Part shown: piece after piece, positions 1-64,000 of the stretch
How positions within the stretch are numbered: the first letter of the stretch is position 1
Layout: each line of letters begins with the position of its first letter
Source: Acinetobacter sp. ANC 4169
Lineage (GTDB): Bacteria > Pseudomonadota > Gammaproteobacteria > Pseudomonadales > Moraxellaceae
NCBI RefSeq assembly: GCF_002135355.1
Contig: NZ_NEGE01000007.1
Location: 1-64,000 of the forward strand
Reading direction: 5' to 3'
DNA: 64,000 nucleotides
Made by a program: the position numbers and the translations under genes
Notes under the pieces: model-generated
Databases searched by the model: none
The model's input: the letters and a program-made list of their open reading frames with translations, nothing else
Told to the model about the DNA's origin: nothing

Positions 1-250
1 CATGTCTAGACGAGGCAACTGCTGGGATAATGCGGTGACGGAAAGCTTCTTTCATACATTGAAAGGTCATGTGGTACACGGGAGTGTGTTTACTACCCGA
101 AAAGAAGCCAATGCTGTCTTGTTTGAATATATTGAGATTTACTACAATCGAATTAGACGGCATTCTGCAAATGGCTGGTTAAGTCCAGAAGCTTTTGAAC
201 AGAATTATTTTAAGAATTTAGAGGGACCGATTGTCCACGATACTGTCTAG
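1..250 (+). mobile_element. IS3-family transposase (OrfB), 3' fragment at window edge
   Basis: The reading frame is open to the left edge and ends with the stop at 248-250. The visible 82 residues are the C-terminal end of an rve-type DDE integrase: the stretch SRRGNCWDNAVTESFFHTLK is the typical IS3-family block carrying the last catalytic glutamate, followed by the YNRIRRH block near the C-terminus. The catalytic aspartates lie outside the window, so whether the transposase is whole cannot be judged. The right inverted repeat of the element should lie within roughly 225-270, but without the left end it cannot be defined. Confidence 0.9.
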
Positions 251-284
251 GATCACTTTCTTCTTCATATTTCTCTAAAGCAGA

Positions 285-392
285 TCCCCTCCTTCCAAAA
301 GGGGTTAGGGGAGGTCAATTAAAAAACCAATGAGAAATTAGAATTTTTACTGAACATGTTGCCCTCTCCTCAATCCTCTCCCAGAGGGAGAG
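285..392. repeat. Two inverted copies of a C/T-rich extragenic repeat
   Basis: Copy one (285-316) reads CCCCTCC..AAGGGGTTAGGGGAGG. Copy two (362-392) reads CCCTCTCC..CAGAGGGAGAGG. Reverse-complementing one aligns it with the other, giving a head-to-head pair about 45 bp apart. Such CCTCTCC / GGTTAGGG repeats are common between genes in gamma-proteobacterial genomes, so this is probably a scattered REP-like sequence. It lies between the IS tail and the 3' end of the amine oxidoreductase gene and could fold to stop or stabilise transcripts. Confidence 0.6.
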
Positions 393-429
393 GAAGAATC
401 CTTCTCCATTTTTGTTAAAGGAATGATAT

Positions 430-1845
430 TTAAAACGACACCATCTTCCCCGGATTAATCAATGCACCCAGCCCATAGGCGCTTTTTGCCACTGGAATCA
501 CCACGGGTGCCAGTGCACGACCAAATAAAATGTCCTGATGATGAATACGGGTCAGCATATTGAAGTCATCCGCTTTGCCACAGAAATCATCAGCAATCGC
601 CTTACCGATCCGTACCGTTTGCGCCACACCATGACCGCTCCAGCCCTGTACCGCATAGATTGGGAATTTGTTGCCAAACTTGCGGCTATCTGCCGCGCCA
701 TTCATGGTCAGGTCAGTGGTTCCGCTCCAGACAAAATCCAGCTCGACACTTTTTAACTGCGGAAACACATGTTGAATCCGGCCCAGTAAATATTGATGGG
801 TTTTTTCAGGATTCCAGCATGAACCTGTCCCCTCACCGCCAAACAGTAAGCGGTTTTGAGATACACCACGGTAATAGTCGATCTGGAATTGTGTGTCATA
901 TACCGGTGCATCTGTGGGCAATAATTCTTTTAAATCAACTTCTAATGGAGCAGTAGTACACACATAGGTATAGAACGGAATCGTGGTCTGATTGTTCTTT
1001 TGCAGCAGCTTAAAGGAAGCATGATGCACCCCCATCACCACACTTTTACGTGCCTTAATCACTCCACTGGTGGTGGTCACATAAATACCATCTTCCTTTT
1101 CTTCTACTGCAGTGACTTCAGTTTGCTCATAGACCTTGCCACCATTTTTACAGAAACCATAAATGAGGCCGCGGTTTAAAGCCAGGGGATGAATATGTCC
1201 ACCCAGAGCATCTAGCAAACCACCACAATAATTGTCAGAGGCAATGTGTTCTTTCAGCTCATGCTTGCCCACCACTTGAGTGTGGGCCTCGCCCAAAAAC
1301 TTGCGCGCATCGGCACCTTGGGTTAAACCGACCAGATGCCCTTCGTGTACAGCAGCAGTGATATGTCCACGTTTACGCTGCAATTCGAGCTCATATTTGG
1401 CAGCGATTTCGTCAATTAAGGACATCGCTTCGGTTGAGGTAAAGTGCCAGAGTTTTTTGGCATCTTCATGGCTGAAATGTTCAATCATCTCTGCCGCCTC
1501 CCAGCGTGCAAGTCCGGGGGTGAGTTGTCCTCCGTTCCGACCTGATGCTGCACTAGCGATGCGGTTTTTTTCCAGCAAAACCGTATCAATGCCTTGTTCT
1601 GCTAAATGCAAAGCGGTTGAAGCACCCAGTAACCCCCCACCAATCACCACCACATCACATTCAATATCTGTATCCAAGCTTGAAAATTGGTGCCAGTCGG
1701 CTAACGAGCTTTCATAATAATTGGCAGGATGTTCGAAGTCGCCATGTTTAGGATTGATCCAGTTCCACTCTTTGCCGCTCAAGGCATTGCGGCTGGCTTT
1801 AAATTCAACATCTGGTACAAACGCAGGTTTTGTCATTTTCATCAT
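430..1845 (-). CDS. FAD-dependent amine oxidoreductase (DAO family, PuuB-like)
   Basis: A 471-aa DAO-fold flavoprotein. An N-terminal region of about 60 residues, including KEWNWINPKHGDFEHPANYY, precedes the dinucleotide-binding motif VVVIGGGLLGAS near residue 70. ASGRNGGQLTPG is typical of gamma-glutamylputrescine oxidase and related amine or amino-acid oxidases. The C-terminal GWSGHGVAQT block closes the FAD site. The start at 1845 was chosen because GGAGAG sits 5-6 bases upstream; a further ATG at 1857 lies before that ribosome binding site. The permease gene ends 49 bp upstream on the same strand, so the two probably form a putrescine or polyamine uptake/oxidation operon. The substrate is inferred, not shown. 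Confidence 0.85.
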   Translation of the reverse strand: MMKMTKPAFVPDVEFKASRNALSGKEWNWINPKHGDFEHPANYYESSLADWHQFSSLDTDIECDVVVIGGGLLGASTALHLAEQGIDTVLLEKNRIASAASGRNGGQLTPGLARWEAAEMIEHFSHEDAKKLWHFTSTEAMSLIDEIAAKYELELQRKRGHITAAVHEGHLVGLTQGADARKFLGEAHTQVVGKHELKEHIASDNYCGGLLDALGGHIHPLALNRGLIYGFCKNGGKVYEQTEVTAVEEKEDGIYVTTTSGVIKARKSVVMGVHHASFKLLQKNNQTTIPFYTYVCTTAPLEVDLKELLPTDAPVYDTQFQIDYYRGVSQNRLLFGGEGTGSCWNPEKTHQYLLGRIQHVFPQLKSVELDFVWSGTTDLTMNGAADSRKFGNKFPIYAVQGWSGHGVAQTVRIGKAIADDFCGKADDFNMLTRIHHQDILFGRALAPVVIPVAKSAYGLGALINPGKMVSF

Positions 1846-1894
1846 GTTTCTCTCCATATTTTAAATTCAATTTTTGAGTGATCTGGGTTCAAAC

Positions 1895-3235
1895 TTAGTA
1901 AGCATTGCTGATGACAATGCTTTGCTTTCTGAGTTTTTTATACATGAACAGTAGTACCCCCAAACCTAACCAGATGCAGCCACACGTCAATGCCGACATT
2001 TCCAGATTCACCCACAGCCCCATCATCACCATTACAGATAACCAAGGCAGCACCAGGTTAAGCGCGATATTTTTGAAACCGCTACGTTGCTTGTCATGTA
2101 CATAGAACTTCATAAAGACCGAGAAGTTCACTGCGGTAAAAGCGATCAGTGCACCAAAACTCACCATACTGACCACCGTTGCCAAATCCAGGGCAATCGC
2201 AGTCAATGAAATGAAACCGATGGTCAGCACGGCATATAAAGGCGTACCTAGTTTGCGGTGGACTTGCCCAAAGGTGCCTTTATGGAAAATGCCATCACGT
2301 CCCATAATATGAATCAGGCGTAATGCACTGGCATGTGTGGCCAGACCTGAAGCGAAGGTATTCATGATTTGTGCACACAGGAATACCGACTGAAACAGCG
2401 CCCCACCGACATAAAGCACGATTTCAGGCAAGGCTTCATCCGGATTGTTAAAACGGATATTGCTTGGAAAATACAGTTGAATAAACCAGGATGCGGTCAG
2501 GAAAATGATGCCGCCAGCCAGAGTAGTCAGCATCACCGCACGTGGAATGGTCCGTTTCGGATCTCGGGTTTCATGCGACATAGTAGTCACGGCATCAAAG
2601 CCCAGAAATGAAAAACACAGGATGGATGCACCTGCAATCAAGGGCATAATGGAACTGTCACCATTGAATAACGGTGCAAGAGTCAGAACATGCTCATAAC
2701 CTTGTCCCTCACCTACACCGCGAATGACCAGATAGATGAATAGCAGCATCAGCAATAAAGGGGCAACCACAAGAACCAGACTGAGATTGGCAAGAAAATG
2801 AATGCGGAAACAGTTAATGAGTGTGACCAGTCCTGCAAACAGCGTGACCCACATCCAGTAAGGTACGCTGGGAATAACCGCTTCCAGATAAATCCCGGCC
2901 AGCAAGGCATTCACTAAAGGCAGCAAAATATAGTCGAGCAAGGAACACCAGCCCACAAAAAAGCCAGCTTTGGCCCCGCAAGATTCTGCGGTGTAAGTAT
3001 AGGCCGAGCCCGATTTTTCAGTTTTCCGGCTAAAGCGTGCATAGCTAAATGCAGTCAGCAACATCGCCAGCAAAGCCAGAATATACGCTAGCGGTACCCG
3101 ACCATCAGTGATTCCCGAGACAATGCCAAAAGTGTCAAACACCACCATTGGGGTCATATAGGCCACACCAAGGATGACGACTTGCCATAACGACATTTTT
3201 TTGAAACAGACTTGCGCTTTCTCCACAGCTGTCAC
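1895..3235 (-). CDS. APC-superfamily amino acid/polyamine permease (PuuP-like)
   Basis: A 446-aa inner-membrane protein with about 12 hydrophobic segments and the APC-type start MSLWQVVILGVAYMTPMVVF. It has the helix-3 region KTEKSGSAYTYTAESCG and the cytosolic SHETRDPKRTIPRA loop typical of the family. It probably imports the substrate used by the oxidoreductase encoded next on the same strand. Putrescine is the best guess from this pairing; another amino acid or amine is possible. The 88 bp upstream separate it from a divergent HTH gene and must hold the promoters of both. Confidence 0.8.
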   Translation of the reverse strand: MTAVEKAQVCFKKMSLWQVVILGVAYMTPMVVFDTFGIVSGITDGRVPLAYILALLAMLLTAFSYARFSRKTEKSGSAYTYTAESCGAKAGFFVGWCSLLDYILLPLVNALLAGIYLEAVIPSVPYWMWVTLFAGLVTLINCFRIHFLANLSLVLVVAPLLLMLLFIYLVIRGVGEGQGYEHVLTLAPLFNGDSSIMPLIAGASILCFSFLGFDAVTTMSHETRDPKRTIPRAVMLTTLAGGIIFLTASWFIQLYFPSNIRFNNPDEALPEIVLYVGGALFQSVFLCAQIMNTFASGLATHASALRLIHIMGRDGIFHKGTFGQVHRKLGTPLYAVLTIGFISLTAIALDLATVVSMVSFGALIAFTAVNFSVFMKFYVHDKQRSGFKNIALNLVLPWLSVMVMMGLWVNLEMSALTCGCIWLGLGVLLFMYKKLRKQSIVISNAY

Positions 3236-3323
3236 CTGAACATTATTTATTTGAGTTATTTGTTCATTTGCAACGACTATGCCATATAATAAAAAAATAA
3301 ATATTTAATTCAGGCGTGAGTAA

Positions 3324-3683
3324 ATGCCAAAGTACAGTTTAGAAACTCGAAAAGCAGCCATTCAAATGTATAAAAAAACTGATTACAAAGTTGCGGTATG
3401 CAAAGAATTCAACATTTCTCGTGTGACGCTAGATGCATGGATTAAGCTGGAAGAAGAAACCGGAGATTTACTGCCAAAACCGGCCAAAACCCGTGGCGCA
3501 CCGAGTCATATTAAAGACTGGAATGAATTTCAAGTATTTGTAAAAAATACAAAATTTCAGAATATTAGCGACCTTGTCGCATTATTTGAACAACGTTTTG
3601 GCTATACCGTCTCATATGCCGTTCTGGTACGTGCAATTCATGTTTTAGGACTACGCCGTCGTCGTGGTCGGTTTTATTCTTAA
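3324..3683 (+). CDS. Small helix-turn-helix protein, IS630-transposase N-terminal type
   Basis: A 119-aa protein whose first 50 residues (YSLETRKAAIQMYKKTDYKVAVCKEFNISRVTLDAWIK) form the HTH found at the N-terminus of IS630-type transposases. The second half (about residues 65-119) looks like a further DNA-binding segment and ends in LRRRRGRFYS. No DDE catalytic domain follows: the frame stops at 3683 and the next 300 bp are non-coding and AT-rich. It is therefore either a transposase remnant or a domesticated regulator. A good -10 (TATAAT, 3285-3290) lies upstream. The 22-bp repeat array begins about 35 bp downstream. Confidence 0.7.
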   Translation: MPKYSLETRKAAIQMYKKTDYKVAVCKEFNISRVTLDAWIKLEEETGDLLPKPAKTRGAPSHIKDWNEFQVFVKNTKFQNISDLVALFEQRFGYTVSYAVLVRAIHVLGLRRRRGRFYS

Positions 3684-3718
3684 ATCTAAAACCAGCCAAT
3701 TTTAAAATAAAAATATAA

Positions 3719-3894
3719 ATTAAATTTATATAAATAACTATACATTAATGTAAAGTTATTTTATTAAAAACATAAGTCATGAATATTAAAAAAGTAAATT
3801 TATTAAAATAAAAAGGTAAATTTAAAATATTAAAAATGTAAATAATATTAACTAAAAAAGTACGCTATAAAAATTAAAAAGGTAAACTGTTTTT
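3719..3894. repeat. AT-rich direct-repeat array with exact 22-bp period
   Basis: Reading in 22-base steps from 3719, eight units align, starting at 3719, 3741, 3763, 3785, 3807, 3829, 3851 and 3873. The shared core is ATTAAAAAWGTAAATTTA. Units 3785, 3807, 3829 and 3873 are close matches, 3763 and 3851 have a few differences, and 3719 and 3741 are degenerate. The GTAAA core falls at 3750, 3794, 3816, 3838 and 3882, with GTAC at 3860 and ATAA at 3772: always 22 bp apart, about two helical turns. No frame across it codes. It could be a multi-site binding region, possibly for the neighbouring HTH protein. Confidence 0.75.
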
Positions 3895-3947
3895 TATAAA
3901 AGAATTAAATCAATGCATCTATTTAAACAGATGATCCATTATAGCGC

Positions 3948-3973
3948 ATAAAAAAGGTGGCTATTGCCACCTT
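3948..3973 (-). terminator. Rho-independent terminator of the thrB operon
   Basis: Stem AAGGTGGC / GCCACCTT with loop TATT (3954-3973). On the minus strand the stem is followed by a T tract. It lies just past the stop codon of the DUF4870 gene. Confidence 0.8.
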
Positions 3974-3991
3974 GATTTTTTAGATTCATGC

Positions 3992-4384
3992 TTATTGATA
4001 CATCGGCTGATTGTCATTCAAGCGGATAATACCGCGAATTGCACGATACACAATCCAGACCCAGGAAATTCCCATCACCACCAGACAGAACGCACTCGCA
4101 CCCAAGGCTACCCCGGTAAATACATCTATGTTTTCACCCGTGAAGAACAGGAAAATAAAGGGGATAAAGGCAATAATATTCCAGAACAAATACCACCAAA
4201 AGGTACGAATTTGCCAGCTAAAGTGACTTTCAAAAATGGAACCGCGCACGTCATTGCGTTTGATATAGTTAATGACAAGTGCAATCAGGGCAAGCAAGCC
4301 ACCAGTAAAAATGGCAATGATATACAGGATATAAAGGACTAAAGTGAGGGTGCGGTTGGGATCTTGATCAATAGAATAATTCAT
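3992..4384 (-). CDS. DUF4870-type small membrane protein
   Basis: A 130-aa protein with four hydrophobic segments (about residues 10-40, 60-80, 88-115 and into the C-terminus) and the HFSWQIRTFWW block between helices that marks DUF4870-type proteins. Function unknown. The ATG at 4384 is preceded by AAGG at a good distance. It is the last gene of a probable three-gene operon with thrB and the cold-shock/DUF1294 gene, 29 bp after the latter, and is followed at once by a terminator. Confidence 0.75.
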   Translation of the reverse strand: MNYSIDQDPNRTLTLVLYILYIIAIFTGGLLALIALVINYIKRNDVRGSIFESHFSWQIRTFWWYLFWNIIAFIPFIFLFFTGENIDVFTGVALGASAFCLVVMGISWVWIVYRAIRGIIRLNDNQPMYQ

Positions 4385-4413
4385 TGTTATGCCTTATAAA
4401 GTCATTGTTCTCC

Positions 4414-5037
4414 TTAAAACTTCAGTACATTAAAAGGAGAAATCAGCCATAAAATCAAAAGTATGTTTAAGGCTATAGTACAAAAATAAATCTTTCTAAA
4501 GGGTTGTTTTTGTGTTTTATGACGCAGCTTTTCTTGTGCCAGCCATGCTGTCGGCCAGCCCCCCAGAAAAGATAACAGGTGCAGGCTCTGCTCAGGTACA
4601 CGACGACTGCCCTGTAATGCCGCCTCTTTATCTTGCGCGTACATCCAGTAAGTTATGGCATTAATCACGCTAATAAATAACAACACCATGCCACTTAATA
4701 ATCCGGCCATGGTAAATACCACCAAAGCCAGAATATAACCAACACAGGCAATTTGCATCGGTTTCAATTTCTGTGCAGATTGATTAGATTTTTTCGGCTT
4801 GCTGGTTAATTTTTGTGTTTGCGAGGCTTTAAGATAAGTCACTTGCTGGGCGCGATAACGGCCATCACCATCCAGCAATACCGTATATTCAAGCGCACAA
4901 CCGACAATCGGCCGTGGCCCCTGACGCATAAAATCCTTGATGTGTAAAAACACGCGATCTTTCGAGGCATCATTCGGCTGAATAAAGCCGTAGCCTTTAT
5001 CATCAAACCATTCAACTAATCGCCCCTGATCACGCAT
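4414..5037 (-). CDS. Cold-shock domain / DUF1294 fusion membrane protein
   Basis: A 207-aa two-domain protein. Residues 1-68 form a cold-shock domain with both RNA-binding motifs visible (KGYGFIQ and VFLHI). A charged linker rich in Lys and Ser follows to about residue 95. The C-terminal part has four hydrophobic segments and the DUF1294 signature (YWMYAQDKEAALQGSRRVPEQSLHLLSFLGGWP). The fusion is a known bacterial arrangement; its job is unknown, perhaps a membrane-tethered nucleic-acid-binding protein. It follows thrB by 14 bp on the same strand. Confidence 0.85.
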   Translation of the reverse strand: MRDQGRLVEWFDDKGYGFIQPNDASKDRVFLHIKDFMRQGPRPIVGCALEYTVLLDGDGRYRAQQVTYLKASQTQKLTSKPKKSNQSAQKLKPMQIACVGYILALVVFTMAGLLSGMVLLFISVINAITYWMYAQDKEAALQGSRRVPEQSLHLLSFLGGWPTAWLAQEKLRHKTQKQPFRKIYFCTIALNILLILWLISPFNVLKF

Positions 5038-5051
5038 TTTTATATCCTATC

Positions 5052-6002
5052 TCAAGCCGTCACAAATTTTAGTCGTTCCACAAGCATATTGCGCATTTCC
5101 AAAGGATTTTTCTGAAGAATATCATCTCCAGTACGTCCTTGTTGTGCATTTTTTTGTGCGACTTGTAAACGCATCAGCCAAAAACGCGCTGCTGCCATAG
5201 CCAGATAAATTTCCAGGCAGGATTTTTCATCCTGAGTCAGTGGACGTACAGTTTCATAGGCTTCTAAAAAGGCTTGGGCTTTTGCTTCATTTAAATGAAC
5301 CTCGGGATATTCAGTACAGAAGTCATTTAAGGTAATCGCAATATCAAACAGGAATTCATCTTTGTTGAGTTCGTAAAAATCCAGAATACCTTTTAATTCA
5401 CTACCCTCAAACAAGGTATTGTCACGGAACAAATCGGAATGAATAAAGCCTTTGGGACGGTTTGGATATACTGCCGTAAGCGCTTCATACAACCCCAGCA
5501 CTTCACTAAGCAAAATAGAATCTGCCGGATTCAAAGTGGGCTTTAATTCCTTAGCCACTTGCAACCAGTAATCATGGTTACGATATTCGGCACGTTCCAA
5601 AGGGAAATCCTGTAAGGCAATATGGATTTTCGCCTGAGCAACGGCAATCGCCTGTGCCTGTTCTAGGGTTGATGGCATGGGATGTTTACCCAGCATGCGT
5701 GGCGCAATCTGCGCAGGCTTCTCTTTTAAAGTATGAATGGCCTTGCCCGCATAATTTAATGGCACTGGCACAGCTAAACCCTGTTTACCCAAATGCTCAA
5801 GTACCGGAACCAGCTCGCCTGCACCTTGCTCATCCATTTCTTCAAATACGGTCAGTACATATTGCTTTGCATTTTCACAGACTAAAAAATAGTTTGTATT
5901 CTGAATACCTCCTTGAATCGGAATCAGCTCAATCACCTCTAATCCATAAGGTGCTGCAAAAGCCTGAACTTCCTGTAAAGTCAAAGTGGTATAAACCGAC
6001 AT
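5052..6002 (-). CDS. thrB: Homoserine kinase (ThrB, APH-fold type)
   Basis: A 316-aa cytosolic kinase that phosphorylates homoserine in threonine synthesis. It belongs to the aminoglycoside-phosphotransferase-fold class of ThrB found in Pseudomonadales rather than the GHMP class of E. coli. The catalytic loop IHSDLFRDNTLFE (H188, D190, N195) and the metal-binding LDFYEL (D208) are visible. The start at 6002 (MSVYTTLTL) is preferred over the longer frame to 6059 because AGG lies about 8 bases upstream and the family begins this way. First gene of the operon; divergent from hisF across about 110 bp. Confidence 0.9.
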   Translation of the reverse strand: MSVYTTLTLQEVQAFAAPYGLEVIELIPIQGGIQNTNYFLVCENAKQYVLTVFEEMDEQGAGELVPVLEHLGKQGLAVPVPLNYAGKAIHTLKEKPAQIAPRMLGKHPMPSTLEQAQAIAVAQAKIHIALQDFPLERAEYRNHDYWLQVAKELKPTLNPADSILLSEVLGLYEALTAVYPNRPKGFIHSDLFRDNTLFEGSELKGILDFYELNKDEFLFDIAITLNDFCTEYPEVHLNEAKAQAFLEAYETVRPLTQDEKSCLEIYLAMAAARFWLMRLQVAQKNAQQGRTGDDILQKNPLEMRNMLVERLKFVTA

Positions 6003-6115
6003 AGAAAACCTGCGAAAAAACTTACATAATTTTGATAGAATACCTGCTACTACTACCAAGGTGTAGCACCTTCGTGGCGAAGTTTCATAATCGGCTGTTA
6101 TTTTTGGAAAAAATT

Positions 6116-6874
6116 ATGCTTGCTAAACGTATTATTCCTTGCCTTGACGTAGATAATGGTCGAGTGGTGAAAGGTGTACAGTTCCTTGATATTCGTGATG
6201 CAGGCGACCCGGTTGAAGTGGCTCGCCGTTATAACGAACAAGGTGCCGATGAAATTACCTTCCTGGACATTACCGCAACCTCAAGCGGCCGCGATACCAC
6301 TTACCGTACCGTTGAACGCATGGCAGAAAGCGTATTTGTACCTTTAACTGTAGGTGGCGGGGTACGTAAAGTTGAAGATATCCGCCTGTTGCTGAATGCC
6401 GGTGCCGATAAAGTCAGTATCAACTCGGCTGCGGTATTTAACCCTGAATTTGTTCAGGAAGCTTCGCAACGCTTTGGCGCCCAATGTATTGTGGTCGCGA
6501 TTGATGCCAAGAAAACCGGTGACAACAAATGGGAAATTTTCACCCATGGTGGCCGTAAACCGACCGGGATTGATGCGATTGAATGGGCAGTGAAAATGGC
6601 CGAGTATGGCGCGGGCGAACTTTTAATTACCTCTATGGATGCCGATGGAACCAAAGCCGGTTATGACCTGGCCCTAATGCGTAATATTAATGACCGTGTC
6701 ACCATTCCAACCATTGCCTCTGGTGGTGTAGGTAACTTGCAGCATTTAGCCGATGGCATTTTAAAAGGCGGTGCCGATGCGGTACTTGCAGCCTCTATTT
6801 TCCACTTTGGTCAATATACTATTCCAGAAGCAAAACAATATCTTGCAGCACAAGGGATTGAAATGCGTCTTTAA
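6116..6874 (+). CDS. hisF: Imidazole glycerol phosphate synthase, cyclase subunit HisF
   Basis: A 252-aa (beta-alpha)8 barrel, the normal length for HisF. It uses ammonia from HisH to convert PRFAR to IGP and AICAR in histidine synthesis. Start [15 protein letters not shown] carries catalytic D11, and VVAIDAKK carries the second catalytic aspartate near residue 130. Phosphate-binding TVGGGVR and ASGGVG loops are present. The frame is open upstream to 6032, but the family start is the ATG at 6116. No other his gene is adjacent. A terminator hairpin follows at 6897-6923. Confidence 0.97.
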
Positions 6875-6896
6875 GTGATGAAGACTTGCTAATCTC

Positions 6897-6925
6897 AAAA
6901 AGAGTGGTTTCCCCACTCTTTTTTA
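6897..6925 (+). terminator. Rho-independent terminator of hisF
   Basis: Stem AAAAAGAGTGG / CCCACTCTTTTT with a TTTC-type loop and a T tract, 22 bp after the hisF stop. Confidence 0.85.
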
Positions 6926-6985
6926 TTTATAGATGAACTTTTTTATAGATGAACTCTGAAATCAAGCCTGCACAAAAATTGCAGA

Positions 6986-7012
6986 TAAAAAAAAGGAGTC
7001 TTGAAGACTCCC
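6986..7012 (-). terminator. Rho-independent terminator, minus strand
   Basis: Stem GGAGTC / GACTCC with an 8-A run on its left side, which is a T tract on the minus strand. It probably ends transcripts from the hydroxylase gene at 7268-7864. Confidence 0.7.
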
Positions 7013-7267
7013 TATAAACCAAGAAAACTACAGCGCGGTTTCTTGAAATTAACAACAATAAAATGACATATCCAGTGACTCGTCAAGTTAACTAGGCCAA
7101 CCTGATTTCGAAAACAAATATATAACAAAAAAGTAACAAAAACATTGACCATTAATGCCGAAAATATTGACAAATTGCGACAAAACCTCAGCAGTCGTGA
7201 CTTCTGGCTATTTTATCGCGATATCTTTCTGAACAATAAAATTGACAATCCATTTACAATAAAGTGA

Positions 7268-7864
7268 TCATTTACCCTGTTTTTCCACCCATTTTGCCGG
7301 GAAATAACGCTCAGTTATGCCGTTCAACACCTTGGAAACTGTACGGGGAAGCTGGATTCCTAGAGGGTTTTTCTCCTGCAATTCTGACGATGAAATAACC
7401 CGAGTTCCCAGAATGTAATCAAACCAAGGTTTGGTCACGCACCAGTTGGCATCCTGATTGGAATTCATATGATGATCATAATGCCAGGGAATTTTTTTCA
7501 TGGCCCATTCTGGCTCTAAATGGGCACGGCGGTGAATATAATAATAATTACAGGCACTATATACCGTAGACAGTGCCATACCTTTAGATACGGGATAAAA
7601 CAGCGTACCAAAAACGCCCGCAACCACCACTAAAGATGCAACTTCATTTTTAGTGCGCCAATTGGTAAGACCTTCGACATAGCCATGGTCATGAAATGCC
7701 GTTTTTCTGACTTCGCGATGATGTTCCCAATGCGATTTCATGCTGTCGGGCACAGGACTATAGCGGGGTTTTCCACTACGATGTATGCCATGCAAAATAT
7801 ATTTGTGTGCTACCCATTCAAAACCATTGGCCACCACCAGCCCAACCAAAAAACCTTTCCACAT
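7268..7864 (-). CDS. Fatty acid hydroxylase / sterol desaturase superfamily protein
   Basis: A 198-aa membrane protein with the histidine boxes of the di-iron fatty acid hydroxylase superfamily: HKYILHG (H20, H25), SHWEHHRE (H45, H48, H49), FHDH, HRRAH and WHYDHHM. Hydrophobic segments lie near the N-terminus and in the middle. It probably hydroxylates a lipid or similar substrate; the substrate cannot be told. It starts at an ATG with AGGGAG upstream. It is divergent from an AraC regulator across 104 bp, which suggests that the regulator controls it. Confidence 0.75.
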   Translation of the reverse strand: MWKGFLVGLVVANGFEWVAHKYILHGIHRSGKPRYSPVPDSMKSHWEHHREVRKTAFHDHGYVEGLTNWRTKNEVASLVVVAGVFGTLFYPVSKGMALSTVYSACNYYYIHRRAHLEPEWAMKKIPWHYDHHMNSNQDANWCVTKPWFDYILGTRVISSSELQEKNPLGIQLPRTVSKVLNGITERYFPAKWVEKQGK

Positions 7865-7968
7865 ATCTATTTTCTCCCTATTTTATATTGAATATAGGTT
7901 ATAAAATATGCTAAACATTGACCATAAAATAAAATTTAATTGACAATTACGACAATAAAAAGATCAAT
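7865..7968. promoter_or_regulatory. Divergent promoter region with AraC-type direct-repeat motif
   Basis: The gap contains TTGACAATTACGACAA (7940-7955), an imperfect direct repeat of TGACAA and CGACAA. Near-copies occur at 7167 (TTGACAAATTGCGACAA) and 7242 (TTGACAATCCATTTACAA), downstream of the hydroxylase gene. The site lies about 15-30 bp before the AraC start. Direct repeats like this are typical of AraC-family sites; binding is inferred only. Confidence 0.4.
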
Positions 7969-8970
7969 ATGCCACATTCTAAAGAATACACAGGCTCGGT
8001 ATATGGTGGACTTGGACATTTGCTTTATGCATACAGCCAAGCCAAGGGCCTTCCCATTTCTGAACGACTTGAAAAGGTTCAGAACTTGGAACGCTTTGAC
8101 TTTAGTCTTTGGCGCGAGCTATTGACAGAGGTAGACCAACATCTGCAGATCCCGGCATTGGGGCTGGATATTGCCGAATATGTGCAGCCTAAGCATTTAG
8201 GTATCATTGCCTATATTGCCCTCTCCTGCAATACCTTGGGGGAAGCCTTATACCGTTATCATGATTTTCATCGGCTGGTCTATGACGGCAGTGCCTTAGA
8301 GGTCAGTATACAGGATGAATATCTGGCAATTGGCTGGGGATATATTCCCATACATTTGATTACCCAAGTCTGCCATGAAACTGCTATTGCCTTAATGCTT
8401 CAGTTTCTTAAACACTTCATGGAATTTGACGATATTCATCTACATGAAGTGCACTTTGTTCATCCAGCTCCAAAAAATGTGGCCATCTATGAACAATACT
8501 TCAATTGCAAAGTCCTGTTTTCACAGCCTAAGGCCCAAATTATTACCCCCATTCATCAGCTGACTAAACCTATACGTCAAGGGGATCAGACCTTGCAGCA
8601 TTTGCTGATGCAACAAGCCCATGCCCTATTAGATAAGCTGCCCAATTCCACCCAACTCGATCATCGTCTGCAACAAGCCATTCTTATCGGGCTGCAAAAA
8701 AACCAGTATCAAATCGAGCCTATTGCCAAACAGTTACATATGTCGGTACGCCAACTGCAACGCCATTTGCAACAACAAGGTACGACTTACCAACAGCGTA
8801 TACAGGAAGTTCGTCATCTGCTGGCAGAACAATATTTAAAAGACCGACATCTCAACCTGCAAGAAATTGCCTTATTGCTCGGCTATTCCGAGCAAAGTGT
8901 CTTCCAGCGTGCGTTTAAGCAGTGGACAAGCATGACACCGCAGCAATGGCGACAACAACAATATGCATAA
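7969..8970 (+). CDS. AraC-family transcriptional regulator
   Basis: A 333-aa regulator. The first 200 or so residues form the Arabinose_bd-type N-terminal domain seen in OruR/ArgR-like AraC proteins (LGIIAYIALSCNTLGEALYRYHDFHRLVYDG). The C-terminal 100 residues carry two helix-turn-helix units: IEPIAKQLHMSVRQLQRHL and LQEIALLLGYSEQSVFQRAF, ending SMTPQQWRQQ. It probably controls the divergent fatty acid hydroxylase-like gene and perhaps itself. Effector unknown. Confidence 0.9.
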   Translation: MPHSKEYTGSVYGGLGHLLYAYSQAKGLPISERLEKVQNLERFDFSLWRELLTEVDQHLQIPALGLDIAEYVQPKHLGIIAYIALSCNTLGEALYRYHDFHRLVYDGSALEVSIQDEYLAIGWGYIPIHLITQVCHETAIALMLQFLKHFMEFDDIHLHEVHFVHPAPKNVAIYEQYFNCKVLFSQPKAQIITPIHQLTKPIRQGDQTLQHLLMQQAHALLDKLPNSTQLDHRLQQAILIGLQKNQYQIEPIAKQLHMSVRQLQRHLQQQGTTYQQRIQEVRHLLAEQYLKDRHLNLQEIALLLGYSEQSVFQRAFKQWTSMTPQQWRQQQYA

Positions 8971-9102
8971 AGCTGGACCCAGATGGTCATGTGAATGTCA
9001 TGTCTGTTCATCATATTGTGATTAAGAAACAAGTAGTTTCTCAATAAATATAAAATATACTGAATGATTAAAAAAAATAAATAGCAGCATCTGGAGAATA
9101 AA

Positions 9103-9785
9103 ATGAATAGATACCTTGCCGAATTGGTTGGAACATTCTAGTTAGTCTTTGGTGGTTGCGGCAGTGCCATACTTGCAACAGCCTTTCCTGACTTGGGCAT
9201 TGGCTTTGCCGGTGTGTCCTTGGCTTTCGGCCTGACAGGAGTGTATGCCTTAGGTCATATTTCAAGGGGTCATTTCAACCCTGCAGTGAGTGTAGGCTTA
9301 TGGTTCGGTGGTCGTTTTGATGCCAAACACCTGATTCCTTATATTATTTCTCAAGTGATCGGCGCGTCTTTAGCTGGGCTGGTATTGTATCTGATCATAC
9401 AGGGGTTTAGGCCGGTTTTTCCGGTACAGCAGGCTTTGCCAGTAATGGTTTTGCCGAGTTATCGCCTGGGCACTATTCCATGACTTCGGCACTGATCATT
9501 GAAATTGTATTGACTGCATTTTTCCTGATTGTGATTATGGGTTCTACGGATCAACGTGCACCGGCAGCTTTTGCACCGATTGCCATTGGTCTGGCTCTAA
9601 CCCTGATTCATTTAATCAGTATTCCAGTGACCAATACCTCGGTAAACCCAGCACGCAGTACCGGTGTGGCCTTTTTTGCACAAACTGCCGCATTAAGCCA
9701 ACTCTGGTTATTCTGGGTAGCCCCTATTTTTGGTGCAATTCTGGGTGCACTCATTTATAAAGTGGTTGCCCCTGAAAAAGACTAA
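9103..9785 (+). pseudogene. aqpZ: Aquaporin Z, disrupted
   Basis: Clear AqpZ relic (MIP water channel). From ATG 9103 (GGAG upstream) it reads MNRYLAELVGTF, then a TAG stop at 9139-9141 where the family has Trp (TFWLVFGG). It continues [14 protein letters not shown] but lacks about three residues of the usual VLTMAYA segment. It has the first NPA ([12 protein letters not shown]), then loses frame near 9400-9430. The rest ([17 protein letters not shown], then the second NPA in [15 protein letters not shown]) is in the frame ending at 9785. Nonsense codon, small deletion and frameshift together make this a true pseudogene rather than one read error. Confidence 0.93.
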
Positions 9786-9796
9786 AAATTCTAATC

Positions 9797-9826
9797 ATAA
9801 AAAAGCTCACATCAGTGAGCTTTTTT
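9797..9826. terminator. Bidirectional terminator
   Basis: Stem AAAAAAGCTCAC / GTGAGCTTTTTT with loop ATCA. It serves the aqpZ relic on the plus strand and the 81-aa gene on the minus strand. Confidence 0.85.
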
Positions 9827-9853
9827 ATGTTCCACATGGAACATGAATGCTGC

Positions 9854-10099
9854 TTATAAGAATGGATTTTCAATTTCCTGTTGATCTTGACGATCAATTT
9901 TTTCCGGAAGATTGGGTTCATTTTCCAAAGCACTGACCACGGCATTGACATAATTCTGCAAGGCTTTAGCGGCCTCTAAACCGGTCTGATCTTTGGTAAG
10001 CTGCAAATTGCCATAAATACTGACACAGTCTTCTTGGTTTTCTAAGGTTAAGTCGTGAATAGCGTGCGATTCGTTACCATTTACAAAAGGCTTGAACAT
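9854..10099 (-). CDS. Small hypothetical protein (81 aa)
   Basis: Not recognised. An 81-aa acidic soluble protein: MFKPFVNGNESHAIHDLTLE at the start, then a segment that looks helical (TGLEAAKALQNYVNAVVSAL) and an acidic tail ending ENPFL. No signal peptide or membrane segment. The start has a weak GAGA ribosome binding site. It lies between two terminators, so it is probably its own transcription unit. A phage-like or regulatory role cannot be argued from the sequence. Confidence 0.6.
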   Translation of the reverse strand: MFKPFVNGNESHAIHDLTLENQEDCVSIYGNLQLTKDQTGLEAAKALQNYVNAVVSALENEPNLPEKIDRQDQQEIENPFL

Positions 10100-10127
10100 T
10101 GTATTCTCACTGATCGTTGTTGTTATT

Positions 10128-10158
10128 TAAAAAGTAGGATGATTACCATCATCCTACC
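10128..10158 (-). terminator. Terminator of the nuclease gene
   Basis: Perfect stem GTAGGATGAT / ATCATCCTAC with loop TACC (10134-10157). An A run at 10129-10133 gives a T tract on the minus strand. Confidence 0.8.
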
Positions 10159-10168
10159 TAAAAAAAGC

Positions 10169-11302
10169 TTATTTCAACAACTGCAAAATGTACTGTAAAA
10201 GTCCTTCAATCAATTGTTTAACAATCGCATCTTGGGTATTTGGGTCGATAGTAGGCGTACTGTTCTTGCTCTCACCCGATGCTGCTTGAGTTGAAGAATT
10301 TGGGCTAACCGATGAAGATTTAAACTGTTTTTGCAAAGCAGTCAGCTGATCGGTACTCACTTCCTCAGCACATTGGCTTTCTGCATCCCAATGTGAATAA
10401 GTGATCTGTTTATTGGCTTTCACAGCCGTTGCGGTTAATGGCAAATTATAAGTATTGCGCTTTTGGTCTTCGGTTAACTGCGGGAAAATATTAATTCCAG
10501 TGAGATCTTCCAAAGCACATATACTGATCACCTGTACTTTTGGTGCAGTATCCTTGAGGGTATTGTCGGCATAGTAGACACCTGCCGCCCCGGTTTTAGG
10601 TATGTAGATGGCTTTGTAGGTCGCTGTTGGAACAATCACGCCCTTACCAATCATCTTTAGCTTTTTAGCCGAATATACCGGACCAGTAACAAGATAAACA
10701 TCCTGCTTTTGCTTGGTCACAATGGCACGAGTCGCCTCTTCTAACTCTCGCCACACCTGCTGATTATTCTTCGGTGCCTGTGGCACCATGTTGGCCAATG
10801 AGAAGCTGTCAAACTGCGCCGCTTTATTTGGCATATCGGCATTCGGTGCCATGTGCCCGCGGTCATAGCCTGATGCTTTGTAATCTGACAGGGTTGCCCG
10901 ATGTTCCGCTTTTACGCTGCTTTCTTCATGGAAGCTGTCTTCACGTGGAATTTTTTGGCTCAAGCGCTGCGGAGTCAAGGCTTCAGCTACCCATAACGGG
11001 GTTTTGGATACCCCCGAGTACATCACATTAAAACCGTTAAAACACAGCGGATAGGTATTTTTATTCAGGCTTTCTTTGGCCAAATAAGGCGGAATATCAC
11101 GATAAAACTGGTCCAGACAAGCCGAGTTTGATGAAGAGGGTAAGGAGACCAGCTGTTGAATTTTTTCCTGTCCAAAGGCAATTGCAAAACTGCTGGTCGC
11201 GACTACGCCCAAAATAATTTTTAAACTATTCTGATTTAAAATTTGCATCAAAGATTGACCAGTTTTACGTTTCTTAATTGCCATTGTTAGACCAACACCC
11301 AT
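10169..11302 (-). CDS. Exported DNA/RNA non-specific endonuclease (NUC1 family)
   Basis: A 377-aa protein with a basic N-terminus and one hydrophobic segment (about residues 27-45), so it is secreted or membrane-anchored. The betabeta-alpha-Me nuclease signature YDRGHMAPNADM (catalytic His in DRGH) and the metal-site SLANMVPQAPKNNQQVWRELE are intact. The last 60 residues form a Ser/Thr-rich linker and a short helix. It degrades nucleic acids in the periplasm or outside, for nutrition or DNA turnover. Two starts are possible (11302, or the ATG at 11284 giving MAIKKRK); neither has a strong ribosome binding site. Confidence 0.88.
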   Translation of the reverse strand: MGVGLTMAIKKRKTGQSLMQILNQNSLKIILGVVATSSFAIAFGQEKIQQLVSLPSSSNSACLDQFYRDIPPYLAKESLNKNTYPLCFNGFNVMYSGVSKTPLWVAEALTPQRLSQKIPREDSFHEESSVKAEHRATLSDYKASGYDRGHMAPNADMPNKAAQFDSFSLANMVPQAPKNNQQVWRELEEATRAIVTKQKQDVYLVTGPVYSAKKLKMIGKGVIVPTATYKAIYIPKTGAAGVYYADNTLKDTAPKVQVISICALEDLTGINIFPQLTEDQKRNTYNLPLTATAVKANKQITYSHWDAESQCAEEVSTDQLTALQKQFKSSSVSPNSSTQAASGESKNSTPTIDPNTQDAIVKQLIEGLLQYILQLLK

Positions 11303-11539
11303 TTTTCACGAGCTTAACAAGCAGGGAAAATGAAGTATATGTAGCAAAATTTATTTGCTTAACATTTAGGCTGAAATTGGTTAACAAAAGCACAGTTGTT
11401 GTAACAGTATGTCTAATTTTCTAAAGCTTTTCTAACAAGTCTTAATAGCTTTACGTATGTTTGATTGAAAAACCGATCATGCTTATGACAAGGTAAAAAT
11501 ACGCAAAAATTCTAGATAATTATTTCTACGGAGTATTTT

Positions 11540-12361
11540 ATGCATTTTAAGCTTTTAGGTTTGAGTCTAGTTACAGGAATGATGAGTGCAACGGCATTCG
11601 CAGAACCCGCCATTCAACCGGGTGATACTTTAGAAAGTCTATCTCAAGTCAAAGTTAACACTACGGTCAATGGTCAAGCCGGTTCCATTCAAGATTTAGT
11701 GGCCAGCGGTCAAATCCGTATTGTTGATGCAGGCCAAGTTGCTGCTGAACCTAACCCAGCTGGTGCTGAAACCGAATTGCAAAGCAATGCTGCTGCGGAT
11801 ACCACTGCAGCCCAAGCCGCTCCACAAACTGCCGAGCTCAATACCACAGCACAAAATGCTGAGGCCACCCAAGCTGCATCTGAAACCGAAGCGCAAACCA
11901 CCTCCGCTTCAGATGCAACTGCAGCTCAAGGTACTGAGATGAATACCGCGGCACAGGCCGTTGACCCAACTATAGAACAGGCAAATGCACCTGCTACCGA
12001 GCAAACCGCTCAGGCTGCACCTGAAAATGTAGATCCAATGCAACCAAATACCGAATTGGCAGCACAACAGGCAGAGCAAGGTGCTGGTCAAGAGATCGCA
12101 GCTGCACCAGTCAGTGAGTCTCCTGCTGATGCACGACAAGTGAATGCAGCGAATATGCCTCAAGCAGATGTAACCAATCAATCTGCTGCTTTAGTACCGG
12201 CAGACACTACTGAAGCGAATGCACCCCAAGAAGCCTTTGCAGCAACACCTGAAGCTACACAGCCAACTGACGCAGTACAGGCAGCTCCTGAAACCGATGC
12301 TACAGATGCACCAGTCAATGCATCTCCTGAAGCGCCAGTGACTGAAGCAACAGAGAACTAA
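11540..12361 (+). CDS. Exported Ala/Thr/Gln-rich low-complexity protein
   Basis: A 273-aa protein with a clean signal peptide (MHFKLLGLSLVTGMMSATAFA, cleavage before EPAIQ). A short ordered-looking segment follows (residues 22-68: IQPGDTLESLSQVKVNT through SGQIRIVDA). From about residue 70 to the end it is almost only Ala, Thr, Gln, Glu and Pro, with irregular TQAAP/TEAN-like repeats and no Cys or Trp. It is probably an unstructured periplasmic or envelope protein. The family is not recognised. Terminated by the hairpin at 12396-12426. Confidence 0.7.
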   Translation: MHFKLLGLSLVTGMMSATAFAEPAIQPGDTLESLSQVKVNTTVNGQAGSIQDLVASGQIRIVDAGQVAAEPNPAGAETELQSNAAADTTAAQAAPQTAELNTTAQNAEATQAASETEAQTTSASDATAAQGTEMNTAAQAVDPTIEQANAPATEQTAQAAPENVDPMQPNTELAAQQAEQGAGQEIAAAPVSESPADARQVNAANMPQADVTNQSAALVPADTTEANAPQEAFAATPEATQPTDAVQAAPETDATDAPVNASPEAPVTEATEN

Positions 12362-12395
12362 TCACACTCTTTTTCAGGCTTTCATCCTCCAAATA

Positions 12396-12426
12396 AAAAA
12401 CCAAGGCTTTTCCACCTTGGTTTTTT
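12396..12426. terminator. Bidirectional terminator
   Basis: Stem AAAAAACCAAGG / CCTTGGTTTTTT around CTTTTCCA. It sits between the convergent low-complexity protein gene and kup. Confidence 0.85.
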
Positions 12427-12445
12427 ATTGCCTATCAAATTTGAT

Positions 12446-14326
12446 CTAAATTTCGATCTGGCTGCCCAGCTCAACGACACGATTGGGTGGAATTTGATAA
12501 AAATCACTCACCGGACTGGTATTGCGCTGCATCGAAATAAACAGCTTTTCACGCCATGGCGACAAGCCCTCGCCCACCGTATGAATTAGTCGATCACGGG
12601 AAATAAAGAAGCTCATTTGCATCATGTCAAATTCAAAACCCAGCTCCTGATAAGCCTGTTCTAGCGCTTCAGGAATGTTAGGTTGATCTTTAAAACCGTA
12701 ATACAGTGAAATACGATAGAAACGGTTATCCAGTTTTTCAATTTTACTGCGTTCTTCCTGTGCCACATAAGGAATATCACGCGTATTCACGGTGACCATA
12801 ATATTGAGTTCGTGCAGAACCTTATTATGCTTAATATTATGCAACATGGCATGCGGCACAATATTCGGGGTTCCGGTCAGGAATACGGCTGCTCCTGGAA
12901 CAAATTGTGTTTCAGCACTCATGCCTATACTTTTGATAAACAGATCGATCGGCAAGGCATCTTTTTCCAAACGCGCCAGTAAGATTTCCCGCCCGGCTTT
13001 CCAGGTCATCAGAATGGTATATACCGCAGCGCCGATCAGAATTGGCACCCATCCTCCAGAAATGATTTTCAATGAGGTTGAGGCCACAAAGATCAAATCA
13101 ATCAACAGGAATGGCACGGCAAACAACAACACTTTCCATACCGGCCAACGCCAAAAACCATAGGCCAGGAATGAAATTAAAATGGTACCGCAGAGCATGG
13201 TCATGGTGACAGCAACGCCATAAGCACTGGCCAGATTGGCACTGTTCTCAAATAATAAAATCAAGATGACCACAGAGATAAACAGCACCCAGTTAATGAA
13301 CGGCAAATAAATTTGTCCCTGTTCAACATCCGAGGTGTGATGCACGGTTAAGCGGGGTAGGTAGCGCAACTGAATGGCCTGATTGGTCATGGAAAAAACG
13401 CCAGTGATCACGGCTTGCGAGGCAATCACTGCTGCCGCGGTTGCCAGGCCAATCATCGGGTATAATGCCCAGCCGGGAACCAGCATATAGAACGGATTTG
13501 CAATCGCATCCGGGTTACGCAGTAATAATGCCCCTTGTCCTGCGTAGTTCAAAAGCAGACAAGGCAGGACAATAATGAACCAGGCCAGACGAATCGGTAA
13601 GCGGCCAAAATGCCCCATATCCGCATAGAGCGCTTCCCCACCGGTCATGGTCAGAATCACCGCTCCCATGGTCAGGAAAGCCACATAGGGCTGATGCACC
13701 ACAAAATTAAACGCCCAGTGTGGACTGATCATGGTCAATACAAATGGGGTCTGAATAATGCTCCATATACCCACGGCACCAATGGATAAAAACCACGCCA
13801 GGGTTAAAGGGCCAAAGAATTTGCCCATGGTGGCGGTACCATGCCGCTGAATAATAAACAGACCAGTTAAAATTCCAATGGCCAAAGGCATGAGCCATTG
13901 GTTAAACATCGGTGTTGCAATACTTAAACCTTCAATTGCCGATAACACAGAAATAGCAGGAGTAATAATGCCATCGCCAAAAAATAACGAAGCACCGATA
14001 AAACCCAATGCAATCAGATAAATTTTCTTGTTGTCAGCAATACGTGTGGTACGCAGGTTCAATGCCAGTAATGACATAATCCCGCCTTCACCATTGTTAT
14101 CTGCACGCATAATGATGGTGACGTATTTGAAACTGATCGTCAGCATGATGCACCAAAAAATCAGTGACAAAATTCCAAGGACTGATGCTTCAGTAATAGC
14201 GAGATGCGCAGTCAGGAAACATTGTCGAAGGGCGTACAATGGACTGGTGCCAATGTCCCCAAATACCACCCCAAGCGCTGCAAGGGTAATCACAGGCAAG
14301 GCGGCTTTTTGTGCAGTACTTTGCAT
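12446..14326 (-). CDS. kup: Low-affinity potassium transporter Kup
   Basis: A 626-aa HAK/KUP/KT potassium/proton symporter. The N-terminal signature [21 protein letters not shown] is near complete. About 12 membrane segments run to residue 440, including [20 protein letters not shown] and [16 protein letters not shown] hydrophilic C-terminal domain of about 180 residues follows, ending [14 protein letters not shown]. Length and domain order are normal. It is alone on its strand and divergent from tRNA-Ser. Confidence 0.97.
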
Positions 14327-14407
14327 ATTTCGTCTTCGTTTTAGACACTATTTTTTCGCAATCATATCACTGAGCAAAAACTTTTGCTCTAAATCAATTG
14401 TTTCAAC

Positions 14408-14436
14408 TTGGCAGAGGGGGTTTTTTTCGCTATTAT
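14408..14436 (+). promoter_or_regulatory. Sigma-70 promoter of tRNA-Ser
   Basis: TTGGCA (14408-14413), 17-bp spacer, TATTAT (14431-14436). The tRNA begins 12 bp after the -10. Confidence 0.75.
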
Positions 14437-14447
14437 CGCGCTCCAAT

Positions 14448-14537
14448 GGTGAGGTGTCCGAGTGGCTGAAGGAGCACGCCTGGAAAGTGTGTATACGTTT
14501 GCGCGTATCGAGGGTTCGAATCCCTCTCTCACCGCCA
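14448..14537 (+). tRNA. tRNA-Ser (anticodon GGA)
   Basis: A 90-nt class II tRNA with encoded CCA. The acceptor GGTGAGG pairs with TCTCACC (one G-U), the anticodon GGA is at 14482-14484, a long variable arm precedes AGGGTTCGAATCCCT (T arm), and the discriminator is G. Reads UCC/UCU serine codons. It is very similar to the E. coli serine-GGA tRNA as I remember it. Confidence 0.97.
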
Positions 14538-14570
14538 TATTGAAAAGAACTGCAATCTAAAGCAGTGAAG

Positions 14571-14606
14571 AAAGGCTTAAATCTAAAGGGTTTAAGCCTT
14601 TTTTGT
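14571..14606 (+). terminator. Terminator of tRNA-Ser
   Basis: Stem AGGCTTAAA / TTTAAGCCT followed by TTTTT, about 35 bp after the tRNA. Confidence 0.8.
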
Positions 14607-14796
14607 TGTCTTACCCTATTAAACAAAATACTTAAAACTGTTTGATATCATTCATTAATGTTTGAATTTTTAGTGAAATAGTTAGTAAGTTAGCCGCTGA
14701 AATTCTCCAGATACAGTTGATCAAATCACGACCATTGCTGTGGGAAAAAGTGAACTGAAAAAACAGGTATGTCTATTTCAGCGCATTTTGAACCGT

Positions 14797-15057
14797 TTAT
14801 TTATGTTCAAAATATTTCAGACATCCTTGAAAAAACTCCTCATTGAAATTCATGGATGGATCATCTTTGTCATCATCGCATTGATCTACCGACTTGAGAT
14901 TATCTTGTGCATAGCGATAACCATAATACTGCTCTGTACCTTCCTGAAAGCCGCCAAATTCCTCCTGCTGCCTAGTGGATTGGAAATAAAGAAATGCGGC
15001 GATTGCAATAATGCTGAGTATCACCAAAGTCAGGATACTTTTGATTTTTTTTGACAT
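14797..15057 (-). CDS. Small single-pass membrane hypothetical protein
   Basis: An 86-aa protein (MSKKIKSILTLVILSIIAIAAFLYFQSTRQQ): a basic start, one transmembrane or signal-anchor helix (about residues 7-26), then an acidic outward part with two Cys (VDQCDDDKDDP and FFQGCLKYFEHK) that could form a disulfide in the periplasm. The start at 15057 is chosen because GGGGAG lies about 10 bases upstream; an in-frame ATG at 15075 lies before this site. Function unknown. Confidence 0.6.
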   Translation of the reverse strand: MSKKIKSILTLVILSIIAIAAFLYFQSTRQQEEFGGFQEGTEQYYGYRYAQDNLKSVDQCDDDKDDPSMNFNEEFFQGCLKYFEHK

Positions 15058-15163
15058 TGTATTGATACTCCCCATGCATACTGATCATAAAAATACGCCA
15101 TGCTTTTTGAAAAATATTCAAATGCTCCACCTTATAAATTCCATGGTTTAAGCTACATGAAAG

Positions 15164-15373
15164 TTATTTCTGTTGTCTGACCGGATTCTCCGGTTCCTCA
15201 TTCGGTTGTTTTTGCGGATTCGGCCGTTTTTGTGGATTTGAACTTGTAAGATGTTGATCAGGTTGGTCAGGTTGAGGACTGGGCTGATCGGGTTGTTCCT
15301 GCACGTCAGGATGTTGAATAGCAGGTGCTGGCCGTTTCTGTTGGTCAGGCTGAGAATTATCTTGATGAACCAT
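15164..15373 (-). CDS. Pro/Gln/Asp-rich microprotein
   Basis: A 69-aa low-complexity protein made mostly of P, Q, D, N and K, with PDQP-type units in the middle (QPDQPSPQPDQPDQ) and NPQKRPNPQKQPNEEP after it. No hydrophobic segment. A strong GAGGGGGC ribosome binding site lies about 8 bases before the ATG at 15373, which is the main reason for calling it coding. Function unknown; an intrinsically disordered protein. Confidence 0.5.
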   Translation of the reverse strand: MVHQDNSQPDQQKRPAPAIQHPDVQEQPDQPSPQPDQPDQHLTSSNPQKRPNPQKQPNEEPENPVRQQK

Positions 15374-15768
15374 GATCTGCCCCCTCTGCTTCTAGCATTT
15401 ATGACTCACTATCACAGTCCTAATCTACGCCTTAATTTTTATTATCCAATACCGCATCTGTTTCAATTCCCCCTCAATGTAAACCCATATATTTATAGAT
15501 GATTGATCTTCAACACCAGCTATAGCACGGCATTCACATACATTACCAAAAACCTGATGACTCGCATGATCCATTCACATGTGCTTACCAAGCAATGAGG
15601 TATCTTCGAGGATTTTTGCATGAAAATTCAGCGCAAATAACTATTGAAAAATGATTCTATAAATGCAATATTTCCATCATAACAATCATATAACCTTATA
15701 ACAGAGCCCTGAACCCAATTATAAAAGCGTATTGAACACATAGAGAAAACTGCTATTCGGGAGTGAAT
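15374..15768. other. Intergenic region, nothing recognised
   Basis: This 395-bp stretch holds no supported gene. A frame on the minus strand runs back from 15930 to 15628 opposite the plus-strand small gene and has no support. The promoter of the 15769 gene must lie in the last 60 bp. Confidence 0.5.
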
Positions 15769-15996
15769 ATGAATACCAGCACTAATTATGTTAAACAGAT
15801 CAAGAATGCTAAACGTGGCGGTTATACTCCAACTCTTGCAAAGGATATTAATAAGCATAAAATTCAAAAAGCGATTCGTCTGATTGAACAGTGGCGAAAA
15901 CTTGCCAATGAACTTAAACCACAAATGCAAATTGATATGGCTTTAACCCTGGAAGAATGTGCTCAAGACCTGGATCAGATTTTAAGGAGCAAATAG
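15769..15996 (+). CDS. Small basic hypothetical protein (75 aa)
   Basis: Starts at ATG 15769 (MNTSTNYVKQIKNAKRGGYT) with GGGAG five bases upstream; a GTG two codons earlier overlaps that site. It has a basic N-terminal part, then two helical segments (IQKAIRLIEQWRKLANEL and MQIDMALTLEECAQDLDQIL) that could dimerise. No membrane segment. Family not recognised; size and charge would fit a small nucleic-acid or protein-binding factor, which is a guess. Confidence 0.6.
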   Translation: MNTSTNYVKQIKNAKRGGYTPTLAKDINKHKIQKAIRLIEQWRKLANELKPQMQIDMALTLEECAQDLDQILRSK

Positions 15997-16096
15997 TCGG
16001 CGCACTTGAAACAGCATATGAATTTGAATGGTGAAAATAGCGGGTGATTGAACATATCCAAATCAATTCACCCTATTCAACCGCTCATTTTTTGGC

Positions 16097-16124
16097 TTGC
16101 GTTTTCAACAAAATTCGCTATTAT
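16097..16124 (+). promoter_or_regulatory. Promoter of tRNA-Thr
   Basis: TTGCGT (16097-16102), 16-bp spacer, TATTAT (16119-16124). The tRNA begins 13 bp downstream. Confidence 0.6.
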
Positions 16125-16136
16125 TCTCTGCACGTT

Positions 16137-16212
<76 letters not shown>

Positions 16213-16222
16213 TTTTATACTT

Positions 16223-16258
16223 AGCCTCGCTTTTTTAGTGAGGCTTTGTTGTTTTTAG
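16223..16258 (+). terminator. Terminator of tRNA-Thr
   Basis: Stem AGCCTCGC / GTGAGGCT (one G-U) with a T-rich loop and a downstream T-rich tract. Confidence 0.7.
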
Positions 16259-16305
16259 ATGATGATTTTTAAAACTAAAACCTAGAATATTCAACAGCCG
16301 ATTCT

Positions 16306-17127
16306 TTAGGGTTTGTGCGCCGTGATTTGCACATATTTGACCAGACCATCTACATACAGCTTGTGGCATAGTTTTGCAGTCATACGAATTTTAAAGGCAT
16401 CCAGATCGGAATTGTGCTGGGGTATTTGCTGAATGTAATTTGCAAAGCCCTTCAAAACGGCAGGCGATAAATCCCGAATGGTTATATCGGTAAAAGAATG
16501 CTGCCGGAATGTCTGTTCTAATCCTGATGCCGTCATTAAATTATCTAAATGCACATCGGCAGCTTTTAACAGCCATTTATATTTCTGCTTTTGCACTGCG
16601 CTTAAATTCAGCCATTGCTCGGACAACATTAAATAATGCATACCCAAGCGGCCTTTTGCATTTAATACCGGGCTAACGGCATAAAGAAATGAATTTAAAT
16701 TACAATGATAAGCAGCATCGATACACAGCACCACATCAAAGTTCTGCTTGAAAGGAATCTGGTTTAAATTTAAAAATGATTGCTGATAAATGGCAGCAAG
16801 TTTAGGAAGATGCTGTTGAATTTGCTGCACGCAGCTGGATTGTAACTCTACTGCTTCAATATGCCGAACCTGATAGTGCTGTTGCCAGTGCAACAGACTT
16901 GCCCCCTGCCCACAGCCTAGGTCCAGCAAACAGTCATTTGCATTTAAAGCGACCGCTTGCGCCAATTGATCTGCCAATTGGGCACAAGCTTCAGGATAGG
17001 AGGATGTTACATCCTCCCAATAGCCCAGATTGCTCCAGGCGAGTTCGGCATTATCCCCTAACTGTTTTGCATTAATCGCGTATTTATGTTTTGGAAACTG
17101 CTGACGAATCGCTTGAAGCCATTTCAT
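16306..17127 (-). CDS. Class I SAM-dependent methyltransferase
   Basis: A 273-aa cytosolic methyltransferase. The SAM-binding motif I CLLDLGCGQGAS lies at residues 66-77, with the acidic VELQSS after the next strand and DVVLCIDAAYHC as motif IV. The C-terminal 100 residues are helical and family-specific. Substrate unknown. The start codon lies 3 bp after the stop of the FAD oxidoreductase gene, so translation is probably coupled and the two enzymes should act in one pathway. FAD-oxidoreductase/methyltransferase pairs are known from modified fatty acid pathways, but this enzyme does not look like a cyclopropane fatty acid synthase. Confidence 0.8.
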   Translation of the reverse strand: MKWLQAIRQQFPKHKYAINAKQLGDNAELAWSNLGYWEDVTSSYPEACAQLADQLAQAVALNANDCLLDLGCGQGASLLHWQQHYQVRHIEAVELQSSCVQQIQQHLPKLAAIYQQSFLNLNQIPFKQNFDVVLCIDAAYHCNLNSFLYAVSPVLNAKGRLGMHYLMLSEQWLNLSAVQKQKYKWLLKAADVHLDNLMTASGLEQTFRQHSFTDITIRDLSPAVLKGFANYIQQIPQHNSDLDAFKIRMTAKLCHKLYVDGLVKYVQITAHKP

Positions 17128-17130
17128 GTA

Positions 17131-18429
17131 TTAGTAGCCGAGTTGTGGGGCAACCTCAACTTTAGGTTTTAATCCTGCAAACGGCAATGGTGCACCTAAA
17201 ATTTCCGCAATATTCATTGCTGAAGTCACTGCCGATTCTAAAAGTGGCAAACCGTCACAAGACCAAGAGCCACAATAGTACACTTTACGGTTTAGATCTT
17301 TATGACGTTCTTGCAGCTCTTTATTTAACGCCACTGTTTGTGAGTCCACCACAGCACGAGTTAACGTAACGCTAGAAATGATTTTTTTAGGATCAATATC
17401 AGTGACCGGTTGCCAGGTTTGAAATACCGGCGATTTGCCGACCAAGCTTGGCTCAACCGAATTCAGCCATACGGTAAACTGTTGACGGGTAAATTTACGG
17501 TCCATCATATAACTGAGTACAGCCCAATCTTTACGTTTGGGTGGCATGACGGTTTGGTCAGTGTGAATCACCAATTGACCCTGTTCAAATTTAAATTGCT
17601 TTAACAGTGCAATATCGTCTGCAAATTGTTCATTATTTAAAAATGTTTCAATTTTATTGGTCGGTGTTGCCACAATGACACGATCAAAAATGCGTTGTTC
17701 ACCCGATGCATTTTCAACTACAACCCCCTGGTCTTGTTCTTTGACTTGGGTAATGGCAGAAGTGTTATGAATTTCAATGCCTTCAATCAGCTTGTCGACC
17801 AGTGCCGGAGTACCGCCCTGTAAACGTAGCAAGGCATCGCCATCAGTCAATTGACGCAAGAACGTCAATAAAGGTTTTGCCGGCCATTCGCCAATGGTTT
17901 TCGGGTTACAGGTACAAATGGTATAAAGCACTGGCATCACTGCGCCATGCCAGAACACTTCTTCAATATCATTATTATTAATAAATTCAGCCAGAGTAAT
18001 ATCCTGGTTCTTTGATTTGAAGAATCGAGTGATGGCCGCTTTCAGTTGCAACATGCCTTTGACCAGGCGCCAACCGTATTGTTGCAGTCCTTTCCGGTTA
18101 TTAATAATCGGGAAATTACCAATACGGCTGCGTGATGTGGTCAGCCAGGTTTCGATGCGGTCTTCAAACAACCAGCTGCATGCCATATAAGTACGAACAG
18201 GAAAAGTGGGTATACCCAAATAGGTCGCCAAACTCAGGGTATTTTTCCACAAATGCGGATTCATGACGCGTAAGGGCGCATCAATCAGGCCACCTTCGAA
18301 TTTAATGCTATGGCTATCCATACCACGACCAGGTAGCGCTTCAAAAATAGTGATGCTATGACCTGCATCTTTAAGAATTCTTGCGGTAGCTAGCCCAGCC
18401 ATGCCACTGCCAATAACTGCAATATCCAA
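17131..18429 (-). CDS. FAD-dependent amine-oxidase-fold oxidoreductase
   Basis: A 432-aa flavoprotein. The N-terminal MDIAVIGSGMAGLATARILKD has the full GxGxxG at residues 7-12 with E30 (IFEA) to bind the ribose. SHSIKFEGGLIDAPLRVMNP resembles phytoene desaturase and protoporphyrinogen oxidase-like enzymes. The C-terminal YYCGSWSCDGLPLLESAVTSAMNIAE is the FAD-closing motif. It probably oxidises or desaturates a lipid-like substrate together with the coupled methyltransferase; the substrate is not known. First gene of the two-gene unit. Confidence 0.8.
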   Translation of the reverse strand: MDIAVIGSGMAGLATARILKDAGHSITIFEALPGRGMDSHSIKFEGGLIDAPLRVMNPHLWKNTLSLATYLGIPTFPVRTYMACSWLFEDRIETWLTTSRSRIGNFPIINNRKGLQQYGWRLVKGMLQLKAAITRFFKSKNQDITLAEFINNNDIEEVFWHGAVMPVLYTICTCNPKTIGEWPAKPLLTFLRQLTDGDALLRLQGGTPALVDKLIEGIEIHNTSAITQVKEQDQGVVVENASGEQRIFDRVIVATPTNKIETFLNNEQFADDIALLKQFKFEQGQLVIHTDQTVMPPKRKDWAVLSYMMDRKFTRQQFTVWLNSVEPSLVGKSPVFQTWQPVTDIDPKKIISSVTLTRAVVDSQTVALNKELQERHKDLNRKVYYCGSWSCDGLPLLESAVTSAMNIAEILGAPLPFAGLKPKVEVAPQLGY

Positions 18430-18797
18430 AATTATTATCCGTCAGTTACACATAAGATTATTGAAATTATGAACCAAGCCTGCTTAAAAGGTGGTATTAA
18501 AATATTCCAGAATGTATCTTTTTAACAAAACTCATCATGATGTATATGTAGCCGATATTTTCATTTATTTAAACCGATAACAATTCCGAATAAATACAAG
18601 AAATAATTAAATTTATTTCCACATAAAAAATAAAAACCCTTTAAAAAAAGCACTATATATTAACCAATTTTATAACAAACGTTTTACAAAATCCTCCAAA
18701 ATTATTATGATAGGTAAAGTAAAAACCTGATAACTCCATTACATTTTCATCAGCCACAACTATACAAATATGCTGACAACAACAAAATTCAGTTCGC
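18430..18797. other. AT-rich intergenic region
   Basis: About 370 bp upstream of the FAD/methyltransferase operon with many poly-A and poly-T tracts. No coding frame, tRNA or clear repeat seen. It should contain the operon promoter on the minus strand. Confidence 0.5.
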
Positions 18798-18798
18798 A

Positions 18799-18833
18799 AA
18801 AAAGCCCTTAAATTTTTAAGGGCTTCTTTTTTA
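18799..18833. terminator. Terminator of the pirin gene
   Basis: Stem AGCCCTTAAA / TTTAAGGGCT (18803-18824) with A and T runs on both sides, so it can work in both directions. Confidence 0.85.
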
Positions 18834-18856
18834 AGGCCTAGATTTAAAAACCAGGC

Positions 18857-19744
18857 TTAAGCCAGCACCGGTATTTCACCAAACTTGCCGCTATTAAAAT
18901 CATTAAATGCTTGAATGATTTCATCTTTACTATTCATGACAAAGGGGCCATAACCTTGAATAGGCTCATTCAGTGGCTGGCCGGTCAGCAGCAGAAATTT
19001 ACTGTCAGTCAGGGCTTCCAGCTGAATCTCTGCCTCGCCGTCTTTGGCAAACATCACAATAGAACTGTCCTGAACATGATGTGTGCCATTCAGTTGCATT
19101 TCACCTGCCAGTACCACCAGCAGCACATTGTGGTCGACCGGCACATGAATATGCTGCACATGCTCTGCCTTCAGTTCACCATCCCAGACATTCACCGGAC
19201 TATGGGTTGCAGCGGGACCAACATGCTCTGCCTGATCGTCCATATAGCGGCCGGCAATCACCCGGATATGCCCTGCACCGTGTTCCAGCTCAATCACAGG
19301 AATGTCTTGTGCTGCAATGGCCTGATATTTAGGTGCGGTCATTTTGTCGGCTGCTGGCAAATTCACCCAAAGCTGGACCATTTCAAACAGGCCACCATTT
19401 TGAGCAAAATCTGGTGAATGAAACTCTTCATGCACCAAACCTGCACCGGCAGTCATCCATTGCACATCGCCGCTTTGAATGGTGCCACCGCCGCCGGCTG
19501 AATCTTTGTGGCTGACTTCGCCTTGATAAGCAATAGTCACGGTTTCAAAACCGCGATGCGGATGCGAACCGACACCATGCTGCTGCGTCGTCGGACTAAA
19601 ATGATAGGGTGCAGCATAATCCAACAGTAAAAATGGACTAATCGCCTGGCCTAGGCGGTCATAGGAAAACAGGTTTTTGACCGGAAAGCCATCTCCGACC
19701 CAATGCATATTTTGATTGCGATAAACACCAATGACTTTTTTCAT
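18857..19744 (-). CDS. Pirin family protein
   Basis: A 295-aa bicupin. The metal-binding N-terminal cupin is clear: GSHPHRGFETVTIAYQGEV and GDVQWMTAGAGLVHEEF give three His and one Glu ligand. The second cupin (about residues 175-290) ends the protein. Bacterial pirins are iron proteins with quercetinase or regulatory activity; which applies here is unknown. AGGAG lies 7 bases before the ATG. It is divergent from the YcaC-like hydrolase gene, with an inverted repeat between them and a LysR gene close by. Confidence 0.9.
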   Translation of the reverse strand: MKKVIGVYRNQNMHWVGDGFPVKNLFSYDRLGQAISPFLLLDYAAPYHFSPTTQQHGVGSHPHRGFETVTIAYQGEVSHKDSAGGGGTIQSGDVQWMTAGAGLVHEEFHSPDFAQNGGLFEMVQLWVNLPAADKMTAPKYQAIAAQDIPVIELEHGAGHIRVIAGRYMDDQAEHVGPAATHSPVNVWDGELKAEHVQHIHVPVDHNVLLVVLAGEMQLNGTHHVQDSSIVMFAKDGEAEIQLEALTDSKFLLLTGQPLNEPIQGYGPFVMNSKDEIIQAFNDFNSGKFGEIPVLA

Positions 19745-20057
19745 CTTTTAACTCCTATATTCTCGATAGGATGAACATGGACTTATGCTAGTGCTTTTAT
19801 CGGTCTGGATATATAGCGATATCCATACACAGTGTCCTATAAACAAGATAAAATGATTTTATAAAGCGACATCTCCGCTTAAACCGTTAAAAAAAATGCT
19901 CTTATTTATAATTATCCTATTTTTATGATTAATCTTCTCGTAATCAACACTTCTATTGTCCCATTTTCACACTTAGCATAATAAACATCACGACATCACC
20001 ACACTTCTAGTTTAGGTTGATGTCAGTATGTTTTTCATCACAACGAGGAATAGAAAA
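19745..20057. promoter_or_regulatory. Divergent region with inverted-repeat operator candidate
   Basis: Between pirin and the YcaC-like gene. It contains TGGATAT-ATAGCG-ATATCCA (19806-19825), two perfect 7-bp arms, 62-81 bp upstream of the pirin start. A LysR-type gene lies just after the YcaC-like gene, so this is a reasonable LysR binding site candidate. The remainder is AT-rich with no frame. Confidence 0.5.
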
Positions 20058-20684
20058 ATGGGCAAACCTTATATTCGTTTAGATAAAGATAATGCAGCGG
20101 TTCTTCTGGTCGATCATCAAACCGGTCTGTTATCCCTGGTACGCGACATCGATCCTGACAAATTTAAAAATAACGTACTGGCACTTGCCGCAGCAGCCAA
20201 ATATTTCAATCTTCCGACCATTTTAACCACCAGTTTTGAGCAGGGCCCCAATGGTCCCTTGGTTCCTGAACTGAAGGAAATGTTCCCGGATGCACCGTAT
20301 ATTGCCCGTCCAGGTCAAATTAATGCCTGGGACAATGAAGACTTTGTTAAAGCAGTTAAAGCAACAGGCAAAAAGCAGTTGATTATTGCCGGTGTGGTGA
20401 CAGAAGTCTGCGTGGCTTTCCCTGCACTTTCAGCGCTTGAAGAAGATTTTGAAGTTTTTGTGATTACCGATGCATCCGGCACCTTTAACCACTTAACCCG
20501 TGATTCTGCCTGGGACCGCATGTCCAATGCCGGTGCGCAACTGATGACCTGGTTTGGGGCTGCCTGTGAATTGCATCGTGACTGGCGTAATGATGTTGAA
20601 GGTTTGGGTGCATTGTTCTCGAATCATATCCCTGATTATCGCAACCTGATCAACAGCTATAACCAGCACAGTGGTCAAAAATAA
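20058..20684 (+). CDS. Isochorismatase-family cysteine hydrolase, YcaC-like
   Basis: 208 aa, the same length as E. coli YcaC, and very similar to it as I remember it. AAVLLVDHQTGLLSLVRD contains D19, YIARPGQINAWDNEDF contains R84, and AGVVTEVCVAFPALSA contains the catalytic C118. YcaC forms a double-ring oligomer; the physiological substrate is unknown. The frame extends upstream to 20028, but the ATG at 20058 has GAGGAAT in the right place and matches the family start. Divergent from pirin and followed by a LysR gene. Confidence 0.9.
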   Translation: MGKPYIRLDKDNAAVLLVDHQTGLLSLVRDIDPDKFKNNVLALAAAAKYFNLPTILTTSFEQGPNGPLVPELKEMFPDAPYIARPGQINAWDNEDFVKAVKATGKKQLIIAGVVTEVCVAFPALSALEEDFEVFVITDASGTFNHLTRDSAWDRMSNAGAQLMTWFGAACELHRDWRNDVEGLGALFSNHIPDYRNLINSYNQHSGQK

Positions 20685-20808
20685 TCATGGTCTTTTAAAA
20701 TAAGCGGTCTTCGGATCGCTTTCTTGTTTTTGCAGTTGTATCCTATCGTTTATCCATTTGATTTTCAGATAGAATGATAAGGATCTAACCCTGTTCTGAG
20801 CGTGATGT

Positions 20809-21732
20809 ATGCATTCATTTGATGATTATTATTACTTTTTCCTGGTGGTCAAACACGGCGGATTTAGTGCAGCAAGTGAAGCCAGCAATATCACCAAATC
20901 AAAACTCAGCCGCCGCATTTTAGATCTGGAAAGCCAGTTTAATGTCAACCTGATTCAACGCTCCACCCGTCATTTCAAGGTGACGGCACTGGGACAGGAA
21001 TTTTATGAGGAATGCTGTAAAGTCATTGCTCAGGTGGAATGTGCCAATAATGTCTTGCTGAAACAAAAAAGTGAGCCACAAGGCCTGATCAAAATCAGCT
21101 GCCCTGCGCTGATGATGCAGTTTCAAATTCGCACTTTACTCAATCAATTTCTCAAAGATTATCCCAAGGTACAGATTGAACTGGAGCTGACCAGCCGCCG
21201 AGTTGACCTAATTCATGATGATATTGACCTGGCGATTCGTACCAATTTTCAGGCCAATGAAGATTCCAGTTTAATTGTCCGTGACGTGATTAAAACCACG
21301 CATTGTCTGGTGGCCAGTCCGGAACTGTTACAGGGACGGAAAATCCAGAATTTTACCGAACTGCATGACTTTCCCAGTGTAGTGCTCGGTACGCAAAAAT
21401 CACAATATTACTGGCATTTGCACAATCGCGAACATGATGAAGCCATAGATATTCCGCTACAACCGCGGATCAAAAGCAATGATCTGGCAGGCGTGTATTA
21501 TGCGGTACGTGACGGTTTAGGCATTGCCGACCTGCCCTATTTAGCTGTTGAACAGGAGATTCAACAAGGCCAACTGATTCATGTGTTACCGGAATGGTGC
21601 TCGAATTTAGGTATGGTGCAACTGGTGTATGCCTCGCGTAAAGGCCAGCGCCTGGTGATGGAAAAACTGATTGATTACTTGATTGAAGGTTTAAGGGATT
21701 TAGCCAAAGATCACCTCGGCTATATGGCTTAA
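20809..21732 (+). CDS. LysR-family transcriptional regulator
   Basis: A 307-aa LTTR. The N-terminal winged HTH (YYYFFLVVKHGGFSAASEASNITKSKLSRRILDLE) is followed by the substrate-binding domain (IKISCPALMMQFQIRTLLNQF, then VRDGLGIADLPYLAVEQEIQ). It lies 124 bp after the YcaC-like gene in the same direction. It may control the pirin/YcaC pair. Effector unknown. Confidence 0.92.
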   Translation: MHSFDDYYYFFLVVKHGGFSAASEASNITKSKLSRRILDLESQFNVNLIQRSTRHFKVTALGQEFYEECCKVIAQVECANNVLLKQKSEPQGLIKISCPALMMQFQIRTLLNQFLKDYPKVQIELELTSRRVDLIHDDIDLAIRTNFQANEDSSLIVRDVIKTTHCLVASPELLQGRKIQNFTELHDFPSVVLGTQKSQYYWHLHNREHDEAIDIPLQPRIKSNDLAGVYYAVRDGLGIADLPYLAVEQEIQQGQLIHVLPEWCSNLGMVQLVYASRKGQRLVMEKLIDYLIEGLRDLAKDHLGYMA

Positions 21733-21750
21733 TTTTCATCCCCTAAAAAT

Positions 21751-21784
21751 AAAAAATCCAGAACTGAAGTCCTGGATTTTTTGG
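21751..21784. terminator. Bidirectional terminator
   Basis: Stem AAAATCCAG / CTGGATTTT around AACTGAAGTC. It separates the convergent LysR and ahpC genes. Confidence 0.85.
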
Positions 21785-21804
21785 GAGATCATCTCGATAT
21801 GAGA

Positions 21805-22368
21805 TTAGATTTTACCAATCAGGTCGATTGAAGGAGCAAGGGTCGCATCACCTTCTTTCCATTTTGCCGGGCAAACTTCACCTGGGTGTGCATGGACGTA
21901 TTGTGCTGCTTTGACCTTACGTAGAAGTTCTTGCGCATCACGACCAATACCGCCAGCGTTAATTTCGATAATCTGGATTTTGCCTTCCGGGTCAATCACG
22001 AAAGTACCACGGTCAGCCAGGCCTTCAGCTTCGATTAATACTTCAAAGTTTTTCGCCAAAGTCCAGGTTGGGTCGCCGACCATTGCATACTGGATTTTTT
22101 TGATTTCTTCAGAAGAATCGTGCCAAGCTTTGTGGGTGAAATGTGTGTCCGTTGATACTGAATAAATTTCTACGCCCATTTTTTGGAATTCAGCATAGTT
22201 ATCCGCCAAATCGCCTAATTCTGTTGGACAAACGAAAGTGAAATCTGCAGGATAGAAGAACACCACTGACCATTTCCCGATCATGTCTTGTTCAGACACT
22301 TGAATGAATTCGCCATTTTTATACGCTGTTGCGTTGAATGGTTTCACTGCAGTATTAATTAAACTCAT
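21805..22368 (-). CDS. ahpC: Alkyl hydroperoxide reductase subunit C (peroxiredoxin)
   Basis: A 187-aa typical 2-Cys peroxiredoxin that reduces organic peroxides and H2O2. Peroxidatic C47 lies in [11 protein letters not shown] and resolving C166 in GEVCPAKW. Length and C-terminus match AhpC. AGAGGA lies 8 bases before the ATG. No ahpF is adjacent, so the reductant comes from elsewhere. I do not see a convincing OxyR site in the 157 bp upstream, though part of it is AT-rich and degenerate. Confidence 0.96.
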
Positions 22369-22525
22369 CAGATATTCCTCTAGCTCGTTTCTGGGATTGC
22401 TTATCTTGTGAAGCTAGAATACGAAAATTATCAAAATAGGTAAAACCGTACTTTTTTATAAAAATTATCGGATTTTTAGATTTAACAATTCTATCCTGTT
22501 TTACTGTTTAATTGCCGTATCCGAT

Positions 22526-23206
22526 TTAAGCTTGAGAAGAAAACTGCACAATGGATTGCCAGGCGGCATCAATCAAGGCCTGCTTATATGCACTTGGATT
22601 AGTACTGACTTTGTGCGACAACCAGGCTCGACAATAACTTTCAGTTGCACCCAGCATTAAAGACAACAGCAATTCACGCGGAATTTTTGCAAGTTGCGCA
22701 AGCTCTTCATCAGGCTGCTTTTTCAACCAGTCAAATACCGCCTGATTACGTTGCTGGTTTTGAACGGCAACTGCGGCATGCTGTTCTGCACCTAAACCCA
22801 TGCGCGCCATAAACAGGAACCGGGCAAAATCGGGGTTCTGCACCACCCAATCGATATATTGGCCAATGATGACAGTCACACCCTGTTGCACGTCTTGAGC
22901 TTGCTGTAAGGCTGCTGTGCGCTGCTGCATCTGATCTTGCAAGGCCGCACTAAACAGGGCTCCCACCATGCCTTCCTTGTTTTTAAAATGATGATAAATC
23001 GCACCTACACTACTGTCAGCACGCGCACGAATCATTTCAATGCTGCTGGCTTCAATACCGAATTCAGCAAAGCAATCCAGGGCATGTTGCAGCAAAATAC
23101 GCTTCAGTTCGGCACGGCGTCCGGGATAAATACGCTGGAGTAAATCGGCTTGCTGCATATTCATATGCTTCGATACATGATGAGACCAGGCAAAATCATA
23201 GACCAT
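22526..23206 (-). CDS. TetR-family transcriptional regulator
   Basis: A 226-aa regulator (about 210 if one of the internal Met codons at 23164 or 23158 is the start; no ribosome binding site decides). The N-terminal HTH is ILLQHALDCFAEFGIEASSIEMIRARADSSVGAIYHHFKNKEGMVGALF, a standard TetR DNA-binding domain. The rest is the helical ligand domain. It is divergent from the DUF4442 gene across 91 bp that hold two near-identical palindromes, the probable operators. Confidence 0.92.
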   Translation of the reverse strand: MVYDFAWSHHVSKHMNMQQADLLQRIYPGRRAELKRILLQHALDCFAEFGIEASSIEMIRARADSSVGAIYHHFKNKEGMVGALFSAALQDQMQQRTAALQQAQDVQQGVTVIIGQYIDWVVQNPDFARFLFMARMGLGAEQHAAVAVQNQQRNQAVFDWLKKQPDEELAQLAKIPRELLLSLMLGATESYCRAWLSHKVSTNPSAYKQALIDAAWQSIVQFSSQA

Positions 23207-23240
23207 TTTTTATCAAAAAGCAGTCAGTTGTGCCACATAA

Positions 23241-23273
23241 CAGAATAATATTCTGTATTAGAATAATACTCTG
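23241..23273. promoter_or_regulatory. Twin TetR operator candidates
   Basis: CAGAATAATATTCTG (23241-23255) is a perfect interrupted palindrome. TAGAATAATACTCTG (23259-23273) repeats it 18 bp further on with two or three changes. They lie midway between the divergent TetR and DUF4442 starts, a typical place for autoregulation plus control of the target. Confidence 0.6.
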
Positions 23274-23297
23274 CGAACTAAAATATGGACAATTCTG

Positions 23298-23762
23298 ATG
23301 AGCCAAGCACTAAAAGTATGGAAAGCCTTAGAAAATAAACCGGCAGGCAAATGGACATTTTCGAAAATGCTGTGCTTAAAAGCCCCTTATTTCAGCAGTA
23401 TTTCTCCGCTGTTTGAAAGACTGGAATCGGAATACTGCGAAATCAAGATGAAAAAGCACCGCGCTGTGCTGAATCATCTGGGCACGGTACATGCCATTGC
23501 CATGTGCAATATGGCAGAGCTTGCCGGAGGAACCATGACCGATGCCACCGTACCTGCTACGCATCGCTGGATACCCAAAGGCATGCAGGTGGAATATCTG
23601 AAAAAAGCCAACACCGATTTAATTGCAGTTGCCACACCGTTGCAAGCCCATTTCCCGTGGAATGCAGGCAGTGATTATCTGGTGCAGGTTGAAGTCAAAG
23701 ACACGGCTCAGCAGGTTGTGTTCCGTGCCGTTATCACCATGTGGGTTTCTGCCAAGAAATAA
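23298..23762 (+). CDS. DUF4442 hotdog-fold (thioesterase-like) protein
   Basis: A 154-aa hotdog-fold protein related to the acyl-CoA thioesterase/DUF4442 group: HRAVLNHLGTVHAIAMCNMAELAGG on the central helix, MQVEYLKKANTDLIAVAT and VVFRAVITMWVSAKK on strands. The probable role is hydrolysis of an acyl thioester under control of the divergent TetR protein; substrate unknown. A terminator follows at 23787-23814. Confidence 0.8.
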   Translation: MSQALKVWKALENKPAGKWTFSKMLCLKAPYFSSISPLFERLESEYCEIKMKKHRAVLNHLGTVHAIAMCNMAELAGGTMTDATVPATHRWIPKGMQVEYLKKANTDLIAVATPLQAHFPWNAGSDYLVQVEVKDTAQQVVFRAVITMWVSAKK

Positions 23763-23786
23763 AAATTACTAATCATTTGCCCATTA

Positions 23787-23814
23787 AAAAACCCTCCGCA
23801 AGGGGAGGGTTTTG
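23787..23814. terminator. Bidirectional terminator
   Basis: Stem AAAACCCTCC / GGAGGGTTTT with loop GCAAGG, between the convergent DUF4442 and ssb genes. Confidence 0.85.
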
Positions 23815-23840
23815 AAGACGACTTGCCGTTTTAATTGCGA

Positions 23841-24434
23841 TTAAAACGGTAGATCATCATCTAAATCTGCCGGTGCAGCCGCTGCTGGCGCTGGTGCAGG
23901 CTGTTGTTTTGGCGCAAAACCACCTGGGTTGTTGTTGCCATAACCACTACCCTGATTGTTTTGGTTGTTGTAACCACCTTGGTTAGCACCGCCATAACCG
24001 CCTTGGTTATTGTTGTTATTGTTATAGCCGCCACCTTGGTTATTGTTAAAACGGGGTTGGTTAAAACCGCCGTTGTCTGCACCTTGTTCACCTTGCTGAC
24101 GGTTGCTGTCCAGCATTTGCATTTGTTCACCACGAATTTCCGTAGTGTAACGTTCTTGACCGCTTTGATCTGTCCACTGACGGGTACGCAATGAACCTTC
24201 AATATAAACTTTAGAACCCTTACGTAGATATTGCTGTGCAATTTCACCTAGGCGGTTATGTAACACAATACGATGCCACTCAGTTTGCTCTTTACGCTCA
24301 CCGGTATTTTTGTCAGTCCACGAATCACTCGTTGCAATCGAAAACTGAGTAAGAGAACCACCATTTGGAAAGGTTTTTGTTTCAGGATCTTTACCTAAAG
24401 TTCCAACTAAAATAACTTTATTAACACCACGCAT
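23841..24434 (-). CDS. ssb: Single-stranded DNA-binding protein
   Basis: A 197-aa SSB. The OB fold occupies residues 1-110 ([18 protein letters not shown], then [20 protein letters not shown]). A long Gly/Asn/Gln-rich linker follows, then the acidic tip DLDDDLPF that binds partner proteins in replication and repair. The linker's NNN and GGY repeats explain the repetitive DNA at 23900-24060. The next gene upstream is a YajR-like transporter, 51 bp away on the same strand. Confidence 0.97.
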
Positions 24435-24485
24435 CAGACGTACACTTCCTATTTATTTCTGTATTTTACTTTATAAGAGTTATGC

Positions 24486-25850
24486 TTAAATGGCTACCTC
24501 TTTACCCAACAACTGCGTTAAATCTTGTCGCGCAGCTTCATCTATAAGCTGTTTATCAATTTTAACATAAGCAAATTGCTGATCGGGCATTACCACAACC
24601 TCTTCAATACCACGAATTGCCAAAAGTTGAGAAGTCCACTCATCCGTTTGTTTCGCCTCTGGTAAAGGCAATACCAATGAGGAAAGATAACGAGGCTGGG
24701 CTAAACCAAAGCTGATCAATAACCAGACAATTGCGAGTGCTGCCAAGATACTCCAACCCACTGAAGTATTATTGAGTAACAAGAGTTGACCACCAATCAT
24801 GCCACCAAAAAATGCACCTAAAAACTGGCTACTGGCATTGACACCCATGGCAGTTGCCTTGGACTGAATCGGGGCAGATTTGGATAGCCACGATGGCAAT
24901 AAAGCTTCCATCACGTTAAAAGCAATAAAGAAGCATCCCAAACCTAGCAGTAAAATATATTTGGACTCATAACCAAAAATCAGTACCAGCAAGCCTAAAA
25001 TAATACCGCCAATCGCAGTCAGGAAAATACCGCGCATTTTGCGATATTTTTCCGCCAAAATAATGCTCGGGAAGGCAAAAAATAAGCTAATGATCAGCAG
25101 TGGCAAATACACCAGACCATGACTGGCCAATGGAATATCGGCGAACTGAATCAGTTGTGAAGGCATATATACAAACATCGCGGTGAGCAATAAATGCAGC
25201 GCAAATACCGAAACATGCAAGCGGTTTAAATCGCCCATTTTCAGCACCTGTTTCAGTTGCGCGAGATAACCTTGCTGGTAATTTTTATGATGACGGGTCA
25301 CTTTCGGAACCAAAAGCAACATCGAGATTGCTGCCAGCCCCATAATGGTCGTGACCCAAAACAGGCCGGAAATTCCCACCAGACTGGTGAGCCAAGGCCC
25401 CAGACTGAATGCCACCATGAACGATACGCCAATACTCATACCCATCACAGCCATGGCTTTGCTGCGCTGTTCTTCACGGGTCACATCGGCCAATAATGCC
25501 ATGACTACAGCAGAAACCGCACCACCACCGGCAATGGCACGACCTACAATTACGCCATAAATGGTTTCAGACATTGCGGCAATTGCACCACCCAAAGCAA
25601 ACAGCAACAAGCCCAGAATGACCAGAGGCTTACGGCTAAAGCGGTCTGCCAGCAAACTAAATGGAATTTGTAAAATGGCCTGCGTTAAACCATACACCCC
25701 GACCGCCAAACCAATCAGCGCAGGTGTAGCCCCTTGATATGACTGTCCTGCTACTGAAAATACAGGAATAATCATGAACAGGCCCAACATACGCAGTGCA
25801 AAAATACTGCTTAAGGCAAAGGTTGAACGGCGTTCTAAAGCATTCATCAT
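24486..25850 (-). CDS. MFS transporter, YajR-like with C-terminal domain
   Basis: 454 aa, the same length as E. coli YajR. Twelve membrane segments with motif A LLADRFSRKPLVILG between helices 2 and 3. After the last helix, about 70 residues form a soluble ferredoxin-like (YAM) domain (TSQLLAIRGIEEVVVMPDQQFAYVKIDKQ). Probably a proton-driven exporter of unknown substrate. The frame runs upstream to 26057, overlapping the TerC-like gene, but the family start is the ATG at 25850 (MMNALERRSTFALSS). An MFS gene next to ssb and near uvrA also occurs in Pseudomonas as I recall. Confidence 0.88.
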   Translation of the reverse strand: MMNALERRSTFALSSIFALRMLGLFMIIPVFSVAGQSYQGATPALIGLAVGVYGLTQAILQIPFSLLADRFSRKPLVILGLLLFALGGAIAAMSETIYGVIVGRAIAGGGAVSAVVMALLADVTREEQRSKAMAVMGMSIGVSFMVAFSLGPWLTSLVGISGLFWVTTIMGLAAISMLLLVPKVTRHHKNYQQGYLAQLKQVLKMGDLNRLHVSVFALHLLLTAMFVYMPSQLIQFADIPLASHGLVYLPLLIISLFFAFPSIILAEKYRKMRGIFLTAIGGIILGLLVLIFGYESKYILLLGLGCFFIAFNVMEALLPSWLSKSAPIQSKATAMGVNASSQFLGAFFGGMIGGQLLLLNNTSVGWSILAALAIVWLLISFGLAQPRYLSSLVLPLPEAKQTDEWTSQLLAIRGIEEVVVMPDQQFAYVKIDKQLIDEAARQDLTQLLGKEVAI

Positions 25851-25943
25851 ATCAATTGGCTTGGATCTATAAGTTTCATTTCGATGGATTATCCTACAAC
25901 ATTCATTGTTACAGATGCTGATTTTCAGGAATAAACCACCATA

Positions 25944-25971
25944 AAAAAAGGGCACATTTTCATGCGCCCCT
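25944..25971 (-). terminator. Terminator of the DUF475/TerC gene
   Basis: On the minus strand the stem GGGCGCAT / ATGTGCCC (one G-U) with loop GAAA is followed by TTTTTTT. Confidence 0.8.
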
Positions 25972-25998
25972 ATTGTACTCGGTTTTCTTAAAAAACGA

Positions 25999-27084
25999 TT
26001 AACCGATTCGTTCTTGACGTTTGCTATATTGAATGGAAGCAATGACCGCCCACACAATAAAGGCTACACCAATTAAACCGGTGACCACTTCCGGTATATG
26101 TACACCTGTACCACTGGCCAGCATAATGAAGGCTAAGGCACCAATGGCATAATGCGCGCCGTGCTCAAGGTAAATGTAGGCATCCAAAGTACCTTTTTCC
26201 ACCAGATAAATGGTCATGGAACGCACGAACATCGCACCAATCGCAAGACCGAGCATAATGATGACTACATCCGAAGTAATCGCAAAAGCACCAATTACCC
26301 CATCAAAACTGAACGATGCATCCAGCACTTCCAGATAAATAAAACCGCCAAAACCGGCTTTAATCACGCCTGTTGCAGCGCCACTGGCATCATGACCGAC
26401 CGCATTACCTTGTTCATCAATTTCAGGTTCACCGCCTAACAGGTGGCTCAGTACTTGAACCCCAATGTAGATCACAATCCCCCAGATACCGGCCATAGTT
26501 ACGGCTAGACGTGTGGCTTCTTCTACATTTGCTGCCATAATCAGCAAACCAATTAAAGCCAGGAATACTGACATTGCAGGTACGTTGGCCAGATTAGACA
26601 AACGCGCTTCAAGCCATCTGAACCAGTGGGTATCTTTTTCGCTATCCAGAAAGAAATTCAGAAACACCAGCAACAGGAATGCGCCACCAAAGGCTGCAAT
26701 TTCCGCATGATGAGCCATGAGCTTTTCGGAATAGCTGATTGGATCATTCAGCGCCATTTTCACGACTTCCATCATGCCCATGTCGGCAGTCACGGCAACA
26801 ATCACAATCGGGAAGACTAAACGCATGCCGAATACAGCAATAACAATACCGACGGTTAAGAAAATCATTTTCCAGAAATGATCCCAACCGCGTAGTACCG
26901 AGGCGTTGACCACAGCATTATCGAAAGAAAGTGACACTTCCATGACTGCTAAAATGGCAGTAATGGTGAGCGCCGTGAACATGGTCTTTAAACCTGCTTC
27001 CGGGCCATGCGTAAAGCCCCAGTATGCAGATATAGCCAGACACACGATCGTAAAAATGATTGAGAAACCAAAATGTTTCATCAT
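25999..27084 (-). CDS. DUF475 / TerC-family integral membrane protein
   Basis: A 361-aa membrane protein with about nine hydrophobic segments. Two acidic motifs typical of the TerC/DUF475 group are present: MEVSLSFDNAVVNA in the first half and LEVLDASFSFDGVIGAF in the second, which probably bind metal in an internally duplicated fold. Related proteins act in metal (Mn, tellurite) tolerance or export; the exact role here is unknown. No yybP-ykoY riboswitch is visible upstream. Confidence 0.85.
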   Translation of the reverse strand: MMKHFGFSIIFTIVCLAISAYWGFTHGPEAGLKTMFTALTITAILAVMEVSLSFDNAVVNASVLRGWDHFWKMIFLTVGIVIAVFGMRLVFPIVIVAVTADMGMMEVVKMALNDPISYSEKLMAHHAEIAAFGGAFLLLVFLNFFLDSEKDTHWFRWLEARLSNLANVPAMSVFLALIGLLIMAANVEEATRLAVTMAGIWGIVIYIGVQVLSHLLGGEPEIDEQGNAVGHDASGAATGVIKAGFGGFIYLEVLDASFSFDGVIGAFAITSDVVIIMLGLAIGAMFVRSMTIYLVEKGTLDAYIYLEHGAHYAIGALAFIMLASGTGVHIPEVVTGLIGVAFIVWAVIASIQYSKRQERIG

Positions 27085-27318
27085 GATAGATCGACCTATA
27101 GATATTTATATCGAGTAAATTCAGTAAAACTTAAAAATAGAAGCTTAAGATTTTATGCGCATAATTATGACGGCTTTTTGATATTTATCCAAAGTTCTTC
27201 GTATGATTTTTTTTGGGTACAAATACACTATTTTTTCTGCTGCATATCTTGAGCTGAAAACTCTTGTTATAGTCCCGCTTTCTGTAAATTCTTCTTTTAA
27301 TATCGACAGGATGATGAC

Positions 27319-27990
27319 ATGAGCTTTTCTCAAGATGTATGGCAGCGAAATTTAGCTTTATATCAAAAAACTTTAGGCCTGCCATTTAACCAGCAACTTG
27401 CTCAAGGCACATTGAATAAAGATGTATTCAGCCATTATGTCATTCAGGATGCCCATTATTTACTAGCTTATGGCCGTGCGCTTGCAGTCTGTGCAGCAAA
27501 AGCCTTTACCGCTGAAGATGTAATTCAGTTTGCCGATGCCGCCAAGATTGCCATTGTGGTTGAACGCAGCCTGCATGATGACTTTATGCAGGAATTTGCC
27601 ATCAGCAAAGATGAGTTTAGAACCACGCCACTGACTCTGGCTTGTCATCATTACACTTCATTTTTAACGGCCACGGCTTGGTCAGAAAGCTATCCGGTGG
27701 TACTGGCTTCATTACTGCCGTGTTTCTGGATTTATGCCGAAGTGGGTAAAGCCATTGTCGATCATTCCGTGCCAAATAACCCTTATCAGGCATGGATCGA
27801 TACCTATTCAGGTGAAGAATTTAATCAGGCAGTTCGTAACGTGATTGAGACGGTTGATAGAGTGGCCGCTCGTTGCGATGCAGATACTCTGGAGAAAATG
27901 CATCATGCCTATACTACGGCGGCTAAACTGGAATGGCTGTTCTGGGATAGTGCCTATGATCAACGCCAGTGGTTGGGTTTGGATGAATAG
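27319..27990 (+). CDS. tenA: TenA-family protein (thiaminase II / aminopyrimidine aminohydrolase)
   Basis: A 223-aa all-helical TenA protein. YVIQDAHYLLAYGRAL and the catalytic-Cys block LACHHYTSFL (aligned to the CxxYTS of B. subtilis TenA) are intact, as are PCFWIYAEVGKAI and the C-terminal EWLFWDSAY with the conserved Glu. It recycles aminopyrimidine from degraded thiamine. AGGATGATGAC precedes the ATG. I looked for a TPP riboswitch in the 235 bp upstream and saw none. Confidence 0.88.
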   Translation: MSFSQDVWQRNLALYQKTLGLPFNQQLAQGTLNKDVFSHYVIQDAHYLLAYGRALAVCAAKAFTAEDVIQFADAAKIAIVVERSLHDDFMQEFAISKDEFRTTPLTLACHHYTSFLTATAWSESYPVVLASLLPCFWIYAEVGKAIVDHSVPNNPYQAWIDTYSGEEFNQAVRNVIETVDRVAARCDADTLEKMHHAYTTAAKLEWLFWDSAYDQRQWLGLDE

Positions 27991-28077
27991 ACTTCTGTTA
28001 TAAGTCATTTCTCAATCACTACAAGTTTCTCCTAACACCAAAATAGAAAATAAATTTAGCAAGTATTTGATTCATGA

Positions 28078-28254
28078 GTGTGGCATGGATGCCACACGTT
28101 TCCCATCTCTTGCGCTGCATTTTAAAGCAGTGCTTAAAACTAGCTCAGGATGTCGTGTATGGGAAACAAAAGGTTTTTCTTGAGGACTCAAAATATATTT
28201 TGAGATCCTCATTTTGACCTCTCAAAAGTAGAGGTAATGCCTACGCAAAGGCAT
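28078..28254. repeat. Train of hairpins, possible structured RNA or extragenic repeat
   Basis: Six inverted repeats in 177 bp between tenA and glpM: GTGTGGCA/TGCCACAC (28078-28097, loop TGGA); GTTTCCCAT/ATGGGAAAC (28098-28106 with 28159-28167) enclosing GCGCTGC/GCAGTGC (28112-28133); GAGGA..TCCTC (28182-28210); ACCTC/GAGGT (28217-28235); ATGCCT/AGGCAT (28237-28254). The tail AAAAGTAGAGGTAATGCC resembles the element at 60545-60570. Not coding. The remaining parts of this 377-bp gap are AT-rich and empty. Confidence 0.6.
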
Positions 28255-28367
28255 AAAAATTGAATCAGTTAAATGAGGCAGTGCTGATTTTTAAAAATCT
28301 AATATTGAACGTTTTGTGATTTTTACAAGTTAGCTAATTACTAATCATAAAAATGGATTGTTTGTTT

Positions 28368-28709
28368 TTAATTCTGAAACATCTGCCAGCCATAAATCAG
28401 CCCTGCCGCAGCCACAATCCAGCAAAACGTAGCCACGCCCAAACACGACCACATCGACATCTTGGTTGCCAGTACATAGACCATCAACAAGTAGAAGGCA
28501 TAGGGAATCAAAGACCATAAACCGAATAAGGCAGTTTTCTGTAAAGCTGCCGCACCCTGCTGCTGTGACACAATCACATGGGCAATCAGGGCAAAAGTCG
28601 GAAATAACGGCACCAAGCCTGCAATATAAAAAGCTTTACTCTTGGAAAGTATGGAAATTAGCAGCACTACAACAGCGCCCAAGATACATTTCAAAAATAA
28701 AGACAACAT
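28368..28709 (-). CDS. GlpM family membrane protein
   Basis: A 113-aa protein with four membrane segments, matching GlpM of Pseudomonas as I remember it (LLISILSKSKAFYIAGLVPLFPTFALIAH, then FGLWSLIPYAFYL). The GlpM family is poorly characterised; it was linked to envelope or alginate phenotypes in Pseudomonas. The ATG at 28709 is preferred over a TTG two codons earlier. It follows the DUF1304 gene by about 60 bp on the same strand. Confidence 0.82.
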   Translation of the reverse strand: MLSLFLKCILGAVVVLLISILSKSKAFYIAGLVPLFPTFALIAHVIVSQQQGAAALQKTALFGLWSLIPYAFYLLMVYVLATKMSMWSCLGVATFCWIVAAAGLIYGWQMFQN

Positions 28710-28769
28710 ATGCAAATAGATCCAACAGACAAAGGTTTTATGCCATAAATTCTATGCCAATCTGTCCAT

Positions 28770-29126
28770 TTACAGGACATTTAACGCAATCAATGCAAGC
28801 AAGGCAGGTAGCGCCTGAATATAAATAATCTTTTTACCCACTGTGATGCCACCATAAATGCCTGCAACCAATACACAGCCCAAAAAGAAATTTGCCAATG
28901 CCGCGGCATAGGTTTCAGGTGCAAGCAGCGACCAGATCAGTCCTGCCGCTAAAAAGCCATTATAAAGCCCCTGATTTTGCGCCAGCAGCTTGGTTAGTTT
29001 TGCCTTTTCTAGGGTATTGCCAAAGGCTTTCATGCCTAGCGGCTTATCCCAAAGAAACATTTCCAGAATTAAAAAATAAAGATGTAATAGCGCAATCAAG
29101 GCAATCAAAACTTTTGTAATAATCAT
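28770..29126 (-). CDS. DUF1304 membrane protein
   Basis: A 118-aa protein with four hydrophobic segments and the DUF1304 features LHLYFLILEMFLWDKPLGMKAFG and LAQNQGLYNGFLAAGLIW. Function unknown. Probably co-transcribed with glpM. The start is separated from uvrA by a 244-bp divergent region in which I found no recognisable operator. Confidence 0.85.
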   Translation of the reverse strand: MIITKVLIALIALLHLYFLILEMFLWDKPLGMKAFGNTLEKAKLTKLLAQNQGLYNGFLAAGLIWSLLAPETYAAALANFFLGCVLVAGIYGGITVGKKIIYIQALPALLALIALNVL

Positions 29127-29370
29127 GAGATTTCCATTTTTTATTCTTTACAGGGTATTTTACATTTTAACGATGAATCGGTCGAAATACTGAATTTCAA
29201 TATCTAAATGTATGACTTACAGGTACAGAGAAGAGCCATTCCCATGCATTCAGTTTAAATCCTTAAACAATCCGTCACAGTCTGACGTTTTATTTTTATT
29301 AAATACAGCTTGAACATTTTTCATGCGCTATCATATATAAGTTTTTTGATGAATTTTCTAGGATCATTGC

Positions 29371-32202
29371 ATGAGCCAAAGTCACATCCGTATTCGAGGT
29401 GCACGTACCCATAACTTAAAAAATGTGTCTCTCGATATTCCACGCGACAAGTTTGTGGTGATTACGGGGCTTTCGGGTTCAGGTAAATCATCCCTTGCCT
29501 TTGATACCTTATATGCCGAAGGTCAGCGCCGTTATGTGGAATCACTTTCTGCCTATGCACGCCAGTTCCTTTCGCAAATGGAAAAACCTGAAGTCGACTC
29601 GATTGAAGGTTTAAGTCCCGCGATTGCCATCGAGCAGAAATCGACCAGCCATAACCCGCGTTCAACTGTGGGAACAATCACGGAAATTTACGACTATTTA
29701 CGTCTGCTGTATGCACGTGTGGGTACGCCCTATTGCCCTGAGCATGATTTACCCATGGTGGCACAAACCGTATCGGAAATGGTGGATGCGGTTAAAAGTC
29801 TGGAAGAAGGTACCGCTTTAATGCTACTTGCGCCAGTGGTGCGTGAGCGTAAAGGCGAATACAGCAACCTGTTTGAACAGCTGCAAAGTCAGGGTTTTGT
29901 GCGTGCCCGTGTCGATGGCGAAATTATTGAAATTGATACGCCGCCCGAACTGGACAAAAAGAAAAAGCACACCATTGAAGTGGTGGTTGACCGCTTTAAA
30001 GTCCGTGATGACTTGGGCAATCGCATCGCTGAATCATTCGAAACCGCGCTGCGTTTAGGCGGCGATATTGCCATTTTGGCCTGGATGAAGGGCGAGCAAC
30101 CTGAACGGGTATTCTCAGCCAAGCACTCCTGCCCTGAATGTGACCGTGCCGTAGCGGAACTGGAACCACGTTTATTTTCATTCAACAACCCTTTCGGTGC
30201 CTGCCCGGTCTGTGATGGCTTGGGAACCCGTAGCCATTTCAGCGCCGACAAACTGATTCCGAATACTGACGTTTCGATTAGCCAGGGTGCAATTCGTGGC
30301 TGGGACAGACAGCGTCCTTATTACTACAGCATGATTGAAAAAGTCGCGGCACATTTTGGTTTTTCTTTAGATACGCCATGGCATGAACTGGATGCCGATA
30401 CCAAAAAGAAATTTCTTTACGGTACAGGCAAAGAAAAAGTCGACTTAAGTTATGTCGATGAACGCGGTCGCAAACACAATCGTGTGCAACCTTTTGAAGG
30501 CATTTTGCCGCATCTGGAACGTCGCTATCGTGAAACAGAAAGTAACTATGTCCGTGATGATTTGGCCCAGTATCTTTCCAATGCCGCCTGTGATGCCTGT
30601 GGCGGTTCACGACTGAATGAAATTTCCCGCAATGTCCGGGTTAAAGACAAGACCATCGCCCAGATTACAAAAATGTCGATTGGGGATGCCGAAAGCTATT
30701 ATCAGGATTTAAACCTTGAAGGTGCCAAAGGTGAAATTGCCGACAAGATTTTTAAGGAAATCCGGGAACGTCTGCACTTCCTTGTTTCAGTGGGTTTGAA
30801 CTACTTAAGCCTTTCGCGTTCTGCCGAAACCTTGTCAGGTGGTGAAGCACAGCGTATCCGTCTGGCTTCACAAATTGGTGCCGGTCTGATGGGCGTAATG
30901 TATGTACTGGATGAGCCTTCAATTGGTTTGCATCAACGCGATAATGACCGCCTGCTGGAAACGTTAGTTCGCTTACGCGACTTAGGCAATACCGTACTTG
31001 TGGTTGAGCATGATGAAGATGCGATTCGTGCTGCTGACCATATTATTGATATTGGTCCGGGTGCAGGCGTGCATGGTGGATATGTGATTGCCGAAGGGAC
31101 TTATGACGAGCTGGCGGCCAATGAAAATTCGCTAACGGGTCAATATCTGTCAGGAAAACTCAAAATTGAAGTTCCAAAAAAACGTGTTGAGCCACCCAAA
31201 CCAGAAGAGCAAATCAAGCTGATGGGTGCTGCTGGCCATAACTTACAGAATGTCGATTTAACCATTCCTTTAGGGGTAATGACCTGTGTGACCGGGGTTT
31301 CAGGTTCAGGTAAATCGACACTGATTAACCGTACCCTGTTACCGCTGGCCGCAACGCAATTGAACGGTGCAACCACCCTCACCGCAGAAAAGTTTGATTC
31401 GATTGATGGTTTGCAATTTCTCGATAAAGTCGTGGATATTGACCAAAGCCCGATTGGACGTACCCCACGTTCCAACCCTGCGACCTATACCGGACTGTTT
31501 ACCCCGATTCGTGAATTATTCGCGCAAACACCCGAAGCTAAAGCCCGTGGTTATGCCGCAGGTCGTTTCTCGTTTAACGTGAAAGGCGGTCGCTGTGAAG
31601 CCTGTGAAGGTGATGGCATGATCAAGGTGGCTATGCATTTCTTGCCGGATATGTATGTGCCGTGTGATGCCTGTCATGGCAAGCGTTATAACCGCGAAAC
31701 TTTGGAAGTCGGCTATAAAGGCAAAAACATTTCTGACGTGTTAGAGATGACCGTTGAAGATGCCATGCATTTCTTTGATGCCATTCCGGTGATTCATCGC
31801 CGTTTGGAAACCTTGACTCAAGTTGGCTTGGGTTATATCCGTTTAGGTCAGTCAGCGACCACCCTTTCAGGTGGTGAAGCGCAACGTGTGAAACTGGCGC
31901 GTGAACTGGCAAAACGGGATACAGGTAAAACCTTGTATGTATTGGATGAACCGACTACGGGTCTGCATTTCCATGACATTGCCAAGTTGCTGGATATTCT
32001 GCATCAGCTTCGTGATAAGGGTAATACGATTGTGGTGATTGAGCATAATCTGGATGTGATTAAAACGGCCGACTGGGTGATTGACCTAGGTCCTGAAGGC
32101 GGTGCCGGTGGTGGTCAGATTATTGCTGAAGGTACACCTGAAGAAGTGGTGAAATCTAAGGTTTCACATACTGCGAAGTTCTTGAAGCCGTTGTTGAAAT
32201 AA
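29371..32202 (+). CDS. uvrA: Excinuclease ABC subunit A
   Basis: 943 aa, normal length. It finds DNA lesions in nucleotide excision repair with UvrB. First Walker [17 protein letters not shown] (about residue 32) and second [14 protein letters not shown] (about residue 642). Both zinc modules are present: CPEC..CPVC (about residues 253-281) and CEAC..CDAC (about residues 738-766). Both ABC signatures [12 protein letters not shown] and [12 protein letters not shown] are intact. I saw no LexA box, as expected for Acinetobacter, which lacks a standard LexA. Confidence 0.98.
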
Positions 32203-32216
32203 AACTCAATGTTCAG

Positions 32217-32262
32217 TTAAGAGTATGTTAAATTAATAATTTCATTTTAATCATACTCTTAA
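32217..32262. promoter_or_regulatory. Inverted repeat overlapping the dgt start codon
   Basis: TTAAGAGTATG (32217-32227) and CATACTCTTAA (32252-32262) are perfect 11-bp arms 24 bp apart. The right arm ends at the A of the dgt ATG, and no ribosome binding site is seen before it. Transcribed, the hairpin would hide the start; as DNA it could be an operator. Confidence 0.55.
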
Positions 32263-33656
32263 TGAACACAGAAATTAAATCATCAGTTTGGGAAGAACGT
32301 TTAAGCTATCAAGAAAATTTCCCAAAACCAGATAGTGGTTTTGCTTCACCTTACTCTCAAGATAGAGCTAGAATTATTCATAGTGCTTCCTTCCGTCGTT
32401 TACAGGCTAAAACTCAAGTCTTAGGTCTAGGTGATAGTGACTTTTATAGAACACGTTTAACTCATTCAATGGAAGTAGCTCAAATTGGTTCTGGTATTTG
32501 TGAAAGACTTAGAAATAAATATGAAGGACAAATGTTTGAAGAATGGATTCCTTCTTTACATTTAATTGAGGCAATCTGTCTAGCACACGATATTGGGCAT
32601 CCTGCCTTTGGACATGGTGGTGAAATTGCTCTCAATTATTGCATGCAAAATCATGGTGGCTTTGAAGGAAATGGACAAACTTTAAGAATTGTTTCTAGAT
32701 TAGGTGAGTTCGATTCGAAACATGGTCTAAATTTAACTAGAAGAACAATCTTGGGACTTATTAAATATCCAGCAATATATGAAGATGTGACCAATAACAA
32801 TTTTAAAAAAATTCAAGAAAAAACAATAAAACTCAACTTAGATTGTTATAAGCCACCCAAATGTATCCATAAAGAAGAATCAAAAATTCTAAAATGGGCA
32901 TTAGAACCATTTTCTGAAAAAGATAAGACTTTATATCAGTCAATTAAAAAATGTGATATTCAACTTAAAGAAGATTTAAGTAATCAGGCTGATATCAAAC
33001 ACTATAAAACACTTTATAAGTCATTCGATACATCAATTATGGAATTAGCTGATGATATTGCTTATGGCATACATGATTTAGAAGATGCTATTGCTTTAAA
33101 TTTAATCACTAAAGATTTATGGACTGATCCCAAGAAGGGAGTTCACAATATTCTTGTGCAAAATTTAGATACAAATGCTTTAAAAGTACTTAAGTTAGAT
33201 TCTGCTGAAAAATTAAGTGACTTACTTTTTGCAGGCGATAAAAATTCAAGGAAACATGCTATTAGTAAACTTGTAAGATTACTGGTACAAAATATCTCAA
33301 TTCATGAAAATCATAATTTTGAACATCCTCTTTTAAGTTATCAAGCACAATTGCCCGAGAATATAGAAGTAATATTAAAAGCATTAAAAAACTTTGTTTT
33401 TAATATTGTTGTTAAATCTCCAGAAGTTCAGTTACTTGAATATAAAGGTCAAAAAATTGTCTTAGAATTATTTGAAGTTTTATACGCAAATCCAGAAAGA
33501 TTACTACCAAAGAATACTTATGAAGTATTCAAAAACTCGTCCAATCCTTGTCGAGATTTATGCGATTTCATATCCGGTATGACCGATAATTATGCAACAA
33601 AAATGTATCAGAAACTTTTTATGCCTTCTATGGGATCTATTTTTGATAAATTGTAA
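32262..33656 (+). CDS. dgt: dGTPase (dNTP triphosphohydrolase)
   Basis: A 464-aa HD-domain enzyme of the Dgt/SAMHD1-like group that cleaves dNTPs to nucleosides and triphosphate. Dgt landmarks: RIIHSASFRRLQAKTQVLG, THSMEVAQIG (H68), CLAHDIGHPAFGHGGE (H109-D110) and MELADDIAYGIHDLEDAI for the last metal ligand. The gene is clearly AT-richer than its neighbours, with AAA/TTA/ATT-heavy codons, and has no visible ribosome binding site. This suggests it was acquired from elsewhere. dNTP hydrolysis can protect against phage, but a housekeeping role is equally possible. Confidence 0.9.
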   Translation: MNTEIKSSVWEERLSYQENFPKPDSGFASPYSQDRARIIHSASFRRLQAKTQVLGLGDSDFYRTRLTHSMEVAQIGSGICERLRNKYEGQMFEEWIPSLHLIEAICLAHDIGHPAFGHGGEIALNYCMQNHGGFEGNGQTLRIVSRLGEFDSKHGLNLTRRTILGLIKYPAIYEDVTNNNFKKIQEKTIKLNLDCYKPPKCIHKEESKILKWALEPFSEKDKTLYQSIKKCDIQLKEDLSNQADIKHYKTLYKSFDTSIMELADDIAYGIHDLEDAIALNLITKDLWTDPKKGVHNILVQNLDTNALKVLKLDSAEKLSDLLFAGDKNSRKHAISKLVRLLVQNISIHENHNFEHPLLSYQAQLPENIEVILKALKNFVFNIVVKSPEVQLLEYKGQKIVLELFEVLYANPERLLPKNTYEVFKNSSNPCRDLCDFISGMTDNYATKMYQKLFMPSMGSIFDKL

Positions 33657-33678
33657 GTTAGAAATACCAACTAGAAGA

Positions 33679-33709
33679 ATACTCATTATATTTAAAATAT
33701 AATGAGTAT
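33679..33709. terminator. AT-rich hairpin after dgt
   Basis: Near-perfect stem ATACTCATTATATT / AATATAATGAGTAT between the convergent dgt and diguanylate cyclase genes. The T tract is short, so terminator activity is likely but not certain. Confidence 0.55.
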
Positions 33710-33716
33710 TTAAACA

Positions 33717-35420
33717 TCACCCCGCCACTTTATTCTTGCCATTTTCTTTGGCCTGAAACAAAGACTTATCGGCTTTTTCCAGTAATGCCATCCAGGATGC
33801 TGCCCCTACCGCAACGCCAGCACTGACAGAAACATGAATATTCTGGTTCAGTTCAGCGATATACAGTTCAGAACCGCCAATCTCTTTAAGAATTTTATTT
33901 GCAACACCCCAAGCCTCATCAAAAGTAGTTTGCTCAATTAAAACCAAAAATTCATCACCACCATAACGTACAATTAAATCTGAAGTTCTAACATTAAATT
34001 GCAATTTTTCTGCAATCAGCTTAATCACCTCGTCACCCACAATATGCCCAAAAGTATCATTCACATGCTTAAAGTCATCTACATCGAAAATGATTAGGCC
34101 GGTTTGTTTCAATTGATTCGGCTTATTTTCCAGATAACGGATATATTCATCTAAAGCTAAACGGTTAGATACACCCGTCAAATTATCCGTATTGGCAATA
34201 TTTCTGAGCTGAAATTCCAGCGCATCCCGCTGCTGTAGCACGCGCTTTAATTCTTTAAGGGCATTCAATAAGCTGACTGGCTCTGCAGATAATGGTTCCC
34301 GTTCGGTCTCTATAACCTGATGCTGGGCCAGCCGAAGAATGGTATTTCTGGCTTTAATTAAAGGTATAAAAACATGATTGCGCGCATGGATCATGGTAAA
34401 AATAACCGTTACCAGACAAATCAGCGCCACCAATAAAATTAAAATCAATTTTTGCTGGGCTTGTTTCTTCTGGGTTTGAGCCACCGTAACACTGTAATCC
34501 AGAATATAGCGTTGTAGATCGACCACTGTTACAAATTTATCAACCATTGCCTCGGTGAGTTGCGTACCGGTCAATGAATAGGCCTGATTGTGTATACTTT
34601 CATTCATCAGGCGAGCAACGATTGGAATGCCTTGGTCTAAAAATTGTGTTTTTACTTGCTGATGCAAAGCTAGATATTCTGGAGTTTTATCCTGTTCGGG
34701 CTGTATGGTATTCACTAAAGCCCATAAATAATGGGCCTGATGTTGTGTCTGTAACGACCGCGCCAAGTTATCTTCAGGGATTTGTTCATTAAAAGTCACT
34801 GCTGCCATAATATTCGATGCAGTTCGACCCGCCTGATCGCGCAAATCAGCCAAAATTAAAATCAGTGTATAGTAGTCCGAAACTGAAGTTCCTTTAGCTT
34901 CAGAATGTACCAATACATTTTCTATAATTCCCTTACAGCTGTCCCACGCCTTAAACATGTGCTGAATCGCCTGATCCAGCTGCCTTGCACTCCGTTCAGA
35001 TCGAGGCAAGGCACCATAAGCATCGACCGCATTACGACCTTGTGCCAGAGCTGCTTTTAACTGGGAAGATAATGCCTGCGCCTGACCAGTAAAGCCCGCG
35101 GCAGCTAAAATTGCACGGGTTTGCTCAATCTGCAAATCAACTTCTTTTCGATAGATCTTTAATTCTTTTAAATTTGCTTCAAGTTCATCGACATTACTCG
35201 ACATCACCTTATTGGCCGGTGCCCGTTCCCGGGAAACCTTATTGGCTAAATCTGCCACCGCACGAAGCGCAGAAATTTCAGTTAAAGCCTGGTCCGCTTT
35301 TTGATAGCTGTGATAACTACTGACAATTAAAGGAACAGATAAAAATAGAAGAGACAGGATGATAATCATCATTGACCAGAACAGTCGCTGGCTGATATGT
35401 TCCGAGCGTAATTTATACAT
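33717..35420 (-). CDS. Membrane diguanylate cyclase (GGDEF)
   Basis: A 567-aa protein. TM1 lies at about residues 13-33, a helical periplasmic sensor at about 35-320, and TM2 at about 322-345; a short HAMP-like linker and the GGDEF domain follow to the end. The active site YGGDEF (487-491) is intact, and the inhibitory I-site RTSD lies exactly five residues before it (478-481), so product feedback is expected. It makes c-di-GMP. No EAL domain. The signal it senses is unknown. Confidence 0.92.
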   Translation of the reverse strand: MYKLRSEHISQRLFWSMMIIILSLLFLSVPLIVSSYHSYQKADQALTEISALRAVADLANKVSRERAPANKVMSSNVDELEANLKELKIYRKEVDLQIEQTRAILAAAGFTGQAQALSSQLKAALAQGRNAVDAYGALPRSERSARQLDQAIQHMFKAWDSCKGIIENVLVHSEAKGTSVSDYYTLILILADLRDQAGRTASNIMAAVTFNEQIPEDNLARSLQTQHQAHYLWALVNTIQPEQDKTPEYLALHQQVKTQFLDQGIPIVARLMNESIHNQAYSLTGTQLTEAMVDKFVTVVDLQRYILDYSVTVAQTQKKQAQQKLILILLVALICLVTVIFTMIHARNHVFIPLIKARNTILRLAQHQVIETEREPLSAEPVSLLNALKELKRVLQQRDALEFQLRNIANTDNLTGVSNRLALDEYIRYLENKPNQLKQTGLIIFDVDDFKHVNDTFGHIVGDEVIKLIAEKLQFNVRTSDLIVRYGGDEFLVLIEQTTFDEAWGVANKILKEIGGSELYIAELNQNIHVSVSAGVAVGAASWMALLEKADKSLFQAKENGKNKVAG

Positions 35421-35893
35421 AAATTACTGACACCCCAGACAAACCAAATATCCCATCATCGTGACAATCATATTTAAATTATAAATAGATATTTTACATG
35501 ATTATTACGCAAAATAAGTTAAAATTTAATCAATTTTTTTTAATATTCTCGTCTTATCAAACATTTATCCCATTTTCTTTATCATGTTAAAAATGACGCC
35601 CATTCTTAAATTTAGATTTAAGACACAGCCTATACCTACATGGCTGCAGCTAAAGCCCCATGCTTTTCACCATGGCAATTGAAAACTTCGTAAATGGTAA
35701 ATTGCAGCAGCATAATTATGCCACTCCAGTAAAATAATCCTGATTAATTTCAAAAATTTCGATCCAATAATGAAGTCTTGTTTCTAATAAATCCCACAAA
35801 TTTATGTTGATAAATTACCTACCAACTTAAATATTATTCCAAATGAGATAAGAAAATATTTACACATGCTACAAATAGGTGCATAATGCACCG

Positions 35894-35990
35894 CATTAGG
35901 GCAAATTAAATATATTCCTCAGCAGATTTTTTAATTTTCCCGAAGATTTTGGCGAAAAACCCCAGTTTTCTTTGAAAATTGGGGTTTTTT
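35894..35990 (+). ncRNA. Candidate small RNA (plus strand)
   Basis: Promoter TTTACA (35859-35864), 17-bp spacer, CATAAT (35882-35887). About 100 nt downstream is a strong terminator, AACCCCAGTTTTC / AAAATTGGGGTT with TTTG loop and T tract (35955-35990). No open frame with a ribosome binding site lies between. The start is estimated. Confidence 0.45.
35955..35990 (+). terminator. Orphan Rho-independent terminator
   Basis: Stem CCCCAGTTTTC / AAAATTGGGG, loop TTTG, then TTTTTT. More than 500 bp from any annotated gene end, so it must serve an unannotated transcript. Confidence 0.75.
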
Positions 35991-36187
35991 ATGGGTGAAG
36001 CTTAATAAACACTCTAAAAATAACCATGTTTTTGCACCATATTTGTGCATGAAAATTTTATCTATGATGGGCTTTTAAAAATTACGATCTCATGGCTAAA
36101 AATAAACTTTAGCTATCGTTTATTATTTTCCATTTCAATTACTGGTTTTGTTTGATCTCAAAAGCCACTGAAATATTTTTTTTAAAC

Positions 36188-36290
36188 AAAAAAAAACCCA
36201 ACCTTGGGGAAAGTTGGGCATATAAAAACAAAAACTTGTTTATGGAGAATCAGATCATCATCACATTATTTCAATGTAGTATGAATTGAT
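36188..36290 (-). ncRNA. Candidate small RNA (minus strand)
   Basis: Read on the minus strand: promoter TTTACT (36325-36320), 17-bp spacer, CATAAT (36302-36297). About 100 nt later the stem CCCAACTT / AAGGTTGGG is followed by nine T (36188-36218). It converges with the plus-strand candidate and points away from the porin gene. No coding frame with a ribosome binding site. Confidence 0.45.
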
Positions 36291-36732
36291 AGATATATTA
36301 TGTTAAAAATATTAAAATAAGTAAAGCCTATTAAAGCACTATGATTTTAAATTCATCACAATAATGAAATATTTATGTTAAATAAATCACAAAATAAAAA
36401 AATCTAGCGGTTGTTTTTTAAACGAAAAATCACTTTTATGTGGTTTTTATTGTTGGAGTCGAGTGAATATTTAAAATTCAATGGATAGTTCACATAATAA
36501 AAACACATTTAAATTGAATTTTACGATAATTAATAGAATATTAATCTAATTTTACATTGTAAAACATCTACTGATTTTGCTTCTTGCTAAAAAGATAATT
36601 TCTAAAAATTCTCATATTTATTTGTTATGAAAACATTTTTTTTAAGTTTATATAAAAAAAATTCATTTGTATGTTTTTTGTACGTAAAAAATTTAGAGTA
36701 AAAGCTAAATAAAATAATGTCCTTTTAGTTCA

Positions 36733-36760
36733 TTGACTTAATGTTTTGTTACAATACAAT
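36733..36760 (+). promoter_or_regulatory. Strong promoter of the Omp33-36 porin gene
   Basis: TTGACT (36733-36738), 16-bp spacer, TACAAT (36755-36760). It leaves a 5' leader of about 35 nt before the ATG at 36802. Confidence 0.7.
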
Positions 36761-36801
36761 GCTTACTGTTTAATCCATTTTTAATAGAACTGGTAATTAT
36801 T

Positions 36802-37680
36802 ATGAAAAAACTCGGTTTAGCCACTGCTTTATTATTAGCCATGACCGGTGCGCAAGCATATCAAGTAGAAGTACAAGGTCAATCTGAGTATATCGACAAT
36901 ACAGTAAATGACAAAAACTTTACTGGTGCTGTACAAGGTACTTATTACTTCAAAAATGTTGACTCTTCTAAAGGTCCATTGGCTGAAGCAGCGTTTTTAA
37001 ACCAGGCGTCTAATGCTTCTTTAGCATATAACTATGGCGAATACGACGTAGACGCTGAAGGCGATGATTTCGTTTCTCATACTATTGGTGCTAAAGCTGA
37101 AGCTTACGTTCCAACTAAAGTTGTTCCTGTATATGCGAGCGCTTCTTACAGCAACACAATTACTGACAACAAAAATGGCCTAGCAGATGACCATGGCGAT
37201 CGCTATGCCGTAGAACTTGGTGCTGTAGTTGTACCTAACTTCTTGGTTGCTGTTGGTTATACTAGCGCACCTAACCAAGATTCTTATGATGCTTTCAACA
37301 TCCTTGCTAATGGTGTTGTTAAAGCTGCTCAAGAACAACAAACTATTGGTCGTGACCAAGATGCAATCACTGCACGTACTAAATACGTGGGTGCTATCGA
37401 CGGTACAAACATGTCAATCGGTTTCGAAACTAACATGTTATTCGCTGAAAGCAATGCTTACGGTTTAAAAACTGATTTATATTTAAACCCGCAATTAAGC
37501 GTAGGCGGTTCTTATGCTGAAGCTGGCGGTGCTAATAACCGTAAAGCTTGGGGTGCTAACGTAAACTACTTCATCACTCCAGCAATTGCTGTTGGTGCTG
37601 ACTACGTTAATGCTAACGCTGAAAACGGTTCAAAATTTGACACTGAAACTGTTGGTGTTAATGCTAAATTCCGCTTCTAA
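36802..37680 (+). CDS. Outer membrane porin, Omp33-36 family
   Basis: A 292-aa protein. The signal peptide MKKLGLATALLLAMTGAQA is followed by a beta-barrel rich in alternating aromatic strands, ending in Phe (VNAKFRF) as expected for BAM-inserted porins. The start YQVEVQGQSEYIDNTVNDKNFTG and the middle ITARTKYVGAIDGTNMSIGF match the Acinetobacter Omp33-36 (Omp34) water/solute porin, associated in A. baumannii with carbapenem uptake and virulence. Codon use is strongly biased toward GCT, GGT and AAC, as in highly expressed genes. Terminator at 37701-37728. Confidence 0.92.
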   Translation: MKKLGLATALLLAMTGAQAYQVEVQGQSEYIDNTVNDKNFTGAVQGTYYFKNVDSSKGPLAEAAFLNQASNASLAYNYGEYDVDAEGDDFVSHTIGAKAEAYVPTKVVPVYASASYSNTITDNKNGLADDHGDRYAVELGAVVVPNFLVAVGYTSAPNQDSYDAFNILANGVVKAAQEQQTIGRDQDAITARTKYVGAIDGTNMSIGFETNMLFAESNAYGLKTDLYLNPQLSVGGSYAEAGGANNRKAWGANVNYFITPAIAVGADYVNANAENGSKFDTETVGVNAKFRF

Positions 37681-37700
37681 TTCAGTTTAGAAAACGAGTC

Positions 37701-37728
37701 AAAAAGGACGCACATTGCGTCCTTTTTT
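37701..37728. terminator. Porin terminator, bidirectional
   Basis: Stem AAAAAGGACGCA / TGCGTCCTTTTTT with loop CAT, between the convergent porin and BCCT genes. Confidence 0.9.
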
Positions 37729-37739
37729 ATTTTCTCGAT

Positions 37740-39710
37740 TTATTCAGATGTTCGAACCAAACTTAAAAAGTGTAAATGGCGTTCATATTGATCAATAATA
37801 TCTTGTAATAGATCATCTGAAGTCCAATCCATCACATCATAATTCTGACCACCTTCTCTTAAAAAGACTTCCGCTTGATAATAGGTCATTTCATTTGCAG
37901 TCATTTCTGGCATAAAGCTCGGTGGAACCGTTTCTCGTGTCACCACTTGGTAGATGAAATTAATTTCATCATGATGATCGACTCTCAATTCTAAGCCATC
38001 GGCAATCGAAAGAATGGTCACCGTCAACTTACGCCGTTGAAACTCCTTTTGCACACTTTGAAAAGCCTTGGATACCTCAGTTTCAATATACTGTTTCACC
38101 TCCGCTTCAGTATGCGGATAATGCATAATCAAACCCAGACGTTGTTGCCAACTGCGTGGGTTTTGAATCGCTCGAGGAGTAATCCGCGCCTCTTGCAATG
38201 CGTTCATTTTGGTGATGTCTAAGCGTAAAGCTTTTAATAACCCCCAACAGATCAGCAGCATAATGAAAGTGAACGGTAAAGCGCTCATCATAGTGGCGGA
38301 CTGTAAGGCGCCCAGCCCACCTACCAACAGTAGCACAATCGCCAACACTGCCATCAGCACAGTCCAAAACAGTCGCTGCCAGGTCGGAGAGTTTTCAGAT
38401 TTTGCGGTTAAATAATCGGTTACCAATGCACCCGAATCCGCAGAAGTCACAAAAAACAGCATGACTAAAAATGTTGCCAGCAAACTCATGGCACTGGAAA
38501 AAGGCAAGCTGTGTAAGAACTGGAATAGCGCCACCGATGAATCGCGTTGTACCGCCAGAACCAGCGCATGATTGGCTTCATGCAAAATGCTATATAACGC
38601 GGCATTCCCCATAAAGCCCATCCAGATCAGGGTAAAGCCCGTCGGAATCAGCAAAACCCCGACAATAAATTCACGAATGCTGCGGCCTTCGGATACCCGG
38701 GCAATAAACATCCCCACAAATGGCGACCATGAAATCCACCAAGCCCAGTACATAATGGTCCAGCCGCCAATCCAGCCATTGGGTTGATAGGCATATAAAT
38801 TAAAGGTCATCGCAAATAAATTCGAGATGTATTGCCCGGCATTTTGAATAGTGGTTTGCAGTAAATAAATAGACGAGCTGGCGAAAAATACGAACAGCAA
38901 TAAAATCAGTGCCAGAATCAAATTTAATTCAGACAGCCGTTTAATGCCTTTATCCAGTCCAAAAAATACCGAAATGGACGCCATGGCACTGACTACAATA
39001 ATCAGGACAACTTGCGTACCGGCTGATTGCTGGATTCCAAACAGATAATTCAAGCCTGAATTAATTTGGGTGACCCCAAACCCCAAGGTAGTCGCCACAC
39101 CAAATACGGTACCAATGGTGGCAAAGGTATCTACTGCATCACCAATCGGACCATAAATTTTCTGGCCAATCATCGGATATAACGCAGAACGGATTTTCAG
39201 CGGCAAATTGTGTCGATAAGCAAAATAAGCCAGTGCCAAACCTACGACGGTATAAATCGCCCAGGCATGCAAGCCCCAGTGAAAAAAAGTCACCCGCATA
39301 GACTGTTGAGCAGCTTGTATCGTTTCACCCGTACCTTCTGGCGGTGACACATAATGCATGACCGGTTCGGCAACACCAAAGAACATTAGCCCGATCCCCA
39401 TGCCTGCGGTAAATAACATGGCAAACCATGAAGCATTGCTATAGCTGGGCTGACTATGGTCGGGACCGAGTTTTATTTTGCCCATGTCCGATAGTGCGAT
39501 ATAAATCAGTAAAATAAGAAATATCGCGACCGATAAAACATAGAACCAGCTAAAGGAATCGGTGACCCATTGATTGAGCTGTTGGGTAATCAGATCAAAT
39601 GAATTCGGTGCTAAAACCACTATTGCAAGGAAGATGACAATAATAGCGACCGTACTTAAAAACACATTTGGATTGACGTTGGCAAACCAGGATGAATTTT
39701 TGGAAGGCAT
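37740..39710 (-). CDS. BCCT-family betaine/choline/carnitine transporter
   Basis: A 656-aa transporter with 12 membrane segments. The BCCT signature IMYWAWWISWSPFVGMFIARVSEGR is intact, and GMGIGLMFFGVAEP is the glycine-rich helix 3. A soluble C-terminal domain of about 130 residues resembles that of E. coli BetT, suggesting osmotically tuned choline uptake. No bet genes are adjacent, so choline is likely but not proven. GGAGG lies just before the ATG. Confidence 0.9.
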   Translation of the reverse strand: MPSKNSSWFANVNPNVFLSTVAIIVIFLAIVVLAPNSFDLITQQLNQWVTDSFSWFYVLSVAIFLILLIYIALSDMGKIKLGPDHSQPSYSNASWFAMLFTAGMGIGLMFFGVAEPVMHYVSPPEGTGETIQAAQQSMRVTFFHWGLHAWAIYTVVGLALAYFAYRHNLPLKIRSALYPMIGQKIYGPIGDAVDTFATIGTVFGVATTLGFGVTQINSGLNYLFGIQQSAGTQVVLIIVVSAMASISVFFGLDKGIKRLSELNLILALILLLFVFFASSSIYLLQTTIQNAGQYISNLFAMTFNLYAYQPNGWIGGWTIMYWAWWISWSPFVGMFIARVSEGRSIREFIVGVLLIPTGFTLIWMGFMGNAALYSILHEANHALVLAVQRDSSVALFQFLHSLPFSSAMSLLATFLVMLFFVTSADSGALVTDYLTAKSENSPTWQRLFWTVLMAVLAIVLLLVGGLGALQSATMMSALPFTFIMLLICWGLLKALRLDITKMNALQEARITPRAIQNPRSWQQRLGLIMHYPHTEAEVKQYIETEVSKAFQSVQKEFQRRKLTVTILSIADGLELRVDHHDEINFIYQVVTRETVPPSFMPEMTANEMTYYQAEVFLREGGQNYDVMDWTSDDLLQDIIDQYERHLHFLSLVRTSE

Positions 39711-39884
39711 ATATCCTCCATTTTATATTTTAATTAACGTGACAGACCAACTTGGTCAAATGAAGCATTTATCGAAGATAAATAAAAGACGAGTTAAGTG
39801 GAATTAAATAAAAACTCGAGAGCATCATAAATAAATGATACGAACAAAGCAGTTACATTAATGTAACCTATTAAAAAATAAAAT

Positions 39885-40577
39885 CTATTTTTTATTTTTA
39901 TCCCGATTAGGCAAATGGGCAATGTATTGCAAAGCAATTAAACGTGAAACAATAAGTGCCAAGTACATGACCCCACAAAACATTTGCAGCAATGCCAGTA
40001 CACGTGCAGGTGCACTCATGGGAATAAGATCAGACAAGCCTGTGGCAGACTGCAAACTAAAGCTCAAGAACAGTAAATCAAGCCAGCTTTGTAGACCGCT
40101 GACATTCGGATTCTGAAAACTGTCAGGTACCAAAAGCTGGCAGACATTATATAAAAATGCAAAACCCCAAGCCAAAAGCGTAAAGACTGCACCCGCAGCA
40201 AATAGCTCATCGCGGGTTAAATAGCGGTCTTCAAACATATAACGTAACAGACCATAAGTGGCACTAAAATAGGCAGCGGCCTCAAAGCCATGCGCAATAA
40301 CCTGTATCCAGGGGTTTTCTATGCCTAATAAAATCAGTAAAGAAAAGAATACCGCCCCAACCACAAAACTCAGTCCCAAGAAGGTAAACATTGGGGTTTG
40401 TTTAATCACTTTGGCAATGACCAGTAAAACCAATACGCCTAATACCCAGCTTATGGTGCGATAGGTCATGCTGTAATTGACGGCCACCGATACGATTAAA
40501 ATAATGAATTGTAATGAGAGCAACCAGGCAGAAGGCAATAAGCGGAAAATTTTCCAAACATCAATAATGGCCTGCAT
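39885..40577 (-). CDS. Ion channel-like membrane protein (Ion_trans_2 type)
   Basis: A 230-aa protein with about seven hydrophobic segments. The last two with the loop between them (LDLLFLSFSLQSATGLSDLIPMSAPARVLALLQMFCGVMYLALIVSRLIA) form a two-TM potassium-channel pore module. Where the filter TVGYGD is expected the sequence has ATGLSD, so it may not be potassium-selective. No regulatory domain. GGAG precedes the ATG. It lies upstream of the BCCT gene on the same strand, 174 bp away. Confidence 0.75.
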   Translation of the reverse strand: MQAIIDVWKIFRLLPSAWLLSLQFIILIVSVAVNYSMTYRTISWVLGVLVLLVIAKVIKQTPMFTFLGLSFVVGAVFFSLLILLGIENPWIQVIAHGFEAAAYFSATYGLLRYMFEDRYLTRDELFAAGAVFTLLAWGFAFLYNVCQLLVPDSFQNPNVSGLQSWLDLLFLSFSLQSATGLSDLIPMSAPARVLALLQMFCGVMYLALIVSRLIALQYIAHLPNRDKNKK

Positions 40578-40726
40578 TCACAACTCCACAATGTTTCTGT
40601 TCTGGTTTATTTGGTGGCTAGCTTTGTTTTCTATGGTTTAACTTAGCATAAACCCCGCTCCCTGCAAGTGACAGATGTGTATAAAATTTCCCATCTTCAT
40701 ACTCACTCTTTGATAAAGTTTTGAGC

Positions 40727-40758
40727 ATAAAAAAAGTCCCTGACGGGACTTTTTTTAA
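40727..40758 (-). terminator. Terminator of the yjcH-actP operon
   Basis: Stem AAAAAGTCCC / GGGACTTTTT with loop TGAC and A/T runs on both sides. Confidence 0.85.
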
Positions 40759-40770
40759 AGTAGTGATCGC

Positions 40771-42486
40771 TTAGTGGTCTGACGCACCAGAGATACCAAT
40801 ACCTGTTTGTGAACGTACATACTGTGCATCGAAAGCTTTGCGTTCCGCATGCGCACGTGCAGAGCTGTCAGTCACAGAGAACAACCAGCAGCAGAAGAAT
40901 GATAATGGCATTGCAAAGATTGCTGGACCATTGAATGGGTTGATTGGTGTATCTGAAATTTGCAATGTATCTACCCAAACTGCTTTAGCCAGTACAATCA
41001 ATACAACCGCAGTTACCAAACCAACTACACCGCCAATCACTGCACCACGAGTGGTCAAACCTTTCCAGAACATTGAAAGTACAAGGATCGGGAAGTTCGC
41101 ACACGCCGCTACCGAGAATGCCAAACCAACCATGAACGCAACGTTTTGTTTCTCGAACAAGATACCCAAAATCATTGCGAAAATTGCCAAACCTAAAGTT
41201 GCAATTTTAGACATGCGTAATTCAGATTCAGGCGTTGTTTGGCCTTTCTTGAATACGTTTGCATACAAGTCATGCGAGATTGCTGAAGCACCAGACAATG
41301 TCAAACCAGCCACCACTGCAAGAATGGTTGCGAATGCTACTGCGGAAATGAAGCCCATGAACAAGTCACCGCCAACAGCATCAGCCAAGTGAACTGCAGC
41401 CATGTTGTTACCGCCAACAAGTTCTAACTTGCCAGTCACTGCCATTTTCGCAACATCAAGGAATTGCGGGTTGTTTGATACGTAAAGGATCGCACCGAAA
41501 CCGATGATGAAAGTTAACAGGTAGAAGTAACCAATGAAACCTGTAGCCACAACCACTGACTTACGTGCTTCTTTGGCATCTTTAACGGTAAAGAAACGCA
41601 TCAAGATATGTGGAAGACCTGCAGTACCAAACATCAATGCCAGACCTAGCGAGATTGCATCAATCGGGTTCGCTGCAAGTTTACCTGGTCCCATGATATT
41701 GCCTGCTTCTGCAAGGCTGATTTCATGTACTTTAGAAAATACCTGAATCGATTGTTCAAACATGTTGGTAAAGCTGAAGCCCACACCTTTCATAACCATG
41801 AAAGCCATGAAGGTTGCACCTGAAAGTAACATCACCGCTTTGATGATCTGTACCCAAGTGGTTGCCAACATACCGCCAAAAATTACGTAAGCCATCATTA
41901 AAAGGCCCACAATCACCACAGCAATGTTGTAGTTCAAACCGAACAGTAATTTGATCAACTGACCTGCACCCACCATCTGAGCAATCAGATAAAAGGCAAC
42001 AACAACCAAAGAGCTGAGTGCTGCCAAGGTACGTACTGGTTTTTCCTCTAAGCGGAATGAAACCACGTCAGACAAGTTGAATTTACCCAGGTTACGTAAA
42101 CGCTCTGCCACCAGGAACAATACGATTGGCCAACCTACCATGAAACCGAGTGAGTAAAGTAAACCGTCAAAACCTGAACTGAACACAAGTGCAGAAATAC
42201 CGAGGAACGAAGCGGCTGACATATAGTCACCGGCAATCGCTAAACCATTCTGGAAACCTGAAATACCGCCACCGGCAGTATAGAAATCTGTAGTACTTGT
42301 AGTTTGCTTGGCTGCCCATTTGGTAATAAGCAAAGTGAAGCCCACGAAAATCGCGAACATAATAATCGCATGCCAGTTGGTTGCCTGCTGTTCAGCAGCA
42401 CCCAAATCCGGACCCGCCATTGCCATACCTGACATCAGTAGTGTAGACGCAGCAACTGCTTGCGCTTTTAATGAATTCCATTTCAT
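40771..42486 (-). CDS. actP: Cation/acetate symporter ActP
   Basis: A 571-aa sodium:solute symporter (SLC5) that imports acetate. A signal-like N-terminus ([24 protein letters not shown]) is typical of Act[38 protein letters not shown] and [18 protein letters not shown]-like blocks follow. The start at 42486 is chosen because it leaves a 4-bp gap after the upstream gene; AAGGA lies about 10 bases before it. The frame is open upstream to 42543, but that would overlap yjcH. Forms an operon with yjcH. Confidence 0.95.
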
Positions 42487-42490
42487 CTGA

Positions 42491-42820
42491 TTATTGTCCT
42501 TTTTCATGAGTGATTGCTTCAACTTCACGCATTGCTTCTTCATTCAATGCATCAAGTTTATTGTTCGCAATATACGAATAAACGCCACATAAAATAAAAG
42601 ACAATACAATAATGCCCAAGCCTAGCGGCATTCCCCAAGTTGTGATACCACCACTAAATGAACTCATCAAGAATTCTTTGTTATAACCAACTAAAAGCAT
42701 AAATCCAACATAAACAATCAACATGATGATTGTTAAAGTCCAACTTAATCTGCTTTTTCTGCTGACCATTTCTTTAAATTTGGGATTCTGTAGAATACGT
42801 TCTACTTGTGCCTCATCCAT
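42491..42820 (-). CDS. yjcH: DUF485 membrane protein YjcH
   Basis: A 109-aa protein with two membrane segments, the standard partner encoded before ActP ([42 protein letters not shown]). It probably assists the symporter. ATG at 42820 is preferred: AGGAG lies 7 bases upstream, while the ATG at 42826 is only one base from it. In E. coli acs precedes this pair; here acs is about 13 kb away. Confidence 0.92.
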
Positions 42821-43004
42821 AATCATGCTCCTGTGTGCACCCAGCCATAGGTGAATTTTTTTAATTCGAATTATTTCGTTGTCTAACTTAACAATCTTCT
42901 TGGGTTATTGTAATTAATACTTTGGTCGTTAAATTTTGATCAATTAAAGCGGCAAGATTATTAGATAGGGTATCATTACGACATAAATTTACGCTGTAGG
43001 CAAT

Positions 43005-46000
43005 ATGAACAGTTGGCTCATTATTGGGGTTCTCGCCCTTTATATCGCAATACTTTTTATCTGTGCTTTTTTTGGTGAAAAACATGCGAGTCGATTAAGT
43101 ACCCGCGGCCGCATGTTACTCTTTAGTCTAACCTTAGGGGTGTATTGCTCCTCCTGGACATTCTATGGTGCAACCGGGGCTGCTGTTCGTGAAGGAATTA
43201 TCTTTCTTCCCATATACTTAGGTCCCTTAATTTTTGTCTGGGTGGGTTATGATATCTGGCGACGCTTAGGTCGCGTGCGTCAGCATCATGCGATTTCTTC
43301 CATTGCAGATTTTGTTGCTGCACGTTATGGCAAAAGCGGTCCTTTGGCATCTTTAGTTACAATTCTTGCAGTGATTGCCATTATTCCCTATCTGGCTTTG
43401 CAGCTTAGAGCCATTGCATTGAGTGCTGCAGTGGTTTTGCAACAAAATACCGGCATACAGGGCACCACCAATAGCGTGCTTTTCCTGACTGGGGTTTTAG
43501 CCATTTTGGCCATGATTTTCGGCACCCGGCAAATTGCCAATACCGAACAGCATGGCGGCTTAATGCTGGCGGTGGCATTTGAGTCTTTTGTTAAACTGTT
43601 TGCCTTGCTGTGTGTGGCATTATTTTTTGTCTTTGATGCCCCCGAAAACTTGGGACAGATTTCCAGTGATGTGGTCGATACCTTTAAACAGGTTCAGCTT
43701 TTTGGTGTGCCTGAAACCTTTTGGGTACAAACCTTATTGGCCGCACTGGCTGTAATTTGCTTGCCGCGACAATTCCATGTGGCTGTAGTGGAACTGCGTG
43801 ATGAAAAGCATATTCGCGGCGCACGTCGCTGGTTTGCCACTTATCTGATTCTGACTACGGTTGCGATTATTCCGATTGCCAGCTGGGCCTTGCATGCAGC
43901 ACCGCACTTTCTAGCGATTCCTGATGTAGCAGTGCTGTCATTGCCGCTCAGTTATAATCAGGAGTGGTTGACGCTTTTGGCTTTCTTGGGTGGTTTTTCA
44001 GCCTCTACCGGGATGCTGCTGGTTTCTTCCGTGGCCCTGTCGATTATGCTCAGTAATGACCTGATTATGCCAGCCTTATGGCGTAGCGGCTTACTTTCAC
44101 GTCATGACAAACGACTGCCTCTGGTACTGAAATTTACCCGTCGGGTGTGTATTTTAGCCGTCATGCTGCTCGGTTTCTTGTTCTTCCATTTCTTTAATGA
44201 CATCGACCAGCTTTCGGTATTTGGCCTACTGGCTTTCAGTGCCGTGGCACAATTTGCGCCTGCCTTGATTGGTGGCCTGTATTGGCGAGGTGGCAGTAAA
44301 CAAGGCGTGTATGCCGGTCTGATTGCCGGCTTTGTCATGTGGGCCTATACCTTGTTATTGCCTACCGTACTGCGCAGCCTGCCGGCTGAATACAGTCATT
44401 TTAGCCAGCATTTCCTGCTTGCGGGACCTTTTGGTATTGGCTGGCTACGCCCTGAAGCCCTGTTTGGTTTTCAATCTTTTGCTCCCCTCACCCATGGCGT
44501 GACTTGGGCATTGGGTCTGAATATCCTGCTCTATGTCTGGGTGTCGCGGATTTTCCGGCCCAGCATTGCCGAGCAGATTCAGGCGGAAAGTTTTTTCTAT
44601 TATGAAACCAAACCTTTGCCGACTCAAAGTACCTCAAGTGAAATCAATTATTCCCATCAGGATGTTGCCCGTCTAAAAGTTGGCGATTTAATTACCCTGG
44701 CCAAACGGATTACCGGTGAAGGACCTGCGACTCAAGCCTTTCGTCAGTTCTGTGCTCAAAACAACGTGGTGCTGAATGAAAATAGCAGTGCCAATGGCAT
44801 GTGGTGGCGCTTCACTGAACAATATCTTGCCGGAACCATTGGTGCCGCTTCCGCGCGTACCCTGCTCACCACTGCAATGGTGAATAATGGTCTGGCGTTG
44901 GGTCAGGTTGCCAATATTCTGGACCAGGCCTCGCAATGGCAACGTTTTAACCAGAACCTGATCATGACCATGATTGACCATATGACCCAAGGGGTGAGTG
45001 TGGTGGATGAAAATATGTGTCTGGTGGCCTGGAACAATCAATACCTTAAACTGTTCGATTATCCCAAAGATATTGTCTATGTCGGCTGTCCGATTTCCGA
45101 TCTGATCCGTTATAACGCTGAGCGTGGTGAATGTGGTCCCGGCTCGGTAGAAGAACACGTGCGCAAACGGATTCACTGGATGGCTATGGGTAGCGCGCAT
45201 GAATTTGAACGGATCCGTAAAGATGGCCGTGTCATCCAGATGCGCGGTAATCCGATTGAAGGGGGTGGTTTTGTCACCACCTTTGCCGACATTACTGCCT
45301 TCCGTGAAAATGAAGCCGTACTTGAAGCACGGGTACAAGACCGTACCCAGCAGCTGGCCGATGCGCTTTCCGAACAGCAACTGGCACGCGAACAGGCCGA
45401 CCGTGCCAATATGTCCAAGAGCCGCTTTATTGCCGCTGCCAGTCATGACTTATTACAACCGATGCATGCGGCACGTTTGTTTAGTACAGCTTTAGAACAA
45501 AGCGTGCAGTCGGAGGAAGACCGCAAGACCCTGCAACAGCTGGATCGCGCTTTGCATGGTGCAGAAAGCATGTTGTCTGCCCTGCTGGATATTGCCCGTC
45601 TGGAAGGCGGTACCATCCAGCCGAAGCGTCAGCCTTATCCATTGCATGACTTATTAAGTGACTTGGAACTGCAATTTAAATCCATTGCAGCTCAGCGCGG
45701 CATTAAATTCAGCGTGCATGATGCCCAGTTCTGGATCGATACCGATCCGCAGTGGATTCGCCGGATTATTCAAAACTTTGTCAGCAATGCTTTACGCTAT
45801 ACCGCCAAAGGACGTGTCATTGTCGGCGTGCTGCGTTGTGCCGAAAAACCGCGACATATCCGGATTGGGGTATGGGATACCGGCCCAGGGATTGCCGAAG
45901 AACAGCGCATTAAGCTGTTTCAGGAATTTGAGCGCTGCGGCCATACTTCGCCTTGGGGCGAGCAAGGTCTGGGACTCGGCCTGGCCATTGTGCAGCGTAT

Positions 46001-46496
46001 GACCAGCCTGCTGGACTACCCGGTACATGTCTATTCCGAATATGGCAAGGGCTCGTGTTTCATGATTGAAGTGCCAATTGTGGATGCACCAAAAGTAGTG
46101 ACCGCTCCTGTACAGGCGACGCCGCTGAAAAGCAAGGCTTATAAAATTCTATGTCTGGACAATGATGAAACCATTTTGGAAGGGATGACGACCTTACTGA
46201 CCAAATGGGGCTATCAAGTGTTTAAGGCGACTGAACCGGAACAGGCTTTGGAGCTGATTCAGCAAGAGAATATTCAGGTGTGGCTGGTCGATCAGCATCT
46301 GAATAACAATAAAATTGGACTGGATTTCATTCTGGAAAATCGTCAGGAACAGGTGCCTGTGGCCTTAATTACCGCAGATTCCGATCCTGAATTGCCACAG
46401 CAGTTGAAAGAACTGAATATTGTGCTGCTGAAAAAACCGTTAAAACCAGCCTCACTTCGCTCATGGTTATCAGGTTTAAAAATCTCCAATTCTTAA
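43005..46496 (+). CDS. SLC5-domain hybrid sensor histidine kinase, CrbS-like
   Basis: A 1163-aa five-part protein. Residues 1 to about 525 form a 13-helix sodium:solute symporter-type domain (LGVYCSSWTFYGATGAAVREGI). A PAS domain (about 645-765, MIDHMTQGVSVVDENMCLVAWN) precedes a coiled coil. HisKA has phospho-acceptor H814 (ASHDLLQPMHAARL); HATPase_c has NFVSNALRY, DTGPGI and GLGLGLAIV boxes; a receiver has D1096 (VWLVDQHL). This is the architecture of CrbS/MxtR kinases, which control acetate use in Vibrio and Pseudomonas, and of CbrA. It is divergent from yjcH-actP. The cognate regulator is probably at 47776-48426. Confidence 0.9.
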   Translation: MNSWLIIGVLALYIAILFICAFFGEKHASRLSTRGRMLLFSLTLGVYCSSWTFYGATGAAVREGIIFLPIYLGPLIFVWVGYDIWRRLGRVRQHHAISSIADFVAARYGKSGPLASLVTILAVIAIIPYLALQLRAIALSAAVVLQQNTGIQGTTNSVLFLTGVLAILAMIFGTRQIANTEQHGGLMLAVAFESFVKLFALLCVALFFVFDAPENLGQISSDVVDTFKQVQLFGVPETFWVQTLLAALAVICLPRQFHVAVVELRDEKHIRGARRWFATYLILTTVAIIPIASWALHAAPHFLAIPDVAVLSLPLSYNQEWLTLLAFLGGFSASTGMLLVSSVALSIMLSNDLIMPALWRSGLLSRHDKRLPLVLKFTRRVCILAVMLLGFLFFHFFNDIDQLSVFGLLAFSAVAQFAPALIGGLYWRGGSKQGVYAGLIAGFVMWAYTLLLPTVLRSLPAEYSHFSQHFLLAGPFGIGWLRPEALFGFQSFAPLTHGVTWALGLNILLYVWVSRIFRPSIAEQIQAESFFYYETKPLPTQSTSSEINYSHQDVARLKVGDLITLAKRITGEGPATQAFRQFCAQNNVVLNENSSANGMWWRFTEQYLAGTIGAASARTLLTTAMVNNGLALGQVANILDQASQWQRFNQNLIMTMIDHMTQGVSVVDENMCLVAWNNQYLKLFDYPKDIVYVGCPISDLIRYNAERGECGPGSVEEHVRKRIHWMAMGSAHEFERIRKDGRVIQMRGNPIEGGGFVTTFADITAFRENEAVLEARVQDRTQQLADALSEQQLAREQADRANMSKSRFIAAASHDLLQPMHAARLFSTALEQSVQSEEDRKTLQQLDRALHGAESMLSALLDIARLEGGTIQPKRQPYPLHDLLSDLELQFKSIAAQRGIKFSVHDAQFWIDTDPQWIRRIIQNFVSNALRYTAKGRVIVGVLRCAEKPRHIRIGVWDTGPGIAEEQRIKLFQEFERCGHTSPWGEQGLGLGLAIVQRMTSLLDYPVHVYSEYGKGSCFMIEVPIVDAPKVVTAPVQATPLKSKAYKILCLDNDETILEGMTTLLTKWGYQVFKATEPEQALELIQQENIQVWLVDQHLNNNKIGLDFILENRQEQVPVALITADSDPELPQQLKELNIVLLKKPLKPASLRSWLSGLKISNS

Positions 46497-46512
46497 CGTG
46501 CTGATACCCAAT

Positions 46513-46548
46513 AAAACGCCCATTTCATTAAATTGAAGTGGGCGTTTT
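46513..46548 (+). terminator. Terminator of the hybrid kinase gene
   Basis: Stem AAAACGCCCATTTCA / TGAAGTGGGCGTTTT with one G-U, loop TTAAAT. Confidence 0.85.
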
Positions 46549-46911
46549 AATGTCTAAATCCAGTATTTTTTTAACCAATTAGCAATTTATTTTTTACTTT
46601 AGGCAAAACTGCTCAATTTCTTTATTTTAATTGCAATTTTATTGACTAAAAATTACACATTTTTATTTACTATGGCATAGAACATCAAAATTTAAATATA
46701 CACTTGTATACTTGGTTACAATTTTATATTTATTTAATTTTAAATGATTTTTGATATAAAAAAATGCCTTCTATAACTTTAGTAGTATACCGTTCTGCTA
46801 GGCTCTCGCGCATATATAAGAACAAGAAAAGATCAGTTTTTATATTCTAAAAGTCCATTAAAACAAGACGCCAAAGAAGCTGATCATGCTACACATTATA
46901 GGAGTCTAAAA
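46549..46911. other. AT-rich intergenic region upstream of the 255-aa gene
   Basis: About 360 bp with long A/T tracts. No coding frame. TAGGAG before the ATG at 46912 is a clear ribosome binding site; I could not pick one promoter with confidence. Confidence 0.5.
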
Positions 46912-47679
46912 ATGAATATTTCTGAAACCGGCCTTCATGATCTGGATCAATCGCAACAGTTTTACCGACAATACGGTGCCAATGCCCTATTACCTGAAAT
47001 TCAGTGGAATGAACTATTTAAGTACAGCAAATTAGATGACACTCATATTCAGGCTTTGGACACTTTGTATCAAAGTGCAGTTCCCCTCGCCTTACAAGTC
47101 TTTGCCGATCTGAATTTCGATGTCTTTAGCCCTGCTGCCTATAAACCGCAAGGCCTAGGATTATTTGAACGACTTGCAGAACAGGAAGACAAACTGGTTC
47201 AATCCCTGCAAACCGAGTCTCTGGATTTAAGCGATAGCGTACGCCATCAAATCTGGAGCATGCTGTTACGCGGCGGTGCAGTGCTGGTGTTTAAGGCCTG
47301 GCTGGGTAAAGTCAAAACCGATGACAATGTTTTAGACACCACCCAGTTTGATGAATTATCCGATCTGCTGTTTATTAAAACCCCACCCTTAGATCTGGCC
47401 AACCATTTGGGTGTTAATCCTCAGGCCAATGAAGATCATATTTTCCTGCTCTATGGCAATGATGTTTATCTGGACCGTTTTAACAGTCTGGAAACCGCAG
47501 CCTTATTTGTCGATCTGGGCGTCTATGATGCTGCATTTTTAAGTTTGCGCGATGACAGCGTGGCTGAATATCTGAAAGAAAAAGCATACGTGTCGCAGGA
47601 ACAGATTGATGATCTACAATGTGCGTTAAATCCATTATTCTGCACCGATCACACCCCTAAACAAAGTTGTGTGGCCTAA
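46912..47679 (+). CDS. Unrecognised 255-aa cytosolic protein
   Basis: Not recognised. A 255-aa acidic, mostly helical protein without signal peptide or membrane segments. Blocks that stand out: FYRQYGANALLPEIQWNELF, IWSMLLRGGAVLVFKAWLG in the middle and IFLLYGNDVYLDRFNSLETAALFVDLGVYDAAFLSL in the second half. The end has two Cys in CALNPLFCTD and one in KQSCVA. A good TAGGAG ribosome binding site and normal codon use support it being real. It stands between the CrbS-like kinase and the convergent CrbR-like regulator, so a link to acetate metabolism is possible but unproven. Confidence 0.75.
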   Translation: MNISETGLHDLDQSQQFYRQYGANALLPEIQWNELFKYSKLDDTHIQALDTLYQSAVPLALQVFADLNFDVFSPAAYKPQGLGLFERLAEQEDKLVQSLQTESLDLSDSVRHQIWSMLLRGGAVLVFKAWLGKVKTDDNVLDTTQFDELSDLLFIKTPPLDLANHLGVNPQANEDHIFLLYGNDVYLDRFNSLETAALFVDLGVYDAAFLSLRDDSVAEYLKEKAYVSQEQIDDLQCALNPLFCTDHTPKQSCVA

Positions 47680-47722
47680 TGTAAAGCACCAAATGCTTTA
47701 ACTTTTAAAATCATTGCTCACA

Positions 47723-47753
47723 AAAAAAGGCACTTTTATCAAGTGCCTTTTTC
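47723..47753. terminator. Bidirectional terminator
   Basis: Stem AAAAAGGCACTT / AAGTGCCTTTTT with loop TTATC. Confidence 0.88.
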
Positions 47754-47775
47754 GTTCAATGCTGTATTCAGCAGA

Positions 47776-48426
47776 TTACATTTTCTTTTCTTCAATATTC
47801 AAAGCGCTAATCGCCAATACTGCCTGAGTACGGTTTTGCACGTTCAGTTTACGGAAAATTGCCGTCACATGTGCCTTAATGGTCGCTTCAGAAACATCCA
47901 GTTCATAAGCAATCTGTTTATTCAGCAGGCCTTCCGCCACCATCATCAAGACACGGAATTGTTGCGGTGTCAGTGACTGAATACGTTCTGCCAGTGCAGT
48001 TTCATCTGCCGCACGCGGATCAAAATTCATGTTGGCAGGTAAATTTGGCGGCAACCAGATTTCCCCTTCCAATACCTGACGGATCGCTTCACCAATATGG
48101 CTCGGATGTGCTGATTTCGGAATATAACCCATCGCACCATGGGCAATCGCACGTTGAATAATCGACACTTCTTCATGCGCAGAAACCACAATAATCGGAA
48201 TCGATGGATATTGTGCACGAACATGCACCAAAGCCGAAAAGCCCGAAGCTCCCGGTAAATTGAGATCCAGTAGAACCAGATCTGGTTCCGGCCCATTATC
48301 TAAGCGTTCATAAAACTCATTTACTGCAGCTGTTTCCTGAATTTGCGCTTGCGGCAAGCTGTAACGAACGGCTTGAATCAAGGCATGACGAAACAGTGGA
48401 TGATCATCAACGATTAAAATATTCAT
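47776..48426 (-). CDS. LuxR-type response regulator, CrbR-like
   Basis: A 216-aa NarL/FixJ-family regulator. The receiver domain (MNILIVDDHPLFRHALIQAV) has phospho-acceptor Asp in LVLLDLNLPGASGFSAL and Lys in GYIPKSAHP. The LuxR HTH is LTPQQFRVLMMVAEGLLNKQIAYELDVSEATIKAHVTAIFRKL. It is the probable partner of the SLC5 hybrid kinase 1.3 kb away, as in CrbS/CrbR and MxtR/ErdR systems where the regulator activates acs. The ATG at 48426 fits the family; an in-frame start at 48453 would add nine residues. Confidence 0.9.
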   Translation of the reverse strand: MNILIVDDHPLFRHALIQAVRYSLPQAQIQETAAVNEFYERLDNGPEPDLVLLDLNLPGASGFSALVHVRAQYPSIPIIVVSAHEEVSIIQRAIAHGAMGYIPKSAHPSHIGEAIRQVLEGEIWLPPNLPANMNFDPRAADETALAERIQSLTPQQFRVLMMVAEGLLNKQIAYELDVSEATIKAHVTAIFRKLNVQNRTQAVLAISALNIEEKKM

Positions 48427-48453
48427 AAGCAGCATGAAAGATCTTGTGCACAT

Positions 48454-48802
48454 TAAGGGCTATTCTAACCACACAAGCGCTATTAAGGATATGCAATCAA
48501 TAACTTTTTTCATCCAATACCATATTATTTTATCAAAAAACTACTTTTTCGAAGGTTTTTCGAAAAATCATCAAACCTAATCATATTTTGGTATAAATTT
48601 TATCGGCCAGCTCAAATTGCTTATTAATAATCAATATAAATATAAAAATCAAAATATTAAAAGAAATAGAAGTACATTTTAATGACATTTTTCTTTATAT
48701 CTTAAAATAAGATAACTTTTCTTTATTTGCTTATTTTACAGAATATGCCTGCTGTTGATTAATAAACACATTCCGAGATTTTATGTTTTAGGTTATTCGA
48801 AA
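48454..48802. other. Divergent AT-rich region between the CrbR-like gene and msuE
   Basis: About 350 bp. Contains the interrupted palindrome TATCTTA-AAA-TAAGATA (48699-48715), about 90 bp before the msuE start. I looked for a sigma-54 site as used by sfn genes in Pseudomonas and found none with correct GG-N10-GC spacing. No coding frame. Confidence 0.5.
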
Positions 48803-49537
48803 ATGTCTATTTTAAATGCGCAAAAACCATTGAATATTGTTGCTGTATCTGGTGGATTAAACAATCCGTCTAAAACCGAAGCGTTGGTACAAGCCATTAT
48901 TGATGAGCTAGCTGAAGCAACCCCAATTCATGTTCACTTTATTAAATTCAGCGAAATCGGTTCTTTACTTGGCGGTGCAATTTACCGTAACCAGTTGCCA
49001 CAACGTGTACAGGATGATTTGGCAGCAGTTGAAGCGGCAGATGCCCTGATTGTCGGCACACCGGTTTACCGTGCCTCATTTACCGGTTTGTTCAAACATT
49101 TCTTTGATTTTGTAGAACAGACTGCACTGGTCGATGTTCCGGTACTGCTTGCCGCATCGGGTGGCAGTGAGCGTCATGCCTTGGTGCTTGAACATCAATT
49201 GCGTCCATTGTTCAGCTTCTTCCAGGCACAAACTTTACCGATTGGTGTCTATGCAACCGACAGAGACTTTACTCCTGAATATACCATTCACAGTGAACTG
49301 CTGCGTGACCGTATTACCCTCGCTGTAGCGCGTGCATTGCCAATCCTTGAATGGGCACCTGCCAAAGGCCAACGTGCTGAAGTGGTAAAAGAGAAATCTC
49401 AGCAAGCCAACCAGAACCTAGGCATCAACAAGCAAATTGAACAGGAAGAAGTGCTTCCTTCTGCTGCAGTACCTAGTCTGGATGCTGCCGAAGCGCGCCT
49501 GCACAGCAAAAAAGCACCGAAGTCACAGGTAGCTTAA
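48803..49537 (+). CDS. msuE: NADPH-dependent FMN reductase, MsuE-like
   Basis: A 244-aa flavodoxin-fold reductase that supplies reduced FMN to sulfonate/sulfone monooxygenases. The phosphate loop AVSGGLNNPSKTEALV, the GTPVYRASFTGLFKHFFDFV block (TPVYRAS is typical of MsuE/SsuE) and LLAASGGSERHALVLEHQLRPLFSFF are present. A C-terminal extension of about 60 residues is Gln/Ala/Lys-rich. The ATG at 48803 matches the family; the frame is open to 48755. Followed 36 bp later by sfnG, so an operon. Confidence 0.88.
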   Translation: MSILNAQKPLNIVAVSGGLNNPSKTEALVQAIIDELAEATPIHVHFIKFSEIGSLLGGAIYRNQLPQRVQDDLAAVEAADALIVGTPVYRASFTGLFKHFFDFVEQTALVDVPVLLAASGGSERHALVLEHQLRPLFSFFQAQTLPIGVYATDRDFTPEYTIHSELLRDRITLAVARALPILEWAPAKGQRAEVVKEKSQQANQNLGINKQIEQEEVLPSAAVPSLDAAEARLHSKKAPKSQVA

Positions 49538-49573
49538 CACGGTTATAAAAATTACATCCTGAGGGTATGCAAA

Positions 49574-50680
49574 ATGTCGCGACAAGATAAAAACATTACA
49601 TTTGCTTATTGGGTACCAAACGTCAGCGGTGGTTTGGTGGTCAGTGATATTGAACAGCGTACAGACTGGAGTTATGACTATAACGTGCGTCTGGCGCAAG
49701 CCGCGGAAAAAAGTGGCTTTGAATATGCTTTAACCCAGATTCGTTTTACTGCCAGTTATAACGCGGAAAACCAGCACGAATCTGTCAGCTTCAGTCATGG
49801 CCTGTTGGCGAAGACTGAAAAACTCAAAGTGATCGCTGCGATTTTACCGGGTCCGTGGAAACCGGCACTTGCTGCAAAGCAATTGGCGACTATTGACCAT
49901 CTGACCAATGGCCGTATTGCCATTAACGTGGTCAGTGGCTGGTTCCGTGGCGAATTTGATGCCATTGGCGAAGAATGGCCGGAACATGACCAGCGTTATG
50001 CACGTTCTGAGGAATTCATTCGCAGCTTAAAAGGTGTCTGGACGCAAGATCATTTCAATTTTGATGGCAAGTTCTATCAGTTCAAGGACTATACCCTGTC
50101 GCCAAAACCGGTGCAAAAACCGCATATTGAAATCTTCCAGGGCGGTAGCTCACGTGCAGCGCGCGATATGGCATCGCGTGTATCGGACTGGTATTTTACC
50201 AACGGCAATACCCCGGAAGAGCTGAAAAAGCAGATTGATGATATCCGTGAAAAAGCCAAAGCCAATAACCATACCGTGAAAATTGGGGTCAATGCCTTTG
50301 TGATTGCCCGTGATACTGAAGAAGAAGCGCAAGCCGTGCTGCAGGAAATTGTGGCCAAGGCCAATGTTCAGGCAGTGAAATCTTTTGGTGATGCTACCCG
50401 TGAAGCCGGTGCTGCAACAGCAGAGGGCGAAGGTAACTGGGCAAAATCGACCTTTGAAGATCTGGTGCAGTACAACGATGGCTTTAAGACCAATTTAATT
50501 GGTACACCGCAGCAAATTGCGAAACGTATAGTTGAACTGAAAGCAGTCGGTGTGGATCTGGTTTTGTCCGGCTTCTTGCATTTTATTGAAGAAGTTGAAT
50601 ATTTTGGACAAAAAGTGTTGCCATTGGTTCGTGAACTGGAAGCGCAACAGCTCGCTGTTGTTACGCCTAAGTCTGCTTAA
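49574..50680 (+). CDS. sfnG: FMNH2-dependent dimethylsulfone monooxygenase SfnG
   Basis: A 368-aa TIM-barrel flavin monooxygenase of the bacterial luciferase/SsuD group. ITFAYWVPNVSGGLVVSDIEQRT at the start and GRIAINVVSGWFRGEFDAIGE in the core identify SfnG. It converts dimethylsulfone to methanesulfinate with FMNH2 from MsuE, part of the use of dimethyl sulfide-derived sulfur. A terminator follows at 50745-50776. No SfnR-type sigma-54 activator gene lies nearby. Confidence 0.92.
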   Translation: MSRQDKNITFAYWVPNVSGGLVVSDIEQRTDWSYDYNVRLAQAAEKSGFEYALTQIRFTASYNAENQHESVSFSHGLLAKTEKLKVIAAILPGPWKPALAAKQLATIDHLTNGRIAINVVSGWFRGEFDAIGEEWPEHDQRYARSEEFIRSLKGVWTQDHFNFDGKFYQFKDYTLSPKPVQKPHIEIFQGGSSRAARDMASRVSDWYFTNGNTPEELKKQIDDIREKAKANNHTVKIGVNAFVIARDTEEEAQAVLQEIVAKANVQAVKSFGDATREAGAATAEGEGNWAKSTFEDLVQYNDGFKTNLIGTPQQIAKRIVELKAVGVDLVLSGFLHFIEEVEYFGQKVLPLVRELEAQQLAVVTPKSA

Positions 50681-50744
50681 TCTCGGTAATCAAACAGACT
50701 GTACATGAACAAAAACAATAATAATCAAATGGCTTCTCCAATTT

Positions 50745-50776
50745 TCCCTCGAGGCTCGGCTTGAGGGATTTTTTTT
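50745..50776 (+). terminator. Terminator of the msuE-sfnG operon
   Basis: Stem TCCCTCGAG / CTTGAGGGA with loop GCTCGG and eight T. Confidence 0.85.
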
Positions 50777-51062
50777 GCTTGTATAGCATAAATTTTGAGC
50801 TCAATAAAAGATAGATAGATTCTTGCCATCCTTTCTAGTCCATCGACTGTATCTATAGCCAGACTTGTTAAAGTTTTTAGCGCTTTCTTTAAGCTAATCT
50901 GCTGCTACTTAATCATGATCAGGATGATGATTCGGATTGATACTTTGTGGCTAAAAAAGCAATAACCAATCGGCAACCAGAAAAAACAAGAACAGCATGG
51001 TGGCTACTTAAACTAACTTTTAAAGTAAGGTGATAGCGGCAAAAAATAAGCTGGAAATAAAG
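50777..51062. other. Intergenic region, nothing recognised
   Basis: About 290 bp between the sfnG terminator and the lipoprotein dehydrogenase gene. It should contain that gene's promoter; no repeat or RNA seen. Confidence 0.5.
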
Positions 51063-52478
51063 ATGTCTGCTCAACTTTTACTGCCCATTGCGGGCTCTGC
51101 CATTGTATTGGCACTCACCGGATGTGCATCACCATCCAAGTCTCCCATTACAGACGGTTATGGTCCCGAGCCGCATCTGCCTGAACCCAAATCAAGTTTG
51201 TTTCCTACAGTCAATATCGCCCCTGCCACGGGCTGGCCTGCGGGTAGCATGCCCACCCCCGCTGCGGGTTTGCAAGTGCAAGCCTTTGCCAAAGAACTTG
51301 AGCATCCGCGTTGGTTATATGTATTGCCGAATGGCGATGTGCTGGTGGCTGAAACTGATGCACCGCCCAAGCCGGATGACAGCAAGGGGATTAAAGGTAA
51401 AATCATGAAACTGCTAATGAAACGTGCCGGGTCATCGCATCCGAGTGCCAACCGTATTAGCTTACTGCGTGATAACAATGGCGATGGCGTGGCTGACCAG
51501 AAAACCGTGTTTCTACAAAACCTAAACTCTCCATTTGGCATGGCGCTGGTTGGCAATATGCTGTACGTGGCCAATACCGACTCGCTCATGCGCTTTCCTT
51601 ACCAACAAGGTGCAACCCGAATTACAGCAAGCGGTAGCAAAGTACTGGATTTACCCGGTGGCCCCCTGAATCACCATTGGACCAAAAACGTGATTGCCAA
51701 TCCTGCGGGCAACAAACTCTATATTACTATCGGTTCAAACAGTAACGTGGCGGAAAATGGTATCGACAAAGAAGCGGGACGCGCACTGATTATGGAATTT
51801 GATATTGCCAGTGGCAAAGCACGGCCATTTGCCGCAGGGCTGCGCAATCCCAATGGCATGGACTGGCAACCGCAAAGTGGCATGCTCTGGACAGTCGTGA
51901 ATGAGCGGGATGAAATTGGCAATGACCTGGTGCCCGATTACCTGACTTCGGTCAAAGACGGTGCTTTTTATGGCTGGCCCTATAGTTATTATGGCCAGCA
52001 TGTAGACACGCGGGTGAAACCACAAAACCCTGAACTGGTCGCACGTGCCATTAAGCCTGACTATGCACTCGGTAGCCATACCGCCTCCTTAGGCTTGGCA
52101 TTTTATACTGCCGAATTAATGCCGCAATACCGTGGTGGTGCGCTGATTGGTCAGCATGGTTCATGGAACCGTAAGCCGTATAGTGGTTATAAAGTGATTT
52201 TTGTGCCATTTCGAAATGGTCAGCCTTCAGGTCTTCCACAAGATGTATTAAGCGGTTTTTTAAATGATCAAGGTGATGCGCGAGGACGGCCTGTTGGGGT
52301 AGCGGTTGATTTTTCAGGGGCAATATTGGTCGCCGATGATGTCGGTAATATGATTTGGCGTGTATCACCTATGGGTGCAATGATTGATCACCGGCCAATC
52401 AATAAAACGATTAGCCCTGCTTCTGCTGGCCCAAAGCCTGTGAGTTCACCACCTGCCGGAGAACAGGCAGCAAAGTAA
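51063..52478 (+). CDS. Lipoprotein, PQQ-type sorbosone/glucose dehydrogenase-like
   Basis: A 471-aa exported lipoprotein: [21 protein letters not shown] has the lipobox LTGC (Cys21). The mature part is a six-bladed propeller of the GSDH/sorbosone dehydrogenase type: [59 protein letters not shown], and [23 protein letters not shown] near the end. It probably oxidises a sugar or aldehyde in the periplasm with PQQ; cofactor and substrate are inferred. The frame is open to a GTG at 51030, but the lipobox spacing favours 51063. Confidence 0.82.
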
Positions 52479-52500
52479 TCGTGGCTGAATAAAATAATAT

Positions 52501-52530
52501 AAAAAAGCCCGGCATCCTGCCGGGCTTTTT
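52501..52530. terminator. Strong GC-rich terminator
   Basis: Stem AAAAAAGCCCGGCA / TGCCGGGCTTTTT with loop TCC. Confidence 0.92.
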
Positions 52531-52542
52531 CGTATGGGTTGG

Positions 52543-52761
52543 TTAAGCATGACTCCTGTCTTGCTTCACGATCCTGGTGTATGAACGTTTTATTGTTGTT
52601 TTATGTTCCGGAACTTCCTGTTCCTGTATGACTTCATCATAGGAAAAAAATCTGCCTGCGCCCATCCGCAAAATCCTTAAATTGATGTGCGCCAAAGCGT
52701 ACAGAGCCGGTGAATTTTTATCCCAAGAGTTGTCCTTAGAATTTGTAGATTTTTCTGGCAC
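52543..52761 (-). CDS. Possible small basic protein (72 aa)
   Basis: Weakly supported. A 72-aa basic frame starting at GTG (MPEKSTNSKDNSWDKNSPALY) with FFSYDEVIQEQEVPEHKTTIKR in the second half. No ribosome binding site is visible. The strong terminator beyond its stop works in both directions and gives some support. No family recognised; may be non-coding. Confidence 0.3.
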   Translation of the reverse strand: MPEKSTNSKDNSWDKNSPALYALAHINLRILRMGAGRFFSYDEVIQEQEVPEHKTTIKRSYTRIVKQDRSHA

Positions 52762-53096
52762 AGCGACTATTAAGAAATCAGCAAAACTGCAAAATTAACT
52801 ATTTTTTAATAAAATTATTGGCAAGAGATTTTATGTTAAATAAAACCTAAAACATTACAAAAGCTGTTTGCATATGGGAAAGAAACATCATTCCTAAAAT
52901 TAGAACACCCAATATTATTACTATGAAACGATACAATCGCATTCATTTATTGGATTTAAAAAAATTTTTTATTCGAGCAGATTAAACGTATTTAATAGGA
53001 ATCACAATTAAAGAACAATAATATGTTATTGAATTAATTTATTTTTTATTGAATATGGATGTTTTATAAGAAAAATAAATATATATATTTAAAAAC
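52762..53096. other. AT-rich region upstream of the cold-shock gene
   Basis: Very AT-rich, no coding frame, tRNA or repeat seen. Confidence 0.5.
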
Positions 53097-53124
53097 TTGA
53101 TTATTTCTATTTTTAGTGTATATT
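53097..53124 (+). promoter_or_regulatory. Promoter of the cold-shock gene with long leader
   Basis: TTGATT (53097-53102), 16-bp spacer, TATATT (53119-53124). It gives a 5' leader of about 160 nt before the ATG at 53293, as in csp mRNAs where the leader acts as a temperature-dependent switch. Confidence 0.5.
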
Positions 53125-53292
53125 TAACTTAACTAGAAAAAAGTCTTGTTTCGGTAAATCTTCTTTAAGTATCGCAGTTTTAGTCATAATCCTTCGTTTT
53201 TTTCAGATTTTAAGTCTCATTCTTTATTATTTCAAAGTTATAATCAGTCAATAAAATGACTAAAAAATTATTAAAAATTAGTAGGATATATT

Positions 53293-53508
53293 ATGTCAAA
53301 CTCAAATGTTGTTAAAGGTACTGTAAAGTGGTTCAACGAAACTAAAGGTTTTGGTTTTATTCAACCAGAATCAGGTCCAGACGTTTTTGCTCATTTCAGC
53401 GAAATCGCGAATTCAGGTTTCAAAACCTTATTCGAAGGCCAGCAAGTTGAATTCAGTGTAGCTCAAGGTCAAAAAGGACCGAATGCTGTAAATATTGTTG
53501 CTATCTAA
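53293..53508 (+). CDS. Cold-shock protein, CspA family
   Basis: 71 aa, the normal size for a single OB-fold cold-shock protein. RNP1 is KGFGFIQ and RNP2 is VFAHF; start [14 protein letters not shown]. It binds single-stranded RNA/DNA as an RNA chaperone. Paralogue identity cannot be assigned from the sequence. A terminator follows at 53526-53553, before two small unknown genes. Confidence 0.95.
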
Positions 53509-53525
53509 GTAATAATAGGCAGTAA

Positions 53526-53554
53526 TAAAAAGCACTCACGAGTGCTTTTTATTA
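53526..53554 (+). terminator. Terminator of the cold-shock gene
   Basis: Stem AAAAAGCACTC / GAGTGCTTTTT with loop AC. Confidence 0.8.
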
Positions 53555-53606
53555 CTTTAAAATTTGTTTTCCAAATTGTAAAAATCTCTAAAAAATAGGA
53601 TATAAG

Positions 53607-53834
53607 TTGTTAAGAACAAATGATTTAATTGCAAAATCTAAAAATGGTACTGAAATTATTGTTTCATTAATTCCCCTCAATAAAATGCAAAATACACGTC
53701 AAGGTTTAAAAAGAGTCGAAGTGGGTAAAAGAGTTCTTCTTTCATCTGGAATCGAGGTTGATTTAAATTTGGATGGCCGTACATTTTACACTTCTCTAAA
53801 TCAGTTATTTAAATTAAACCATAAAGTTGTTTAG
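53607..53834 (+). CDS. Unknown microprotein with TTG start (75 aa)
   Basis: Starts at TTG 53607, preceded by ATAGGATATAAG, a plausible ribosome binding site at 8 bases. The protein is basic: LRTNDLIAKSKNGTEIIVSLIP, then KRVEVGKRVLLSSGIEVDLN and RTFYTSLNQLFKLNHK. It looks like a small beta-rich domain. No family recognised. It lies 98 bp after csp, past its terminator. Confidence 0.55.
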   Translation: MLRTNDLIAKSKNGTEIIVSLIPLNKMQNTRQGLKRVEVGKRVLLSSGIEVDLNLDGRTFYTSLNQLFKLNHKVV

Positions 53835-53902
53835 ATATAAAATTATAAAAATCAATAATTTAGGTTGATTTTTCCCACTACAATTTTATTAAAGGTATAT
53901 AT

Positions 53903-54100
53903 ATGTTTAAACAGAGTCTCAGCGTGAAAGATCAGTTTGGGGTTAAACACTCTATTCAAGCAACAGTGGATCATCAGTTTGCCAATACGCAATCTCATTC
54001 GAATATAAAACATATCACCGTTGATGGTGAAGATATTCGACCTAGTTTTGAAATGCTTTTTCAAAGTACTTTAAGTGGAAAAATTTTTAAAATTATATAA
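53903..54100 (+). CDS. Unknown microprotein (65 aa)
   Basis: ATG 53903 with AAAGG about 8 bases upstream. MFKQSLSVKDQFGVKHSIQA, then HITVDGEDIRPSFEMLFQS. The order of a hydrophobic strand, a D-G turn and an F..LF helix resembles the C-terminal half of the preceding microprotein (EVDLNLDGRTFYTSLNQLFK), so the two may be distant paralogues. Function unknown. Confidence 0.5.
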   Translation: MFKQSLSVKDQFGVKHSIQATVDHQFANTQSHSNIKHITVDGEDIRPSFEMLFQSTLSGKIFKII

Positions 54101-54436
54101 ATAATAATTTGTGTTAGATCATTCCTTGTTAGCCAAAGATAACCTAGATTCAATTTTAGAAAGTAAAAAACTAGCATCTCATTGGAACTAAACCTTTATT
54201 TGTATGTATCAAAGTACCTGCTGGAAAGCCTGTACTTATTTTATGATGTAAGGTGATTAACTTCTCTTTTATCTGTTTATATTTTTAATTTGACGATTAG
54301 ACAATTGTTCTAAAATTAACATCATACACTTTATATGAAATTCAAAATTATTTTTATGAATCATAAATTTAATTAACAATAAAAACCTCATTCTTATAAA
54401 TGAGACTTTTATAAAATGATTTTCACGTTCCACATT
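54101..54436. other. AT-rich intergenic region
   Basis: No coding frame or RNA gene recognised in this stretch of about 335 bp. Confidence 0.5.
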
Positions 54437-54470
54437 TTTTCTTTATGTCTAGATCTAGACATAAAGAAAA
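54437..54470. repeat. Perfect 34-bp palindrome
   Basis: Left half TTTTCTTTATGTCTAGA (54437-54453) and right half TCTAGACATAAAGAAAA (54454-54470) are exact reverse complements with no spacer. It abuts the terminator of the next gene and could form a cruciform or bind a dimeric protein. Confidence 0.8.
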
Positions 54471-54493
54471 GCCTCCTAATAGGAGGCTTTTTT
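54467..54493. terminator. Terminator of the flavin monooxygenase gene
   Basis: Stem AAAAGCCTCCTA / TAGGAGGCTTTT with a T tract on the plus strand and an A-rich left flank, so it probably works both ways. Confidence 0.8.
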
Positions 54494-54504
54494 GAATATT
54501 CAGA

Positions 54505-55686
54505 TTAGGAATAAAAACTCGGATCAGGCACTTTAGCCGTTAACACCCACTCCCCAATTTCCTGATATTTATAATCAATCGGATCATGCAACGTCTGGGT
54601 ACGGACATTGCGCCAGAAACGGTCTAAGTTTAATTTGGCTGTGGTGGCACGCGCACCCATCACCTGGAAAATATTTTGCGTCACAAATAGCGAAGTATTG
54701 GTCGCTGCGATTTTGGCAGTGGCAATTGAAATGCTCACTTCACCGCGTTGCTCGGCTGTTAAATCCTCGCCAATCTCCCAGGCTTTCTGTAGTGTCTCTA
54801 CCGCCTTATTTGCCAGTAAACGCACCCCTTCCAGCTGTACATAAAACTCGGCAAAGTGTTTTTGCGTAAACGGATCATTGACGGCATTTTCAGCCAAAGA
54901 TTTGGACCAGGCTTTTTGGCTCTGTACGGTTTGTCTGGCAGTTTCAAAAGCACCTTCGGCTACCCCTAAAAACAGGTGTACAAAAATCAGTTGCGCAATC
55001 AGCGGACGTAAACTCGAATATGGCGTACTGAGTGGTCCTGGATTGAGCAATAACTCATCTTTCTGAATTTTGACCTGCTCAAAATGACTGGTGCCGCTGT
55101 CGGTTTGGCGTTGTCCCATATTGTTCCAGTCGCCTAAAAAACTCACCCCTTCACGTGCGGTCGGAATCACCCCTATCAGCAATTTGCCTTCATCGTTATA
55201 GCCCGAACATATCAAGATGTCGGAATCCCTCGAACCTGAACAAAAGCTTTTATCGCCATGAAACACATATTCGGTTTCCGAAATTTTTGTCGCTGTAGTT
55301 CGACGGTCTAATGGATTTAAGGTATTGCCCCAAAACAGGTTATCAGAAGCTGTTTGTTCAAACCATTTGCCATATTGTTCAGGCTGTGAAAACAGTTGCA
55401 CCGTTGCAATCAGTAAATGGTGAAAACCATAAACATGTGCAACTGAACTATCGACCTGAGCAATGGTTCGAATGGTTTGAAAAACCGTTTTCCAGTCTGC
55501 GCCTTGACCTCCATATTGGGTTGGAATGGAAAGTCCCAGTAAACCACTTTGACGAATCAAATCACGTTCAAATTTAGGGTTTCCACCTTGCTTGTCGCGT
55601 TCTGCGGCAGTGGTTGCAAACTGTTTCGCCAGTTGTTGAGCAATCTGTAATGGATTTGAATTTAAAAGCGGGGATGAGGCATTCAT
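54505..55686 (-). CDS. Acyl-CoA dehydrogenase-fold flavin enzyme (DszC/SfnB-like)
   Basis: A 393-aa protein with the three-part acyl-CoA dehydrogenase fold: a helical N-terminal domain (LIRQSGLLGLSIPTQYGGQGADW), a beta domain with DRRTTATKISETEYVFHGDKSFCSGS, and a C-terminal bundle (VMGARATTAKLNLDRFWRNVRTQTLHDP). The catalytic Glu of true acyl-CoA dehydrogenases is not evident and the HDP end is typical of DszC/SfnB-type monooxygenases for sulfur compounds. The nearby msuE-sfnG operon supports a sulfur-scavenging role. Substrate inferred. Confidence 0.82.
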   Translation of the reverse strand: MNASSPLLNSNPLQIAQQLAKQFATTAAERDKQGGNPKFERDLIRQSGLLGLSIPTQYGGQGADWKTVFQTIRTIAQVDSSVAHVYGFHHLLIATVQLFSQPEQYGKWFEQTASDNLFWGNTLNPLDRRTTATKISETEYVFHGDKSFCSGSRDSDILICSGYNDEGKLLIGVIPTAREGVSFLGDWNNMGQRQTDSGTSHFEQVKIQKDELLLNPGPLSTPYSSLRPLIAQLIFVHLFLGVAEGAFETARQTVQSQKAWSKSLAENAVNDPFTQKHFAEFYVQLEGVRLLANKAVETLQKAWEIGEDLTAEQRGEVSISIATAKIAATNTSLFVTQNIFQVMGARATTAKLNLDRFWRNVRTQTLHDPIDYKYQEIGEWVLTAKVPDPSFYS

Positions 55687-55776
55687 AATCGTATCTATAT
55701 ATTTCTATGTTTTCAGCTTAGCAGATGATGTTTTGCTGCTTTATCTGAATGCCTGCAGTCCTTATACATAAAATAA

Positions 55777-55812
55777 AAATACCGCCTGAACATGCAGACG
55801 GTATTTTTATCA
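55777..55812. terminator. Terminator of acs
   Basis: Stem AAAATACCG / CGGTATTTTT with flanking partial pairs, just past the acs stop. Confidence 0.75.
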
Positions 55813-55817
55813 ATTGC

Positions 55818-57761
55818 CTATTTTTCGGGATAGACTGTCGCAATCAGATTGTCTACCACCTGTGGGTCGGCCAAGGTTGAGGTATCTCCCAATGTGTCCA
55901 GTTCATTAGCGGCAATTTTTCTTAATATACGGCGCATGATTTTACCGGAACGGGTTTTCGGTAAGGCCGGAGCCCAATGCAAGGCATCCGGTGTAGCAAC
56001 AGGCCCTAATACCTTACGCACCCAATTAATCAGTTCCTTACGCAGCTCTTCAGATTCATCAAAATCGGCCTGTAAGGTCACAAATGCACAGATGCCCTGA
56101 CCTTTAATCTCATGCGGCATACCGACTACCGCGGCTTCGGCAACATGCTCATGCGCCACCAGGGCACTTTCCACTTCTGCGGTACCTAAACGGTGACCGG
56201 AAACATTTAGCACGTCGTCTACCCGTCCGGTAATCCAGTAATAGCCATCCTTGTCACGGCGGGCACCATCTCCGGTGAAATAACTTCCAGGATAAGTCGA
56301 GAAATAGGCTTCGATAAACCTTTCAGGATCGCCCCAGATGGTACGCATCTGCCCCGGCCAGGAATCCTTGATGATCAGGTTACCTTCCGCTTCGCCTTCG
56401 AGTTCCTTGCCTTCGGCATCGACAATGGCCGGTTGTATGCCAAACAATGGTCGAGTCGCAGAACCCGGTTTTAAATCCGTTGCACCCGGCAAAGGAGAAA
56501 TCAGGATTCCGCCTGTTTCGGTTTGCCACCAGGTATCGACAATTGGACAACGGCTTTCACCAACAACGGTGTAATACCAGTTCCAGGCTTCCGGATTGAT
56601 GGGTTCGCCCACCGAACCGATTAAACGCAAGCTGCTACGGTCGCTTTCACGGACAAAGGCATCGCCTTCACGCATCATGGCACGAATGGCTGTGGGTGCC
56701 GTATAGAGGATGGTGACATTGTGCTTGTCGACAATATGTCCGGTACGTGCCCAGGTCGGATATTGCGGCACACCTTCAAACATCACCGTGGTAGTGCCGT
56801 TGGATAATGGACCATAGAGTACATAAGAATGCCCGGTAATCCAGCCCACATCGGCGGTACACCAGAACACATCATCCTGCTTGATATCAAACACTTCGCG
56901 GAAAGTGGAATTCACATAAGTCAGATAACCACCAGTGGTATGCAGTACTCCTTTCGGCTTGCCGGTCGAACCTGAGGTATACAGAATAAATAAAGGATCT
57001 TCGGCATTCATCGGTTCAGGCGGGCAGATTTCATTCACCGACATGATTTCCATGTGATACCACAGATCACGTCCTTCCTTCAGCTCAATCGGATTACCGG
57101 TACGGTGCACCACCATCACATTTTGAACGGATTCGGTTCCCTGCACTTTCAGTGCCGCGTCAACATTTTCTTTCAGTGGAATCGGCTTGCCACCGCGCAT
57201 GCCTGAATCGGCGGTAATCACCATTTTTGCTTGGCTGTCTTCAATTCGGCTGGCCAGTGAATCAGGTGAAAAACCGCCAAAAACCACACAATGCACCGCG
57301 CCAATTCGGGCACAAGCCAGCATGGAAATGGCAGCTTCCGAGATCATGGGCATATACAGCACCACACGGTCGCCTTTGCTCACCCCATGTTTTTTTAATA
57401 CATTGGCAAAACGGCAGACTTCGTCGTGCAGTTCTTTAAAGGAAATGATTTTATGTCGTGAAGGATGGTCCCCTTCCCAGATAATCGCTGGCTTATGGGG
57501 ATGTTCTTTTAAATGCCGATCGAGACAGTTGCTACTGAGGTTCAACTGGCCATCGGCGAACCATTCAATCTTGAAATTGTCCTTGTCGAAACTGGTATTT
57601 TTGACCTGGGTAAAAGGTTTAATCCAGTCCAGTTTTTTAGCCTGTTCAGCCCAATATTCATCAGGCTGCTCGATGGATTTCTGATAACGCTCGAAATATT
57701 CAGACTCATTGGTGCGAGCGGTTTTTTTAAATTCTTCTGGTACAGGATAGATCTCATTCAT
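55818..57761 (-). CDS. acs: Acetyl-CoA synthetase
   Basis: A 647-aa AMP-forming enzyme that makes acetyl-CoA from acetate, the key step of acetate scavenging. AMP-binding signature [45 protein letters not shown] hinge and the C-terminal [17 protein letters not shown] with the acetylatable Lys are intact. The ATG at 57761 is chosen because AAGGAAG lies at the right distance; an ATG at 57785 is before this site. Expected target of the CrbS/CrbR-like system upstream in the window. Confidence 0.97.
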
Positions 57762-58050
57762 TTTTACTTCCTTGATATTATTCATCTCATCACGAGATGC
57801 TATGCCGCGTTATTGCTTTTATTGACTGCATCTTCACAGTATGACGATTATTTTTCAACCGCTTCAATCATGCTTTGGTCGTAGTTTATTTATACAATTT
57901 AAAACACATACCCCTTATCGTATTCAATCAAAAATATGGTTTTATTCGTATCTGATCTGTTCATTTAATCTTATAATTTAAGCAGAAGATGCTCTTTTTA
58001 ACTTTTTAAAATACAACATTTTCTTATCTACATCTTAACTGGAAAAGCGT

Positions 58051-58632
58051 ATGAATCCGCAAGACTCCTCCCCCTTTTTTTCCCGATCTCAACCGGCCAA
58101 GGCAGATAATCCGCTTTCTCCAGAAGGGCGTTTCGGTCGTTTGAGTTCTATTGGCTGGTATGGGTTCGTGCATTTAATTGCTTTTTTTGCCACCATTGCC
58201 TTCAGTCTGGCGCTGGGCATTTTTAATGTGCATACCCTGTCTATGAGCAATCAGTTTATCAATGCTCTGACAGGAATAGCCGGACTAGGCTTTGTCGTGA
58301 TACTGGTGCTGTATGTGTATTTCTTGATGGTGATTACGGTACGCCGCCTGCATGACCTGAACCGTAGTGGCTGGCTGATCTTGCTGTTTTTGCTGCCACT
58401 GGTGAATATTTTTATGGGACTGTATCTGCTTTTGGGTTCGGGCAGCAAAGGCATCAACAACTATGGCTTGCCGCGTGAAACACCAGTCTGGGAAAAAATA
58501 TTGGCCTGGTTGATGATTATCATCACCATCTTAAGTTTCCTGGCTTCCGGCAGTATAGTTTCTTATATGTTCGGTACTGGTGACCTTGAAGTTCCTCCAC
58601 AAGTGATTCAAAAAGGTACCCAGTATTTTTAA
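58051..58632 (+). CDS. DUF805 membrane protein
   Basis: A 193-aa protein. After a hydrophilic N-terminus (about 28 residues) come four membrane segments with DUF805 hallmarks: GRFGRLSSIGWYGF, VRRLHDLNRSGW and LGSGSKGINNYG. Function unknown. It stands alone, 110 bp before the mscS-like gene. Confidence 0.88.
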   Translation: MNPQDSSPFFSRSQPAKADNPLSPEGRFGRLSSIGWYGFVHLIAFFATIAFSLALGIFNVHTLSMSNQFINALTGIAGLGFVVILVLYVYFLMVITVRRLHDLNRSGWLILLFLLPLVNIFMGLYLLLGSGSKGINNYGLPRETPVWEKILAWLMIIITILSFLASGSIVSYMFGTGDLEVPPQVIQKGTQYF

Positions 58633-58742
58633 GGCCGATTGACATTTTTTGACAAAACGACTGGGAATGCTACGCATTGTTGGTTAATTTTTTGATCAGT
58701 TTCAGGCAAAATACCGGCCAATGATCATAATCCGGAATATCT

Positions 58743-59720
58743 GTGGCTGAACAAAACAATGCCTTGAATGATGTAACTCAAGGCACATCTCAACTCTTGC
58801 AAGAAGCAACCGAAAAAACCGCACAAACCGTGCTCGAACATACGGCAAAGTATAACGATGCCTATTCGACCATCGATAAATTTGTCGAAGCATTCTGGCA
58901 ACGTTTGCCTTACATCTGTATTGCACTGGTGGTTTTCACCATTTTCTATTTACTGTCAAAACTGTTTAAATTTTTTGTCCGTAAAGCCTTGGCCGACCGC
59001 AGCTATACCAAACAGAATCTGGTCCTTGTTCTCAACCGGGTCGGTAGTTCAGCCATTATCTTCTTTGGCTTCTTGATTGCGATGGTGATTTCCATCCCGG
59101 GCTTTACTCCAGGTCAGCTGATGAGTGCCTTGGGGATTGGTTCGGTTGCGATCGGTTTCGCATTCAAGGACATCTTCCAGAACCTGCTATCCGGTATTTT
59201 GATTTTACTGGGTGAACCGTTCCAGATTGGTGATGACATCATTGTCTCTGGCATGGAAGGTACGGTAGAAGATATTCAGATTCGTGCAACATTTTTACGC
59301 TCACCGGATGGCCGCCGTATCGTAATTCCAAACGCAACGGTTTATACCAGTGCAGTCACGGTAAATACCGCTTATCAGCGTCGCCGCTGTGAATTTGTGG
59401 TGGGTATTGGCTATGAAGATGATATCCAGAAAGCCAAAAGCATTATCATGAGTATTCTGGACAAAGACCCAACCATTTTGAGCCAACCAGGTTTTGCAGT
59501 GAACGTGAATGCCCTGGCAGATTTCTCGATTAACCTGAATGTGCGCTGGTGGGTCGATACCACTGAAACAACTACTGCTGCTTCCATCAGTGAAGTTCAG
59601 GAACATGTGATTCAAGGTTTTGCTGAACACAACATTTCTATTCCTTACCCGGTACAGGAAGTGAAAATGTATCGTGGTAGTAGTGATGCTGAAGTGACTG
59701 AATCAGCTCGCGCTAAATAA
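58743..59720 (+). CDS. Small-conductance mechanosensitive channel (MscS family)
   Basis: A 325-aa protein with GTG start. A soluble N-terminal segment of about 55 residues precedes three membrane helices (57-80, 97-120, 128-155). The pore helix and MscS core follow: GQLMSALGIGSVAIGFAFKDIFQNLLSGILILLGEPFQIGDDI is diagnostic. The C-terminal cytosolic vestibule is complete. It releases solutes on osmotic down-shock. Its end overlaps the convergent rsmE by 18 bp. Confidence 0.93.
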   Translation: MAEQNNALNDVTQGTSQLLQEATEKTAQTVLEHTAKYNDAYSTIDKFVEAFWQRLPYICIALVVFTIFYLLSKLFKFFVRKALADRSYTKQNLVLVLNRVGSSAIIFFGFLIAMVISIPGFTPGQLMSALGIGSVAIGFAFKDIFQNLLSGILILLGEPFQIGDDIIVSGMEGTVEDIQIRATFLRSPDGRRIVIPNATVYTSAVTVNTAYQRRRCEFVVGIGYEDDIQKAKSIIMSILDKDPTILSQPGFAVNVNALADFSINLNVRWWVDTTETTTAASISEVQEHVIQGFAEHNISIPYPVQEVKMYRGSSDAEVTESARAK

Positions 59721-60416
59721 GCGCCCGAGTACGTAGGGAATTACGGTTTCGGTTCGAATAATACGGTTGCCTAAGCTCACTGCCTGGCAGCCGTTTTTTA
59801 TCAGTAAATCCACTTCATAGGGAATAAAACCGCCTTCTGGCCCAATCACAATGCTACATGGATGATCAATCGCAAACGGCATTTTGATGTCTACATAAGG
59901 ATGGGCCACATAAGCCGGGCATTGCGCAGTAATTAAATCGGGTAAGACATCTTCTACAAAAGGCTTAAAGCGTTTATAGATTTCAATTTTTGGCGCAATG
60001 GTATCGCCAGCCTGTTCCAGACCCAGCGTTACATATTGATCCAGCTGCTGTAAAAATGGCGTTTGCCAATAGCTTTTATCCACCCGATAACTATGCAATA
60101 GAATAATTTTTCCCACCCCCAAGGTGACGCTATCCATAATCAGGCGGCGCAGCACTTTTGGACGCGGCATGGCGACAATTAAAGTGACTGGCAATTTTGC
60201 CGGAACCATTTCTTCTTTGATGGGTTTTAATTTTATGGCGTGTTCTGTCACTTCCACAATTTCTGTGAGATAGCGTTTTCCTTCCCGAATCCCGACTTTT
60301 AGCGTATCTCCAACTTGAATATCAACATGGGTGCGTAAATGTTCAAGCTGACGCTTGGCACTAATCGTCCAGATTTCAGATTCGGTTTGGCGTGGGTCAA
60401 GAAGGACGATGTTCAT
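59703..60416 (-). CDS. rsmE: 16S rRNA (uracil-1498-N3)-methyltransferase RsmE
   Basis: A 237-aa SPOUT methyltransferase. An N-terminal PUA-like domain is followed by a knotted SAM-binding domain with VIGPEGGFIPYEVDLL and VSLGNRIIRTETVIPYVLGRL, both diagnostic of RsmE. It methylates U1498 of 16S rRNA. The gene is slightly shorter than in many relatives but complete. Confidence 0.95.
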   Translation of the reverse strand: MNIVLLDPRQTESEIWTISAKRQLEHLRTHVDIQVGDTLKVGIREGKRYLTEIVEVTEHAIKLKPIKEEMVPAKLPVTLIVAMPRPKVLRRLIMDSVTLGVGKIILLHSYRVDKSYWQTPFLQQLDQYVTLGLEQAGDTIAPKIEIYKRFKPFVEDVLPDLITAQCPAYVAHPYVDIKMPFAIDHPCSIVIGPEGGFIPYEVDLLIKNGCQAVSLGNRIIRTETVIPYVLGRLFSAS

Positions 60417-60461
60417 AGAATCCAGTATTTTAAAAAATATGCAATCATTCGATACGCGGAA

Positions 60462-60552
60462 GGCGACAGGGATGTCGCCCGCAGTGCTGAGGTACAGGAT
60501 GTACCTTCAGCACTGCAAAAGATTTTTGCTACTTTTAATCTTTTAAAAGTAG
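60462..60552. repeat. Multi-hairpin extragenic element
   Basis: Three inverted repeats between rsmE and waaA: GGCGACA/TGTCGCC with loop GGGA (60462-60479); a long stem GCAGTGCTGA-GGTACA / TGTACC-TTCAGCACTGC with loop GGA and one bulge (60481-60516); CTACTTTT/AAAAGTAG (60529-60552). The CA-GGATG apex and the AAAAGTAG tail recur in the element at 28078-28254. Confidence 0.65.
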
Positions 60553-60625
60553 AAAATACCTATACGAAAAAATAAAAACTTAACCGGGCTTTTGAGGTCG
60601 TGAATGCTTTGATCTGAGATTATTT

Positions 60626-61906
60626 TTAAAGATACCGGTCAATCACTGCAATATGCTTTGCTAAAGAACCTTTGTTCTGCAACATGATTTTTTGCGCATG
60701 CTGGTTCAGCTGTTCTGCAGCGCTGTGATTATTTAACAGTTCAATTAAAATTTCAGCCGCTTGCTGTGCATCGTTTACGACTTTCACGCCGTCTACCGCG
60801 ACAAACTCATCCACAATAGTCTGGAAGTTAAAGTAATTTTTACCCAAAACCGTCGGCACATTTAGCGCAATCGGCTCTAAGATGTTATGCCCGCCACCCG
60901 GTTCATTCAACGAACCACCCACAAAGCAGACTTGGCTTAAAGCGTACCATAGCCACATCTCGCCCATCGAATCGGCTAAATAGACTTGCGTATCAGGCTG
61001 AATGGATTCACCTAAGCTGCGACGTTGAGTGTTTAGCTCTAAATTTTGTGCAATTTGAAAAACTTCATTAAAACGTTCCGGATGACGTGGTACCACAATC
61101 ACCACAATCTCTGGATGTTGCGTAAGATAAGGCTTTAACGCGTTTAGTAATTTTTGTTCTTCTGGCGCATGTGTGCTGGCAATAGTAATAATTTTACGTG
61201 CTGCTAAATTCCAGTCCTGTTTCAGTTGCTCAGCTTGCTGAATAAAGCTTTCCGGTGCATGAATATCAAACTTGATACTGCCCAGTACCTGACTTTTATT
61301 TTCAGACATACCTAAAGATAGGTAACGTTGCAGAGTCGCTTGGTCTTGAGCCAGCAAGCTATCCAAACCATTCAACATGCCCTGGCTAAGCCCTTGAACC
61401 TTACTGTAGCCTTGGGCGGATTTTTCTGAAAGACGGGCATTAATCAGCAAACAGGGCACTTTAAATTGCTGCGCCTGATCAATTAAATTCGGCCAGATTT
61501 CAGTTTCGACCAAGGCCAATATTTTAGGCTGATATTTTTGATAAAAAGCCTGCAGCAAATGTTTCTGATCGGCAGGTAAATACACCGCCTGAAATAAATG
61601 CTCATAAGGTGCTTTTAAAAACAGAGACTTGGCACGAGCCTGACCGGTCTTGGTGGTATTGGTCACCAAAACGGGATAACCCAATTTTAAATAATGTTCA
61701 ATTAAAGGCTGCGCGGCATTGGTCTCGCCTACCGACACCACATGAAACCAAAGCGCATGCAGATTTTTAGGTGTCTGAAAAGGACCAAAGCGCTCGAGGC
61801 ATTCTTGTTGTAATTGCTCCATATTCAACGCACGTTTTTTGATCCGCCATTGATACAATGGTTTTATGATTGATAGTGCTGCGTTGTACCAAAAAGGAGT
61901 AGCCAA
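60626..61906 (-). CDS. waaA: 3-deoxy-D-manno-octulosonic acid transferase
   Basis: A 426-aa GT-30 glycosyltransferase that adds Kdo to lipid A precursor at the inner membrane. The N-terminal anchor is short; WFHVVSVGETNAAQPLIEHY has the catalytic Glu, LALVETEIWPNLI and the C-terminal FVGGSLNEPGGGHNILEPIALNVPTVLG are typical. The start is a TTG at 61906 (MATPFWYNAALSIIKPLYQW) with GAGG 9 bases upstream; no ATG fits the family N-terminus. Confidence 0.93.
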   Translation of the reverse strand: MATPFWYNAALSIIKPLYQWRIKKRALNMEQLQQECLERFGPFQTPKNLHALWFHVVSVGETNAAQPLIEHYLKLGYPVLVTNTTKTGQARAKSLFLKAPYEHLFQAVYLPADQKHLLQAFYQKYQPKILALVETEIWPNLIDQAQQFKVPCLLINARLSEKSAQGYSKVQGLSQGMLNGLDSLLAQDQATLQRYLSLGMSENKSQVLGSIKFDIHAPESFIQQAEQLKQDWNLAARKIITIASTHAPEEQKLLNALKPYLTQHPEIVVIVVPRHPERFNEVFQIAQNLELNTQRRSLGESIQPDTQVYLADSMGEMWLWYALSQVCFVGGSLNEPGGGHNILEPIALNVPTVLGKNYFNFQTIVDEFVAVDGVKVVNDAQQAAEILIELLNNHSAAEQLNQHAQKIMLQNKGSLAKHIAVIDRYL

Positions 61907-62015
61907 ACAAGTTGCCTCAAAGAATGTTTAATCGGCAAAATATAACAGAGCAGCCTTCATATGTTAATGAATTCTGCTCTGTAGCATGATTTATTCTGCC
62001 TGGAGAAGCCTAAGC

Positions 62016-63092
62016 TTAGCTTTCAGCCAACTGCTTATTTAACAATGGATAGTCGATATAGCCTGCTGCCACATCGGTTCCAATCATGTTTTCCAGCTTC
62101 AATTCATTCAGTGCTTCATCTTCTACCAAACGCTCAAACAGGTCAGGATTGGCAATATAGGCTTTACCAAACGATACCGCTTCCGCTTTGCCTGAGCTCA
62201 ATAATTCAAGCGCATCTTCACGGCTTAAACGCATATTGGCAATATACGGGACACCATTTGAACGTGCTTTCATTTCCAGACTGATGCTGTCTTCTGCCAA
62301 GTATTCACGGGTAAAGAAGAAGGCAATTTTACGCTGACCCAACTGTTCCAGCACATAGCCAAAGGTTTCTTGTGGATTGGCATCGCCCATATCATGCTCA
62401 TCGCCACGCGGTGCCAAATGCACGCCGACACGACCAGCGCCCCAGACTTCAATCAGGGCATCCACCACTTCAAGCAAGAAACGCGCACGGTTTTCAACCG
62501 AACCACCATAAAGATCTGTACGTTTATTGGTTGAAGTTTGCAAGAATTGGTCAATCAGATAACCATTGGCAGCATGCAATTCCACACCGTCGAAACCCGC
62601 AGCTTTGGCACGAATAGCAGACTGTTTATATTGCTCGGTAATCGCTTGAATTTCAGAGATTTCCAATGGACGAGGTATTACATATTCACGTTTTGGACGC
62701 AGCAGGCTGACATAGCCGGCCTGTTGTACGGCACTTGCTGAAACTGGTGTTTCACCAGCTAAAAGATCAGGATGGGATACACGTCCCACATGCCACAATT
62801 GCGCCACAATCAAACCGTCTTTGGCATGAACTGCATCTGTAACCAGTTTCCAGCCTTCTACCTGTGCATCGGTAAATAAGCCCGGAGTTTTTTCATAACC
62901 ATTGGCTTCTTCTGAAATCACCGTTGCTTCAGAGATAATTAAACCTGCGCTGGCACGCTGTGCATAATATTCAGCCATCATCGCGGTTGGTACACGGTCA
63001 ACGGTGGCACGGCTACGCGTCAAAGGTGCCATCACCACGCGGTTTTTAAGTTTAAGCTCACCGAATTGAATTGGTGTTGAAAAATCTGTCAT
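62016..63092 (-). CDS. Old yellow enzyme family alkene/ester reductase (NemA-like)
   Basis: A 358-aa FMN-binding TIM barrel. LKNRVVMAPLTRSRA, AQLWHVGRVSHPDLL, the active-site pair in FDGVELHAANGYLIDQFLQ (His and Asn) and SVENRARFLLEVVDA are intact. It reduces activated alkenes or nitrate esters with NAD(P)H and probably detoxifies electrophiles such as N-ethylmaleimide. The ATG at 63092 has AGAGGA 7 bases upstream. Probably co-transcribed with the ArsR-type regulator gene 39 bp upstream. Confidence 0.9.
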   Translation of the reverse strand: MTDFSTPIQFGELKLKNRVVMAPLTRSRATVDRVPTAMMAEYYAQRASAGLIISEATVISEEANGYEKTPGLFTDAQVEGWKLVTDAVHAKDGLIVAQLWHVGRVSHPDLLAGETPVSASAVQQAGYVSLLRPKREYVIPRPLEISEIQAITEQYKQSAIRAKAAGFDGVELHAANGYLIDQFLQTSTNKRTDLYGGSVENRARFLLEVVDALIEVWGAGRVGVHLAPRGDEHDMGDANPQETFGYVLEQLGQRKIAFFFTREYLAEDSISLEMKARSNGVPYIANMRLSREDALELLSSGKAEAVSFGKAYIANPDLFERLVEDEALNELKLENMIGTDVAAGYIDYPLLNKQLAES

Positions 63093-63131
63093 CAAGCAAT
63101 CCTCTTACAGCTTGCCCGGACCGATTGAAGT

Positions 63132-63434
63132 CTAAAGTGCATGCTGTAAATGTTGTAAAAATTCCTGTATCAGTGCCTCATTACGAGAAAAATAAGACCA
63201 TTGCCCATATTTGGTCACCTGAATCAGTCCTGCCTGTTGCAACACCGATAAATGATTCGACATGGTCGATTGGGAAATATCCGCGATTTTTTCGATATGC
63301 CCCGCACATACGCCACGACTAAAATCATCTCCACACTCTTCAGTGGAAATGAAACGCTTAGGTTCTTTTAAACATTGCAGAATCTGGCGTCTAATCGGGT
63401 TGGCTAAGGCTTTATAAATCGCTTCTGTGTCCAT
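63132..63434 (-). CDS. ArsR-family transcriptional repressor with Cys pair
   Basis: A 100-aa winged-helix protein. The HTH SQSTMSNHLSVLQQAGLIQVTKYGQWSYF is standard ArsR. A loop before it, STEECGDDFSRGVCAG, holds two Cys that could sense electrophiles, oxidants or metal. Encoded just before the old yellow enzyme gene, so a NemR-like role (derepression by reactive electrophiles) is likely, though with an ArsR rather than a TetR scaffold. Confidence 0.88.
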   Translation of the reverse strand: MDTEAIYKALANPIRRQILQCLKEPKRFISTEECGDDFSRGVCAGHIEKIADISQSTMSNHLSVLQQAGLIQVTKYGQWSYFSRNEALIQEFLQHLQHAL

Positions 63435-63478
63435 CTCATTTCACTCATATTGATGATCAGCACCTTAGCAAAAATCAT

Positions 63479-63522
63479 TATATCGGATTTATTCGATATT
63501 AATATCGAAAATTATCGATATT
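63479..63522. promoter_or_regulatory. Palindromic operator cluster of the ArsR gene
   Basis: Perfect palindrome TTCGATATTAATATCGAA (63492-63509), flanked by further CGATAT/ATATCG half-sites (ATATCGG at 63480, ATCGATAT at 63514). It lies 58-75 bp upstream of the ArsR start. Very likely the repressor's own binding region. Confidence 0.65.
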
Positions 63523-63626
63523 ATGAGTCATTTTGTAAATTGCTGTAATCTTGTACGACTTCAGATCATTCTAGCATTGTCTGATCAAGCTGTTTTATGC
63601 ATGCGCATCAGCAAATTTTAAAGTTA

Positions 63627-63655
63627 AAAAAACAGAGGACCGGCCTCTGTTTTTC
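63627..63655 (-). terminator. Terminator of prfB
   Basis: Stem AAAACAGAGG / CCTCTGTTTT with loop ACCGG, just after the prfB stop; it has A/T runs on both sides. Confidence 0.8.
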
Positions 63656-63666
63656 AAGCAATAAAC

Positions 63667-64000
63667 TTATAGGCCCTGTTTTAAACTGGCTTCAATAAAT
63701 TTATCCAGGTCACCATCCAGTACTGCACCCGTATTCGAGCTTTCCACACTGGTACGCAAGTCTTTAATACGTGAGTCATCCAGTACGTATGAACGAATCT
63801 GGCTACCCCAACCGATATCGGACTTGGTATCTTCCAGTGCCTGCGCAGCATCGGTACGCTTTTTCATCTCTAATTCATAGAGTTTGGCACGTAACTGTTT
63901 CCACGCATGATCACGGTTGGCATGTTGTGAACGCTGGTTCTGACACGCCACCACAATCCCTGTTGGTGCATGGGTTAAACGTACCGCAGAATCGGTTTTG
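63667..64000 (-). CDS. prfB: Peptide chain release factor 2, C-terminal part (cut by window edge)
   Basis: The frame is open to the right edge. The visible 110 residues read [22 protein letters not shown], then [34 protein letters not shown] and end [10 protein letters not shown], the C-terminus of RF2. The GGQ loop, the SPF anticodon-like motif and the programmed +1 frameshift site lie outside the window. RF2 ends translation at UGA and UAA. Confidence 0.96.

Follow-up and report, generated by a model that had tools for sequence, protein, structure and literature searches.

The gap between the porin Omp33-36 gene and a GGDEF-domain gene of Acinetobacter sp. ANC 4169 probably holds two small-RNA (sRNA) genes, and the one on the plus strand would be repressed by phosphorylated NtrC under nitrogen limitation through a DNA loop. 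Both RNAs are conserved in sequence and structure across much of the genus. Three NtrC-type palindromes, here called sites A, B and C, lie at the plus RNA with conserved spacing and helical phasing; the genome encodes NtrC, and the same motif is found upstream of glnA.

Two candidate sRNA genes face each other upstream of the porin gene

The gap spans positions 35421-36801 of the window, i.e., the stretch of 64,000 nucleotides that was analysed, which belongs to a 3.23-Mb genome in 33 contigs (G000). It measures 1381 bp and is free of any listed open reading frame of at least 50 amino acids, in agreement with the 1.4-kb gene-free gap of a preliminary description of this DNA. That description had also placed two promoter/terminator pairs in the gap, one on each strand, and both are found exactly there (Table 1). 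The RNAs converge, as proposed, and their lengths would be similar, about 98 and 103 nt if transcription starts 7 nt past the -10 element. A motif scan alone stays at chance level for promoter-like sites (16 vs 13.0 +/- 4.7 in shuffled sequences) and returns four terminator-like sites (vs 1.5 +/- 1.3), the plus-strand terminator lying outside these four; it is conservation that raises the promoter/terminator pairs above chance. Closer to the porin gene, TTGACT-N16-TACAAT at 36733-36760 (+) is likely to be the porin promoter and looks conserved in five loci.

Rfam 15, run over the whole window, yielded only two tRNAs at or above the gathering cut-off. Within the gap there were weak matches alone, all far under the cut-off (Spot_42, 22 bits; PyrR, 22.9; NsiR1, 16-17; rliE, 27, with the lowest E value, 0.065). 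The Spot 42 match (RF00021) covers the plus RNA of the window over its full length, at 22 bits against a cut-off of 80 bits, and Spot_42 is absent among 14 weak Rfam matches in the loci of 20 relatives.

Table 1. Features of the gap and its neighbours, in positions of the window
Feature	Position	Strand	Basis
GGDEF-domain gene (neighbour)	33717..35420	-	TIGR00254, PF00990
Plus RNA promoter, TTTACA (35859-35864)-N17-CATAAT (35882-35887)	35859..35887	+	scan, conservation
Site A, NtrC-type palindrome TGCTACAAATAGGTGCA, 2 mismatches to TGCACYNNNNNRGTGCA	35867..35883		pattern match
Site B, NtrC-type palindrome TGCACCGCATTAGGGCA, 1 mismatch to TGCACYNNNNNRGTGCA	35887..35903		pattern match
Plus RNA, ~98 nt, start inferred from -10	35894..35991	+	covariance matches, covariation, fold z
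Plus RNA hairpin 1, loop with UUCCUCAGCAG at 35915-35925	35899..35941	+	covariation, fold, loop identity
Plus RNA Rho-independent terminator hairpin and T run	35954..35990	+	fold; covarying stem
Site C, NtrC-type palindrome TGCACCATATTTGTGCA, 1 mismatch to TGCACYNNNNNRGTGCA	36033..36049		pattern match
Minus RNA terminator, near-invariant CTTTCCCCAAGG (36213-36202), covarying stem, nine T	36188..36219	-	alignment, covariation
Minus RNA, ~103 nt, start inferred, 5' part variable	36188..36290	-	blastn, alignment, fold
Minus RNA promoter, TTTACT (36325-36320)-N17-CATAAT (36302-36297)	36297..36325	-	scan; conservation
Porin Omp33-36 (neighbour)	36802..37680	+	NF033382, 505.7 bits, cut-off 400

The plus RNA contains no ATG. 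Its 5' end, CAUUAGGGC, is followed by hairpin 1, a conserved UUUUGGC and the terminator. With blastn, positions 35850-36010 find a match in 78 of the 149 genus genomes, and most of these matches stop close to the plus terminator. A covariance search across Acinetobacter, which the preliminary description had called for, recovered the RNA widely: the model, built from 47 distinct sequences, has hits with E values up to 0.001 in 101 of 175 genus genomes, and 95 of the 175 carry one match each of at least 64 bits. These 95 are the genomes in which the plus RNA is counted as present; the remaining matches listed all fall below 48 bits, many of them being the palindromic plus terminator read backwards. 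Among 49 plus-RNA loci (the window and 48 relatives), mean pairwise identity reaches 0.95 in the -35 element, 0.94 in the -10 element, 0.96 in the loop and 0.77 in the terminator, against 0.37 in the upstream flank and 0.35 in the other.

The structure of the plus RNA is conserved as well. Its fold energy has a z-score of -4.18, with none of 200 shuffles as good, and covariation exceeds that of shuffled alignments on all five measures; 95.3% of cells are paired, compared with 87.8% in shuffles, two-sided changes are seen in 14 of 22 pairs, and the cells with such changes number 88 (24.4 in shuffles). Scores are far lower when the pairing is shifted by 1-3 columns. Two-sided changes occur in nine of the 15 stem pairs of the terminator among relatives and in five of the seven pairs of hairpin 1, whose loop UUCCUCAGCAG is nearly invariant while its stem varies. 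This loop is likely the seed of the RNA, which displays several hallmarks of an Hfq-type base-pairing sRNA: a promoter of its own, a U-tailed Rho-independent terminator and a conserved unpaired loop. Of 72 porin loci, 49 have the plus RNA upstream of the porin gene and 23 lack it, a distribution that requires three changes on a quick tree of the 72 porin genes. The nearest divergent gene beside it is GGDEF-like in 25 of the 49 plus-RNA loci, the window among these, and in 21 it carries an STFK motif and looks like a class D (OXA) beta-lactamase gene; sites A and B fall in the region between this gene and the RNA. One OXA-like gene that was checked (L062:2064-2915, minus strand) scores 334 bits against NF012161 (cut-off 250).

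On the opposite strand, a blastn search at E 0.001 with positions 36170-36340 finds 106 of 149 genus genomes; many of its weaker matches comprise the terminator only, and some are second copies elsewhere in the genome. The terminator consists of a hairpin at 36219-36197 followed by nine T at 36196-36188, and its core is unique in its own genome at three mismatches. A terminator of the form TTT(C/T)CCCAA...T6 is present on the minus strand upstream of the porin gene in 69 of 73 porin loci (72 loci besides the window; in one of the four without it, the available upstream sequence is only 176 nt long). It is preceded by TTTAC-N16-20-NATAAT in 68 of the 69 and lies 497-629 nt from the porin start in 67. 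The 5' part of the minus RNA evolves fast, and the terminator hairpin is its sole near-invariant portion. The fold z-score is -2.43, with four of 200 shuffles as good, and covariation surpasses shuffles on four of five measures: the terminator stem has 15 cells with two-sided changes against 2.8 in shuffles, and pair types, at 9 vs 8.5, stay within the range of shuffles (218 of 500). In ten genomes (L145-L154) the minus RNA occupies the same position, with the porin gene on one side and a GGDEF-type gene on the other; nine of these loci contain no NtrC-type site at two mismatches, and the tenth has one within the porin gene. A plasmid collection queried with the minus RNA gave no match.

Hairpins of this kind also occur elsewhere. 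A CCCC-loop terminator hairpin much like that of the minus RNA is located 3' of a tRNA-Cys gene in another genome (L156, ~1568, minus strand), and further matches to this type of hairpin appear on other contigs of several genomes, some of the contigs being small. The terminator loop of the minus RNA is a possible seed. The minus RNA is at most one more sRNA of a known sort, and may be among the listed Art sRNAs of Acinetobacter baumannii AB5075.

Conservation and covariation, both read from sequence, back the prediction of two independent RNAs of about 100 nt, each with a promoter of its own. The near-identity of the promoters noted in the preliminary description is real (TTTACA/TTTACT-N17-CATAAT), but it carries slight weight as the sign of a functional pair and fails as proof of one, because the RNAs are unlike in sequence, structure, distribution and control.

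NtrC-type sites and their spacing

The three NtrC-type sites at the plus RNA are new relative to the preliminary description. They were located with the pattern TGCACYNNNNNRGTGCA; the consensus given in the available part of PMC8743547 is TGCACCAnnnTGGTGCA. Sites A and B span the -10 element and the start of the plus RNA promoter, B lying over the end of the -10 element and the predicted start. Two half sites make up the palindrome that covers the plus -10 element. In all 95 plus-RNA genomes (from 30 and 65 plus-RNA loci) the distance between A and B is exactly 20 bp. Allowing up to two mismatches, site A is present in 85, site B in 86 and site C in 87 of the 95, site C being missing or weak (more than two mismatches) in eight, and eight flanking windows per genome, taken as a control, contained a match in 2 of 760 cases. 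Conservation of A and B is not independent evidence, since they overlap the plus promoter and the RNA start. In 23 porin loci that lack the plus RNA and have enough upstream sequence, no such site occurs up to 1700 nt upstream of the porin gene.

Site C lies 146 bp downstream of site B in the window. Across the 87 genomes, B-C spacing falls at 133-137 bp (19 genomes), 143-147 bp (58) and 156-160 bp (8), with single cases at 127 and 168 bp and none at 138-142 or 148-155 bp; the clusters centre near 135, 146 and 158 bp, which puts roughly one helical turn between neighbours. Phase concentration reaches R 0.83 at the best period, 11.5 bp. As a control, site C and the minus terminator lie 45-328 bp apart, with R 0.23 (77 genomes). 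The phasing of the 17 distinct B-C spacings was matched once in 20,000 random draws from 127-168 bp, in a test that ignores kinship and whose null grid is coarser than the data grid. On a quick gene tree of 72 porin genes, with site C accepted at up to three mismatches, the spacing class changed at least seven times, and steps of about one turn therefore arose several times. This phasing suggests that proteins bound at B and C are in contact across a loop. Moreover, as phase is kept between B and C and not between C and the minus terminator, site C belongs to the plus promoter rather than to the minus RNA.

Identity of the factor and sign of control

Several observations point toward NtrC as the factor. 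The genome encodes NtrC (745 bits, cut-off 558.6). We examined glnA in 30 genomes, of which 18 have the plus RNA and 12 lack a strong match: a sigma54 promoter stands at about -76 in all 30, an NtrC-type site with at most two mismatches lies upstream of -60 in 27 and near -240 in 26, and none was found within the glnA coding sequence. In the genome of the window, the glnA leader contains a one-mismatch site and ntrB has one 222 nt upstream; another site, ~500 nt from glnK behind another open reading frame, may be due to chance. Genome-wide, one-mismatch sites are not enriched (18 vs 19 for the reversed pattern), and single matches consequently mean little.

Further features were seen around these motifs. 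In the glnA upstream regions of L315-L344 (~420 nt) the leader holds an additional NtrC-type site in many genomes, and a conserved GGTGCATTT...CAGTATAAT stretch is sigma70-promoter-like, an arrangement that resembles E. coli glnAp1/p2. A perfect NtrC-type site (G000:C5:118021-118037; L134) lies in the intergenic region between two genes that look like those for a transhydrogenase and an EamA-type transporter.

With regard to sign, a conserved sigma54 promoter was not found near the RNAs: sigma54-like matches are scattered, in 7 of 49 loci at two mismatches and in 9 of 49 at one mismatch, six of the latter on the GGDEF side and three on the porin side. The six GGDEF-side matches share a similar sequence ~470-520 nt upstream of the plus RNA and were discarded as promoters; they fall within the OXA-like frame and were taken as coding sequence. 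Sites A and B cover a sigma70-type -10 element and start with no conserved sigma54 promoter, which makes repression the simplest reading. The sequence traits of the NtrC-repressed sigma70 class are present (sites over the core promoter, an NtrC gene, the glnA motif), and the sigma54 promoter at a fixed place that marks NtrC-activated sigma54 genes was not found. In this regard, the available part of PMC3870243 describes repression by E. coli NtrC of glnAp1 and apparently of glnLp, and that of PMC8092317 describes repression by NtrC of the sRNA EsrF.

Search for pairing partners

Duplex energies were compared with those of dinucleotide-shuffled RNAs, accessibility being ignored. The preliminary description had proposed the porin 5' leader as a target, and prediction against it gave no excess pairing for either RNA: mean z was -0.71 over 47 sequences for the plus RNA (lowest -2.47) and +0.77 over 58 sequences for the minus RNA, the values in the window being -1.68 and +0.83, and that of the porin leader with the 5'-terminal 67 nt of this RNA in its plus-strand form +1.19. 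Mutual regulation fared no better, with a mean z of +0.46 for the plus-minus duplex over 46 species (+0.60 in the window), and in the window the GGDEF leader gave +0.17 with the plus and +1.08 with the minus RNA. As partners, porin leader, GGDEF leader and sister RNA find no support in these duplex energies, no pairing beyond shuffled RNAs being found. Leaders of nitrogen genes, set against the 5'-terminal 67 nt of the plus RNA, gave z of -0.65 (glnA), -1.44 (glnK) and +0.38 (ntrB).

If the UUCCUCAGCAG loop acts as a seed, CUGCUGAGGAA-like target sites are predicted near start codons. The pattern TGCTGAGG-N2-18-ATG has 25 matches in the genome against 7 for the reversed pattern, overlaps counted. 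Two leaders picked by this seed search both reach z -2.87 with the plus RNA, namely that of a GNAT gene (12 contiguous pairs) and gatB (11 pairs, one G-U). The GNAT gene, the best match to the seed, was rejected as a target, as TGCTGAGG before it is kept in none of 28 relatives' loci.

Alternative explanations

The view of the preliminary description, in which the convergent RNAs regulate Omp33-36 or each other, finds support in synteny, given the narrow range of distances between minus terminator and porin start and the plus RNA upstream of most porin genes. Its weakness is that complementarity does not go beyond that of shuffled RNAs, in a duplex test that ignores accessibility, and that the plus RNA is missing from 23 of the 72 porin loci; we regard it as very unlikely. 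Of even slighter probability is the view that the sites mainly serve the divergent gene, often a class D beta-lactamase, the RNA being a by-product or leader-like remnant. An OXA-like neighbour in 21 of 49 loci (one gene checked) and the placement of A and B between neighbour and RNA agree with it; yet sites and RNA are kept in the 25 loci with a GGDEF-like neighbour, site C is on the far side of the plus RNA, and the loop and stems of that RNA are conserved in their own right. The gap might also hold conserved promoters and terminators that insulate the porin region transcriptionally and yield no functional RNA, and the highly variable 5' part of the minus RNA, with the terminator as its main conserved part, is consistent with this, as is the similar hairpin 3' of tRNA-Cys in another genome. 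Against such insulation stand the nearly invariant plus RNA loop, which is outside the terminator, the covariation of hairpin 1 in five of seven pairs, and the minus RNA's own promoter in 68 of 69 loci, so that we deem it improbable.

A further reading keeps the sRNA genes as described and assigns the sites to a different factor whose motif resembles that of NtrC, or has NtrC activate, the input then being something other than repression under nitrogen limitation. The genome-wide motif count equals its control, and NtrC binding is a prediction from the motif. The same motif upstream of glnA, together with a sigma54 promoter, and upstream of ntrB argues against another factor, and activation is at odds with A and B covering a sigma70-type -10 element and start where no conserved sigma54 promoter was found. 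We consider this reading unlikely, and repression by NtrC of the plus RNA the probable one. As a whole, the interpretation in the preliminary description is partly supported: the two RNAs are supported, and their proposed roles at the porin and on each other found no support.

Proposed model and relation to known systems

The findings presented here allow a model of how the plus RNA may respond to nitrogen. It would be a trans-acting, base-pairing sRNA, possibly used with Hfq, expressed from a sigma70-type promoter. When nitrogen is limiting, phosphorylated NtrC would occupy A and B, blocking the -10 element and the start, and also site C, 13-15 helical turns downstream; proteins at A/B and C would then join, and the resulting DNA loop would shut the plus promoter. 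In nitrogen-rich cells NtrC would be inactive and the plus RNA made, its UUCCUCAGCAG loop pairing with the Shine-Dalgarno regions of the mRNAs that it targets. As for the minus RNA, it would be a further sRNA, driven by its own promoter and free of NtrC sites, the conserved terminator hairpin forming its fixed core. We give an even chance to the fuller claim that the plus RNA is a nitrogen-status sRNA on which NtrC acts purely as a loop-forming sigma70 repressor, through two core-promoter operators and a phased third one placed whole turns downstream (mostly 13, 14 or 15).

Known systems share parts of this arrangement. According to the available part of the report on EsrF of E. coli O157:H7 (PMC8092317), NtrC represses that sRNA directly and high ammonium raises it; EsrF differs in having a single NtrC site, located from -106 to -89, and in lying within the glnALG operon. 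The plus RNA, likened to EsrF by description only, has a pair of sites over the core promoter and a third, phased one downstream. At glnAp1/glnLp of E. coli, as described in the accessible text of PMC3870243, NtrC likewise controls a sigma70 promoter negatively by nitrogen status; those promoters drive glnA and ntrBC, whereas the plus promoter drives an sRNA and has a phased third site, with no sigma54 promoter found beside it. Within the genus, Aar of A. baumannii (PMC11472050, in part) is similarly an sRNA of about 100 nt that pairs through a short seed, and the Art/ABUWs sRNAs of A. baumannii (PMC5320573, Table 1, in part) were likened by description only; the minus RNA may be one of them.

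Literature searches combining Acinetobacter with NtrC, Hfq or Omp33 and sRNA, insofar as their texts were available, had neither RNA among the matches listed; those for Acinetobacter, NtrC and sRNA had no Acinetobacter title among the matches listed, and the matches listed for the loop strings were all unrelated by title. The words "sRNA" and "small RNA" are absent from the main text of a 2026 paper on A. baumannii NtrC. An sRNA under NtrC repression is already reported with EsrF, and the phased three-site operator of the plus RNA appears to be the new element.

Control by sRNAs in Acinetobacter is a young field: in A. baumannii AB5075, 98 Hfq-linked sRNAs have been detected, few of them with validated targets, as stated in the available part of PMC12802169. 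The operators described here provide natural loop lengths about one turn apart, which makes NtrC-mediated looping at a sigma70 promoter open to experiment in E. coli K-12. If the model is true, they would constitute a natural phased-loop series for an enhancer-binding protein at a place that lacks a sigma54 promoter, and the plus RNA would be an RNA arm of the nitrogen response in Acinetobacter, of which there was none among the literature matches listed. An sRNA spread over the genus with a readable input would offer a direct way into the link between nitrogen status and post-transcriptional control.
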